From an uncultured bacterium (GTDB lineage Bacteria > Acidobacteriota > Thermoanaerobaculia > Thermoanaerobaculales > Thermoanaerobaculaceae): 38,481 nt of DNA. A program made the translations under genes and the position numbers. The notes beneath the pieces were generated by a model that made no database searches, was not told where the DNA came from, and saw only the letters and a program-made list of their open reading frames with translations. Positions 1 to 38,481 of this stretch are shown one piece after another (within the stretch, counting starts at the first letter, position 1; the number at the start of each line of letters is the position of its first letter). Where the stretch lies: NCBI GenBank assembly GCA_937924755.1, contig CALEVZ010000082.1:1-38481 (forward strand), read 5' to 3'.

Positions 1-315
1 ATCAACCACGAGGGGTGGCCGCGGCTCACCCGCCGGCTGGCGGAAACCACCGGCTTCGCCCTCTCCGAGGTGGACTTCATCGTCTTCACCCAGGTGCGTA
101 AGCCCTCCATCGAGCTGGTGATGGGGGATCTGGGCTTGCCCTTGGAGAAGACCCACACCGTCATGGAAAAGTGGGGCTACACCGGCTCCGCCTGCATCCC
201 CATGGCGCTGCACGACGCTGTAGAGAGGGGGAAGCTGCACGCCGGCGACCTGGTGGTTCTGGTGGGCTCCGGAGTGGGGTACAACCAGGCGGCGGTGGCT
301 CTCCGCTGGGCTTGA
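1..315 (+). CDS. KAS III-like (FabH/thiolase-fold) protein, C-terminal part, start outside window
   Basis: The reading frame is open from base 1 to the TGA at 313-315, so only the last 104 residues are present. They match the C-terminal half of ketoacyl-ACP synthase III: the helix-strand pattern around VDFIV, the GLPLEK turn, the GSACIPMAL segment that corresponds to TSAASVPLAL of FabH, and the closing GDLVVLVGSGVGY strand. FabH condenses an acyl-CoA with malonyl-ACP. Here the two conserved C-terminal catalytic residues are missing by hand alignment: His of PHQAN is Thr (FTQVR) and Asn of GNTSA is Tyr (GYTGSA). The protein may therefore be an acyl transferase or a non-decarboxylating relative rather than a true FabH. 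It heads an operon with hydrolase, ligase and thiolase genes, 13 nt before the next start. The nucleophile Cys lies outside the window and cannot be checked. Confidence 0.85.
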   Translation: MNHEGWPRLTRRLAETTGFALSEVDFIVFTQVRKPSIELVMGDLGLPLEKTHTVMEKWGYTGSACIPMALHDAVERGKLHAGDLVVLVGSGVGYNQAAVALRWA

Positions 316-328
316 GAGGGGGGTTCTG

Positions 329-1243
329 GTGAAACCCTGGAGCGTGGCCGCAGTGGTGGTGGGGGGCGGCCTCCTGGTGGCCGGGGCTGCCGGGGCGTTT
401 TTAATGTTCAAGCGTCCCCTCACCGTGCTGGAGTGGTCCTCCCGCCGGGCCCTGGTCAAGGCGGGGCTGGCGGCCTCCACGGTGGATTCCCCCGCCGGCC
501 CCCAGATGGTGTGGCGGGGGGGAGGGGGACCCACCCTGGTGCTGCTCCACGGCGCCGGGGACCAGGCGGGCACCTGGGTGCGGGTGGCGGGGGAGCTGGC
601 CGGCCAGTACACCCTCGTCATCCCCGACCTGGCCGGCCACGGGCGCAGTGCCCCCCGCACCGGCCCCATCGACACCGGGCAGGTGCTGGCCGGGGTGGAG
701 GCGGTGGTGGAGCGGGAGGCCGGCACCGGGCCGGTCCTGCTGGTGGGCAACTCCCTGGGGGGCTGGATGGCCCTGCTGGTAGCTCACCGGCACCCGGAGT
801 GGGTGGAGCGGCTGGTGGTGGTCTCGGGGGGAGCCATCCGCGGGCAAAATACAGAAGTCAAAGTGATCCCCACCACCCGGGAGGAGGCTCGGGCCACCGT
901 GGCCGCCACCCGCGACCCGGGCAGCCCGCCGGTGCCCGACTTCCTGCTGGACGACATCGTGCGCCAGGCCCGCTCGGGGCCCCTGGGGCGCTTTGCCGCC
1001 ACCGCCGCCACCATGGGCCGCTATCTGCTGGACGGCCGCCTGCACGAGGTCAACGTGGGGGTGGACCTCGTGTGGGGGGAGTCGGACCGTCTCATGCCCC
1101 TCGACTATGCCCGGCGCCTGGCGGACGGCCTGCCGCGCGCCCGGCTCACCACCATTCCCCGCTGCGGCCACGTGCCCCAGGTGGAGTGCCCGCAGGCGTT
1201 CCTGGCCGCCCTGCGGGGGGTACTCAGGGAGCCGGTGCCATGA
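329..1243 (+). CDS. Alpha/beta hydrolase with N-terminal membrane anchor
   Basis: A 304-residue alpha/beta-hydrolase-fold enzyme. Residues 5-27 form a hydrophobic Ala/Gly/Val segment that should be a membrane anchor or uncleaved signal. The oxyanion-hole motif LLHGAGD is at 72-78. The nucleophile elbow GNSLGG is at 140-145 with Ser142. The likely acid is Asp253 (in GESDRLMPL) and the catalytic His is His281 (CGHVPQ), so the triad is complete. The GTG start at 329 follows a purine-rich gagagggggg ribosome site, 13 nt after the upstream stop. Family members cleave esters, thioesters or C-C bonds; the neighbours (KAS III-like protein, acyl-CoA ligase, thiolase) suggest an acyl ester or thioester substrate at the membrane, but the substrate cannot be read from the sequence. 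Confidence 0.9.
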   Translation: MKPWSVAAVVVGGGLLVAGAAGAFLMFKRPLTVLEWSSRRALVKAGLAASTVDSPAGPQMVWRGGGGPTLVLLHGAGDQAGTWVRVAGELAGQYTLVIPDLAGHGRSAPRTGPIDTGQVLAGVEAVVEREAGTGPVLLVGNSLGGWMALLVAHRHPEWVERLVVVSGGAIRGQNTEVKVIPTTREEARATVAATRDPGSPPVPDFLLDDIVRQARSGPLGRFAATAATMGRYLLDGRLHEVNVGVDLVWGESDRLMPLDYARRLADGLPRARLTTIPRCGHVPQVECPQAFLAALRGVLREPVP

Positions 1244-1270
1244 GCCTCGGACCGCGAACGGAGAGGTGCG

Positions 1271-2821
1271 GTGCTGCACGGTGACGTGCTGGGGGAGCGG
1301 GCGCGGCTGACCCCCGAGCGCCCGGCGCTGGTCTACGTCCCGACGGGGGAGCGCCTGACCTACGCCCAGCTGTCGGTGCGGGCCGGCCGCTGCGCCGCCC
1401 TGTGGCGGCGGCGCCTGGGGCTCGGCCATGGCGACCGGGTGGCGGTGCTGTCCCACAACCGGGTGGAGTTTCTGGAGGCCTTCTTCGCCGCCGGCCGGTC
1501 GGGGGTGGTGCTGGTGCCGCTGTCGACGCGGGCCACTGCCCACGAACTCGACAAGATCCTGCGCGACGCCGAGGTGGCCGCGGTGATGTACGAGGCGGCC
1601 CTTGCCTCCACCGTCCTCACCCTGGCGAACAGCCTCCCAGATATCCCCCACTGGATCACCTTCGACGAGCCAGCGGCCGCGGCCCATGCCCGCTACGCGG
1701 AGGTGCTGCCCGCCGACCCCTTCACTCCCCCCGCCCCCTGCGCCCCCGAGGACCTCTACTGCCTGCTCTACACCTCCGGCACCACCGGCACCCCCAAGGG
1801 GGTGATGATCCCCCACCGCATGGTCGCCTGGAACGGCTACAACACCGTGGCTTGCTGGGGCCTGCGCGAAGACGACGTATCCCCCATCTTCACCCCCCTC
1901 TACCACGCCGGCGGCCTGGGGGCGTTTCTCGTCCCGATCGTCGTGGCGGGCGGCACCATCGTGTTGCACCGGGGGTTTGACCCCGCCGAGGTGTGGCGCA
2001 GCATCGAAGGCGAGCGTTGCACCGTGGTGCTGGGGGTGCCGACCATCTGGAAGCTACTGGCCGAGGCCCCCGAGTTTGCCACCGTCGATCTCTCCCACGT
2101 GCGCTGGTTCATCTCCGGCGGCGCGCCGCTACCCGTCTACCTGGTGGACATCTATCGGCGGCGCGGCGTGGTGCTGCGCCAGGGTTACGGCCTCACGGAA
2201 GTGGGGGTGAACTGCTTTGCCATGACCTCCGAGGATGCCGTGCGCAAGGCCGGCTCCATCGGCAAGCCCCTGATGTTCACCGAGGCCCGGGTGGTGGACG
2301 AGGCGAATCGGCCCCTGCCACCGGGCGACGTGGGGGAGCTGGTGTTTCGCGGACCCCACGTCTCAGGAGGCTACTGGCGCAACCCTGAGGCCACCGCCGC
2401 CAGCCGCGACGCCGAGGGGTGGTTTCACACCGGCGATCTGGCGCGGGTGGACGAGGAGGGGTTTTTCTTCATCGCCGGGCGCGCCAAGGACATGTTCATC
2501 TCCGGCGGGGTCAACGTCTACCCCGCCGAGGTGGAAGGGGAGCTGCTGCAGCACCCCGACGTGCAGGACGCCGCGGTCGTCGGCGTACCCCACCCCACCT
2601 GGGGGGAGGTGGGAGTGGCCTTCGTGGTGGGGCGCCCGGGGACGGCACCGAGGGGCGAGAAGCTCGCCGACTTTCTCCGGGAACGCCTGGCGAAGTACAA
2701 AATTCCCAATGACTTCGTTTTCGTCGAGGAGCTGCCCCGCACCCCCTACGGCAAGGTGGTGAAGGGGGAGCTGGCGGCCCGCTACGCCCAGCGGGGTGGC
2801 CAGCCCGGGGAGAAAAGGTGA
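1271..2821 (+). CDS. AMP-forming acyl-CoA ligase (ANL superfamily)
   Basis: A 516-residue acyl-CoA synthetase that should activate a carboxylic acid to its acyl-AMP and then its CoA thioester. All diagnostic ANL motifs are present: the P-loop YTSGTTGTPKG (167-177), GYGLTE (305-310), GWFHTGD (383-389), the hinge region GRAKDMFISGG (403-413) and the C-terminal catalytic Lys495 in RTPYGKVVKG. No signal or membrane segment is seen, so it is cytosolic. The GTG start at 1271 lies 27 nt after the previous stop and has only a modest gagagg ribosome site. The length and motif wording are closest to medium/long-chain fatty acid ligases, but the chain length is not decidable. It probably supplies the thiolase encoded next. 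Confidence 0.93.
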   Translation: MLHGDVLGERARLTPERPALVYVPTGERLTYAQLSVRAGRCAALWRRRLGLGHGDRVAVLSHNRVEFLEAFFAAGRSGVVLVPLSTRATAHELDKILRDAEVAAVMYEAALASTVLTLANSLPDIPHWITFDEPAAAAHARYAEVLPADPFTPPAPCAPEDLYCLLYTSGTTGTPKGVMIPHRMVAWNGYNTVACWGLREDDVSPIFTPLYHAGGLGAFLVPIVVAGGTIVLHRGFDPAEVWRSIEGERCTVVLGVPTIWKLLAEAPEFATVDLSHVRWFISGGAPLPVYLVDIYRRRGVVLRQGYGLTEVGVNCFAMTSEDAVRKAGSIGKPLMFTEARVVDEANRPLPPGDVGELVFRGPHVSGGYWRNPEATAASRDAEGWFHTGDLARVDEEGFFFIAGRAKDMFISGGVNVYPAEVEGELLQHPDVQDAAVVGVPHPTWGEVGVAFVVGRPGTAPRGEKLADFLRERLAKYKIPNDFVFVEELPRTPYGKVVKGELAARYAQRGGQPGEKR

Positions 2822-2877
2822 AACGTCCATTCACGCCTAGGCGCAAGGGCCGGTTTCTTGCTACGGTTGCACCGGCA

Positions 2878-2921
2878 ACTGCCCGGGCGCCGCAGCGCCG
2901 GCGCGCCAGCAGTCGGGCAGT
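2878..2921 (+). repeat. Inverted repeat just before the thiolase ribosome site
   Basis: Perfect 8-base arms ACTGCCCG (2878-2885) and CGGGCAGT (2914-2921) flank a 28-nt, very GC-rich loop. The right arm ends one base before the AGGAGG ribosome site of the thiolase gene. It may be a leader hairpin or an operator. There is no U-tract, so it is not a convincing intrinsic terminator. Confidence 0.4.
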
Positions 2922-2933
2922 CAGGAGGATGAC

Positions 2934-4142
2934 ATGAGGAAACCCATTTACATCGCCGCCTACCACCAGTCCAAGTTCGGCAAACTGGGGGCCCTTTCGG
3001 TCCCCGAGATCATCGCCCAGGCCACCCAGGGTGTGTGCGCCGAAATCCAGGCCGACCCGACCGTCATCGACGTGGGCTCGGTGGGGGCGGTGTGCAACAT
3101 CTCCCTCAACGAGCAAGGGCTGTTGTCGGGCCTGCTGGCCGAGGTCCCCGGCATGGCCGCCAAGCCCATCGAAGCGGTGGAAAACGCCTGCGCCACCGGC
3201 GGTCAGGCCATCCTCTCAGTGGCCTACAAGCTGCTCTTGGGCCTGGGCGAGGTGGGCATCGCCGTGGGCTTCGAGAAGATGAGGGACAACGAGGGGAAGA
3301 TGGACGGCAAGGCGGTGGGCAAGGCCCTCGGGTACTTCTCCCACCCCGCCGAGCGCGAGGGCAAGGTCTACGTCTTCCCGCACATCTTCGCCGAGGTGAT
3401 GAAGCTGTACATGGACACCCACGGGGTGAGCGAGGAGCAGCTGGGGCAGATCGCGGTGATCGAGTACGGCAACGCCAAGCACAACCCTTACGCGCAAATG
3501 CAGAAGGTGCAGCCGACCCTCGAGGATGTCATGCGCATCGAGGGGATCAACCGCTACGTGGTGGAGGGGCTGCCGCTGAAAACCTACGACTGCTCGCAGA
3601 TCTCCGACGGCTACGCCGCCATGATCCTGGCCACCGAGGAGGGTCTCAAGCGCCTCGGTGTCGCGAAAGCCGACTGCGTCGAGCTGGCCGGCTACGCCCA
3701 GGCCACCGACCCCCTGCGCAAGGGGGTGCGGGACGTCCTGCGCCCCGCCGGTGCGTTCGCCGCCATGAACAAGGCCTACGAGATGGCCGGCCTCACCGCC
3801 GCCGATGTGAACGTGGCCGAGGTCCACGACTGCTTCACGGTGATGGCCGCCATGGCCGCCGAAGTGCTGGGCAAGGCCCCCTACGGCCGCGGCGCCGCCT
3901 ACTGGAACGAGGGCCAGGCGTCGGTGGGCGGGGAGTGCCCGATCAATACCTCCGGGGGCTTGATCGCCAAGGGGCACCCGATCGGCGCCACCGGGGTGGC
4001 CATGGTGGGGTGGTGCGCCTGGCAACTGCTCGGCAAGGCACCCGCCGAGCTGCAGGTGAAAAACGCCCGCGTCGCCGCCACCTTCAACATCGGCGGGCCG
4101 ATCTGCGCCAGCGTCTGCACCGTCCTGAAACCAGCTTCGTAG
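2934..4142 (+). CDS. Thiolase family protein (SCP-x / archaeal-type acetyl-CoA acyltransferase)
   Basis: A 402-residue thiolase. It carries the acyl-accepting Cys86 in ENACATGG, the VHDCF motif with His298, the NTSGGLIAKGHPIGATG block with His348, and a C-terminal GGPICASVC with Cys391 in the place of the usual second catalytic Cys. The HDCF wording and Cys arrangement resemble SCP-x and archaeal thiolases rather than FadA. The reaction would be CoA-dependent cleavage of a 3-oxoacyl-CoA, or the reverse condensation. A strong AGGAGG sits 6 nt before the ATG at 2934. No DUF35 (OB-fold, Zn ribbon) partner is encoded next to it, although such thiolases often have one. The 110-nt gap upstream holds an inverted repeat, so this gene may be separately controlled. 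Confidence 0.9.
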   Translation: MRKPIYIAAYHQSKFGKLGALSVPEIIAQATQGVCAEIQADPTVIDVGSVGAVCNISLNEQGLLSGLLAEVPGMAAKPIEAVENACATGGQAILSVAYKLLLGLGEVGIAVGFEKMRDNEGKMDGKAVGKALGYFSHPAEREGKVYVFPHIFAEVMKLYMDTHGVSEEQLGQIAVIEYGNAKHNPYAQMQKVQPTLEDVMRIEGINRYVVEGLPLKTYDCSQISDGYAAMILATEEGLKRLGVAKADCVELAGYAQATDPLRKGVRDVLRPAGAFAAMNKAYEMAGLTAADVNVAEVHDCFTVMAAMAAEVLGKAPYGRGAAYWNEGQASVGGECPINTSGGLIAKGHPIGATGVAMVGWCAWQLLGKAPAELQVKNARVAATFNIGGPICASVCTVLKPAS

Positions 4143-4205
4143 GAGATTCGTCGGCGGCGGCGGGCCGGGGCGATCCCCCGGCCCGCCCCATGAGGAGGAG
4201 GCCCC

Positions 4206-5102
4206 GTGACTGCCCCACCCCCCACCCCCACCCGCAGCGGCTACGTGCACCCCGACGGCTGGAACATCTGGTACGAGTATTTCGGCGACGGCAGCCGCGA
4301 GGCGGTGGTGCTGCTCAACGGCCTGGCGATGTCCACCAAGGCGTGGTACGGCTTCCTGCCGCAGCTCCTCGACGAGTACGACGTTCTCCTCTACGACTAC
4401 CCGGGCCAGGGGGAATCCTCCAAGCCCGACCTCCCCTACTCCATCACCCGCATCGCCGCCTACCTGGACGCCATCATGGATGAGCTGGGGATCGCCAGGA
4501 TCCACTCCATGGGGATTTCCTACGGCGGCTTCATCGCCATCGAGCACGCCCGCCAGTTCCATCACCGCCTACACACCCTCACCCTGTCGGGGATCATCCT
4601 CTCCCGGGAGGAGCTGTTCGAGCAGTACGAGGCCATCTCCCTGCGCTTTTACCGCGAGGGGCCGGAACGCTTCGACCTCTACACCGAGTACATGTACGAG
4701 AAGATCTTCGGCGAACCCTTTGTGCGCCGGGTGACCCGTCCGGGACTGGAGCCCATGCGGCAGCGCTTCAAGGAGCGCTACCAGAACGACTTGCACTGCC
4801 TGATCCGCCTCACCGAAGCGCAGGAGGAGTACTTCGGCGAGCTGGACGCCCGGATGCCCGAATACCGGGCGGTAACCACCCCCACCCTCATCATGCCGGG
4901 GGCGCAGGACCGCGCCATCCCTTTGTGGGCGCAGAAGAAGATGTTGGACATCTTCCCCAACTCGCGCTGGCTGCTGGTGCCCGAGGCGGGGCACGTGGTG
5001 TACCTGGAGCGGCCGGAGCTGTTCTTCCCCGCCCTGAAGGCCTTCATGCGGGCCAAGAGCGTGGCCTTCGAGGCCCCCTTCCCCTGCGCCCAGGTGGTGT
5101 AG
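4206..5102 (+). CDS. Alpha/beta hydrolase (cytosolic)
   Basis: A 298-residue alpha/beta hydrolase with no signal or anchor. The oxyanion region reads LLNGLAMS (Asn in place of the usual His, 36-43). The nucleophile elbow is MGISYGGF with Ser105, the acid Asp235 lies in GAQDRAIPL, and His263 lies in EAGHVVYLE. It is not a close copy of the hydrolase at 329-1243. The start is GTG at 4206 with gaggagg about 8 nt upstream. It is the last gene of the acyl-CoA operon and ends 10 nt before the stop of the convergent repeat protein, with no room for a terminator. Confidence 0.88.
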   Translation: MTAPPPTPTRSGYVHPDGWNIWYEYFGDGSREAVVLLNGLAMSTKAWYGFLPQLLDEYDVLLYDYPGQGESSKPDLPYSITRIAAYLDAIMDELGIARIHSMGISYGGFIAIEHARQFHHRLHTLTLSGIILSREELFEQYEAISLRFYREGPERFDLYTEYMYEKIFGEPFVRRVTRPGLEPMRQRFKERYQNDLHCLIRLTEAQEEYFGELDARMPEYRAVTTPTLIMPGAQDRAIPLWAQKKMLDIFPNSRWLLVPEAGHVVYLERPELFFPALKAFMRAKSVAFEAPFPCAQVV

Positions 5103-5112
5103 GGGAGCGCCG

Positions 5113-8100
5113 CTACTCCACCGCCACCCGCACCGGGGCGCCGGGGGTGAGGTTGACCGGGTAGGCCCGCACCTGGCCGGAGCGCTCCACGTCCACCCGG
5201 TACCTGCCGGGCGGCAGCCGCATCATCTGCATCCCCGACACCTCCATCCATCCCTGGCGCACCCGAGCCAGGCCCAAAAGAGTGGGCACCGCCTCCCCCA
5301 GCTCCTCGGATACCACCTGCAGGCGAACGGGGCTGGCCTCGCGCGGGAGCTCCACCACCAGGGTGCCGGCGGGCGCCAGGGTCACCAGCAGCTCCGGGGA
5401 GGGCACGGCCAGCCGCACTAGTGCCACTCCCTGCCCCTGCACCAAGGCCACGTAGGACCCCCGCGGCAGGGTCGCCAGGCGGGCCCGGCCCTCGCTGTCG
5501 CACGCCGCCATGATGGGTTCCTCACCCATCCCCCCCCGCGCCGCCGCCACCACCACGGATCTGGCCGGCGACCCGTCCGCCTCGCGCACCCGCAGTACCA
5601 GCTCGTCGGCTGGCTGCAGAGGCACGGTGACTTCACCTCCCACTCCCCAGCGCACCTCCACCGCCCGCTCCTCGGGGCTGTACCCCTGGGCGCCGGCACG
5701 CAGACGGTACTCGCCGGTGGCCAGCTCGCGGGCAACGAAGGCGCCGTCCGCATCGGTGGTGAGGCGGCGCAGCACCGCGCCGGCGCGCTCCAGGGTCACC
5801 GTCGCCCCCACGATCGGGTGGCGGGTGGAGGCGGCGATCACCCGGCCGCTCAGGGAACCGTCAGGGATCTCCAGGTCCACCCGGGTGGCCTGGCGCAGGT
5901 GATGGCGCTCCACCACCACCGCTTCCCCCCGCTCGTTGAGCACCGCCAGCTCCACCTCTCCCGGCTTCACCCCCTCCAGCACCCACGCCCCCTGCTGATC
6001 CGTCACCGTGCTGCCCTGGCTCTGGGACCCCACCAGGGTAGCCGTCACCGTGAGCCCCGCGGCCGGCCGGCCGCCCCGCCGCACGGTTCCAAAGAGGCGC
6101 GTCCCCTCGGCAAAGTCGAACTCCACCTCGGCCTCCACCTCCGCCCGCACCTCCACCACCGCCTCGCGGATCTTCATCTCCGGCAGCACCAGGGCGCGTA
6201 CCTGGCTGGCACCGGGGGCCACCCCCTCCAGGCGGAAGCTGCCGTCCGGGCGGGCGGCGGCGCTCGCCAGGCCGGCGGTGATCCGGCAGCGCCGCAGCTC
6301 ATCGCCCGAGAGCCCCTTCACCCATCCCACCACCACGCCCCCCCGCTTGAGGGTGATCTCGGTGCGGGTCACCTCCCCCGACGCCACGGTAACCTGGGCT
6401 CCCCCGGGGGTGAAGCCGGAAGCGCGAGCCTGCACCGTCGCCTCTCCCGCCGGCACCTGGTCCACGCGAAATGCCCCGGTTTCGTCGCTGGCTCCCTCCC
6501 GGCTCTGGCGGCCGGCAAACACCAACACCCTGGCTCCCGCCACTGGCCCACCGTCCTCTCCCAGCACTCGCCCTTCCACCGCGCCGGGGCGCCCGAGGCG
6601 CAGCACCACGTCCCCCTTGCCAGCCTCCACCACCTCCCGGGCCGAGCCGCCGTCGGGCAGGGTGGCGGTCACCTCGTAGCTCCCCTCCGCCAAGTCCAGG
6701 CAGCGGAAGGCGCCCTCCGGGCCTGACACCGACCGCCGTAGGGTACCGCCGAACATGACCATCTCCCGCACCGCCGGCGCACAGCTCACCACCACGCCGG
6801 GCAAGGGGCGCTCGTCGGGCCCCAGCACCTTGCCAGCGATATCCTTGGCGGGGGAGAGGGGAAGGGTCAGGGGGCTCGCCTCGTCGTGGGCGGAAAGGTC
6901 CACCTCCACCTTGCGGGGCACGAAGGAGGGCGCCGTCGCCTCCACGGTGATGGTCCCCTCCCGGGGCAGTCCCTCCAGGAGAAACTCCCCCTTGCCATCC
7001 GCCTCGGCCTGGGTGATGCGCTCGGAGGTCATCACCTTGGCCATCCCGCCCACCTCCCGGCTGGCCAGGAGAGCGGCGGTAACCTCCGCACCTACCACCG
7101 GATCTCCGCCCTCCGTGGCCACCACCCGCCCTTTGATCCGCTTGCCGCGCTGCAGGGTGATCTCCAGAATCGCCGGCGGCGGCTGGGGCAGCTTGATGCG
7201 ACTGGCGGGGGCGTAGCCGGGTGCGCTGGCGCGCAACACCCACTCCTCACCCGGATCGAGCTCCCCCACCTCCCACCACCCCTCGGCGTCGCAGCGCACC
7301 GCGAAGCCCTCGTTCAGCACGCTGTCCCCAGGCCCACCGCTCACCTGGGCGCCGGCCACCCCCGCGCCCCCCTCCTGCACCACCCGCCCACGCAGCCGCA
7401 GGCCCGGGCGCAGCACCACCGGTCCTACCCGGTCGCCGTCGGTGGGTACGGTCACCTCCAGGCGCGCCGCCACCCACCCGGGGGCCGCCACCCACACCTG
7501 CATCGCCCCCGCCGGCACCGCCTCCACCCGGGCGATCCCCTCGCCGTCGCTGTCGGCGCTGGCCACCAGCTCGGCGGCGGGCACCTCGGCGCCGGTGCGG
7601 AACACCAGCCGGGAGGTGTCCACGGCCGGGGCGCGAAACACCTCCACCCGGGCGCCGGAGATCGGGGTGCCGCCCGCATCCTGCACCGCCACCACCAGAG
7701 GATGGCCCGCCACCGCTCGCAGGGTGAGGACCCGCTCCTCCCCCGTCGCCAGGCGCACCACCGGTGACCGCACCTCGGCCAGTCGCCGCGGCCGGGCCGA
7801 CGCTCGCACCGCGCCGGCGGGCAGACTCTCCACCACCCCCCAGCCGGAGGCGTCGCTCACCCCGTCGGGCAGCCACTCCCGGACGAGGTTGTCCTCCTCC
7901 GCCATTCCCGCTACCACGAAGCTGCGTCGCGCCGGCGCGCGCCACCCCCACAGGGGCACTCCGCCCAGCCCCTTCCCCTGGGCATCGGTCACCCGCACCT
8001 TCAGCCGCCCCGCCGGCTTGAGCTCCACGGCCAGCGCCTTCGCTCCGCCTTCCGGGCTTATCGCCGCCCCCAGGTGGCCGGGGGCCCACAGTCGCAACTC

Positions 8101-9093
8101 TCCCGCCGGTCCCCGCGGCGTGACCGGCCGACCCAGGGAAGGAACCGACAGCGCCCTCACCCCCACCAGCGGGCCGCCGGTGAGGGCGCGGGGCACCCAC
8201 CCCGCCTCCCAGGCCACGGTGGCCGGGCCGCCGACGCTCACCTCCAGGGGAGGCACGGGTCGGACTACCAGGGCGACTTCCTCGGCGGGATCCGCCCGCA
8301 GCAGCTCCCGGGCCCCCCCGCCGGCGGTCAGCGCCAGCAGCGCCCCCCCCTCGCCGGCGGCCAGGTACACGGGGGCCCGCCCCTCGGCATCGGTGCGCCG
8401 CCCAGCGCCCTCCGGAGCGTTGTCCGCCGCCACCACCACCCCGCCTCGCGGCGCCCCTTGCCCGTCGATCACTCGCGCCACGGCCCGTCGGGAGGAGAGG
8501 TCCACCTGCAGCACCTCGCCGCGCTTGACCGACCCCGCCCAGCGTCCCCACCGCCCCTCCTCGTCTACCGCCACCACCCACGCCCACCCCCGCGGCGCCA
8601 CCCATACCGTCCGCTCTCTCCCGACCGCCCTGGGCACGCAGGGAGAAAAGCGCCCCAGGGGCGCCGCCTCGTCCATCCCCACCCGCACCGGTCCCCAACT
8701 CACCACCCGCCCCTCCGCGCCGCCCCCCCGCACCGCCAGGCGGTACTCCTCGCCCCTAGGCAGCCAAGCGGCGGGCAGGGTGGCCTGCTCGCGGAAGAGC
8801 ACTTCTAGGCAGACCGCCACATGCCCCGCGGCGTCCAGCTCCAGCCGCACCGGCAGCGCCGTCCCGGCCGGCAGCGCCAGCGTGAACGGCGTACCCGGCC
8901 GGGCCACGGTTTCCGCCAGGGGCGAGAACAGCAGCGCGGGATCCGCCACCAGCCGCTCCCCGGCCGCCCACACCCGCACCGTCACGCCCTCCGCCTCCCC
9001 CTCGGTATGGGCCTCACCTCTGAACGTCAGCTGCGCCGGGGCAGAAACCGCCACCAGGCTCGCCACCACCACCCAGGTAAGGATCCACCTCAT
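5113..9093 (-). CDS. Giant secreted protein of tandem carboxypeptidase-regulatory-like domains
   Basis: The ATG at 9093 is preferred over an upstream GTG because GGAGG lies 6 nt before it and the protein then begins with a clean signal peptide (MRWILTWVVVASLVAVSAPA, cleavage about residue 21). The mature 1300-residue chain is a string of beta-sandwich modules of about 80-100 residues, each opening with a strand of the type xxGRVxxxxGxPVxGAxVxV. Clear copies begin near residues 204, 361, 463, 564, 649, 749, 838, 919, 994, 1078 and 1163. These match the carboxypeptidase-regulatory-like / prealbumin-like fold found in many surface proteins. No catalytic domain, LPXTG, transmembrane helix or PorSS tail is visible, so the export route after the Sec system and the function are unknown. 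The N-terminal module has a homologue in the small gene just upstream. Confidence 0.85.
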   Translation of the reverse strand: MRWILTWVVVASLVAVSAPAQLTFRGEAHTEGEAEGVTVRVWAAGERLVADPALLFSPLAETVARPGTPFTLALPAGTALPVRLELDAAGHVAVCLEVLFREQATLPAAWLPRGEEYRLAVRGGGAEGRVVSWGPVRVGMDEAAPLGRFSPCVPRAVGRERTVWVAPRGWAWVVAVDEEGRWGRWAGSVKRGEVLQVDLSSRRAVARVIDGQGAPRGGVVVAADNAPEGAGRRTDAEGRAPVYLAAGEGGALLALTAGGGARELLRADPAEEVALVVRPVPPLEVSVGGPATVAWEAGWVPRALTGGPLVGVRALSVPSLGRPVTPRGPAGELRLWAPGHLGAAISPEGGAKALAVELKPAGRLKVRVTDAQGKGLGGVPLWGWRAPARRSFVVAGMAEEDNLVREWLPDGVSDASGWGVVESLPAGAVRASARPRRLAEVRSPVVRLATGEERVLTLRAVAGHPLVVAVQDAGGTPISGARVEVFRAPAVDTSRLVFRTGAEVPAAELVASADSDGEGIARVEAVPAGAMQVWVAAPGWVAARLEVTVPTDGDRVGPVVLRPGLRLRGRVVQEGGAGVAGAQVSGGPGDSVLNEGFAVRCDAEGWWEVGELDPGEEWVLRASAPGYAPASRIKLPQPPPAILEITLQRGKRIKGRVVATEGGDPVVGAEVTAALLASREVGGMAKVMTSERITQAEADGKGEFLLEGLPREGTITVEATAPSFVPRKVEVDLSAHDEASPLTLPLSPAKDIAGKVLGPDERPLPGVVVSCAPAVREMVMFGGTLRRSVSGPEGAFRCLDLAEGSYEVTATLPDGGSAREVVEAGKGDVVLRLGRPGAVEGRVLGEDGGPVAGARVLVFAGRQSREGASDETGAFRVDQVPAGEATVQARASGFTPGGAQVTVASGEVTRTEITLKRGGVVVGWVKGLSGDELRRCRITAGLASAAARPDGSFRLEGVAPGASQVRALVLPEMKIREAVVEVRAEVEAEVEFDFAEGTRLFGTVRRGGRPAAGLTVTATLVGSQSQGSTVTDQQGAWVLEGVKPGEVELAVLNERGEAVVVERHHLRQATRVDLEIPDGSLSGRVIAASTRHPIVGATVTLERAGAVLRRLTTDADGAFVARELATGEYRLRAGAQGYSPEERAVEVRWGVGGEVTVPLQPADELVLRVREADGSPARSVVVAAARGGMGEEPIMAACDSEGRARLATLPRGSYVALVQGQGVALVRLAVPSPELLVTLAPAGTLVVELPREASPVRLQVVSEELGEAVPTLLGLARVRQGWMEVSGMQMMRLPPGRYRVDVERSGQVRAYPVNLTPGAPVRVAVE

Positions 9094-9161
9094 GGGTTGC
9101 CTCCGCGTCGTCGCCTTTCTCACCAACCGCTACGGATGCTGCGACGCCGGCGTTGCGTCCT

Positions 9162-9626
9162 CTACTGCCCCAGCGCCACGGTGACGCTACCCTCCCAAGG
9201 CACCTCGGCGGCGGCACTAGCGGTCTCGCCCCGGGCAGAAACCCACTCCACCAGGTACTGCCCCGCCGGCAGGCGCAACAGCGCCCGCCGCCACCCCTGG
9301 CGACAGGGAGAGAGGAGAGACCACCCCCTTTTGCCTTGCACCCGCACCCCGGCGACGGGCTGCCCCTGGCGGTCGGCGGTTTCCGCCGGGCGTGCAGCGA
9401 GCAGCCTTGGGCTCGCGACCACCGCATCCCCCCGGGCCCACGCCCGCACCACCACCTCTGCACTCCCCTCGATATGGACCGAGCCGCGCAGCTCCACTCC
9501 GGCGGGTCCTGCGGCGGCCTTCGCCGGGCCGTCGGCCGGCCACGCCCCAAGGCCGCCCACCAGGCGCCTTCCACTCTTACGCCACGACCTTCGTCGACCC
9601 GTCACGGCGCACCCCCCCAACGTCAC
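9162..9626 (-). CDS. Small paralogue of the N-terminal domain of the giant repeat protein
   Basis: The central part (LRGSVHIEGSAEVVVRAWA, followed by VASPRLLAARPAET) aligns with the first module of the 5113-9093 product (FRGEAHTEGEAEGVTVRVWA, followed by VADPALLFSPLAET), so the frame is real. The C-terminal half (RLPAGQYLVEWVSARGE) looks like the end of a beta-sandwich. The start is uncertain: the GTG at 9626 has no ribosome site and the first 45 residues are Arg-rich with no usable signal peptide, unlike the large protein. The gene may have a decayed or frameshifted 5' end. It ends 68 nt before the large gene, which suggests co-transcription and an origin by tandem duplication. Confidence 0.6.
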   Translation of the reverse strand: MTLGGCAVTGRRRSWRKSGRRLVGGLGAWPADGPAKAAAGPAGVELRGSVHIEGSAEVVVRAWARGDAVVASPRLLAARPAETADRQGQPVAGVRVQGKRGWSLLSPCRQGWRRALLRLPAGQYLVEWVSARGETASAAAEVPWEGSVTVALGQ

Positions 9627-9788
9627 GGTGGAGTCGGGCGCGAGTCTAACACCGTCACGGACGGCCCCGTCCTGCCGGGTTTTCCTGCCGAGGCGGGGCC
9701 CTGCCCGAAGGCGGGAGCGCGGGGATCGGGCAGTCCGGCCGCCGCGTCTTTTCTTCTCGCCGAAAACCGGTTCGCCCGGAGAGCTCGG

Positions 9789-10594
9789 CTACCTGCCGTC
9801 GCAGAACACCAGGCACATGATCGAATCCCGATGGGCGTCGCTGTCGTGGATGCGCAGCCAGCTGGCGCGCACCGCGGAGCTCGAGACCTCGCCGCCCCTG
9901 GTATCAGCCTCCTCGAAGGCTCGATTAATGCCGTCCAGCTGCGCCAGATCCGCGATCGTCGTCCACCCGGTGTGCGTCCACGAGGAATCGGCGGGCATCT
10001 CCTGCACCGCCAGACGGTAGCCGGTGATGGACCCAGCCGCCGGCAGGCTGTCGTACACTGGGGCGCAGATTTCCGTGAACCTCTTTACCGCCGTGCTGGC
10101 GTGCTCCGGGCTGACCCTGTAAACGTGCCGCATCAGAAACTGGGGCCTGGCTGCCGGCCTGCCACCGAACACCAGGTGGCGCACCACCTCCCAGCTTTCC
10201 TGCTCGGGGTCGGTACTCGCCAGGTAGCTGGAGATCAGTTCCTTCATTTTCGCTTCTTTCAGCCCCTTGCGGCTGTCCTTGAAGGCCTTGTCGACGCGCC
10301 ATGGCCGCCCAATCCGCCGCCGGCACCCAGTACATGTACGAGTGCCTGGGCGGGCCGACGATCTGCCAGGCCAGCCCGTACCAGCTGATCACGCCCTGGG
10401 CCAGCAACCTGTCCAGCACCGGCTTGTTGAACTTCTCCGCCCTTCTCTCGAACTCCATCCACTTTCCGGGCTTCACCGCCACCCTGAACCACCCGGGTCA
10501 AGGGTTCCTCCTTCTCCTGGGCTGCCACCGGCCGCACCGCCAGGAGCAACCCCAGTGACACCATCCCTGCACACCCTCTTGGCGTCCGCTCCAT
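9789..10594 (-). pseudogene. Exported NIPSNAP/dimeric alpha-beta-barrel-like protein, broken by two frameshifts
   Basis: Three frames must be joined to give one sensible protein. Frame one starts at the ATG at 10594 after a good gggggagg site and gives a signal peptide ending VRPVAAQ, then KEEPLTRVV. Frame two takes over near 10485 with VAVKPGKWMEFERRAEKF and runs to YMYWVPAADWAAM near 10300. Frame three continues VDKAFKDSRKGLKEAKMKEL to the stop at 9789. Each switch is a net +1 shift, as if one extra base were present. The reconstructed protein is about 265 residues. The PGKW...FE...PVLD pattern is reminiscent of NIPSNAP or ABM-type dimeric barrels, but this is a weak resemblance. The alternative is two assembly errors; neighbouring genes show none. 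Confidence 0.65.
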
Positions 10595-10746
10595 CGCCTC
10601 CCCCCTGCTTGTCCGGGCCATCGCCGGGTCGACAGGAAACTGAGATCTACTCCCCTTTTTTGGTGAGCGCTTGTCGAGGGATACAACCACATCGCTCGCC
10701 CGCTTCCAGGTCGCTGCGTGGGTGCCCCGGAAGGCGGTAGCGTACA

Positions 10747-11682
10747 ATGCGCGCCGGGCGGGACTCGACTCTCTGCGCGACGGGTAGGGTGGAACGCATC
10801 GACTGGCGGGTGCACGCGGCGCTGCTGTTCGTGCAAATCACCTTCGGGGCGTTCCCGGTGGTGGGCAAGGGGGTGCTTGCGCACCTGCCACCCCTGGCGG
10901 TGGCGGCACTGCGGGTGCTGGTGGCCGCGCCGATCCTGCTCCTGCTGGCCTGGCGCCTGGAGCGGGCGCGAGTTCCCCGCGGCCATGTCAAGGAGCTGGC
11001 GCTGCTCGGCTTCCTCGGTGTCTTCGCCAACCAGGTGTTGTTCATCGTCGGGCTCGGCCGCACCACCGCCACCAACGCCGCCATCCTGATGCCGTCGATT
11101 CCGGTGTTCACCGTGCTAGTGGCGGCGGTGGGAAGGGTGGAACGGCTGACCCCGCGGCGCGCCGCCGGTGTCGCCGTGGCGGTGCTGGGGGCCCTGGTGC
11201 TCCTCGACCCGACCCGCCTGTCCCTCTCCCAGGGGACGGCCCTGGGCGATCTGTTGATCCTCCTCAATTGCCTCGCCTACGCCGCCTACCTGGTGCTCCA
11301 GCGCCCGCTGCTGCGGCTTCTTCCCCCCCTGACCCTGATCGCCTGGGCTTTCGTCTTCGGTGGGGCGGGGGTGTTGGCGGTCGCCGCACCCAGCATGTTC
11401 GCTATCTCGCCGGGCATGGTGCCAGTCAGCGCCTGGGTAGGCCTGGCCTACATCGTGCTCATCCCCACCGCCGTCAACTATGCCCTCAACAGCTGGGCCA
11501 TCCGCCGCTCCTCACCGGCGCTGGCGGCCACCTACACCACCCTGCAGCCGGTGGTGGCGGCAACGTTGGGTGTCCTTTTCCTGTCCGAATCGGTGGGGGA
11601 GCGGCAGCTGGCCGGCTTTGCCCTGATCGTCGCCGGGCTGAGTTTTCTCAGTGAACGCCGTCCCCGGCAAACTGCGCCATAA
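10747..11682 (+). CDS. EamA/DMT-family permease
   Basis: A protein of up to 311 residues with about ten hydrophobic segments in two homologous EamA halves (roughly residues 20-155 and 165-305). Typical features are FGAFPVVGKG at the first helix, TATNAAILMPSIPVF in the first half, and AATYTTLQPVVAATLGVLFLSE in the second half. Such drug/metabolite transporters export or import small metabolites, and the substrate is unknown. The start is uncertain: the ATG at 10747 has no ribosome site and overlaps a TACAAT hexamer. The GTG at 10789 removes a non-conserved 14-residue leader and may be the real start. The stop TAA overlaps an ATG at 11682. Confidence 0.88.
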   Translation: MRAGRDSTLCATGRVERIDWRVHAALLFVQITFGAFPVVGKGVLAHLPPLAVAALRVLVAAPILLLLAWRLERARVPRGHVKELALLGFLGVFANQVLFIVGLGRTTATNAAILMPSIPVFTVLVAAVGRVERLTPRRAAGVAVAVLGALVLLDPTRLSLSQGTALGDLLILLNCLAYAAYLVLQRPLLRLLPPLTLIAWAFVFGGAGVLAVAAPSMFAISPGMVPVSAWVGLAYIVLIPTAVNYALNSWAIRRSSPALAATYTTLQPVVAATLGVLFLSESVGERQLAGFALIVAGLSFLSERRPRQTAP

Positions 11683-11702
11683 TGGGGCTTGGGGGAGACG
11701 GC

Positions 11703-12059
11703 ATGGACGGCCCCATCGGCTTCGACACCTTCTGGAACTGGTTGTTACGCCATTACAATTGCATCTTGCGGGCGGGCACCGAGGATGCTGTGTTCTATGA
11801 CGACGACGATGTGCACTGGCACTTCGCCCAGGAGGACGCCTCCACCTGGGTGGTGCAGCTGTACCGCGGCAAGCGCATCCTCGGCGAGCTGTTCGTGGAG
11901 CCGGAGCTGGTCAGCTACGTGCAGGTGGTGCCGGGGGAGGAGGAGGTCTCCTTCGAGCTGGTGCAGGAAAACGAGCGGGAGGCCACAGTGATCTACCTGT
12001 TTGTGCTCTCCCACGGTATTGAGGACGAGGACTCGCGGGAGCGGGCGCGGGTGCATTAG
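11703..12059 (+). CDS. Conserved-looking small acidic protein of unknown function
   Basis: The preferred ATG at 11703 follows ggggga at good spacing, giving 118 residues; an ATG at 11682 overlapping the permease stop would add seven residues. The protein is soluble and acidic, with DDDD near residues 33-36, several Trp and Tyr residues, and alternating strands (WVVQLYRGKRILGELFVE, EVSFELVQENEREATVIYLFVL) that suggest a small alpha/beta fold. I do not recognise the family. It follows the DMT permease closely and its stop shares bases with the stop of the convergent gene. Confidence 0.75.
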   Translation: MDGPIGFDTFWNWLLRHYNCILRAGTEDAVFYDDDDVHWHFAQEDASTWVVQLYRGKRILGELFVEPELVSYVQVVPGEEEVSFELVQENEREATVIYLFVLSHGIEDEDSRERARVH

Positions 12060-12424
12060 GACGCGGGGCTCTCACCCCGTTCGGCCCGACGCTCCAGTAC
12101 CTGGGCGAAGGCCTTCATGGCCGCCAGGGCGCGCGGGAAGCCCACGTAGAGGGCGGCGTGAATGATGGTTTCCCGCACCTCCCGCTCGCTGGCTCCCACC
12201 CGCAGCGCCCCCTCCAGATGAGTGGCGAGTTCCGGGGGGCTTCCCAGGGCGATGAGCAGGGAGATGGCCTGCAGCTCCCGAGCCTTGAGGTCCAGTCCCG
12301 GCCGCGCCATCACCTCCTCGTAAGCGAACTCCACCACGTAACGGGCCAGGTCGGGATCGGCCTCGGCCAGGGCCCGCTCGATGGCGGCGGCCCGCTCCCC
12401 CCAGATGCGCTCGCGCACCGTCAC
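12056..12424 (-). CDS. Carboxymuconolactone-decarboxylase-like (CMD) protein
   Basis: A 122-residue all-helical CMD-family protein. The characteristic block runs LKARELQAISLLIALGSPPELATHLEGAL followed by GASEREVRETIIHAALYVGFPRAL, with the family His in IIHAA. There is no CxxC pair, so it is closer to gamma-carboxymuconolactone decarboxylases than to AhpD peroxidase-type members. The GTG at 12424 was chosen because it starts just before the conserved RERIWGER segment and lies 6 nt after a -10-like CATACT, consistent with a leaderless message. No ribosome site is present. Its role here is unclear; it is divergent from the DinB-like gene. Confidence 0.82.
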   Translation of the reverse strand: MTVRERIWGERAAAIERALAEADPDLARYVVEFAYEEVMARPGLDLKARELQAISLLIALGSPPELATHLEGALRVGASEREVRETIIHAALYVGFPRALAAMKAFAQVLERRAERGESPAS

Positions 12425-12430
12425 GCCGGC

Positions 12431-12436
12431 AGTATG
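12431..12436 (-). promoter_or_regulatory. Predicted -10 element for a leaderless CMD mRNA
   Basis: CATACT on the minus strand is followed by six bases (gccggc) and then the GTG start at 12424, placing the expected transcription start on the start codon. No -35 hexamer is recognisable at 17 bp. Confidence 0.5.
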
Positions 12437-12464
12437 CCCCAGCCGGGCCGGTCCCGCCAGCAGG

Positions 12465-12470
12465 TACAAT
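12465..12470 (+). promoter_or_regulatory. Predicted -10 element for a leaderless dinB-like mRNA
   Basis: TACAAT is followed by six bases (ccgtcg) and then the GTG start at 12477. There is no Shine-Dalgarno site and no clear -35 element. Confidence 0.55.
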
Positions 12471-12476
12471 CCGTCG

Positions 12477-12959
12477 GTGGCCGACCTGCTGGAGTGCCTG
12501 GTGCAGATCAGGGCGCTTGGGGAAACCCCAGCGCGGTTGCGGCGGCTGGCCGCCGACGCTCCGCAAGAGGCCTGGCGCCGCCGGCCCGGGCCGCAGGTAT
12601 GGGCCCCCCTCGAGGTGCTCGCCCACCTGGTCGATGCCGAGCTGTTCCTGGCCTCCCGCCTGCGCCTCATCCTCAGCAGCGAGCGGCCCACCCTCGAGGG
12701 GTGGGACCAGAATGCCCTGGCGGCACGGTCGAATTACCTCAACTGGCCACTGGAGCGAACCTTGGCGCGGTTCTGTCAGCTCCGGGAGGCCAACCTGGAG
12801 CTCCTGGCCACCTGCGACGCCGCCGACCTGGCCCGGGTGGGGGTGCACCGCACCCGCGGCCCGGTGACCGTGGCTGACCTGGTGGCCCACGCCCTGGCCC
12901 ACGACACCGCCCACGGGGGGCAGATCCGCACCCGGCTGGGCCTGGCCCGCCCCGATTGA
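12477..12959 (+). CDS. DinB-superfamily (DinB_2/YfiT-like) putative metalloenzyme
   Basis: A 160-residue four-helix-bundle protein. The three-His metal site of the DinB/YfiT fold is present: His50 in EVLAHLVDAE, and His142 and His146 in AHDTAHGGQI. This fold is used by bacillithiol, mycothiol and glutathione S-transferase-like enzymes and by damage-induced proteins of unknown activity, so the thiol partner cannot be named. The GTG at 12477 is preferred because upstream codons are non-conserved and antisense to the CMD promoter, and because TACAAT ends 6 nt before it. The POT transporter starts 12 nt after the stop, in the same transcription unit. Confidence 0.85.
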   Translation: MADLLECLVQIRALGETPARLRRLAADAPQEAWRRRPGPQVWAPLEVLAHLVDAELFLASRLRLILSSERPTLEGWDQNALAARSNYLNWPLERTLARFCQLREANLELLATCDAADLARVGVHRTRGPVTVADLVAHALAHDTAHGGQIRTRLGLARPD

Positions 12960-14231
12960 ACTGGAGGCGTCATGTCCAAGGTTAGCCTCGTCAGAGACTT
13001 CAACCGCACCTTCTGGGTCGCCAACGTGGTCGAGCTCTTCGAGCGGGCCGCCTACTACGGCCTCAATTCGGTGCTCGCGGTCTACCTCACCCTGGAGGTG
13101 GGGGCGGGGGGAATCGGCGCCTCCGAGCAGGAGGTGGGATTCCTGCAGTCCATCCTCTACGCCCTGGTGTACGTCCTGCCCATCCTAGGGGGGGCATTGG
13201 CGGACCGCTACGGCTACCGGCGCATGCTCATGGCCTCCCTCGCCCTGCTGGCCGCCGGCTACTTCGCCGCCGGGTACACTTCTACCTACGCCTTAGTCTT
13301 TTTGGCGCTGCTGCTCATGGGCACCGGCGCCGGGTTGTTCAAGCCCATCATCTCCGGCACCATCGCCCGGACCACCGACGAGCGCACCTCCGCCCTGGGG
13401 TTCGGCATCTATTACTGGATGATCAACCTGGGGGCGTTCCTGGCGCCGCTGGTGGTGAGCTGGCTAAAAGGGTTTTCCTGGCGCTACGTGTTTGCAGCCT
13501 CCGCCGCCTACGTGGGGCTGATGCTGCTGCCCACGGCGCTTTTCTACCGCGACCCGCCGCGCCCCGAGAGCACTACGTCCCTGGGGGAGACCCTGCGGGG
13601 GGCCGCCGAGGTGTTGGCCGACGCCCGCTTCATGCTCATGATCGTCGTCTACTCGGGGTTCTGGGTGCTCTACTTCCAGAACTTCGGCTCGGTGCTGTGG
13701 TACCTGCGCGACTTCGTCGACCGCGAGCCGGTGAGCGCCGCGGTGACCGCCGTGCTCCAGGGGGTGGGGTTGCCGGTCACCTTCACCTTCGACGCCGAGC
13801 ACGTGACGGTGATCAACGCCGGGGTGATTATCCTGCTGCAGGTGGTGGTCAGCCGCATCGTCCGGGAGCGGGCCGCCCTGCCCACCATGGTGACCGGCAT
13901 GGCGCTGGGGGCGGTGGGGTTCTTGTTGCTGGCCGTCTCCCGCAACCCCTGGGTATTTGTGGCCGGCATTGCCGTCTTCACCCTCGGGGAAATGACCGCT
14001 CACCCAAAGTACTACAGCTTCATCGGCCTGATCGCCCCCGCCGACCGCAAGGCGGTGTATCTGGGGTACGCCTTCCTTTACGGGGTCTTCGGCTCCCTGC
14101 TGGGCTCCAACCTCGGGGGGTTTCTCTACGAGCGGCTCTTGAAGCCCGCCGTCGGCACCCCGGCCGCCGACGAACGGGCGCGGCTGTTCTGGATCCTCTT
14201 CGCGGTGCTGGACGTGGTGGCGGTGCTGGGG

Positions 14232-16297
<2,066 letters not shown>

Positions 16298-16341
16298 TCA
16301 TCGCTCGTCTTTCGGGGCAACAGGGGAGCGGCCCGTCACCG

Positions 16342-16347
16342 TATACT
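16342..16347 (+). promoter_or_regulatory. Predicted -10 element for a leaderless GT-C mRNA
   Basis: TATACT is followed by seven bases (cacggcg) and then the GTG start at 16355. No ribosome site and no clear -35 element are seen. Confidence 0.55.
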
Positions 16348-16354
16348 CACGGCG

Positions 16355-19300
16355 GTGGTGTTCCCTCGCTTGCTGGCGCTGGCGCCGGTTGCCGGCTTCG
16401 CCGTGCTTTCTGCGACTCTCACGGCGGCGGGGGAGTTGCCGGTGGCGGAGGCGCTGTGGGCGGTGGTGGCCGTGGCCGTCGCCTTCGGCCCCAGTGGCTG
16501 GGTACAACCCGCCGGGTGGCCGCGGCGCCTCGCCGAAGGTGCGCTGCTGCCGGTGGCCTACGCCCTCACCATGCTGGGGGACCCTTCCCTACGGCGCATG
16601 GCCATCCCCCCCCTGCTGCTCCTGGCCGCCTGGGGAGCGGCGGCGGCGGCGCTGGCCCGCGCCCCGTTGGGGTTGGCACCGCTCCTGGCCGGCTCGCTGG
16701 GGGGCGCGGTGCGGGCCGCGGGGGGGTTGGGCCTGATGGGGTACCCCTGGCCACTAGTGGTGGGAACGCTGGTGGTCTGTGTCGCGGTACCGGCGGCGCT
16801 GGCCCGCCGTTGGGGACCACAAACCGGGGTGGCCGCCGCCCTGCTGGTGCCGTGGCTACCCTACGCCGGGCAGCCGGGGCTGCTGGCAGCTGCGGCGGCG
16901 GCAGCCCTGGCCGCCCTGCTGGCCCCCAAAGTGGGTGAGCCACTGGAACCGCTGGCGGCCCGCTGGGTGCCCTCGGTGGCAGCGGCGGCCCTGGTGGTGG
17001 CACCCCTGGCGCCCTGGGAGGGCCTGCCTGTTGCCAGGCTTTTTCCCGCCGCTGGCTGGCTGGCGGGAATTGCCGCCCTCCTCGCCCTGCTGGTGGCGGG
17101 GCGCCACCCCCCCGCCCTGGGTGGGGTGGCGTGGCTGGGGGTGGCCTGCCTGCTCGGCCCTCCCCAGCCAGCCCCCCCCGACCGCGCCGGGGTAACTCTC
17201 ACCCCGGCCGCCCCTGTCGCCGCCCTGCCCCCCGGCAACGGTGAGCGCTACGTGGTCGATCTGGCGCTGGCCAACGCCAGCGGGGTGGCCAGCGGCACCG
17301 CCGTGGCCGAGCTGGCGGTTGGCTTCAGGACCTACCCTCTGCGGGCCGGGGAGGACACCGCTGAGTGGGCGCACCAGCGGGGCGACGTACGCGGTGCCGT
17401 CCTCCACACGCTGCCGCGCTGGCCGGTGTGGCGTCCCCACGGGGAAGGGCGCGGCGCCCTCTGGGGGGTGGGCGGACGGCTGGAGGTGCCGGTCCCTTCA
17501 GGAGTCGTGCCCGAGCTGCGGCGGGCCGGGGACCTCGCTCCCGAGATCACAGTCGCGGTCTCCACCGCCGGACCCTCCCGCCCCACCCCGCCCCGCGCCC
17601 TCATCCTGGCGGACTGGTTGGCGGGGTGCGCCTTGGTGGTGGCAGCCGTGCAGCTCCTCGGCGGTACTTGGCGGCGCCCGGTGGCAGCGTTGCCGTGGGT
17701 GCTGCTGGCGTCCGGAGCGGCGTTGGCGCGGGCGCCGGTAGAACCCTTGGGGCTGCTGCTGGAGCGCCACGGCGTGGACCTCTGCCTGGCCGCGCTGCTG
17801 GCCGCCTGGGTGCCGGCGGCGCGCGGGTGGCTCGCCCGCCGCCGGGTGTTTGCCGCGGCGGCTGTCCTGCTGGTGCCGCTCGCCGTGGCGGCGGCCTTCC
17901 TGCACCCGCCGGGGGGGGATGAGCAGTACCACCTCATCGTGCTGCGCTCCCTGGCAGAGGACCACGACCTGGACCTCGCCAATAACTATGAGCTGGAGCG
18001 CTACCCGGAAAACCGCATCTATGTCACCCCCGTCTGGCTGCACTCACCGCTGCTGGCACTGCTCCTTTCCCCGGGCTACGCCCTTGCCGGCCGCGCCGGT
18101 GCCCTGGCGCTGCTGGGTCTCGCCGGAGCGGCGCTGCTGGCCCTGGTGGCCAGTCTCGCCCGGAGGCTGCGCTGCCCCCCCAACCGCGTCGCGCTCATGG
18201 CTCTGCTGGCGCTGCTGAGCTTCCCTCTCGCCACCTTTTCCTCCCAGATCTGGACGGAAATCCCCGGGGCGCTGGCCGCCGCGGCGGTTGCCACTCTGCT
18301 GTCGGGCGTCGCGCCCGCCTTCCTGCCCGCCGCCGGCCTGGCCATCCTCGCCACTGGCCTCAAAACGCGACTAGCACTCATGGCCTTCCCTACCCTCGCC
18401 GCGCCGCTGAGCGGCCTAATCCGGCAGCGGCGGCGCCTGCGGGGTGCCTTGCTGCTACTGGGGTTGGCGACCGCTGCCGCCCTCGCCCTGGCCACCGCCA
18501 TCTACGGGCATCCCCTCGGGCCAATTCGCCGTTTTCATCATCTCCTCCCGCGGAGCCTGCGGCAGCCGGCCATTTCGTTCGTCGGTCTGATCTTCGATAG
18601 GGCCGGAGGGATGCTTTTCGCGGCTCCTTTGCTGCTTGTCGGGGCGAGCCGGATGGCGACGGTGTGGCGGCGCGCCGCGGCACCCGTCCGTGGCCTGCTG
18701 CTGGGTGGCCTGGCAACTCTGCTGCTGCTGTTGCCCTCCCACGAGTGGTACGGGGGGGGCAGCCCTCCTTTGCGCTACCTCGTTCCGGCGCTGCCCGTCT
18801 TTCTCCTGGGCCTGGCCGTGCTGTGGACGAGCCCGTCGCGGGCGCGCACCGCGGCGATCCTGGCGCTGCCCCCTACCATGCTGGTCTGGTTTGTCTTCGC
18901 CACCCGGCCGCACCTGGCCTTCAACCCCGGGGACGGCGGGTGGTGGCTGGGGGACGCCCTGGCGCGCCGGTTTGCCGCCGATACCCGGGCGTTGTTTCCC
19001 TCCCTTCTTGTGCCCACTGCAGCAGCCCTCTGGGTTCCCCTGGTGGTTGTCCTGTTAACGGCGGCGGGGTGGCTGCTGCTGCGCCGGCGCGCCAGCGCCG
19101 GCCGCACCCTAGGGCGCCTCGCCGTGCCCATCTGGCTGCTGGCAGCTGCCGGGCTGGTGGCCACTTTGGCGTGGCGGAACGACCGGGTGGTGGAGCTGGA
19201 GGCCGCCCAGGTGGTCCGCCGCGGCGGCGCCCCCGAACCTCCCGAGGGGACCTTCTCTCGTTTCTTGCACCGCAACGGCTGGCGCCTGCGCGCAGGCGAA

Positions 19301-19546
19301 GGGGTGAGCGTACCGCTGCGCGTGCCGCCCCGCGCCGGGGTGGAACTGGAAGCCCTTGGCGCCGGCCTGGTGGAGGCAAGCTGGGAGGGGGGCGATCGCT
19401 GGACCGTCCAGGTGCTCACCCCCTCTTTTGCCCGCTTCCCCCTGCCACCGCCCCCCGGCCCCGGTCGACAGCAACTTCACCTGCAGGCAGTCGGTCCGGG
19501 AGAAGGGGAGGTGGTCCTGGATCGGGTGGAGGTCATGCGGCCATGA
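16355..19546 (+). CDS. Very large GT-C-type (GT39/ArnT-like) membrane glycosyltransferase
   Basis: A 1063-residue polytopic membrane protein. Residues 1-280 hold about ten hydrophobic segments. Residues 282-415 are a soluble strand-rich stretch. Two or three more helices lead to the motif GGDEQYHLI with Asp522-Glu523, which resembles the acidic pair at the first external loop of ArnT/GT39 enzymes. About ten further helices follow to residue 940, then a 100-residue soluble tail. GT-C enzymes transfer sugars from polyprenyl-phosphate carriers on the outer face of the membrane. The 520-residue section before the acidic pair is far longer than usual. The GTG at 16355 was chosen because the upstream codons (from 16280) are hydrophilic, and TATACT ends 7 nt before it. 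It heads the polysaccharide operon; the stop overlaps the next start (ATGA). Confidence 0.75.
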   Translation: MVFPRLLALAPVAGFAVLSATLTAAGELPVAEALWAVVAVAVAFGPSGWVQPAGWPRRLAEGALLPVAYALTMLGDPSLRRMAIPPLLLLAAWGAAAAALARAPLGLAPLLAGSLGGAVRAAGGLGLMGYPWPLVVGTLVVCVAVPAALARRWGPQTGVAAALLVPWLPYAGQPGLLAAAAAAALAALLAPKVGEPLEPLAARWVPSVAAAALVVAPLAPWEGLPVARLFPAAGWLAGIAALLALLVAGRHPPALGGVAWLGVACLLGPPQPAPPDRAGVTLTPAAPVAALPPGNGERYVVDLALANASGVASGTAVAELAVGFRTYPLRAGEDTAEWAHQRGDVRGAVLHTLPRWPVWRPHGEGRGALWGVGGRLEVPVPSGVVPELRRAGDLAPEITVAVSTAGPSRPTPPRALILADWLAGCALVVAAVQLLGGTWRRPVAALPWVLLASGAALARAPVEPLGLLLERHGVDLCLAALLAAWVPAARGWLARRRVFAAAAVLLVPLAVAAAFLHPPGGDEQYHLIVLRSLAEDHDLDLANNYELERYPENRIYVTPVWLHSPLLALLLSPGYALAGRAGALALLGLAGAALLALVASLARRLRCPPNRVALMALLALLSFPLATFSSQIWTEIPGALAAAAVATLLSGVAPAFLPAAGLAILATGLKTRLALMAFPTLAAPLSGLIRQRRRLRGALLLLGLATAAALALATAIYGHPLGPIRRFHHLLPRSLRQPAISFVGLIFDRAGGMLFAAPLLLVGASRMATVWRRAAAPVRGLLLGGLATLLLLLPSHEWYGGGSPPLRYLVPALPVFLLGLAVLWTSPSRARTAAILALPPTMLVWFVFATRPHLAFNPGDGGWWLGDALARRFAADTRALFPSLLVPTAAALWVPLVVVLLTAAGWLLLRRRASAGRTLGRLAVPIWLLAAAGLVATLAWRNDRVVELEAAQVVRRGGAPEPPEGTFSRFLHRNGWRLRAGEGVSVPLRVPPRAGVELEALGAGLVEASWEGGDRWTVQVLTPSFARFPLPPPPGPGRQQLHLQAVGPGEGEVVLDRVEVMRP

Positions 19547-20544
19547 GCGTGGCGGTGGTGGTGGTGACCCACAACCACTCCCCCACAATCTCCGCGACGC
19601 TGCGGGGAATCGCGGCCCAAACCCTGTCGCCCGAGCGGGTGGTGGTGATCGACAACGCCTCCGCCGACGACAGCCTGGATCAGGCCAGGGCCTTCGCGAC
19701 CTCTCTCCCCCTCGAGGTGGTGGCCTGGAGGGAGAATCGCGGGTTTGCCGCGGCCTTCAACGAGGGGGTGCGCCGGAGCGCGGCACCGTGGGTGCTGTCC
19801 CTCAACCCCGACTGCCGCCTCGCCCCCGACTTCCTGGCAGTCCTCACCGGCTGGGCAACCGGTCAGCCGCGGGCGGGTGCGGCGTGCGGGCTGCTGCTGC
19901 GCGCCCGTGGGGCGGACCTCGCCGAGACGGACATTGTCGATTCGGCCGGCATGGTCATGACGCCGGCCGGTCGCCACCTGGATCGGGGCGCCGGGCGTGC
20001 CTTGACGCCGAAGTTGACCCACCCGGCGCGGGTGTTCGGAGCCAGCGGCGCGGCCGCTCTTTACCGTCGTGAGGCCATGGAGGATGTGGCTTACCCGGGG
20101 GGGGAGGTGATGGACGAGGGTTTTTTCGCCTATCGGGAGGACGCCGACCTGGCCTGGCGGCTGCAGCGACGTGGCTGGGAGTGTTTGTACCTGCCCGCGG
20201 CGCGGGGCTACCACGCTCGCGGTTTCCGGCCCGAACAGGGCCGGCGCGGGCACGAACGTATCAACCGCCTGTCGGTGCGCAACCGCTTCCTGCTGCGCTG
20301 GAGCAACGCCGACTGGCGCTGGTACCTGGCCTGTTTTCCCGCCTGGCTGCTGCGCGACGTGGTGGTGGCGTCGGCCTGTCTGACGGCGGAACGCTCGTCG
20401 CTGCCGGGCCTGGCAGAGGCCTGGAGACGACGGCCATTCCAGCGCCGCCGGGGAGCCAACAACTACCGCCGCGCCCGGGTTTCCTCCTGGCGGCTGGCGT
20501 GGTGGTTCTACCCCTGGGGGCGGGTCCGCCCTCTGGAGGGGTGA
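19543..20544 (+). CDS. GT2-family glycosyltransferase (rhamnosyltransferase-like)
   Basis: A 333-residue cytosolic GT-A enzyme. The nucleotide-binding start VAVVVVTHNHSPTISATL, the VVVIDNASADDS strand, ENRGFAAAFNEGVRRS, the acidic metal/donor site LNPDCRLAPDF, and the acceptor-side DEGFFAYREDADLAWRLQRRGW are all in the usual order. They match GT2 enzymes of the WbbL/rhamnosyltransferase type, which add a deoxyhexose or hexose to a lipid-linked oligosaccharide. The ATG at 19543 overlaps the upstream stop by four bases. The C-terminal 100 residues are Arg- and Trp-rich with a short hydrophobic segment (WYLACFPAWLLRDVVVAS) that could touch the membrane. Confidence 0.92.
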   Translation: MSVAVVVVTHNHSPTISATLRGIAAQTLSPERVVVIDNASADDSLDQARAFATSLPLEVVAWRENRGFAAAFNEGVRRSAAPWVLSLNPDCRLAPDFLAVLTGWATGQPRAGAACGLLLRARGADLAETDIVDSAGMVMTPAGRHLDRGAGRALTPKLTHPARVFGASGAAALYRREAMEDVAYPGGEVMDEGFFAYREDADLAWRLQRRGWECLYLPAARGYHARGFRPEQGRRGHERINRLSVRNRFLLRWSNADWRWYLACFPAWLLRDVVVASACLTAERSSLPGLAEAWRRRPFQRRRGANNYRRARVSSWRLAWWFYPWGRVRPLEG

Positions 20545-21653
20545 TGCACGTCGCCATCCTCGGCACCCGCGGCGTTCCCGCCCGCTACGGCGGCTTCGAG
20601 ACCTTCGCCGAGGAGCTGGGCACCCGGCTGGCCGCCCGTGGTCACCGGGTGACGGTCTACACCCGCCGACACTCGGCGGTGCCTGGCCTCGAGCAGTACC
20701 GCGGGGTGCGCGTGCGGGTGCTGGCAGCGCTGCGCACCAAAGCGCTGGAAACGCTGTCGCACACCTTTCTCTCGGTGCTCGATCCGGCCCTGCGGCAGGC
20801 CGACGTGGTACTGCTGTGCAACGCCGCCAACGCGGTGTTCATCCCCCTGCTGCATCTCCGCAGGCTGCCGGTGGTGCTCAACGTGGACGGCCTCGAGCGC
20901 AAGCGGCGCAAGTGGGGCCCACTGGCGCGCCGGTACTACCTGCTGTCGGAGCGCCTGGCAGCGCGGTGGGCCGATGTGGTGGTCAGCGATGCCCGGGTGA
21001 TCCAGCGCTACTACCGGCGGGCCTGGCGGCGGTGCTCGGTCATGATCCCCTACGGCGGTGACCTCCCGCGCCCTCGCGGGACCTCCACCCTGGCGGCGCT
21101 GGGGTTGCAACCGCGAGGTTTTTTCCTTTATGTCTCCCGCTTCGAGCCGGAGAACAACCCCGATCGGGTGGCCGAGGCGTATCGGCAGGTCCCCGGCACC
21201 GTACCGTTGGTGCTGGTGGGCGGGGCTCCCTACTCCCCCGCCCTCACCCGGCGGGTGCGGGCGACGGCCGCCGCCGACCCCCGCATCCTCCTGCCCGGCC
21301 CCATCTACGGGGAGGGCTACCGCGAGCTGTTGTTCCACGCCCGCGCCTACATCCACGCCACCGAGGTAGGCGGCACCCACCCCGCCCTGGTGGAAGCCAT
21401 GGGCGCCGGCCAGCTGGTGTTTTTCCTGGACAACCCCGCTAACCGGGAGGTGGTGGGCGAGGCCGGGGTGGATTATCGTTTTGACGGCGAGCCGACCCTG
21501 ACCCAGGTGTTGACCGAGTACCTGGCCCATCCGGCGCTTTATGATCCGCTGCGGGCCGTGGCCCGCGCCCGGGTGGCTGACCGCTACCGCTGGGACAGCG
21601 TGGCGGTGGCCTATGAAAGGGTGTTGGAGGAGGCGTGCTCCGGGATTCGGTGA
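20544..21653 (+). CDS. DUF1972 / GT4-family glycosyltransferase
   Basis: A 369-residue GT-B enzyme. The N-terminal MHVAILGTRGVPARYGGFETFAEEL is the hallmark of DUF1972 glycosyltransferases. The C-terminal half has YVSRFEPENNPD (donor site), GPIYGEGYRELLFHARAYIH, and EVGGTHPALVEAMGAG with the Glu pair of GT4 enzymes. Members are often rhamnosyl- or hexosyltransferases in capsule and O-antigen loci. The ATG at 20544 shares one base with the upstream stop (TGATG). The 3' end overlaps the next start by 19 nt. Confidence 0.92.
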   Translation: MHVAILGTRGVPARYGGFETFAEELGTRLAARGHRVTVYTRRHSAVPGLEQYRGVRVRVLAALRTKALETLSHTFLSVLDPALRQADVVLLCNAANAVFIPLLHLRRLPVVLNVDGLERKRRKWGPLARRYYLLSERLAARWADVVVSDARVIQRYYRRAWRRCSVMIPYGGDLPRPRGTSTLAALGLQPRGFFLYVSRFEPENNPDRVAEAYRQVPGTVPLVLVGGAPYSPALTRRVRATAAADPRILLPGPIYGEGYRELLFHARAYIHATEVGGTHPALVEAMGAGQLVFFLDNPANREVVGEAGVDYRFDGEPTLTQVLTEYLAHPALYDPLRAVARARVADRYRWDSVAVAYERVLEEACSGIR

Positions 21654-23065
21654 GGGTAGTGGCCTACCGACGTCTGCTGGTGGACGGGTTGGCCACCGTG
21701 GGCTCCTTCCTGCTCGCCCATCAGCTGCGGTCTCACCTCCTGCCCATCCTGCTGCCCTCCCTCTTTCCCGGTGGGCTGTACCCCCTGCGCCAATACCTTC
21801 CGCTGCTGGCCGTGGTGCTGCCGGTATGGGGTGGGTTGCTGGCCGCCCATCGACTGGCCACCCCCGGGGCTGTGGTATCGCTGCGGCGGGAACTGGTGCT
21901 GGTGGCGCGGGTGGTGGCCCTCGGCGTCGGCTCGGTGGCGGCAGCTTCCTACCTGTTCCGGGTGGACTTCATCTCGCGGCCCTTCTTGCTGCTTTTCGCC
22001 GCCACCAACTTTGCCGTCCTGGCGGCGCTGCGCGTGGCCGAACGACGCACCGCCTGGGGGCGGGCGCTGCTGGAGGCGCCGGAGCGGGTCGTGGTGGTGG
22101 TGGGAGATGGCCCGCGGGCGCTGGAGGTGGCCCAGCTGGTGGAGGGCTACCGCCGGTGGGGATTCCGACTCAAGGGGATGGTCACGGTGGCAGGCGAGCC
22201 CGAGGCCCCGGCCGGGCCATTTCCTCTCCTTGGCAGCGTCACCCATCTCCCCGAGATCCTCACCCGCTCGGTGGTGGACGAGGTCATCCTGGCGGTGCCC
22301 ACCCGCCAGCTGGGAGAGTTGGAGGACGCCATGTTGCAGTGCCAGGAGCTGGGGGTGCGGGTGCGGGTGGCGCTGCAGCCCTTTCCCCACCTCTCCCCTC
22401 GCCTGGAGGTGGAGACCCTCCAGGGAGTGCCGTTCCTCACCTTCGCCACCTCTCCCACCGCCCCCTTGCCCCTCTTCGCCAAGCGGGTGATGGACGTGGT
22501 GGTGAGCGCTGCGGCGCTGGTTCTCTCCTTGCCGCTGTGGCCCCTCATCGCCCTGGCTGTCCACCTTTCCTCCCCGGGGCCGATCCTCTACCGCCAGCAG
22601 CGCTGCGGGCTTTACGGGCGGCGCTTCACCCTGTTGAAATTTCGCACCATGGTGGTGGACGCCGAGGCCCGCCAGCAGGAATTGGAGCACCTCAACGTCG
22701 TCAACGGGCCGGCCTTCAAAGCGCCCAACGATCCCCGCGTCACACCCGTCGGGCGGATCCTGCGGCGTTTTTCCCTCGACGAGCTCCCCCAGTTACTGCA
22801 GGTCTTGCGAGGGGAAATGTCGCTGGTGGGCCCCCGGCCGCCCATTCCGGCGGAGGTGGAGCGCTACCAGCCCTGGCAGCGCCGGCGACTGGCCATGAAG
22901 CCCGGGATCACCGGGTTGTGGCAGGTGTCCGGTCGTTCGGACCTGGACTGGGACACCTGGATGGAACTGGATTTGACCTACATCGACTCCTGGTCCCTGT
23001 GGCTCGACATCACGATCCTGCTGCGGACGATCCCGGCGGTGCTGTCGGGGCGGGGAGCCGCCTGA
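21635..23065 (+). CDS. Exopolysaccharide polyprenyl glycosylphosphotransferase
   Basis: A 476-residue membrane enzyme that transfers a sugar-1-phosphate to undecaprenyl phosphate and so starts a repeat unit. Four to five N-terminal helices (residues 10-130) precede a Rossmann-like CoA-binding_3 domain (VVVVVGDGPRALEVAQLV, about 150-270). The C-terminal catalytic domain starts with the hairpin FAKRVMDVVVSAAALVLSLP and contains SPGPILYRQQRCG, LLKFRTM, SLDELPQLLQVL, MSLVGPRPP and KPGITGLWQVSGRSD, all diagnostic. The GTG at 21635 follows ggagg. It is the last gene of the operon, and its 3' end overlaps the convergent gene by 56 nt. The first-sugar enzyme being last in the operon means flippase and polymerase genes are not in this cluster. 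Confidence 0.95.
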   Translation: MLRDSVRVVAYRRLLVDGLATVGSFLLAHQLRSHLLPILLPSLFPGGLYPLRQYLPLLAVVLPVWGGLLAAHRLATPGAVVSLRRELVLVARVVALGVGSVAAASYLFRVDFISRPFLLLFAATNFAVLAALRVAERRTAWGRALLEAPERVVVVVGDGPRALEVAQLVEGYRRWGFRLKGMVTVAGEPEAPAGPFPLLGSVTHLPEILTRSVVDEVILAVPTRQLGELEDAMLQCQELGVRVRVALQPFPHLSPRLEVETLQGVPFLTFATSPTAPLPLFAKRVMDVVVSAAALVLSLPLWPLIALAVHLSSPGPILYRQQRCGLYGRRFTLLKFRTMVVDAEARQQELEHLNVVNGPAFKAPNDPRVTPVGRILRRFSLDELPQLLQVLRGEMSLVGPRPPIPAEVERYQPWQRRRLAMKPGITGLWQVSGRSDLDWDTWMELDLTYIDSWSLWLDITILLRTIPAVLSGRGAA

Positions 23066-23945
23066 GCTCGATGCGTACCGTGCCGGAGCGGACGTTGCTG
23101 GTCATGCGCTCCTGCCCCCAGAGGTAGCCCTTGGGCGCCCGCGCCTGCGGAGCGCCCGCCCAGGCCAGGGCGCCTCCCCCGGCCACCGCCAGCAGGCCAG
23201 CCAGCAGGATCGCCCACCACCCCGGCGCCCGCCGGCGCACCAGCGGGGCATGGGTGACGAACCAGGCCGAGGTTACCACCGCCAGCCCCGCCACCCCGCC
23301 CGCCACCAGCGCCGCCGCCGTCCGCGGGTGCCACCCCTTGAGAAACACGGCGGCACACCACAGCGCCAGGGGCACGCCGGCGTGTAGCAGGGGGACGAGC
23401 ACCCTCCGGCGGCGGGTGGGGCCGCCGGGTGCCAGCCACAAAGGGGAGGCCAGGCGCAGGGAGGCCATGGTGGCTCCCACCACCCCGGCGCCGGCGGCGA
23501 AGAGCACCACCGCCAGGCTGGGAAGGCGCCAGAACACCTCCAGGCCCGCCGCTGGCCCGTCGCTGACCCCCAGCGGCGGCGCCCATCCCAACCCCAGGAC
23601 CGCCGCCGCCGTAGCGAGGTGGTAGACCCCCAGCTCGCTCAGCCATCCCTGGCCAGACGGCATGAAGGGTGGTAGCAGCAGCGCCAGCAGCAGCGGCAAC
23701 AGGAGAGGAGGGAGCCAGTAACCCAGCAGCGCCTCACGGGTGGCGGAGAATCCCACGTCGGGCTGGTTGACCAAAGCCCAGGGTTGCGCACCCCATGGGG
23801 CAGAAAGGCCGATCCACTCGCCCCCCACCGCCGCCGCCCCCACCCCCTGGGAAACGGGGATCAGCAGCCACACCAGCGGCCACAGCACCGCCGCCAACAG
23901 CCACGAGAGGAGAAGTACTCGCACCTGCAAAGGATGGCTGATCAC
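23010..23945 (-). CDS. Multi-pass membrane protein of unknown function
   Basis: A 311-residue protein with about seven hydrophobic segments, for example residues 8-30, 75-92, 108-122, 140-160, 185-202, 213-232 and 243-262. A periplasmic-looking loop (GGEWIGLSAPWGAQPWALVNQPDVG) sits after the first helix. I do not recognise a family. The GTG at 23945 lies 6 nt downstream of a -10-like TATGAT and has no ribosome site, so the message is predicted to be leaderless. It is divergent from the M16-like gene; the start codons are only 17 nt apart. The 3' end runs 56 nt into the convergent polysaccharide gene. Confidence 0.75.
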   Translation of the reverse strand: MISHPLQVRVLLLSWLLAAVLWPLVWLLIPVSQGVGAAAVGGEWIGLSAPWGAQPWALVNQPDVGFSATREALLGYWLPPLLLPLLLALLLPPFMPSGQGWLSELGVYHLATAAAVLGLGWAPPLGVSDGPAAGLEVFWRLPSLAVVLFAAGAGVVGATMASLRLASPLWLAPGGPTRRRRVLVPLLHAGVPLALWCAAVFLKGWHPRTAAALVAGGVAGLAVVTSAWFVTHAPLVRRRAPGWWAILLAGLLAVAGGGALAWAGAPQARAPKGYLWGQERMTSNVRSGTVRIELRRLPAPTAPPGSSAAGS

Positions 23946-23950
23946 CCTCG

Positions 23951-23957
23951 TATCATA
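23951..23957. promoter_or_regulatory. Symmetric bidirectional -10 element (two leaderless genes)
   Basis: The heptamer TATCATA reads TATCAT on the plus strand and TATGAT on the minus strand, each five of six matches to TATAAT. On both sides exactly six bases separate the hexamer from the start codon (GTG at 23945 minus, ATG at 23963 plus). Neither gene has a Shine-Dalgarno sequence, and any upstream element of one promoter would lie inside the coding region of the other gene. Confidence 0.65.
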
Positions 23958-23962
23958 CCCCC

Positions 23963-25903
23963 ATGGTCAGACCCTTGCTTGCCATGCTCTTCGCCCTTTC
24001 CACCCCCTGCGTGGCCGTCGCCCAGGCGGTCACCGAGTGGTCCACCAGTCGGGGGGTGGCGGTGGCGATCATCGAAGTGCCCGGGGGCGACCTGGTTCAC
24101 CTGGCCGCTTTGGCCCCGCCCGAGACCACCGTCCCCGCCGTCCTGGCCGGCTTCCCGGTCACAACCCACCCCGTCTCCCTGGGCCTGATCGTCGAGAGCA
24201 GCGTTCCGGTCTTCGCCGGTGGGACGGCGCTGCGGGAGTTGGCCCTGGCCGTGTCCGACCGGGGGGCGGCAGCGGTGGTCGTTTTGGGCAGTGCGCCGGC
24301 GCGGGAGATGGGCGTGGCTGGCCAGGCCCTGGAAAGAGTGCCCCTGGCCGCCGCACCGCGACGGCCATGCCTGCTGGCCGAGGGAGAGGTGTCGCTGGTG
24401 CGCGGGTCCCCCGAGCGCCTGGAGGTGGTCCTGCCCCTCCCCGGGCCAGAGGATCCCCGCTTCGACCTTCTCCCGGCCCTCGAAGCGTGGGTGCGCCGCC
24501 GGCTGGCGCAGCGCTGGCCGGGAGTGTCCACCGCCGTGGAGCTGCGAGATACATGCTCTTGGTTGCTCATCCGCGTCCCCTCCGGCGGCGAGCCGCCGCG
24601 GACCCAGCTGGCGCCGCTGCGCGAGGCCATCCAGTTGCTGGCGACGACAGCCCCCAATGCCGCCGAGGTGGAGGCGGTAGCCGCCATGGTCGACCGCCGA
24701 CGAGCCGCCTGGGCGGTGGACGGGCGGGCGGCGGCGCGGGAGCTGGTGCTGCGCCGGGCGGTAGGGGGGCGGGTTGCGTCGGCGCTGGCGCCGCCGCTGC
24801 TGGACTCCGACGCGCTGGCCGGCCTGGCGCGGGGGGTGCTCGCCGGTCATGTGGGCGAAGCCGTGCTGGTGGAGGCCGAACGCCGCCCCGTCGATGATGC
24901 CCCGGAGGTGTTGGACAACGGCGTGCTGCTGGCCTGGCGCTGGGTCTCTTCGTCCCTGGGCACGGTGGCGGTGGCGCTGGGGGGCGTCGACCCCGACTTT
25001 GGCCACGCGGCGTTGCGGGGCCTGGCCGATGAAGCGGCCCGGGAAGGGTGGCAAGCTCTCCTGGAGACCCTGGCTGGGGTTCCGGCGGCGGCTGTGGCCG
25101 TGCCTGCCGACGACCTGCCGGCCGCCCTGGAAACCGTTGCCTCGGTGCTGTTGGAGCCCGCTGTGGCGGCTGGGCCAGAGCGGGAGAGCCAGTTGGTGGC
25201 CGCCCTGGGGCTGTCCGCGGAGCTCACCGGCGGGGCGGTGGCAGTGGCGGTGGCAGCGCCCGCCGAGGCGGATGTGGTGCGGGAGGCGGCGGCGAAATTC
25301 TTCAGCCAGTTGCCGCCGGGCAGGGTCCGAAGTACGGCGCCACTGGAAAAGGGACTCCAGCACTCCAGCACCACCGGCGAAGCGACGATCCAGGCGGCGG
25401 TGGAGCTCCGCCCCGATCTCGCCGGCTGGCTGGCCGGGGAGGTCTTGGCCAACCGCCTGCGGCAGCACGCTAGGGCGCAGGTTCGCTGGTTGGCTCTCCC
25501 GGGGCGCCTGGTGCTGGAGGTGACGGCCCGCGCAGAAGGGCATGTGCCAGGCCTTGACGCCCGCCTGGCCGCCCTCTGGCCGTCGCTGCGGGTTGCCGCC
25601 AGCGCCGAGGAAGCGGCCGCCGCGGGGGCATCGCTGCGGGCATTATTGTACGGCGACCCCGCCCGGGCGGCGCTGCGCACCGCCGCGGCGCCGTTTCTGC
25701 CTACCTTGCCGCGCCAGGAGGAACTGTTAGCCGTGGAGGCGCGAGAGGTATCGGCAGCGCTGGCGGCGTTGCCGCCCTGGGCAGACCTCCCGCGCCTGGC
25801 CCGAGGGCCCGAGCCATTGCTGGTCACCCCTCCCCCTCGGCCCACTGTGCGACAATCCCCGCCCCGACGCCCTGGAGGGGCGGGGGGAGGGAGCTCATGG
25901 TGA
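23963..25903 (+). CDS. Secreted protein with degenerate M16 (insulinase)-like architecture
   Basis: A 646-residue protein with a signal peptide (MVRPLLAMLFALSTPCVAVAQ). Two segments resemble M16 peptidase halves: VVREAAAKFFSQLPPG matches the helix-turn that closes an M16 domain, and WLAGEVLANRLRQHAR resembles the subunit-interface helix. The zinc motif HxxEH and its inverse are absent, so if it belongs to the family it is the non-catalytic partner. No second M16 gene lies in the window. The ATG at 23963 is 6 nt after TATCAT, suggesting a leaderless message. The 3' end overlaps tyrS by 7 nt. The family assignment is tentative; the reading frame is sound. Confidence 0.6.
   Translation: MVRPLLAMLFALSTPCVAVAQAVTEWSTSRGVAVAIIEVPGGDLVHLAALAPPETTVPAVLAGFPVTTHPVSLGLIVESSVPVFAGGTALRELALAVSDRGAAAVVVLGSAPAREMGVAGQALERVPLAAAPRRPCLLAEGEVSLVRGSPERLEVVLPLPGPEDPRFDLLPALEAWVRRRLAQRWPGVSTAVELRDTCSWLLIRVPSGGEPPRTQLAPLREAIQLLATTAPNAAEVEAVAAMVDRRRAAWAVDGRAAARELVLRRAVGGRVASALAPPLLDSDALAGLARGVLAGHVGEAVLVEAERRPVDDAPEVLDNGVLLAWRWVSSSLGTVAVALGGVDPDFGHAALRGLADEAAREGWQALLETLAGVPAAAVAVPADDLPAALETVASVLLEPAVAAGPERESQLVAALGLSAELTGGAVAVAVAAPAEADVVREAAAKFFSQLPPGRVRSTAPLEKGLQHSSTTGEATIQAAVELRPDLAGWLAGEVLANRLRQHARAQVRWLALPGRLVLEVTARAEGHVPGLDARLAALWPSLRVAASAEEAAAAGASLRALLYGDPARAALRTAAAPFLPTLPRQEELLAVEAREVSAALAALPPWADLPRLARGPEPLLVTPPPRPTVRQSPPRRPGGAGGGSSW
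25857..25885 (+). repeat. GC-only stem-loop directly before the tyrS ribosome site
   Basis: Nine-base perfect arms CCCCGCCCC (25857-25865) and GGGGCGGGG (25877-25885) enclose an 11-nt loop. The right arm abuts the GGAGG ribosome site at 25886-25890, 6 nt before the tyrS ATG. It lies inside the last codons of the M16-like gene. It could control tyrS translation or act as a processing stop. Confidence 0.5.
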
Positions 25904-27147
25904 GTCCGGTCAAGGCGCAGATGGAGCTGCTGCTCAAAGGGTGCGTGGAGGTGGTGCGGGCGGAGGACCTTGAGGAACGACTGCGGCGGGCGCAGGGCGA
26001 GGGGCGGGGGCTGACGGTGAAGGTCGGGTTTGACCCTTCGGCGCCGGACCTGCACCTGGGCCACACGGTGTTGATCCGCAAGATGCGCCACTTTCAGCAG
26101 TTGGGCCACCGGGTGGTGTTCCTGATTGGGGACTTCACCGGGATGATCGGCGACCCCACGGGGAAGAAGACCACCCGCCCGCAACTCACCCGTGAACAGG
26201 TTCTGGCCAACGCGGAAACCTACAAGCGGCAGGTCTTCAAGCTGCTGGATCCGGCTACCACGGTCATCGACTTCAACTCCCGCTGGCTCGGTACACTGAC
26301 CTCGGAAGATTGGATCCGTCTCACCGCCCGGGTGACCCTCGCCCAGATGCTGGAGAGGGATGATTTCTCCCGGCGCCTGGTTGGCGGGGAGCCCATCGCC
26401 CTGCACGAGCTGCTCTACCCGGTGGCCCAGGCCTACGATTCGGTCGCCCTGGCCGCCGACGTGGAGCTGGGGGGCACGGACCAGCTTTTCAACCTGCTGG
26501 TGGGGCGCGACCTCATGGGTAAGCTGGGGCTGGCTCCGCAGATCGTCATGACCGTGCCACTGTTGGAGGGGTTGGATGGTGTCGAGAAGATGTCCAAGTC
26601 CCTGGGCAACTACGTGGCCGTGGAGGACCCCCCGGAGGAGATGTTCGGCAAGCTCATGTCCATCTCGGACCCGCTGATGTGGCGCTACTGGACGCTGCTC
26701 ACCGACCGTAGCCCGGGGGAGGTGGCGCAGCTGCAGGGGCTCGTGGGTGAGGGCCGCCGTCACCCCATGGAGGTGAAGTTCGAATTGGCCCGCACCATCA
26801 CCGCGGACTTTCACGGAGAGGCGGCAGCGGCAGCGGCCGAGGCCCACTTCCGCCGGGTCCACCAGCGGGGGGAGGCGCCCGAGGAGATCGAGGTGCGGCG
26901 GCTTGTAGCTGCGGGGAATACCCTCGGCGTGGTCGAGTTGCTCGTCTCCCAGGGGCTTGCCCCCTCCAACTCGGAGGCCCGCCGGCTCATCGCCCAGGGG
27001 GGGGTGAAAGTGAACGGCGAGGTGGTGCAGGACGGGCGGGCCACAGTTGCCACCACGGTCGGCACCTCGCACCTGCTGCAGGTGGGCAAGCGCCGCTTCC
27101 TCAAGGTGGCGTTCGTTGCCGCCGACGGCGGTGCAGCAGCAGAGTGA
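25897..27147 (+). CDS. tyrS: Tyrosyl-tRNA synthetase
   Basis: A 416-residue class I synthetase that charges tRNA-Tyr. The HIGH-type motif is HLGH in SAPDLHLGHTVLIRK (about 48-62). GDFTGMIGDPTGKK and the tyrosine-specificity region QAYDSVALAADVELGGTDQ follow, then KMSKS in VEKMSKSLGN. The C-terminal S4 RNA-binding domain (SNSEARRLIAQGGVKVNGEVV, about 350-400) is complete. The KMSKS wording and length place it with the TyrZ-type enzymes. The ATG at 25897 has GGAGG upstream and overlaps the M16-like gene stop. The 3' end overlaps the convergent membrane gene by 47 nt. Confidence 0.97.
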   Translation: MVSPVKAQMELLLKGCVEVVRAEDLEERLRRAQGEGRGLTVKVGFDPSAPDLHLGHTVLIRKMRHFQQLGHRVVFLIGDFTGMIGDPTGKKTTRPQLTREQVLANAETYKRQVFKLLDPATTVIDFNSRWLGTLTSEDWIRLTARVTLAQMLERDDFSRRLVGGEPIALHELLYPVAQAYDSVALAADVELGGTDQLFNLLVGRDLMGKLGLAPQIVMTVPLLEGLDGVEKMSKSLGNYVAVEDPPEEMFGKLMSISDPLMWRYWTLLTDRSPGEVAQLQGLVGEGRRHPMEVKFELARTITADFHGEAAAAAAEAHFRRVHQRGEAPEEIEVRRLVAAGNTLGVVELLVSQGLAPSNSEARRLIAQGGVKVNGEVVQDGRATVATTVGTSHLLQVGKRRFLKVAFVAADGGAAAE

Positions 27148-27538
27148 GGAGCCACGCCACCCCGGCCCCGGTGTGCACCCATCCGGCGAGGGCACGCCCG
27201 GTGGGCTGGGCCAACACCTGCACCAGTACCCCCGACGCCACCATCACCCCGGCCAGCCACCAGGCCAGCGCGCCGCTGGGTGCGCGCTCCCCAGCAAGCC
27301 TCGCCGGCCATACGTGGGCCACCCAGACGGCCCCCAGGGCGAAGACCAGCAGCGGAGCCAGCAGCAGGTGGAGGTGCTGCAGGTAGGGCTGCCAGGGGTG
27401 ATTGACGACAGCATAGGGATCGGTGCGCGGCCACAGGTAGCGCAGCACGCCGTAGGCCAACCCACTGCCCCCTACCAGGCCCACCGCGACGTCCAAGAGG
27501 CGGCGCACCGGGGACGGAAAGGAAATCGGCTCACTCAT
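27101..27538 (-). CDS. Four-helix, His-rich membrane protein, putative di-heme cytochrome b
   Basis: A 145-residue protein with four transmembrane segments (about 14-34, 53-77, 92-110 and 119-136). Histidines cluster at or near the helix ends: His47, His55, His57, His75, His122 and His136. The pairs His55/57-His75 and His122-His136 are spaced like heme ligands on opposite membrane faces, as in small cytochrome b subunits of ferric-reductase-like and FMN-associated systems. Heme binding is inferred, not shown. The ATG at 27538 overlaps the stop of the FMN-binding gene by four bases (ATGA), so the two are coupled. It would pass electrons from quinol to the exported flavoprotein. Confidence 0.72.
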   Translation of the reverse strand: MSEPISFPSPVRRLLDVAVGLVGGSGLAYGVLRYLWPRTDPYAVVNHPWQPYLQHLHLLLAPLLVFALGAVWVAHVWPARLAGERAPSGALAWWLAGVMVASGVLVQVLAQPTGRALAGWVHTGAGVAWLLTLLLHRRRRQRTPP

Positions 27539-28071
27539 TGTCGCAGCGCGACGGCGGCGTGGATGGCGAGCACCCGGCGAACGGCCTCCACGGTGGCGGT
27601 AGCCGTCAAGGTGGCGCCCGCCACCGGGCGGATGCCGCGCTTGAGGGCCAACTCATGGTCCAGCTGTCTGTTCTGGAACTGGGCGTACCACTCCTGACGG
27701 GGGACGTACTCCATGGGCTCGGCAAACGACAGCAGCTCCACCCGCACAACCGCACCCTCAGGGGTCAGGGCCACCAGCAGGGTGGCGCCCAGGGTGCGCA
27801 CCCGATGGGTGTCGGTGTAGGCCACCCCCAGCAGCTGGCCGTCGCGGAAGGCCTCGTAGCGCATCACCATGGCGGAGGCCACAGGCGTGCCCGCCCGGCG
27901 GCGTACCTGCAGTCGCTCCTCCTCGGTGAGGAAGAGGGGCTGCCGGCGCACCTGCGCCCCGGGAAAGGCCAAGGCCACCGCCTCCTCCGCCGAGAGCAAC
28001 CGCCCGGCGGAGGAGGGGACGGCCATTGCCGTCCCCGCCAGGGCCAGGATCAGGACCCGCTCAAAAGACAT
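27535..28071 (-). CDS. Exported FMN-binding-domain protein (predicted ApbE flavinylation target)
   Basis: A 178-residue protein. Residues 1-23 are a signal peptide (VLILALAGTAMAVPSSAG). The C-terminal FMN-binding domain ends in PVAGATLTATATVEAVRRVL, which contains the AGAT form of the ApbE recognition motif; Thr154 is the predicted covalent FMN acceptor. The family is shared with NqrC, RnfG and extracytosolic flavin reductases. The ATG at 28071 overlaps the porin stop; a TTG two codons earlier is possible but less likely. apbE itself lies two genes upstream in the same operon, and a putative cytochrome b follows with a four-base overlap, which supports a quinol-to-flavin electron path outside the cytoplasm. 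Confidence 0.85.
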   Translation of the reverse strand: MSFERVLILALAGTAMAVPSSAGRLLSAEEAVALAFPGAQVRRQPLFLTEEERLQVRRRAGTPVASAMVMRYEAFRDGQLLGVAYTDTHRVRTLGATLLVALTPEGAVVRVELLSFAEPMEYVPRQEWYAQFQNRQLDHELALKRGIRPVAGATLTATATVEAVRRVLAIHAAVALRQ

Positions 28072-29386
28072 AGCCAAGCCCCAGGTTGACGGAGTTGACG
28101 CCGGTGCGGGCGGCGGTCTGGACCCGCTGCCAGTCGGCCTTGAGGACGATCTGGTGAATGGGTTGGAAGCTCAGCCCGAGGGTGAGGATGCGCTGGTCGT
28201 TAGCGGGGTTGGCGGTGAAACCGGCGGGCACGCGGGCCTGGGTATCGAGCTCCTCCCAGCGGACGAAGAGTTCCAGCGCCGCACGGGAGGGCAGAAGATC
28301 CCAGGCCGCCTCTCCGTACCAGCCCTTCAGGCGCGACCCCAGCGAGGCAGAGCCAGTAAGGCCGAGGGCGCGGTTGGCCGCGGCCGCATCGGACAGCCGC
28401 GCGTGCACGGTAAGGGCGCGCAGGGTGAGGGCCCGCCAGCGCCAGTCCAGGTGGGCTTCCACCAGGGTGGTACGAGGGTCGGCAGCGGCGGCTCTGAAGG
28501 CGGGGCGCTCCTGCGCCGCGCCGCCGCTGTACAGGGAGCCCCCCACCAGCAGCCCCGGGATCCCCACGTGGTCCACCCGCACCACCCAGGCCAGATCCTC
28601 GGCCGCTGCCTTGGCCCCCTTCTGCCGTCCGCCTCGCCACCCCCCGGCGGAGAACCTGGAGGCATCCATGCCGTTGACTACGAAGGCGCGGTACGCCAGC
28701 GGGCCCACCTCGCCGAAAACGCCCAGGCCGTTCTCCCGCCAGGTGGAGGGAATGAGGGTCCGTTCCACCGCCGGGCGCACCGCTCCGTGAAAAACTGTGG
28801 GCTCGTGCAGCTCGTTGATCAGGCCCACCGGCAGTAGCACCATTCCCCCCCGCAGGTTGAATTGGGGGCGCCAGAGGTAGTCGATGTAGGCGAACTCCAC
28901 GCTCACCTCGCCCACTCCACCGGAGGTGGTGCCGTGTTCATACTCGATTTCGGTATTGAGGAGGAACCGGTCGTCGAACTTGTAGCCCAGGTACACCACC
29001 GCCCGCCAGAAGTCCACCTCGGCCCGGCGACCGGAGGGGAGGCCGTCCTGGCGTCGGGCGGCGGGATCCTGGTAGATCATTTCCCCATACCCACCCAGGG
29101 AAAGGCCGCTTTTGACGCCGTACACCTTGGCGGCGGAGGGCGCCAGTCCCCAGGCCTTGGTCTCCTCCGGCGGCGGCGCCTCACCCGATCGCAGGCGCTC
29201 CACCTCCTCGGCGAGGGCCTCAAGCTGGCGCTGCAGCTCGGCCAGCTCGCCGTCCTCGCGCGCCGCGACGGCGGCCCTCAACGCGGCGATCTCGCGCTCC
29301 AGCTCCTCCAGGCGCGACTCGGTGGATTGTCCGAAAACGTTTCCGGCGGTTGCAAACAAGAGAAACAGGGTCAAAACGATGCGCAT
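28061..29386 (-). CDS. Outer-membrane porin with N-terminal coiled coil (OprO/OprP or DcaP-like)
   Basis: A 441-residue protein with a signal peptide cleaved near residue 19 (NVFG|Q). Residues 22-67 form a heptad-rich coiled coil (SRLEELEREIAALRAAV, AELQRQLEALAEEVERL) like the stalks of some trimeric porins. The rest is alternating amphipathic strands with Gly and aromatic residues (LSLGGYGEMIYQ, RAVVYLGYKFDDRFLLNTEIEYEHG) and the chain ends GLGYVF, the C-terminal Phe signature of outer-membrane barrels. The ATG at 29386 follows gtgagga and overlaps the apbE stop by 16 nt. In this iron operon a role in ferric-complex entry is an inference. Confidence 0.87.
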   Translation of the reverse strand: MRIVLTLFLLFATAGNVFGQSTESRLEELEREIAALRAAVAAREDGELAELQRQLEALAEEVERLRSGEAPPPEETKAWGLAPSAAKVYGVKSGLSLGGYGEMIYQDPAARRQDGLPSGRRAEVDFWRAVVYLGYKFDDRFLLNTEIEYEHGTTSGGVGEVSVEFAYIDYLWRPQFNLRGGMVLLPVGLINELHEPTVFHGAVRPAVERTLIPSTWRENGLGVFGEVGPLAYRAFVVNGMDASRFSAGGWRGGRQKGAKAAAEDLAWVVRVDHVGIPGLLVGGSLYSGGAAQERPAFRAAAADPRTTLVEAHLDWRWRALTLRALTVHARLSDAAAANRALGLTGSASLGSRLKGWYGEAAWDLLPSRAALELFVRWEELDTQARVPAGFTANPANDQRILTLGLSFQPIHQIVLKADWQRVQTAARTGVNSVNLGLGYVF

Positions 29387-30444
29387 GGCTTCCTCACTTT
29401 CCTTACGTCGGCTGCACGATCATTGGCGGGGAGGATGGTGGCCGGCAGGCGACCCTCGAGAAGAGCTCGCGAGACTCGTACCTGGGCGTCGCCGCGCTGC
29501 ATCTCCACCACCAGAACTCCCACCTGCGTGTGTTGCTCGGCCCAGGCCAATGCCCGGGCGGGTCCAAGAACGAACAGGGCGGTGGCGAGGGCGTCAGCCT
29601 CGGCGGCGCTGGCCGCCCACACCGAGACTGATCCAAAATCGGCGGCCGGCCGGCCCGTGCGGGGGTCGAACAGGTGCGGGCGCCGGCGGGGGCGGCTCCC
29701 GTTGCCGGAGGTCGCCAGCGAGCCGGCGGCCAGGCATACGCGGGCGATCTCGCGGGCGCGCTGGCGCGGGTGGGCGACGGCGACCTCGTACCCGCTGGGG
29801 CTGGGCAACACCGCCACCTGCCCGCCAAAGTCGAGCACCGCCCCCGTGGCACCGGCTGCAGTCAGGGCGGCGAGCGCCGCGTCGAGTCCCACCCCCTTGC
29901 CGAACCCCCCTTCCTCCAGGCGCACTCCGGGGTGCAGCCGCACAGCTGTCCGCGGGGTGAGGGTGAGGAGCGCCAGCCCGCTGGCTTGGCGGGCTGCAGC
30001 CAGTTCCGCGCGGCCGGGGCGGCGGCCGGTGCCGCGCACGTCCCAGGCCTGAAGCAGAGCGCCGATCGCCGGATCGAACGCGCCGTCGGTCTCCCGCCAG
30101 ATTCTGGCTGCCAGCTGGAGATCGGCGGCCAGCTGCGGGCTGAGCGCAAACTCCACTCCGGGGGGGTGGCGGTTGAGGGCGGCCAACTCGCTGTCGGTGC
30201 GCCACGTCGACAGCCTTTCCTCGACCGCCGCGACGGCGCCCACCGCCGCCTCGCTGGCGGCCAGAGCCAGCGGTCGGGAGGCGGCCGTCACCTCAAGGCG
30301 CAGGACCGTGCCCATGGCCGCGACCTGGCGCTCGAGAACGGCCGCGGGCAGGGCCGGCGGCGCCGCGGCTCCCAACAAAGCAGGCAACAGAGTCGCTGTC
30401 GCAACCCGTGCCCACACCTCGCAACCGAGCGGCATGCCTCCCAT
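29371..30444 (-). CDS. apbE: ApbE, FAD:protein FMN transferase
   Basis: A 357-residue exported enzyme that moves FMN from FAD onto a Thr of a partner protein using magnesium. The N-terminal region (residues 11-35) is a hydrophobic signal or lipid-less anchor. Conserved ApbE blocks are present: DGAFDPAIGAL (120-130), EEGGFGKGVGLDAAL (177-191), GAVLDFGGQ (201-209), LATSGNGSR (243-251), HLFDPRTGRPA (257-267) and AEADALATALFVLG (281-294) with metal-site candidates Asp284 and Thr288. The ATG at 30444 has gaggt upstream; a second ATG three codons in is also possible. The natural substrate is the FMN-binding protein encoded two genes on. It lies 34 nt after the short DtxR-like gene. Confidence 0.93.
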   Translation of the reverse strand: MGGMPLGCEVWARVATATLLPALLGAAAPPALPAAVLERQVAAMGTVLRLEVTAASRPLALAASEAAVGAVAAVEERLSTWRTDSELAALNRHPPGVEFALSPQLAADLQLAARIWRETDGAFDPAIGALLQAWDVRGTGRRPGRAELAAARQASGLALLTLTPRTAVRLHPGVRLEEGGFGKGVGLDAALAALTAAGATGAVLDFGGQVAVLPSPSGYEVAVAHPRQRAREIARVCLAAGSLATSGNGSRPRRRPHLFDPRTGRPAADFGSVSVWAASAAEADALATALFVLGPARALAWAEQHTQVGVLVVEMQRGDAQVRVSRALLEGRLPATILPANDRAADVRKVRKPCASF

Positions 30445-30478
30445 TGGCTTTACCTCGCCTTACCCGCCGCCCGAATCG

Positions 30479-31045
30479 TCACTGGCGCCGTCCGGCCGCC
30501 AGCAGGCAGGTGTTTTCGCAGAAGTCGCAATGCCGGTCGTTGGGGCAGGCCGCCACGGTATCGTGAAAGGCGCGCAGCGCCGCGCGGGCGGCGGGGTGGG
30601 GGGAGCGCAGGAAGCGGATCAGGCGCACCAGCGCCGCCGATGTCTCTTCCGAGAGGAGGTGCTCCACCTTGCAGGCGTCGACGGCGGCGGTTTCACCGCT
30701 GACTTCCAGGATTTCAGTGAGAAAGACCCGCACCACCTCGCGCTTTCCCGCCACTCGCGCCACCAGGTCCGCCCCCTCGCGGGTGAGGTGCAGGTGCAGC
30801 TTGGCGTCGTGTTCCACCAGTCCCGCCTCGTGCAGGGAGCGCAACTGGAGGGAGGCGGCGGCGCGGCTGACTCCCAAGTAGCGGGCCACGTCGGCGGCCC
30901 GCGGCTGGTTTCCCAGCCGGCCGAGGGCGGCCACGGCCAGCAGGTAGTGAGCCGCCGAATGGGTGATTTCGTTGGCCTCGAAGGCGCGCCACAGGTGGGC
31001 GGGCGCAGCGGAGGCGGGGCGTCTTTTGCTGCCTTCTCGTTCCAT
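30479..31045 (-). CDS. Short DtxR-like regulator with Cys-rich C-terminal tail
   Basis: A 188-residue protein. Residues 30-90 form a winged helix (HYLLAVAALGRLG, ADVARYLGVSRAAASLQLRSLHEAGLVEH). The dimerisation helix keeps the Cys125-Glu128-His129 set (DACKVEHLLSEE) that corresponds to Cys102-Glu105-His106 of DtxR. The other metal site is lost: the His and Glu of the RHRLLER helix are replaced by Arg/Val-type residues (KREVVRVFL). The FeoA-like third domain is absent. In its place is a tail with Cys167, Cys173, Cys176 and Cys180, a plausible Zn or Fe-S site. The ATG lies 1 nt after the stop of the full-length DtxR-like gene, suggesting duplication and divergence into a different sensor. Confidence 0.82.
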   Translation of the reverse strand: MEREGSKRRPASAAPAHLWRAFEANEITHSAAHYLLAVAALGRLGNQPRAADVARYLGVSRAAASLQLRSLHEAGLVEHDAKLHLHLTREGADLVARVAGKREVVRVFLTEILEVSGETAAVDACKVEHLLSEETSAALVRLIRFLRSPHPAARAALRAFHDTVAACPNDRHCDFCENTCLLAAGRRQ

Positions 31046-31046
31046 C

Positions 31047-31748
31047 TCACCACTCCAGCAGGGGACGCAGGTAGATCCCCGCAGCGATGTCGTCCTCCAG
31101 GGCGAGCAGCGTGCGATCCACCTCGACGACGAAGGAGGGCTTCCGCTGCTTGAGCACCAGCACGGCGCCCGGGGTGACGCCCAGATCGGTCAGTTGTTCC
31201 AGCCGCTCGCGGTGGCGCGGGGCCAGCAGAACCACCTTGCCACGCTCGCCCGGCGCCAGGTCGCAAAGGCGGGCGATGAGCGGTTCGACCTTGCGCCCCG
31301 CCAACGCCTGACAACACTCCCCCGGGGGAATCGCGCGCCCGTGCGGGCATACCGGCGGATGTCCCAGGAAGGAGCACACGGCTTCGGTGGCCTCGGGGGA
31401 GAGCAGGTGTTCGATCCGGCAGGCCTCTTGCTCGGTGGTTTCGAGGGGCAGATCGAGCACCTGGTTGAACAACACCTCGGCCAGGCGGTGCCGCCGGGCC
31501 GCCGCCCGCGCCTCCTCGACGCCCGCAGGGGTGAGCGACAGCAGGTCTCCCTCCAGATGCACCAGCCGCTGCTCGACCAGCTCCTGCACCACGCCGGCCC
31601 ACCCCTCCGAGGCGCCGGCGTGAATGGTGTGCGCCAACTCGTCGACCGTCAGGCGCACCCCGGCCTCGGCGGCGCTCCACAGCTCTTCCAGCACTTCCTC
31701 GCGGGCGGCCGCGGCGGTGCGCCCCAAGATCGAGAGTCCCTCTCTCAC
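31047..31748 (-). CDS. DtxR/IdeR-like metal-dependent repressor with FeoA-like domain
   Basis: A 233-residue iron- or manganese-sensing repressor. The winged helix is within residues 17-80. The metal-binding dimerisation domain carries His87, Glu91, Cys110, Glu113, His114 and the signature CSFLGHPPVCPHGRAIP (125-141) with His130. The SH3/FeoA-like domain occupies residues 155-230 (DLAPGERGKVVLLA, LEQLTDLGVTPGAVLVL). The GTG at 31748 follows aaggaggg and overlaps the small Cys-rich gene stop (GTGA). Lying inside the feoB operon, it probably represses that operon when iron is plentiful. No separate feoA gene is present. Confidence 0.9.
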   Translation of the reverse strand: MREGLSILGRTAAAAREEVLEELWSAAEAGVRLTVDELAHTIHAGASEGWAGVVQELVEQRLVHLEGDLLSLTPAGVEEARAAARRHRLAEVLFNQVLDLPLETTEQEACRIEHLLSPEATEAVCSFLGHPPVCPHGRAIPPGECCQALAGRKVEPLIARLCDLAPGERGKVVLLAPRHRERLEQLTDLGVTPGAVLVLKQRKPSFVVEVDRTLLALEDDIAAGIYLRPLLEW

Positions 31749-31936
31749 GACGCCCTCCTTCTGAGCAGCCTCGCGAGGAGCCTCGCGAGGCTGGAGGTGA
31801 CGACAAAACGGTAGTGGCAGTGCGGGCAGCACACGGTTCCGCAGCGCTTGGCCAGCGGACAGCCGGAGGGGCATGACTGCCGCTCGGCAAAACGGCCGCC
31901 GCACAACGGGCAGGAGAGCATGCGCGGATCGCTCAC
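31745..31936 (-). CDS. FeoB-linked small Cys-rich protein (63 residues)
   Basis: A short gene easily missed by length filters. The GTG at 31936 overlaps the feoB stop (GTGA), and its own stop overlaps the start of the DtxR-like gene (GTGA), so all three are translationally coupled. The 63-residue product has eight Cys: Cys9, Cys12, Cys22, Cys26, Cys32, Cys36, Cys37 and Cys40, in CPLC, CPSGC and CCPHC groups. A basic amphipathic helix (SSLARLLARLLRRRAS) closes it. Two zinc ribbons or an iron/Fe-S site are possible, with the helix lying on the membrane or on FeoB. The tight coupling argues that it is an accessory part of the Feo transporter. Confidence 0.82.
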   Translation of the reverse strand: MSDPRMLSCPLCGGRFAERQSCPSGCPLAKRCGTVCCPHCHYRFVVTSSLARLLARLLRRRAS

Positions 31937-33909
31937 AGGGCCACCTTCAGAGCGCGCAGGATGAAGTTCAACAGCCCGCCGACCAGAAAGGCGAAAGGAA
32001 CGATGAAGGCGACCATGGCCAGCGCCGTCTTCGCGCCGCGTTCCTTGATCATCATGAAGAAGTTGGCGATGCACGGGACGAAGAGGGTGATCACCACCAG
32101 TGAGACGATTGCCTGCACGCCGTCCAGCTGGCCGTCCTGGCGCAGGACGAACAGGCCGGCCGCACCGTAGTCGCGGCGCAGGAAGCCGATCAAGAAAGCA
32201 TCGGCCGCTTTTGCGGGCAGCCCCAGGAGATGGACCACGACCGGCCGGGCGGCGCGCTCGATGGCGGGGAGGGCGCCGCTGGCATCCAGCACGAACAGGA
32301 GCAAGGTACCCAGAATGAAGAGGGGAACGGCTTCCTTCAGGTACCACTCGGTGCGGGCGGCGGTCTTGATGAGGATGTTGGCGAGACTTGGCGTGCGCAG
32401 CGGGGGCACTTCCAGCAGGAAATCCGAGCTGCGGCCGGGCAGCAGGCGCGCCGCCGCCCACCCGACCCCGAACAACGTGGCCATCACCACCCCCCCCCAG
32501 ATGAAGGTACCTAGCGGCGACATCGCCGCCAGGATCGCCAGGATCACCCCCAGCTGCGCGGAGCACGGCACGCCAAGAGCCAGAAGGAGGGTCACCACCA
32601 CGCGCTCCTTGCGAGTGGGGAGAATGCGGGTGGTGAGCGTCGCCATGGTGTCGCAGCCCAAACCCAACACCATGGGCAGCACGGCCTTGCCGTTGAGCCC
32701 CATGCCCCGAAACACGCGGTTGATCACCACCGCCAGCCGGGGCAGATACCCGGAGTCCTCGAGAACTCCGAAAAAGATGAAAAAGGTGCCCACCACTGGC
32801 AGGACAATACCAATGGCGTAGGTGATGGCCATGGTGACCACGCCGTAGGGACCGACCAGCAGCTGTCTAAGCCACTGCCACGGGGCGAGGCGATCCACCA
32901 GGCTAATCACCCAGGGGTTGATGACCTCGCCGAAGAGTCCGTCCTCGACCAGCCCCACCAGGGTGCCCGCCCCGAAAACGCCGACGAACCCGTAGGCCAG
33001 AAACAGCACCAAAAGGAGAACGGGAACGCCCCACAGCGGGTGCATGGTGAGGGCGCCGAGCCGGTCCCTCAGCGATCCGGCGACGGCTCGATCCTGGTGG
33101 AAGACCTGCCGCAGCAGGCGGGCGACGCAACGATGGCGAGCGCGGGAGATCACGCTGGCGGCGCGGGTGCCCAGCTCGGCCTCCAGGGCGGCGCGTCGCC
33201 GGCCAATGGCCAGCAGCCCCTCCTCGCTCACCCGCCCACGCAGCCAGCTTGCCAGGGAAGGGTCACCGGCGAGCAGCATCAACGCGACCCCGTAGCGCTG
33301 GTCACCCAGTTCCTTTGGCAGCAACGCGGCCACCTCCGCCGCCGCCCGCTCGACGCTGGCGGGATAAGCGACCTCGCAGGAAGCCACCGCCGCCTCGGCC
33401 AGTCGGCGACCGATGGCCTCCAACCCTGTACCCCGGGTGGCGGTGGCGGGTATGACCGGGATTCGCAAAAGGTTCGCGAGCTCCCCGCTCTCCACCCGCA
33501 CGCCGAGGTCGCGCGCCTCATCCTGGAGGTTGAGAACCAGAACCTGCCGCCGTTTGAGCTCGGCCAGCTGGACGGTCAGGTAAAGCGTGCGTCGGAGATT
33601 CTTGGTATCTCCCACCTGGATAACGAGAGCTGTCGGCTCCGCGAGGAGGAGATCCCGGGTGACCTGCTCGTCCTCGGACTGGGGAGTGAGGGAGTTAGTG
33701 CCTGGGGTATCGATGAGCTGCGGCCGCCCGGGAAGATGCGCGGCTGTACCGCGAGTAACTTCCACCGTGGTACCCGGGTAGTTGGAAACGTTCACGTAAC
33801 GGCGGGTGAGGGCCCCGAAGATGACACTTTTTCCGACGTTAGGGTTACCCACCAGGAGCACCGATAGGACGGTGCTGTGGGCGGCGGGAGAATCGGCGGC
33901 GTCGGGCAC
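31933..33909 (-). CDS. feoB: Ferrous iron transporter FeoB
   Basis: A 658-residue inner-membrane transporter for Fe(II). The N-terminal G domain has G1 GNPNVGKS (21-28), a G2 Thr in NYPGTTVE, G3 DTPG (67-70) and G4 NLQD (127-130). A helical insertion domain follows (about 165-285). The membrane part contains two gate repeats with Cys: LGLGCDTMA and GVPCSAQ in the first, LFVPCIANF in the second. GCDTMA differs from the usual GCNVPA. The GTG at 33909 has no visible ribosome site, though the frame and the G1 position make it the best start. It leads the eight-gene iron operon; no feoA gene is next to it. Confidence 0.96.
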   Translation of the reverse strand: MPDAADSPAAHSTVLSVLLVGNPNVGKSVIFGALTRRYVNVSNYPGTTVEVTRGTAAHLPGRPQLIDTPGTNSLTPQSEDEQVTRDLLLAEPTALVIQVGDTKNLRRTLYLTVQLAELKRRQVLVLNLQDEARDLGVRVESGELANLLRIPVIPATATRGTGLEAIGRRLAEAAVASCEVAYPASVERAAAEVAALLPKELGDQRYGVALMLLAGDPSLASWLRGRVSEEGLLAIGRRRAALEAELGTRAASVISRARHRCVARLLRQVFHQDRAVAGSLRDRLGALTMHPLWGVPVLLLVLFLAYGFVGVFGAGTLVGLVEDGLFGEVINPWVISLVDRLAPWQWLRQLLVGPYGVVTMAITYAIGIVLPVVGTFFIFFGVLEDSGYLPRLAVVINRVFRGMGLNGKAVLPMVLGLGCDTMATLTTRILPTRKERVVVTLLLALGVPCSAQLGVILAILAAMSPLGTFIWGGVVMATLFGVGWAAARLLPGRSSDFLLEVPPLRTPSLANILIKTAARTEWYLKEAVPLFILGTLLLFVLDASGALPAIERAARPVVVHLLGLPAKAADAFLIGFLRRDYGAAGLFVLRQDGQLDGVQAIVSLVVITLFVPCIANFFMMIKERGAKTALAMVAFIVPFAFLVGGLLNFILRALKVAL

Positions 33910-33952
33910 GGTGGCTGTGGCCCCAGGGGGGAGCGGGGCTCATTCCGGAGAG

Positions 33953-33981
33953 AGGGTAGTCTCTTCCGGCATCCTTGTCAA
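33953..33981 (-). promoter_or_regulatory. Sigma-70-type promoter of the feoB operon
   Basis: On the minus strand TTGACA (33981-33976) and TACCCT (33958-33953) are exactly 17 bp apart. The -35 is a perfect consensus. The predicted start is near 33946, giving a leader of about 37 nt before the feoB GTG. Confidence 0.72.
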
Positions 33982-33994
33982 GCATGCTTTACCA
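33975..33994. promoter_or_regulatory. Palindrome over the feoB -35 box, candidate metalloregulator operator
   Basis: An inverted repeat centred between 33984 and 33985 has the perfect core AAGCATGCTT and eight of ten paired positions over 20 bp. It covers the whole -35 hexamer, so a bound repressor would block RNA polymerase. It does not match the textbook Fur or DtxR boxes. The likely binder is one of the two DtxR-like proteins of the operon or the Fur-family protein encoded just upstream. Confidence 0.5.
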
Positions 33995-34069
33995 AACACG
34001 CCGGCGGGCGGGGAGCAGCCGTGGGCTGATTTGGGGATGGCGGTTGGCCCCGGCGCGGGGTGGGAGGGT

Positions 34070-34504
34070 CTATTGGTCGTCACCAGCGTTGATGAGCTCT
34101 CCCTGGATGGAGATGGAGATGTAGCTGGGCCGGAAACCCTTCTCCTGGCAGATGCGGCGCAGGGATTCGTCCACATCGGCGTCCCAAAATTCGATGATCC
34201 TGCCGGTGGAGGTGCACACCATGTGGTGGTGACTGCGGCCCGGGGTGACGCGCTCGTAGACGTAGTGCTCGCGGCCCAGACGAGATTTGCGGGCGAGCCC
34301 GGCCTGCACCAGTAGATCGAGGGTGCGATAGATGGTGGCCCGCGAGACTTTCTTTCCCTGGTTGCGAAGCTGAAAGAGCAAGGTGTCGGCGTCCAGGTGG
34401 CCGCTGGTGTTGAAAAGCTCGGCGAGGAGGAGGAGGCGCTCCTTGGTGACTTTTTGATTATTGTCACGAAGAAACTGGATGAAGTACTTCTCGGCGCGCT
34501 TCAT
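34070..34504 (-). CDS. Fur-family metalloregulator
   Basis: A 144-residue Fur-family repressor. The DNA-binding winged helix includes VTKERLLLLAELF and the recognition helix SRATIYRTLDLL (54-65). The metal site region is GRSHHHMVCTSTGRIIEF, with His92-94 and Cys97; a further likely ligand is His36. The second Cys of the usual CxxC is Thr here and no C-terminal CxxC exists, so the structural zinc site is missing, as in some Fur, Irr and Mur proteins. The ATG at 34504 follows cggagggg, and is preferred to an upstream start that lacks one. Its 3' end lies just upstream of the feoB promoter. Whether it senses iron, manganese or peroxide is not decidable. Confidence 0.9.
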   Translation of the reverse strand: MKRAEKYFIQFLRDNNQKVTKERLLLLAELFNTSGHLDADTLLFQLRNQGKKVSRATIYRTLDLLVQAGLARKSRLGREHYVYERVTPGRSHHHMVCTSTGRIIEFWDADVDESLRRICQEKGFRPSYISISIQGELINAGDDQ

Positions 34505-34543
34505 GGGCCCCTCCGAGCGTCTCAATATCAAAGCGGAATCACG

Positions 34544-34909
34544 CTAACCCTTCTTCCCAGCGCTGTCAAGAGCCCCCTCGCGGTTCATGTGGACTACCCC
34601 GTCCAGCACACCCCCCTCCTCCACCACCAGGGTGGGGGCAAACACCTCGGCGTACACCCGCCCGGTCGCATGCACCACCACGCGCTCCTTCACCCGCACC
34701 GTCCCCCGCACAGTGCCAGCCACCGTCAGGCTGCCCACCTCCACATCCCCCTCCACCACCCCCCCTTCACCGACCAGCAGCTCGTGGTTGCTCATCACCT
34801 TTCCCGCCACCTGGCCGTGCACCCGCAGCAGGTCGGAAAAGGTCACGTCGCCCCTGATGGTGCAGCCGCGATCCAAGAACCCAGCGAGCGTTGCCTGTGC
34901 CTTGCCCAT
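34544..34909 (-). CDS. Bactofilin
   Basis: A 121-residue protein that forms cytoskeletal filaments. The central right-handed beta-helix repeat is clear, with Gly/Val at regular five-to-six residue steps (TIRGDVTFSDLLRVHGQVAGKV, VVEGDVEVGSLTVAGTVRGTV). It has a short N-terminal tail and a Gly/Lys-containing C-terminal tail. The ATG at 34909 shares one base with the parB stop (TGATG), so translation is coupled to parB. In Myxococcus, bactofilins anchor the ParABS machinery through PadC; such a link is plausible here but inferred from position only. Confidence 0.93.
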   Translation of the reverse strand: MGKAQATLAGFLDRGCTIRGDVTFSDLLRVHGQVAGKVMSNHELLVGEGGVVEGDVEVGSLTVAGTVRGTVRVKERVVVHATGRVYAEVFAPTLVVEEGGVLDGVVHMNREGALDSAGKKG

Positions 34910-35748
34910 CACTCCTCCCCCGTGAGCCGCTTGAAGAGCCGAATGAGTTCGCCCTCGTTGACGAAGCGAATAATCACCTCACCCCCGCGCCGCCGGCGGC
35001 GGATTTCCACCTTTGCGCCCAGAGCCGCGGATAGCTGCTCCGCCGCCGCGCCCGTTTCGGGATCTGGGTCACGGCGGCTGCGGCGTCCAGTAACGGGTGG
35101 CCGCAGGCGGGCCTCCAGCTCCCGCACGCTCCACCTTTGGGTCACGCAACGTTGCGCCAGGGCCTCCTGAAGTTCGGCCCGGTCGACTGCGGCGAGGGCC
35201 CGGGCGTGGCCGGCGGAGAGCTCGCCGGTGTCCACCAGCGCCTGAACCGGCAACGGCAGCTGCAGCAATCGCAGGGAGTTGGCGATGGTGGAACGATCCT
35301 TTCCGACCCTCTGGGCGATCTCCTCTTGGGACAGGCCGAGCTCGGCGCGCAGGTGATGGTAGGCGCGCGCCTCCTCGATGGGGGTCAGATCCTCCCGCTG
35401 CAGGTTTTCGATCAGCGCCAGCGCGAGGAGCTCACTGTCCCCAACGGTGTCCCGCACCACCGCCGGCACCGTGGCCAGCCCCGCCAGGCGAGCCGCCCGC
35501 CACCGGCGCTCCCCCGCCAGTAGGATGAATCGGCCCCCCTCCCCGCGGGTGACGACGATCGGCTGAAGCATTCCAACCTCGCGGAGGGAAGCGGCGAGCT
35601 CTGCCAGACTCGCCTCCGGGAAATTCCGACGTGGCTGCAAAGGGTTGGGTGCGATGCTCTCCACGGCGATCTCGCCGACGCCGCGCTCGCGCTCTTTCGG
35701 CTCCGGTAGCAGCGCTGCGATCCCCTTACCCAATCGCGACTTGGCCAT
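34909..35748 (-). CDS. parB: Chromosome partitioning protein ParB
   Basis: A 279-residue ParB CTPase. The N-terminus MAKSRLGKGIAALLP is the conserved ParA-stimulating patch. The CTP-binding domain has the SIAPNPLQPRRNF start, ILLAGERRWRAARLAG, and ALIENLQREDLTPIEEA. The helix-turn-helix that reads parS follows (SQEEIAQRVGKDRSTIANSLRLLQL). The C-terminal dimerisation domain is complete to GEE. The ATG at 35748 has gcggagg upstream and lies inside the 3' end of parA (23-nt overlap). Confidence 0.97.
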   Translation of the reverse strand: MAKSRLGKGIAALLPEPKERERGVGEIAVESIAPNPLQPRRNFPEASLAELAASLREVGMLQPIVVTRGEGGRFILLAGERRWRAARLAGLATVPAVVRDTVGDSELLALALIENLQREDLTPIEEARAYHHLRAELGLSQEEIAQRVGKDRSTIANSLRLLQLPLPVQALVDTGELSAGHARALAAVDRAELQEALAQRCVTQRWSVRELEARLRPPVTGRRSRRDPDPETGAAAEQLSAALGAKVEIRRRRRGGEVIIRFVNEGELIRLFKRLTGEE

Positions 35749-36511
35749 GCATCCTCCGCCGCAGCACCTCACCCGCCAGATCCAGGTAGGCCTTCGCCCC
35801 GCGGCTCTTGATGTCGTACTCCAGGATGCTCTGCCCAAACGAGGGCGCTTCCGCCAGGCGCACGTTGCGCGGAACGAGGGTCTCGAACACCCGGGGACCG
35901 AAAAACTTCTGCACCTCCTCCACCACCTGCTTGGCCAGACCGAGCCGCTCGTCATAAAGGGTTAGCACGACGCCCTCAATTTCCAATTGCGGGTTCCACG
36001 CCGACCGCACCCGCTCGATAGTCCGCAGCAACTCGCTGACGCCCTCGAGGGCGAAGTACTCGCACTGCACGGGAATCAGCACGGCGTCGGCCGCCACCAG
36101 CGCATTCACGGTCAAAAGACCCAGGGAGGGAGGACAGTCGACCAGTACCCACTGGTATCGGGAGGGCAGGCATCGCCGCGCCGCCTGGAGGCGCTGGGCG
36201 CGGTCTGGCTCGTTCATTAGTTCGATCTCGGCGCCCACCAGATCGCGGCGAGATGGGAGCAAAGCGAGGTTGGGAAAAGCGGTGGGGAGGATGGCTGCGC
36301 CCGGGTCGGCCACCCCGGTGAGAACCTCGTAGGAGCTAAGCTTCTCGCCGCCGCGACCAACCCCCGACGAGCAATTCGCCTGGGGATCCAGGTCGATGAG
36401 GAGGACTTCCTGCTCGTAGGTGGCCAAAGCGGCCCCGAGATTGATGGCGGTGGTCGTCTTGCCAACTCCGCCCTTCTGGTTTGCGATTGCCACAACTCTC
36501 TGGAAACTCAC
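35726..36511 (-). CDS. parA: Chromosome partitioning ATPase ParA (Soj)
   Basis: A 261-residue deviant-Walker ATPase. The Walker A motif KGGVGKTT with the signature Lys lies near residues 12-19, Walker A' LIDLDPQANCSSG follows, and Walker B is VLVDCPPSLG. The GTG at 36511 is chosen since it follows GGAGAAAGG and gives the standard MSFQRVVAIANQKGG start. An ATG at 36541, inside parS, would add MFHVKHAGER but has no ribosome site. It works with ParB and the parS site that lies just upstream to segregate origins. Confidence 0.96.
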   Translation of the reverse strand: MSFQRVVAIANQKGGVGKTTTAINLGAALATYEQEVLLIDLDPQANCSSGVGRGGEKLSSYEVLTGVADPGAAILPTAFPNLALLPSRRDLVGAEIELMNEPDRAQRLQAARRCLPSRYQWVLVDCPPSLGLLTVNALVAADAVLIPVQCEYFALEGVSELLRTIERVRSAWNPQLEIEGVVLTLYDERLGLAKQVVEEVQKFFGPRVFETLVPRNVRLAEAPSFGQSILEYDIKSRGAKAYLDLAGEVLRRRMHGQVAIG

Positions 36512-36524
36512 CCTTTCTCCCGCG

Positions 36525-36540
36525 TGTTTCACGTGAAACA
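36525..36540. other. parS centromere site
   Basis: TGTTTCACGTGAAACA is a perfect 16-bp palindrome and an exact match to the bacterial parS consensus. It lies between parA and rsmG. The last codons and stop of rsmG (Cys-Phe-Thr-stop) are written by it, which shows the gene end has accommodated the site. Confidence 0.95.
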
Positions 36541-37125
36541 TCGCCGCCAGACGTGCATGAGGCCCCCTCCGGGCGTTGACAGTGGGGAGGGTAACACACG
36601 CTCTCCCGGCTCCACATTCACTCCACCCTCCCCGCTCCACCAGAGCATCACGCCCCCGGGCTTTACCAATTGCGCCGCCGCCCCCACCCACTCCCGCGCC
36701 GCCACACCCCGGCACGTCAGCGCCTCGTACGGACCACCCTCATGGACCTGCCACCGCTCCCGCCGAACTTCGGCATCCACGCCCACCTCCCGCACCACCT
36801 CGCGCAGAAAAGCCCATCGCCGCTCCCGCGGCTCCAGAAGAACTCCCCGCAAACCCTCTCTCACCACCAACAGGGGAATCGCCGGAAAGCCGTTTCCCGA
36901 ACCGATGTCCACCAGGCACCGCGCCTCCGCCAAAAACGGCAGCCCCACCAGGGCATCCAGCGTGTGCACCCCCGCCCGCTCCCCCGCCCCCGGCCCCCGC
37001 AAGTTGGTCACCCGCCCAAAGCGCCTGAGGAGAGCGAAAAAAACCCTCAACCTCTCCCCCGCCCCAGCGCCCACCCCGGCATCCAGCAACGTCTCCAGAA
37101 AACGCCGTTCCTCCAGGCCGATCAC
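36529..37125 (-). CDS. rsmG: 16S rRNA (guanine-N7) methyltransferase RsmG (GidB)
   Basis: A 198-residue SAM-dependent methyltransferase that modifies G527 of 16S rRNA. The SAM-binding loop is VDIGSGNGFPAIPL (about 72-85), followed by LLEPRERRWAFLREV, both typical. The N-terminal helices (LRVFFALLRRFGRVTNL) match the family. The GTG at 37125 overlaps the yidC stop by four bases (GTGA). The C-terminal ten residues are not conserved and run into parS. The usual mnmE and jag genes between yidC and rsmG are absent. Confidence 0.93.
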   Translation of the reverse strand: MIGLEERRFLETLLDAGVGAGAGERLRVFFALLRRFGRVTNLRGPGAGERAGVHTLDALVGLPFLAEARCLVDIGSGNGFPAIPLLVVREGLRGVLLEPRERRWAFLREVVREVGVDAEVRRERWQVHEGGPYEALTCRGVAAREWVGAAAQLVKPGGVMLWWSGEGGVNVEPGERVLPSPLSTPGGGLMHVWRRCFT

Positions 37126-38481
37126 CCCTTCGCAGGCGCTTCCCGCAGCAGCCGCTCCGTGGCGACTTGCTGCGCGATCGTCAACAGGTTGTTCACCAGC
37201 CAGTACAGCACCAGCCCTGCCGGAAAACTCATGAACATGAAACCGAAGATCAACGGCATCATCAAGAACAACCGCCGCTGCGCCGGATCGGCCGCCTGAG
37301 GAGCCAACTTTTGCTGCACGAACATGCTCACCGTCATCAGGATCGGCAGGATATAGGTCGGATCCTTCTGCGCCAAATCGGTGATCCAGAGAGCAAACGG
37401 CGCCTGTCGCAGCTCGATGGCGTGGGCGAAGAGGCTATACAGCGCCCACAGGATCGGTAGCTGCAACAGCAATGGCAGGCATCCTCCCATGGGGTTCACC
37501 CCTTCCTGCTTATACAATGCCATCACCTCCTGGTTCATGCGCGCCCGCGCCTGCGGATCCTTCTTCGCCCGCTCCTTGTAGCGATCCTGGATAGCCTTCA
37601 TTTTCGGCTGCACCTTCTGCAACCGGCGCATCGCCACTGTGCTCTTGTGGGTGAGGGGAAACAACACCACCCTCAATGCGGCCGTCAGCACAATAATCGC
37701 CACCCCCCAGTTCCCCACCCACGAGTAGATCCACTTCAACGCCACCAAAAAGCCCACCGACAGCAGACCAAAAATCCCGAAGGACAGAGTCTCATCCAGC
37801 CCCCTGCCATATCCCACCAGAACGTCGTGCGCTTTCGGCCCGGCGTACAAGGTGCCCCGTACCGCCCCTCCACCTCCGCCGGCGACCACCGCCGCCCCCC
37901 CCTTCTCCCGCACCACTGCCACCTCCCCCACACCCCCATCGGGCAGTAGCACCGTCAAGAAGTACTGGTCCTCCACCCCAGCAAACTCGACCAGACCGCT
38001 AAACCGGGCCCCCCCCTTCACCTTCCCGGCGTCAATCCGCTCCAGGTCCCCGTTGACCCGCACCACCGCCGACAGCCGCTCAAAGTAACCCCCCTTCTTT
38101 CCCGTCGCCTCACCGGTGCTGGAAATCACCACCCCATCCCGCCCGGCCGCCCCGCCCGCCCGAACATCCACCTCCACGCCAAAGCGGCCCCTCCCCAGTC
38201 CCACCCGCTTCTGCACCCAAGCACCCGCCCCATCGCTCCAACGCAGCTTCACCCCTTCCTCCCCCCGCTCCACAAGGTAAGGCTCACTGTTCCAGGGACC
38301 TGCCGAAGCCATCCGCAGTGGTGGCGTGGAAAAAGCCCTCACCAATTCCAGCGGCCGCCCCTCCTCGTCCCGGAAACCCTTCAGAACGATGGACGAAAGC
38401 ACACCCCCGGCTCCGCTCACCACCACGCGCACGTCGTCGTCTTCCAGGACCACCTCCTCGACGACGTCCCCTCTCACCGCC
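37122..38481 (-). CDS. yidC: Membrane insertase YidC, N-terminus beyond window
   Basis: The frame is open to the right edge, so the first transmembrane helix lies outside the window. What is present is the periplasmic beta-supersandwich domain (about 240 residues, up to GRGLDETLSFG) and the insertase core of five helices (LLSVGFLVALKWIYSWVGNWG, ALRVVLFPLTHKSTVAMRRLQ, the GGCLPLLLQLPILWALYSLF block, YILPILMTVSMFVQQKL and LPLIFGFMFMSFPAGLVLYWLVNN-like segment). The hydrophilic groove Arg is the Arg of ALRVVLFPLTHKS. The large periplasmic domain marks a Gram-negative-type YidC. It helps insert and fold inner-membrane proteins. Confidence 0.96.
   Translation of the reverse strand, partial: AVRGDVVEEVVLEDDDVRVVVSGAGGVLSSIVLKGFRDEEGRPLELVRAFSTPPLRMASAGPWNSEPYLVERGEEGVKLRWSDGAGAWVQKRVGLGRGRFGVEVDVRAGGAAGRDGVVISSTGEATGKKGGYFERLSAVVRVNGDLERIDAGKVKGGARFSGLVEFAGVEDQYFLTVLLPDGGVGEVAVVREKGGAAVVAGGGGGAVRGTLYAGPKAHDVLVGYGRGLDETLSFGIFGLLSVGFLVALKWIYSWVGNWGVAIIVLTAALRVVLFPLTHKSTVAMRRLQKVQPKMKAIQDRYKERAKKDPQARARMNQEVMALYKQEGVNPMGGCLPLLLQLPILWALYSLFAHAIELRQAPFALWITDLAQKDPTYILPILMTVSMFVQQKLAPQAADPAQRRLFLMMPLIFGFMFMSFPAGLVLYWLVNNLLTIAQQVATERLLREAPAKG

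Follow-up and report, generated by a model that had tools for sequence, protein, structure and literature searches.

A symmetric -10 element as the probable shared promoter of two divergent leaderless genes in the Thermoanaerobaculaceae

Two divergent genes were found with start codons 18 bp apart in the stretch of DNA analysed here (the window, 38,481 nucleotides; C82 among the 86 contigs that make up a 3.35-Mb genome). In a first-pass annotation, a single symmetric -10 element was proposed to drive both as leaderless genes. That proposal was retained as the best reading of the sequence, given the invariance of the element in 17 of 17 family genomes, the leaderless signature of the genome and two recurrences of the element at other loci. 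We put at about 85% the probability that TATCATA is a bidirectional promoter from which leaderless or nearly leaderless mRNAs are made on both sides.

The anatomy of the site was confirmed from the sequence as it had been annotated (Table 1). The heptamer contains a five-of-six match to the -10 hexamer TATAAT on each strand. On the plus side, TATCAT is followed by six bases (ACCCCC) and then by the ATG at 23963; on the minus side, TATGAT is followed by six bases (ACGAGG) and then by the GTG at 23945, and the whole intergenic region is indeed 17 bp. The -10 is near-symmetric, in that T23956 and A23952 of the plus strand pair with the A and T of the minus promoter, and these positions are invariant in 17/17 genomes. 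T at -18, which is frequent and not required in bidirectional promoters, is present for the minus promoter (position 23963), and the plus promoter has C (23945).

Table 1. Features of the divergent locus, in window coordinates
Feature	Position	Strand	Remark
Locus sequence	CAC (23943-23945) CCTCG TATCATA (23951-23957) CCCCC ATG (23963-23965)
Putative shared -10, palindromic TATCATA, centre free	23951-23957	both	TATNATA in 17/17 family genomes
Putative plus-promoter -10 hexamer, TATCAT	23951-23956	+	-7T = 23956, -11A = 23952
Putative minus-promoter -10 hexamer, TATGAT	23957-23952	-	-7/-11 reciprocally paired with those of the plus promoter
Intergenic region, 17 bp in full	23946-23962		only the six outer bases of the heptamer invariant in relatives
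ATG, putative +1 of the plus mRNA	23963-23965	+	from spacing; 5-6 bp from TATNATA in 17/17
GTG, putative +1 of the minus mRNA	23943-23945	-	from spacing; ATG/GTG at 5-6 bp in 17/17
Plus gene, 646-aa secreted protein	23963-25903	+	predicted M16 (pitrilysin-like) fold, no HxxEH
Minus gene, 311-aa multi-helix membrane protein	23945-23010	-	no family assigned

Conservation of the site and the leaderless signature

Seventeen genomes of the family (Thermoanaerobaculaceae, Acidobacteriota) could be examined; they belong to one family and hence are not independent. Family and class relations of all compared genomes were used as given by the search tool. By sequence comparison, both ORFs were confirmed as real genes, with orthologues of both keeping the divergent order in the 15 relatives with an intact locus and beginning at the equivalent codon. 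The N-termini of the minus-gene orthologues align from the GTG at 23945. A Shine-Dalgarno-led start of the minus gene at a downstream TTG/GTG was ruled out because the orthologues begin at the equivalent of this GTG.

TATNATA lies between both starts at every intact locus, at 31-44% protein identity. The pattern CAY-N5/6-TATNATA-N5/6-RTG was matched exactly once in each of the 17 family genomes, compared with 1 of 17 genomes for the reversed-pattern control. These matches adjoin the plus-gene homologue in every family genome except G016, where the site is at a contig end (C322), a fragment of the gene is on another contig and the site sequence is that of G012.

Conservation of the 17-bp spacer in related genomes, which had been suggested as a check, held for part of its length across the 17 genomes: the heptamer is fixed at its six outer positions, while its centre (C in 5, G in 12) and the spacer flanks vary. 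G occurs two places before the heptamer in 16/17, the window being the exception. The symmetry of six bases on either side, true of the window, did not generalize; it occurs in only 3/17 genomes and is no requirement. The gap from heptamer to plus start is 5 bp in 16 genomes and 6 bp in 1, and that to the minus start is 6 bp in 14 and 5 bp in 3, so that the starts are 18 bp apart in 3 genomes, 19 in 13 and 20 in 1. Most relatives thus have the minus gene 1 bp farther away, at 7 bp from its hexamer, where a leader of one base may be made.

In the plus gene, fourfold-degenerate sites compared between the window and each relative were at or near composition-expected identity (saturated), so that shared ancestry alone does not account for the constancy of the heptamer. 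On this comparative evidence, the element is genuine and under selection for a control function rather than coincidental.

The probability of TATNATA at a fixed place was about 1.6e-5 (from upstream base composition), and just 3 copies of the heptamer were counted in 806 kb of the window's genome. The looser TANNNTA with both spacings was in no excess, with 4 sites in the genome and likewise 4 for its reversed control; judged from ORFs and translations, each of the remaining three is flanked by a gene on a single side. The loose pattern was dropped as a signature for both reasons; it is conservation that raises the site above chance. Two one-sided TANNNTA sites, at L039 (1501-1523) and L041 (1501-1523), mark likely leaderless genes of the same genome, one nadC-like with a GTG start and one M64-peptidase-like with an ATG start, both named from their translations.

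Genome statistics were calculated over the same 806 kb (40 stretches plus the window), in which a simple GC3-based gene caller gave 559 genes and 2009 candidate starts. TANNNT was located exactly 6 bp before ATG/GTG 39 times, compared with a mean of 6.0 (s.d. 2.2) at other distances, with smaller rises at 8 bp (15) and 9 bp (14). This is a clear signature, by which the genome would be one that makes leaderless mRNAs, and both sides of the window site have its peak spacing of 6 bp.

Among the 37 other promoters with 6-bp spacing (this locus excluded), the third base was T in 8, A followed the hexamer in 7 and TATNATA was found in none, and 21 had G two bases upstream of the hexamer. The symmetric bases are therefore not normally needed for one-way transcription, and their fixation in the family argues for use in both directions. 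This is the main argument for a bidirectional promoter.

Neither a -35 element nor a Shine-Dalgarno site was evident. Best matches to TTGACA at spacings of 15-19 bp averaged 2.6 (plus) and 2.75 (minus) of 6 across 16 loci, compared with 2.56 at random places. In the family sequences, neither start is preceded by a visibly conserved Shine-Dalgarno site. None precedes the plus gene (read from the sequences, with no separate score), and on the minus strand of the window GAGG abuts the GTG with no spacing, which is wrong for a Shine-Dalgarno site; the relatives are without GAGG.

Recurrence of the element and alternative explanations

A total of 119 genomes of the class were scanned with the pattern start-5/6-TATNATA-5/6-start, and two unrelated, conserved divergent pairs elsewhere in the class were found to carry the TATNATA element. 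Gene names at these pairs are a reading of the sequence made with no family search, rsmI (16S rRNA methyltransferase I) being named from sequence motifs. In the first pair, rsmI and a SurA-like gene diverge in 8 genomes of a sister family (L093, L095-L101; site at 1501), both with GTG starts 5-6 bp from TATNATA and with a start distance of 18 bp in 7 and 19 bp in 1. The element reads TGN-TATNAT in both directions in 8/8. Other sister-family genomes are without it, and G022 has a one-sided TACACT towards rsmI.

In the second pair, which belongs to another family of the class (L162-L178), TATNATA lies between divergent genes for an acyl carrier protein and a small membrane protein in 17/17 genomes. 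The distance to the partner start is 5-7 bp in 15 genomes and that to the carrier-protein start 5-9 bp, usually 8 bp from the heptamer and 9 bp from the hexamer; leaders of zero to a few bases may be made at this locus.

We would give even odds to a wider reading, in which Acidobacteriota of this class make standard, selected use of a symmetric -10 flanked on both sides by leaderless or near-leaderless genes. On that reading the arrangement would have evolved three times or more, and its promoter, equal to the whole intergenic region, would tie the two genes to coupled and mutually exclusive firing. A phylum-wide scan matched 86/297 genomes, but the control also matched in many, many of the listed sites were AT-rich and the gene pairs there were not looked at, so the claim is confined to the class.

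Of the other explanations, the one that survives best is a leaderless promoter acting in one direction, with the other gene transcribed with a normal leader from inside its neighbour. One-sided cases do exist, namely the TACACT of G022 and the three TANNNTA sites in the window's genome. However, the base that would serve only the other direction is invariant in 17/17 genomes, yet A is present there in just 7/37 one-directional -10s, and both starts hold 5-6 bp in all family genomes with no visibly conserved Shine-Dalgarno site before either. We therefore consider transcription in one direction unlikely.

Palindromes between divergent genes are often operators, as in lysG/lysE, and the symmetry of TATCATA could in principle derive from binding of a dimeric regulator rather than from two -10s. 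A dimeric helix-turn-helix site would, however, be expected to exceed seven base pairs with six fixed, and conservation in the family hardly extends beyond them. The heptamer also matches the -10 consensus on either strand, at the spacing that leaderless genes of this genome prefer, and is common to unrelated gene pairs, which makes an operator origin of the symmetry quite improbable; a regulator could still bind over TATCATA. A chance or inherited coincidence without function, to which the parity of loose TANNNTA with its control might point, has a negligible probability and is refuted as far as sequence allows by 17/17 conservation despite saturated synonymous sites and by recurrence at two other loci.

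Proposed mechanism and its relation to known promoters

Under the bidirectional reading, the housekeeping RNA polymerase would use one set of seven base pairs, TATCATA, to bind in either of two opposed orientations, as -7T/-11A of one promoter pair with -11A/-7T of the other. In each orientation, transcription would begin with the initial base of a start codon (ATG at 23963, GTG at 23945), and the products would be two leaderless mRNAs, one for the M16-fold secreted protein and one for the membrane protein. Only one polymerase at a time would be accommodated on the site, with the upstream contacts of each promoter falling inside the first codons of the other gene. Neither a 5' UTR nor a Shine-Dalgarno site would fit, nor would an operator beyond the promoter; given this and the overlapping contacts, expression of the pair should be coupled, with the -10 itself as its determinant. 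We infer the transcription starts, translation from the 5' end (at the first codon) and mutual exclusion of polymerases.

The nearest precedents are bidirectional promoters with symmetric -10 elements (Warman et al. 2021, as cited in PMC10268837). Their divergent starts are 7-25 bp apart, most commonly 18 bp, with -7T and -11A reciprocally paired (PMC10268837; PMC12825309), and opposing polymerases are unable to occupy them simultaneously (PMC12825309). The first-pass view of the locus as extreme was consequently not borne out as regards the start-to-start distance, since 18 bp is the commonest spacing of transcription starts in such promoters (PMC10268837; PMC12825309). The start codons, 18 bp apart in the window and 18-20 bp in the family, would lie within this range, and those of the window at its mode, if they are also the transcription starts.

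The site resembles bidirectional promoters in its shared near-palindromic -10, the 18-bp distance between its putative transcription starts (19 in most relatives), the lack of need for a -35 and the expected steric exclusion. It differs in that the +1 positions here should coincide with the start codons, the promoter would be the entire intergenic region and both mRNAs would be leaderless; leaderless mRNAs are unmentioned in PMC10268837 and PMC12825309, which deal with bidirectional promoters.

The bacterial leaderless signature is TANNNT about 6 bp upstream of the start (PMC3160421). As in leaderless genes of Actinobacteria and Deinococcus-Thermus (PMC3160421, PMC3898074, PMC12340547), the -10 here adjoins the start, with no -35 and no Shine-Dalgarno site. 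In those groups the element serves one gene, whereas here one element would serve two, and divergent or bidirectional use is unmentioned in the paper on Deinococcus-Thermus leaderless genes.

Two divergent pairs of Mycobacterium tuberculosis come close. Rv1129c and prpD (Rv1130) are divergent neighbours for which both mRNAs are reported as leaderless, and the passage concerned in PMC3898074 does not report a shared -10. The lysG/lysE genes (PMC5648196) are likewise divergent, with overlapping promoters and one leaderless transcript, but differ in having a 108-bp intergenic region, an operator-like palindrome and no single -10 between two start codons. No description of one symmetric -10 serving two leaderless genes was found in the literature searched, in which few subscription papers were covered. 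Taken singly, both bidirectional promoters and leaderless genes are familiar; their combination, conserved and recurrent, is the unusual part.

With the promoter filling the gap, the locus would offer a minimal natural system in which one polymerase site shares its output between two genes, with no UTR, -35 or separate operator to confound the question of how output is shared. The pattern start-5/6-TATNATA-5/6-start may additionally be used as a search signature for such pairs in genomes without RNA data.

The two encoded proteins

The plus protein has a signal-peptide-like N-terminal start, and its predicted structure (mean pLDDT 85.2) has the M16 fold (pitrilysin / insulin-degrading enzyme / FusC; best E 1.2e-21). 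TM-scores were low, about 0.3, perhaps as a result of differing domain placement. The HxxEH zinc motif is absent from this protein and from its relatives, and the protein is probably a non-catalytic M16 relative. Across 59 genomes including that of the window, homologues were present in 16/16 other family genomes and in 0/42 genomes outside the family.

The minus protein is predicted to be a long-helix membrane protein (mean pLDDT 86.7), and its predicted structure matched no PDB fold at E ≤ 0.001. Searches by sequence against Pfam and PDB assigned neither protein to a family; matches to PspC (E 0.0046) and DUF6505 (E 0.04) were discarded as coming from single members only. Elsewhere in the window, a 1088-aa ORF at 16280-19546 had no Pfam match, and a 528-aa ORF at 21541-23127 (+) would overlap the minus gene tail to tail by 118 bp (23010-23127) if both are real.

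Follow-up and report, generated by a model that had tools for sequence, protein, structure and literature searches.

A four-gene flavin and cytochrome set that probably reduces ferric iron for an adjoining ferrous-iron importer

To our knowledge, the mechanism by which Fe(III) is converted to Fe(II) for FeoB is not known in most Gram-negative bacteria. In a 2021 eLife survey, flavinylation gene clusters lying beside iron transporters (VIT1, P19/FTR1, TonB receptors) were read as assimilatory iron reduction systems (PMC8238504). Those clusters join PepSY-, MsrQ- or DsbD/DUF3570-like proteins to VIT1, or P19/FTR1 to an FMN-binding protein, and some of them have Fur control and TonB receptors nearby; the main text of the survey mentions neither FeoB nor a porin (PMC8238504). 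Two kinds of small, His-rich membrane cytochrome, DUF4405 and FezC, have been shown to carry haem, and DUF4405, described with six transmembrane helices, occurs in apbE clusters (mSystems 2024, PMC11334425). In Bradyrhizobium there is genetic proof that FsrB, a COG3182 protein related to FoxB, works with FeoAB in periplasmic ferric reduction followed by import through FeoB, and even there no enzyme reducing inorganic ferric iron has yet been identified (PMC10760861). Fur-regulated porin genes occur with feoAB in Geobacter (X-feoA-feoA-feoB2, psp; Genome Biology 2004, PMC545781). A search of open-access papers on FeoB with flavinylation or ApbE, or on FMN-binding proteins with porins, found no description of a union of the kind presented here.

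The window, a stretch of 38,481 nucleotides from an uncultured bacterium of the Thermoanaerobaculaceae (Acidobacteriota), carries an eight-gene operon on its minus strand at positions 27101-33909. All eight genes are present where the initial annotation had placed them, free of internal stops and with consistent third-position GC. A fur-family regulator gene (34070..34504, minus strand; Pfam FUR, 87.5 bits), the first of the neighbourhood, precedes the operon; the fur-feoB order is kept in genomes of the same family, and in an alignment the window Fur-family protein is without the CxxC residues present in its relatives. The operon opens with feoB (31933..33909), whose product, a GTP-dependent ferrous iron transporter, passes TIGR00437 (357.9 bits, cut-off 315.65) and matches the G domain (FeoB_N), the Gate domains and FeoB_C. 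It is followed by a gene for a 58-residue Cys-rich protein (31745..31921; CPLCG..CPxGCPL..C..CCPxC), which is kept with feoB across the family, and by two regulator genes, dtxR1 (31047..31748), a fusion of a DtxR-type metal-binding domain (Fe_dep_repr_C, 82 bits) with a FeoA domain (44 bits), and the MntR-like dtxR2 (30479..31045). The C-terminal position of FeoA in the first of these refines the earlier description. The remaining genes are apbE (29371..30444), coding for an FAD:protein FMN transferase (PF02424, 192.3 bits, cut-off 25.6) that is the only ApbE found in a search of the whole genome, and those for an outer-membrane porin (28061..29386), an exported RnfG-like FMN-binding protein (27535..28077) and a four-helix membrane protein (27101..27538). 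Spacing between neighbours ranges from -17 to +34 nt: +11, -4 and +1 nt from feoB through the Cys-rich gene and dtxR1 to dtxR2, then +34 nt to apbE, and -16, -17 and -4 nt down to the last gene. Given the conservation across phyla, we consider chance to be ruled out.

The presumed flavin carrier is recognised best at the level of its family. The window protein scores 17.7 bits against Pfam FMN_bind, below the cut-off of 22, and 49 of the 53 family members match this model (E 0.01); the family profile finds RnfG with E 2e-7. A flavinylation motif, G[AS][TS][LI][TS], is present in 52 of the 53 members and reads GATLT in the window. The site type tested, [ST]GA[TS] with Thr or Ser as acceptor, was scored as present, the residue before GAT being Ala in the window protein and Ser or Thr in many relatives. 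Both this Ala and the score below the Pfam cut-off weigh against the reading proposed here. The acceptor had been numbered Thr154, which is correct if translation starts at the ATG at 28071; from the TTG it is Thr156. No second FMN_bind protein was detectable in a search of the genome. From its sequence, the protein would be a substrate of ApbE with an FMN_bind domain and would carry covalent FMN.

The 145-residue membrane protein encoded by the last gene was modelled with AlphaFold2 (pLDDT 93.7) as four helices, residues 9-35, 50-81, 87-108 and 112-141. Across the family His57, His75, His122 and His136 are invariant and His47 is nearly so, and helices 2 and 4 carry the pairs H57/H122 and H75/H136 at corresponding heights, the arrangement known from cytochrome b. 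The best fold neighbours by VIA are the designed di-haem protein 4D2 (Z 11.7), cytochrome b6 (11.2) and HyaC (11.0), Z values of 11-12 being too low to be decisive for helical bundles. Searched alone against Pfam, the window protein had no match; at the family level there was a weak match to cytochrome b561, and 14 of 43 members, the window protein not among them, matched PF14358 (DUF4405) weakly (best E 0.0035). We rejected a DUF4405 assignment because the model has four helices and DUF4405 six transmembrane helices. No PepSY domain appeared among the 25 families listed of the 29 matching the alignment, the family profile matched no solved structure in a sequence search, and Foldseek with the model gave no match at E 0.001. 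The protein is probably a cytochrome-b-like four-helix bundle, presumably binding two haems. The alternative membrane gene of Elusimicrobia, Nitrospiria and others is not supported as a distant homologue of this four-helix protein (profile comparison, E 0.24).

The porin model (AlphaFold2, pLDDT 88.8) consists of an N-terminal coiled coil followed by a beta-barrel, and by VIA its fold is close to OprO (Z 26.8 over 310 residues, rmsd 3.2) and OprP (Z 26.3). Porin_O_P is matched by only 6 of 43 family members; the assignment as an OprO/OprP-type barrel draws on the model, the fold match and the conservation of the gene in module loci. Iron as the cargo of this porin is a guess, the likeness being to phosphate and other anion porins.

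We collected 80 loci of the four-gene module (apbE, porin, FMN protein and four-helix cytochrome) by a search for the FMN protein alone, using a five-member alignment as query. The window FMN protein by itself found no relative in the genome contigs, and a 16-member alignment had no sufficiently conserved stretch. Besides Acidobacteriota, about nine further phyla contain the module, and most occurrences lack feoB. Nevertheless, feoB is present in 9 of the 80 loci against 0.46 expected (Poisson 2e-9, relatedness ignored) and fur in 18 against 0.92 expected, where the expected counts assume 1.5 copies of feoB and 3 of fur per 3.7 Mb. The adjoining feoB genes belong to at least four lineages, about 25-47% identical to one another, and on the porin tree the feoB label requires at least five changes on well-supported branches. 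In three loci (L097, L128 and L158) the module adjoins an FTR1 iron permease (Pfam E 1e-28 to 1e-40). These associations, together with the metalloregulator-type operator before feoB described below, uphold the iron role proposed in the initial annotation, and the comparison of loci indicates that the link between module and iron is real and recurrent. As about nine in ten module loci have no feoB nearby, FeoB is not an obligatory cis partner; fur is also missing from most. The four-gene set can be described as portable, with relatives often beside iron genes and usually without the FeoB importer.

The feoB side of the operon likewise occurs by itself. Eight genomes of the same family contain the orthologous feoB-cys-dtxR operon without the module, that is, without apbE and the FMN gene, and one of the eight is also without dtxR2. 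All eight genes in the window order were found only in the window and in two genomes of one sister genus. The "fixed union" of eight genes that had been proposed is therefore not what the loci show, either within the family or beyond it; for the family, the finding that the initial annotation had named first as refuting it, feoB loci without apbE and the FMN gene, has been made. We read the operon as two separable units, feoB-cys-dtxR1-dtxR2 for regulated ferrous-iron uptake and apbE-porin-FMN-4TM for electron transfer in the envelope. In at least two of the eight module-free genomes the feoB operon runs directly into tyrS. As tyrS also lies near module loci that have no feoB (L097, L159), the module may have been either gained or lost at the feoB-tyrS site.

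A palindromic operator, GGTAAAGCATGCTTGACA, lies before feoB (33976..33993, minus strand) and was found by genome searches to be conserved in relatives. Its right half includes TTGACA, the -35 hexamer of the promoter presumed to serve feoB, so that the palindrome covers the -35 box; this hexamer was recognised only through comparison of relatives, the -10 is weak, and a sigma-70 promoter scan of the operon region found none. The family consensus, TGTTAAGYATRCTTGACA, is kept before feoB in the sister genus, which has a second copy before dtxR2-apbE, and in the eight related loci that lack the module. It also stands before a stand-alone module in a genome of another family (G004, L015:12260), with a score far above unrelated sites. 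One genome (G000) has a second site ahead of a TonB-receptor gene, another (G013) has a weaker copy in front of dtxR2 itself, and the window contains no further copies. In a comparison of 37 genomes, sites with at most two mismatches were present in 14 of the 17 with DtxR2 and in 1 of the 20 without it (Fisher 1.5e-6, relatedness ignored). Since its form is unlike the Fur consensus and its occurrence tracks DtxR2, we do not favour reading it as a Fur box. DtxR2 is the likely operator-binding protein on these grounds; DtxR1 or Fur could read the site instead. The C-terminal domain of DtxR2 passes Fe_dep_repr_C (39.1 bits, cut-off 27), the N-terminal Fe_dep_repress helix-turn-helix reaches 22.4 bits against a cut-off of 26, and MarR_2 and other winged-helix models match too. 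Its best matches are MntR models (PRK11050, 58.9 bits, under the cut-off), and it ends in a conserved four-Cys tail, C-x6-C-x2-C-x3-C in most relatives. Regulators with Fe_dep_repr_C include Mn sensors, and the signal sensed at the operator may therefore be Mn(II).

Taken together, we think it likely that the whole locus carries out metal-regulated assimilatory ferric reduction that supplies Fe(II) to FeoB. Low metal would free the operator over the feoB promoter from a DtxR-type repressor, most likely DtxR2, and all eight genes would be transcribed. The four-helix protein, with two b haems, would take its electrons from the quinol pool and move them across the inner membrane to the periplasmic RnfG-like protein, which would carry FMN attached by ApbE to the GATLT Thr. 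Ferric iron arriving through the OprO-like porin or, alternatively, by way of a TonB receptor belonging to this regulon would then be reduced by the flavin, and FeoB would import the resulting Fe(II). A route from quinol through a di-haem protein and an FMN protein to a ferric complex had been proposed from the window alone, and the cytochrome-b-like model with its four invariant His residues supports it.

The module might instead serve respiration or redox balance by discharging electrons onto acceptors in the periplasm or outside the cell, iron minerals perhaps among them, with its adjacency to feoB and fur reflecting iron control and not uptake. The rarity of feoB near module loci is in keeping with this, flavinylated carriers work in respiration in several known systems (PMC8238504), and an electron conduit could include a porin whose coiled coil lies in the periplasm. 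However, the recurrent partners are Fur, FeoB, FeoA and FTR1, no terminal reductase or multihaem protein recurs among the neighbours (most of them not individually annotated), and one operator is common to feoB operons and the stand-alone module; we regard an electron outlet as unlikely. That the system serves another redox-active metal or ligand, such as manganese, copper or ferric chelates broken down for another purpose, with DtxR2 sensing Mn(II), appears distinctly improbable. FeoB, FTR1 and Fur all belong to families that deal with iron, the other regulator, DtxR1, bears FeoA, and no Mn transporter was found to recur among the neighbours, against which stand the MntR-like best match of DtxR2 and the anion-selective OprO/OprP fold of the porin.

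It is harder still to see the feoB adjacency as a neutral outcome of how genes are packed between fur/feoB and tyrS, the neighbours having no function in common. Local rearrangement is evidently common, as the module can be missing from the same spot in relatives and tyrS also accompanies modules that lack feoB. Yet the adjacency recurs over several phyla and FeoB lineages, FTR1 replaces FeoB elsewhere, the window genes overlap, and the operator is common to the stand-alone module in G004, so that neutral packing has very little probability in our judgement.

Assimilatory ferric reduction, our preferred reading, makes the module a concrete, widespread candidate of few parts for the step ahead of FeoB. 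The predicted electron route and the predicted operator make every step testable, and gene families that are mostly nameless gain a working annotation. More tentatively, with somewhat less than an even chance, we propose an undescribed assimilatory ferric reductase distributed over about ten phyla, its parts being a small di-haem cytochrome of four helices, a carrier of the RnfG type flavinylated by ApbE, and an OprO-like porin of its own. It would connect to FeoB or to FTR1 as required. In the order of the window it would be run, through the new operator TGTTAAGYATRCTTGACA, by a DtxR-family repressor whose Cys tail may hold an iron-sulfur cluster.

Each of the described systems shares part of this design. 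The proposed route resembles that of FsrB-FeoAB in placing periplasmic ferric reduction before import by FeoB, but FsrB belongs to another reductase family (COG3182) and no flavinylated carrier is described for it (PMC10760861). In the Geobacter operons, as presumably in the window, a single metalloregulator governs feoB together with a porin gene; no apbE, FMN protein or cytochrome b is listed for those operons, and they are controlled from a Fur box, which differs from the palindrome found here (PMC545781). With DUF4405 and FezC the presumed cytochrome of the window has in common that it is a small, His-rich membrane protein, with four helices in place of the six of DUF4405. Closest are the clusters of the 2021 survey, which also set ApbE and an extracytosolic FMN protein beside iron transporters; here, in contrast, FeoB (or FTR1) is the transporter, the membrane partner is a 145-residue protein of four helices that presumably binds two haems, the core includes an OprO-like porin, and control is by a DtxR-type operator. 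The locus would be flavinylation-based iron assimilation in a new form, as foreseen by that survey (PMC8238504).

In the window, feoB (33909-31933), a gene for a 58-aa Cys-rich protein (cys, 31921-31745), a DtxR-FeoA fusion gene (dtxR1, 31748-31047), an MntR-like DtxR gene (dtxR2, 31045-30479), apbE (30444-29371), and the genes of a porin (29386-28061), an FMN-binding exported protein (28077-27535), and a four-helix membrane protein (27538-27101) follow one another on the minus strand. The intergenic distances are -17 to +34 nt, codon-position GC is uniform, and no reading frame contains an internal stop, which bears out the initial annotation of eight same-strand genes with overlaps or short gaps. 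The first gene of the neighbourhood, ahead of feoB, is fur (34070-34504, minus strand), while the tyrosyl-tRNA synthetase gene (tyrS, 25897-27147), named from its own sequence, is convergent to the operon. Pfam/NCBIfam matches identify fur, feoB, dtxR1, dtxR2, and apbE. A search of the window's genome found one ApbE and no detectable second FMN_bind protein; because the FMN protein of the window itself does not reach the threshold used, further divergent ones could be missed. The structural zinc site of Fur seems to have been lost, because the protein, otherwise intact, has VCTSTG where relatives have VCVQCG and also lacks the C-terminal CxxC.

The same annotation regarded the eight genes as a fixed union, and this did not hold. 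Eight genomes of the same family carry fur-feoB-cys-dtxR1 without the flavin module, their FeoB being 71–76% identical to that of the window, and dtxR2 is present in seven of them. Homologous feoB loci without apbE and the FMN gene, named in advance as evidence against the proposal, thus exist within the family and speak against the fixed union. In two loci without the module (L091, L092) the convergent tyrS directly follows the last operon gene, and antisense frames in L085, L086, and L090 point to the same junction. The four module genes follow dtxR2 in the window and in L013 and L016, both from a single sister genus. As tyrS also lies near the module where feoB is absent (L097, L159), the module's association with tyrS may predate the one with feoB.

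The real unit is a four-gene module of apbE, porin, FMN protein, and four-helix protein, not the eight-gene set. The four-helix gene has 8 matches in 37 genomes of the order and 101 in 396 genomes of the phylum. Among 48 copies inspected, the window included, most adjoin the other three genes, with apbE either first or last. A second search, with an alignment of FMN proteins as query against 84,980 species genomes, gave 80 loci that overlap the first set (some records are identical contigs). By record title they come from Acidobacteriota, Planctomycetota, Myxococcota, Elusimicrobia, Bdellovibrionales/Oligoflexia, Kiritimatiellia/Verrucomicrobia, Nitrospiria, Ignavibacteriales, Krumholzibacteriota, and Binatia, and contain the porin (75/80), the four-helix protein (67/80), and apbE (53/80). 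Where the four-helix gene is missing, at least five loci (L134:9577-10089, L149, L157, L158, L166) have another small membrane gene 3' of the FMN gene; its product has invariant histidines (H73, H75, H88) and no detectable homology to the four-helix protein. In L098, L099, L105, L107, and L159, a further apbE-like gene lies immediately 3' of the module, on the opposite strand. One Acidobacteriota clade (L119:6936-7337 and relatives, 12 loci) has a small lipoprotein-like gene without a Pfam match 5' of the porin, and there apbE is not adjacent to the module.

The union of feoB with the module is meaningful though not fixed. In the 80 loci (1.13 Mb in total), picked via the FMN protein and so independently of feoB, we found feoB in 9 and fur in 18, versus about 0.5 and 0.9 expected under assumed copy numbers and ignoring relatedness. 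The adjacent FeoB proteins belong to at least four lineages, mostly 25–47% identical to one another: the window type (window, L081, L158), a second type (L045, L099, L104, L112, L116, L155), and those of L149 and L150. A maximum-likelihood tree of the porins requires seven changes of the feoB label, and at least five on well-supported branches, and the FTR1 iron permease adjoins the module in L097, L128, and L158. Differing iron transporters have therefore been placed repeatedly with one module.

Comparison of relatives revealed a palindrome before feoB, TGTTAAGYATRCTTGACA, with TTGACA within its right half at -35 spacing. The window copy, GGTAAAGCATGCTTGACA (33976-33993), is the only such site in the window. 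The sister genus has an additional copy ahead of dtxR2-apbE-porin-FMN-4TM (4TM, the four-helix gene), and in another family G004 has one ahead of a stand-alone apbE-porin-FMN-4TM (L015:12260), scoring 24.8 versus 18.6 for the best unrelated site. A weaker site precedes dtxR2 itself in genome G013. The window genome's second site (G000:C55:7047, L203:2548; two mismatches) lies ahead of a TonB-dependent receptor gene (L203:3053-5311), and a site in G012, of another family (L208), stands ahead of a similar receptor. Two further sites are perfect copies: one (G034, L204:2478) lies 5' of an alginate-export-like outer-membrane gene, the other (G029, L206:2847) has a desaturase-like gene on one side and a frame resembling an outer-membrane protein on the other. 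From these positions, the predicted regulon would take in feoB together with dtxR2, the flavin module, and outer-membrane proteins. When up to two mismatches are allowed, 14 of the 17 genomes that have a DtxR2 orthologue contain a site, compared with 1 of the 20 that lack one (37 genomes), a co-occurrence that relatedness inflates and that points to DtxR2 as the probable binder. The DtxR2 alignment shows a conserved four-Cys tail at the C-terminus, which MntR-like regulators do not usually have and which could bind a metal or cluster.

In the four-helix protein H57, H75, H122, and H136 are invariant (43 sequences), and H47, inside a conserved HPWQP loop, is nearly so. In the AlphaFold2 model (pLDDT 93.7) helix 2 carries H57 and H75, and helix 4 carries H122 and H136; because these helices run parallel in a four-helix membrane bundle, the histidines would form two pairs, each close to a different face, like those of cytochrome b. 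The C-terminus, HRRRRQRTPP, suggests an N-in/C-in topology, with H57/H122 periplasmic. Foldseek gave no significant match to the model. The best VIA-align rows among its candidates, the designed di-haem 4D2 (Z 11.7), cytochrome b6 (11.2), and hydrogenase cytochrome b (11.0), fit a di-haem cytochrome b, but for a helical bundle are not decisive. The porin model (pLDDT 88.8) is a barrel of the OprO/OprP type (Z 26.8) plus an N-terminal coiled coil. The FMN protein is RnfG-like, and 52 of 53 family members contain the motif G[AS][TS][LI][TS] (GATLT in the window).

The iron-gene association and the shared operator were obtained by computation; every biochemical step of the mechanism is inferred. 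Shortage of iron (or Mn) would most likely release the repressor, the cytochrome would pass electrons from quinol to the periplasmic FMN, and the reduced FMN would reduce ferric iron, supplying FeoB. In Bradyrhizobium the FsrB-FeoAB pathway reduces iron in the periplasm before FeoB imports it (PMC10760861), and Geobacter has porin-feoAB operons under Fur control (PMC545781). Neither ApbE nor flavins come up in a paper on Feo evolution (PMC8749426), and small His-rich cytochromes in apbE clusters have been published (PMC11334425). As far as the open-access papers searched show, the module with its four-helix cytochrome and porin, the repeated association of this module with feoB or FTR1, and the operator palindrome are new. 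Published flavinylation clusters with iron transporters, interpreted as assimilatory iron reductases (PMC8238504), are alike in combining flavinylation with an iron transporter; the module described here differs in its four-helix cytochrome and its porin.
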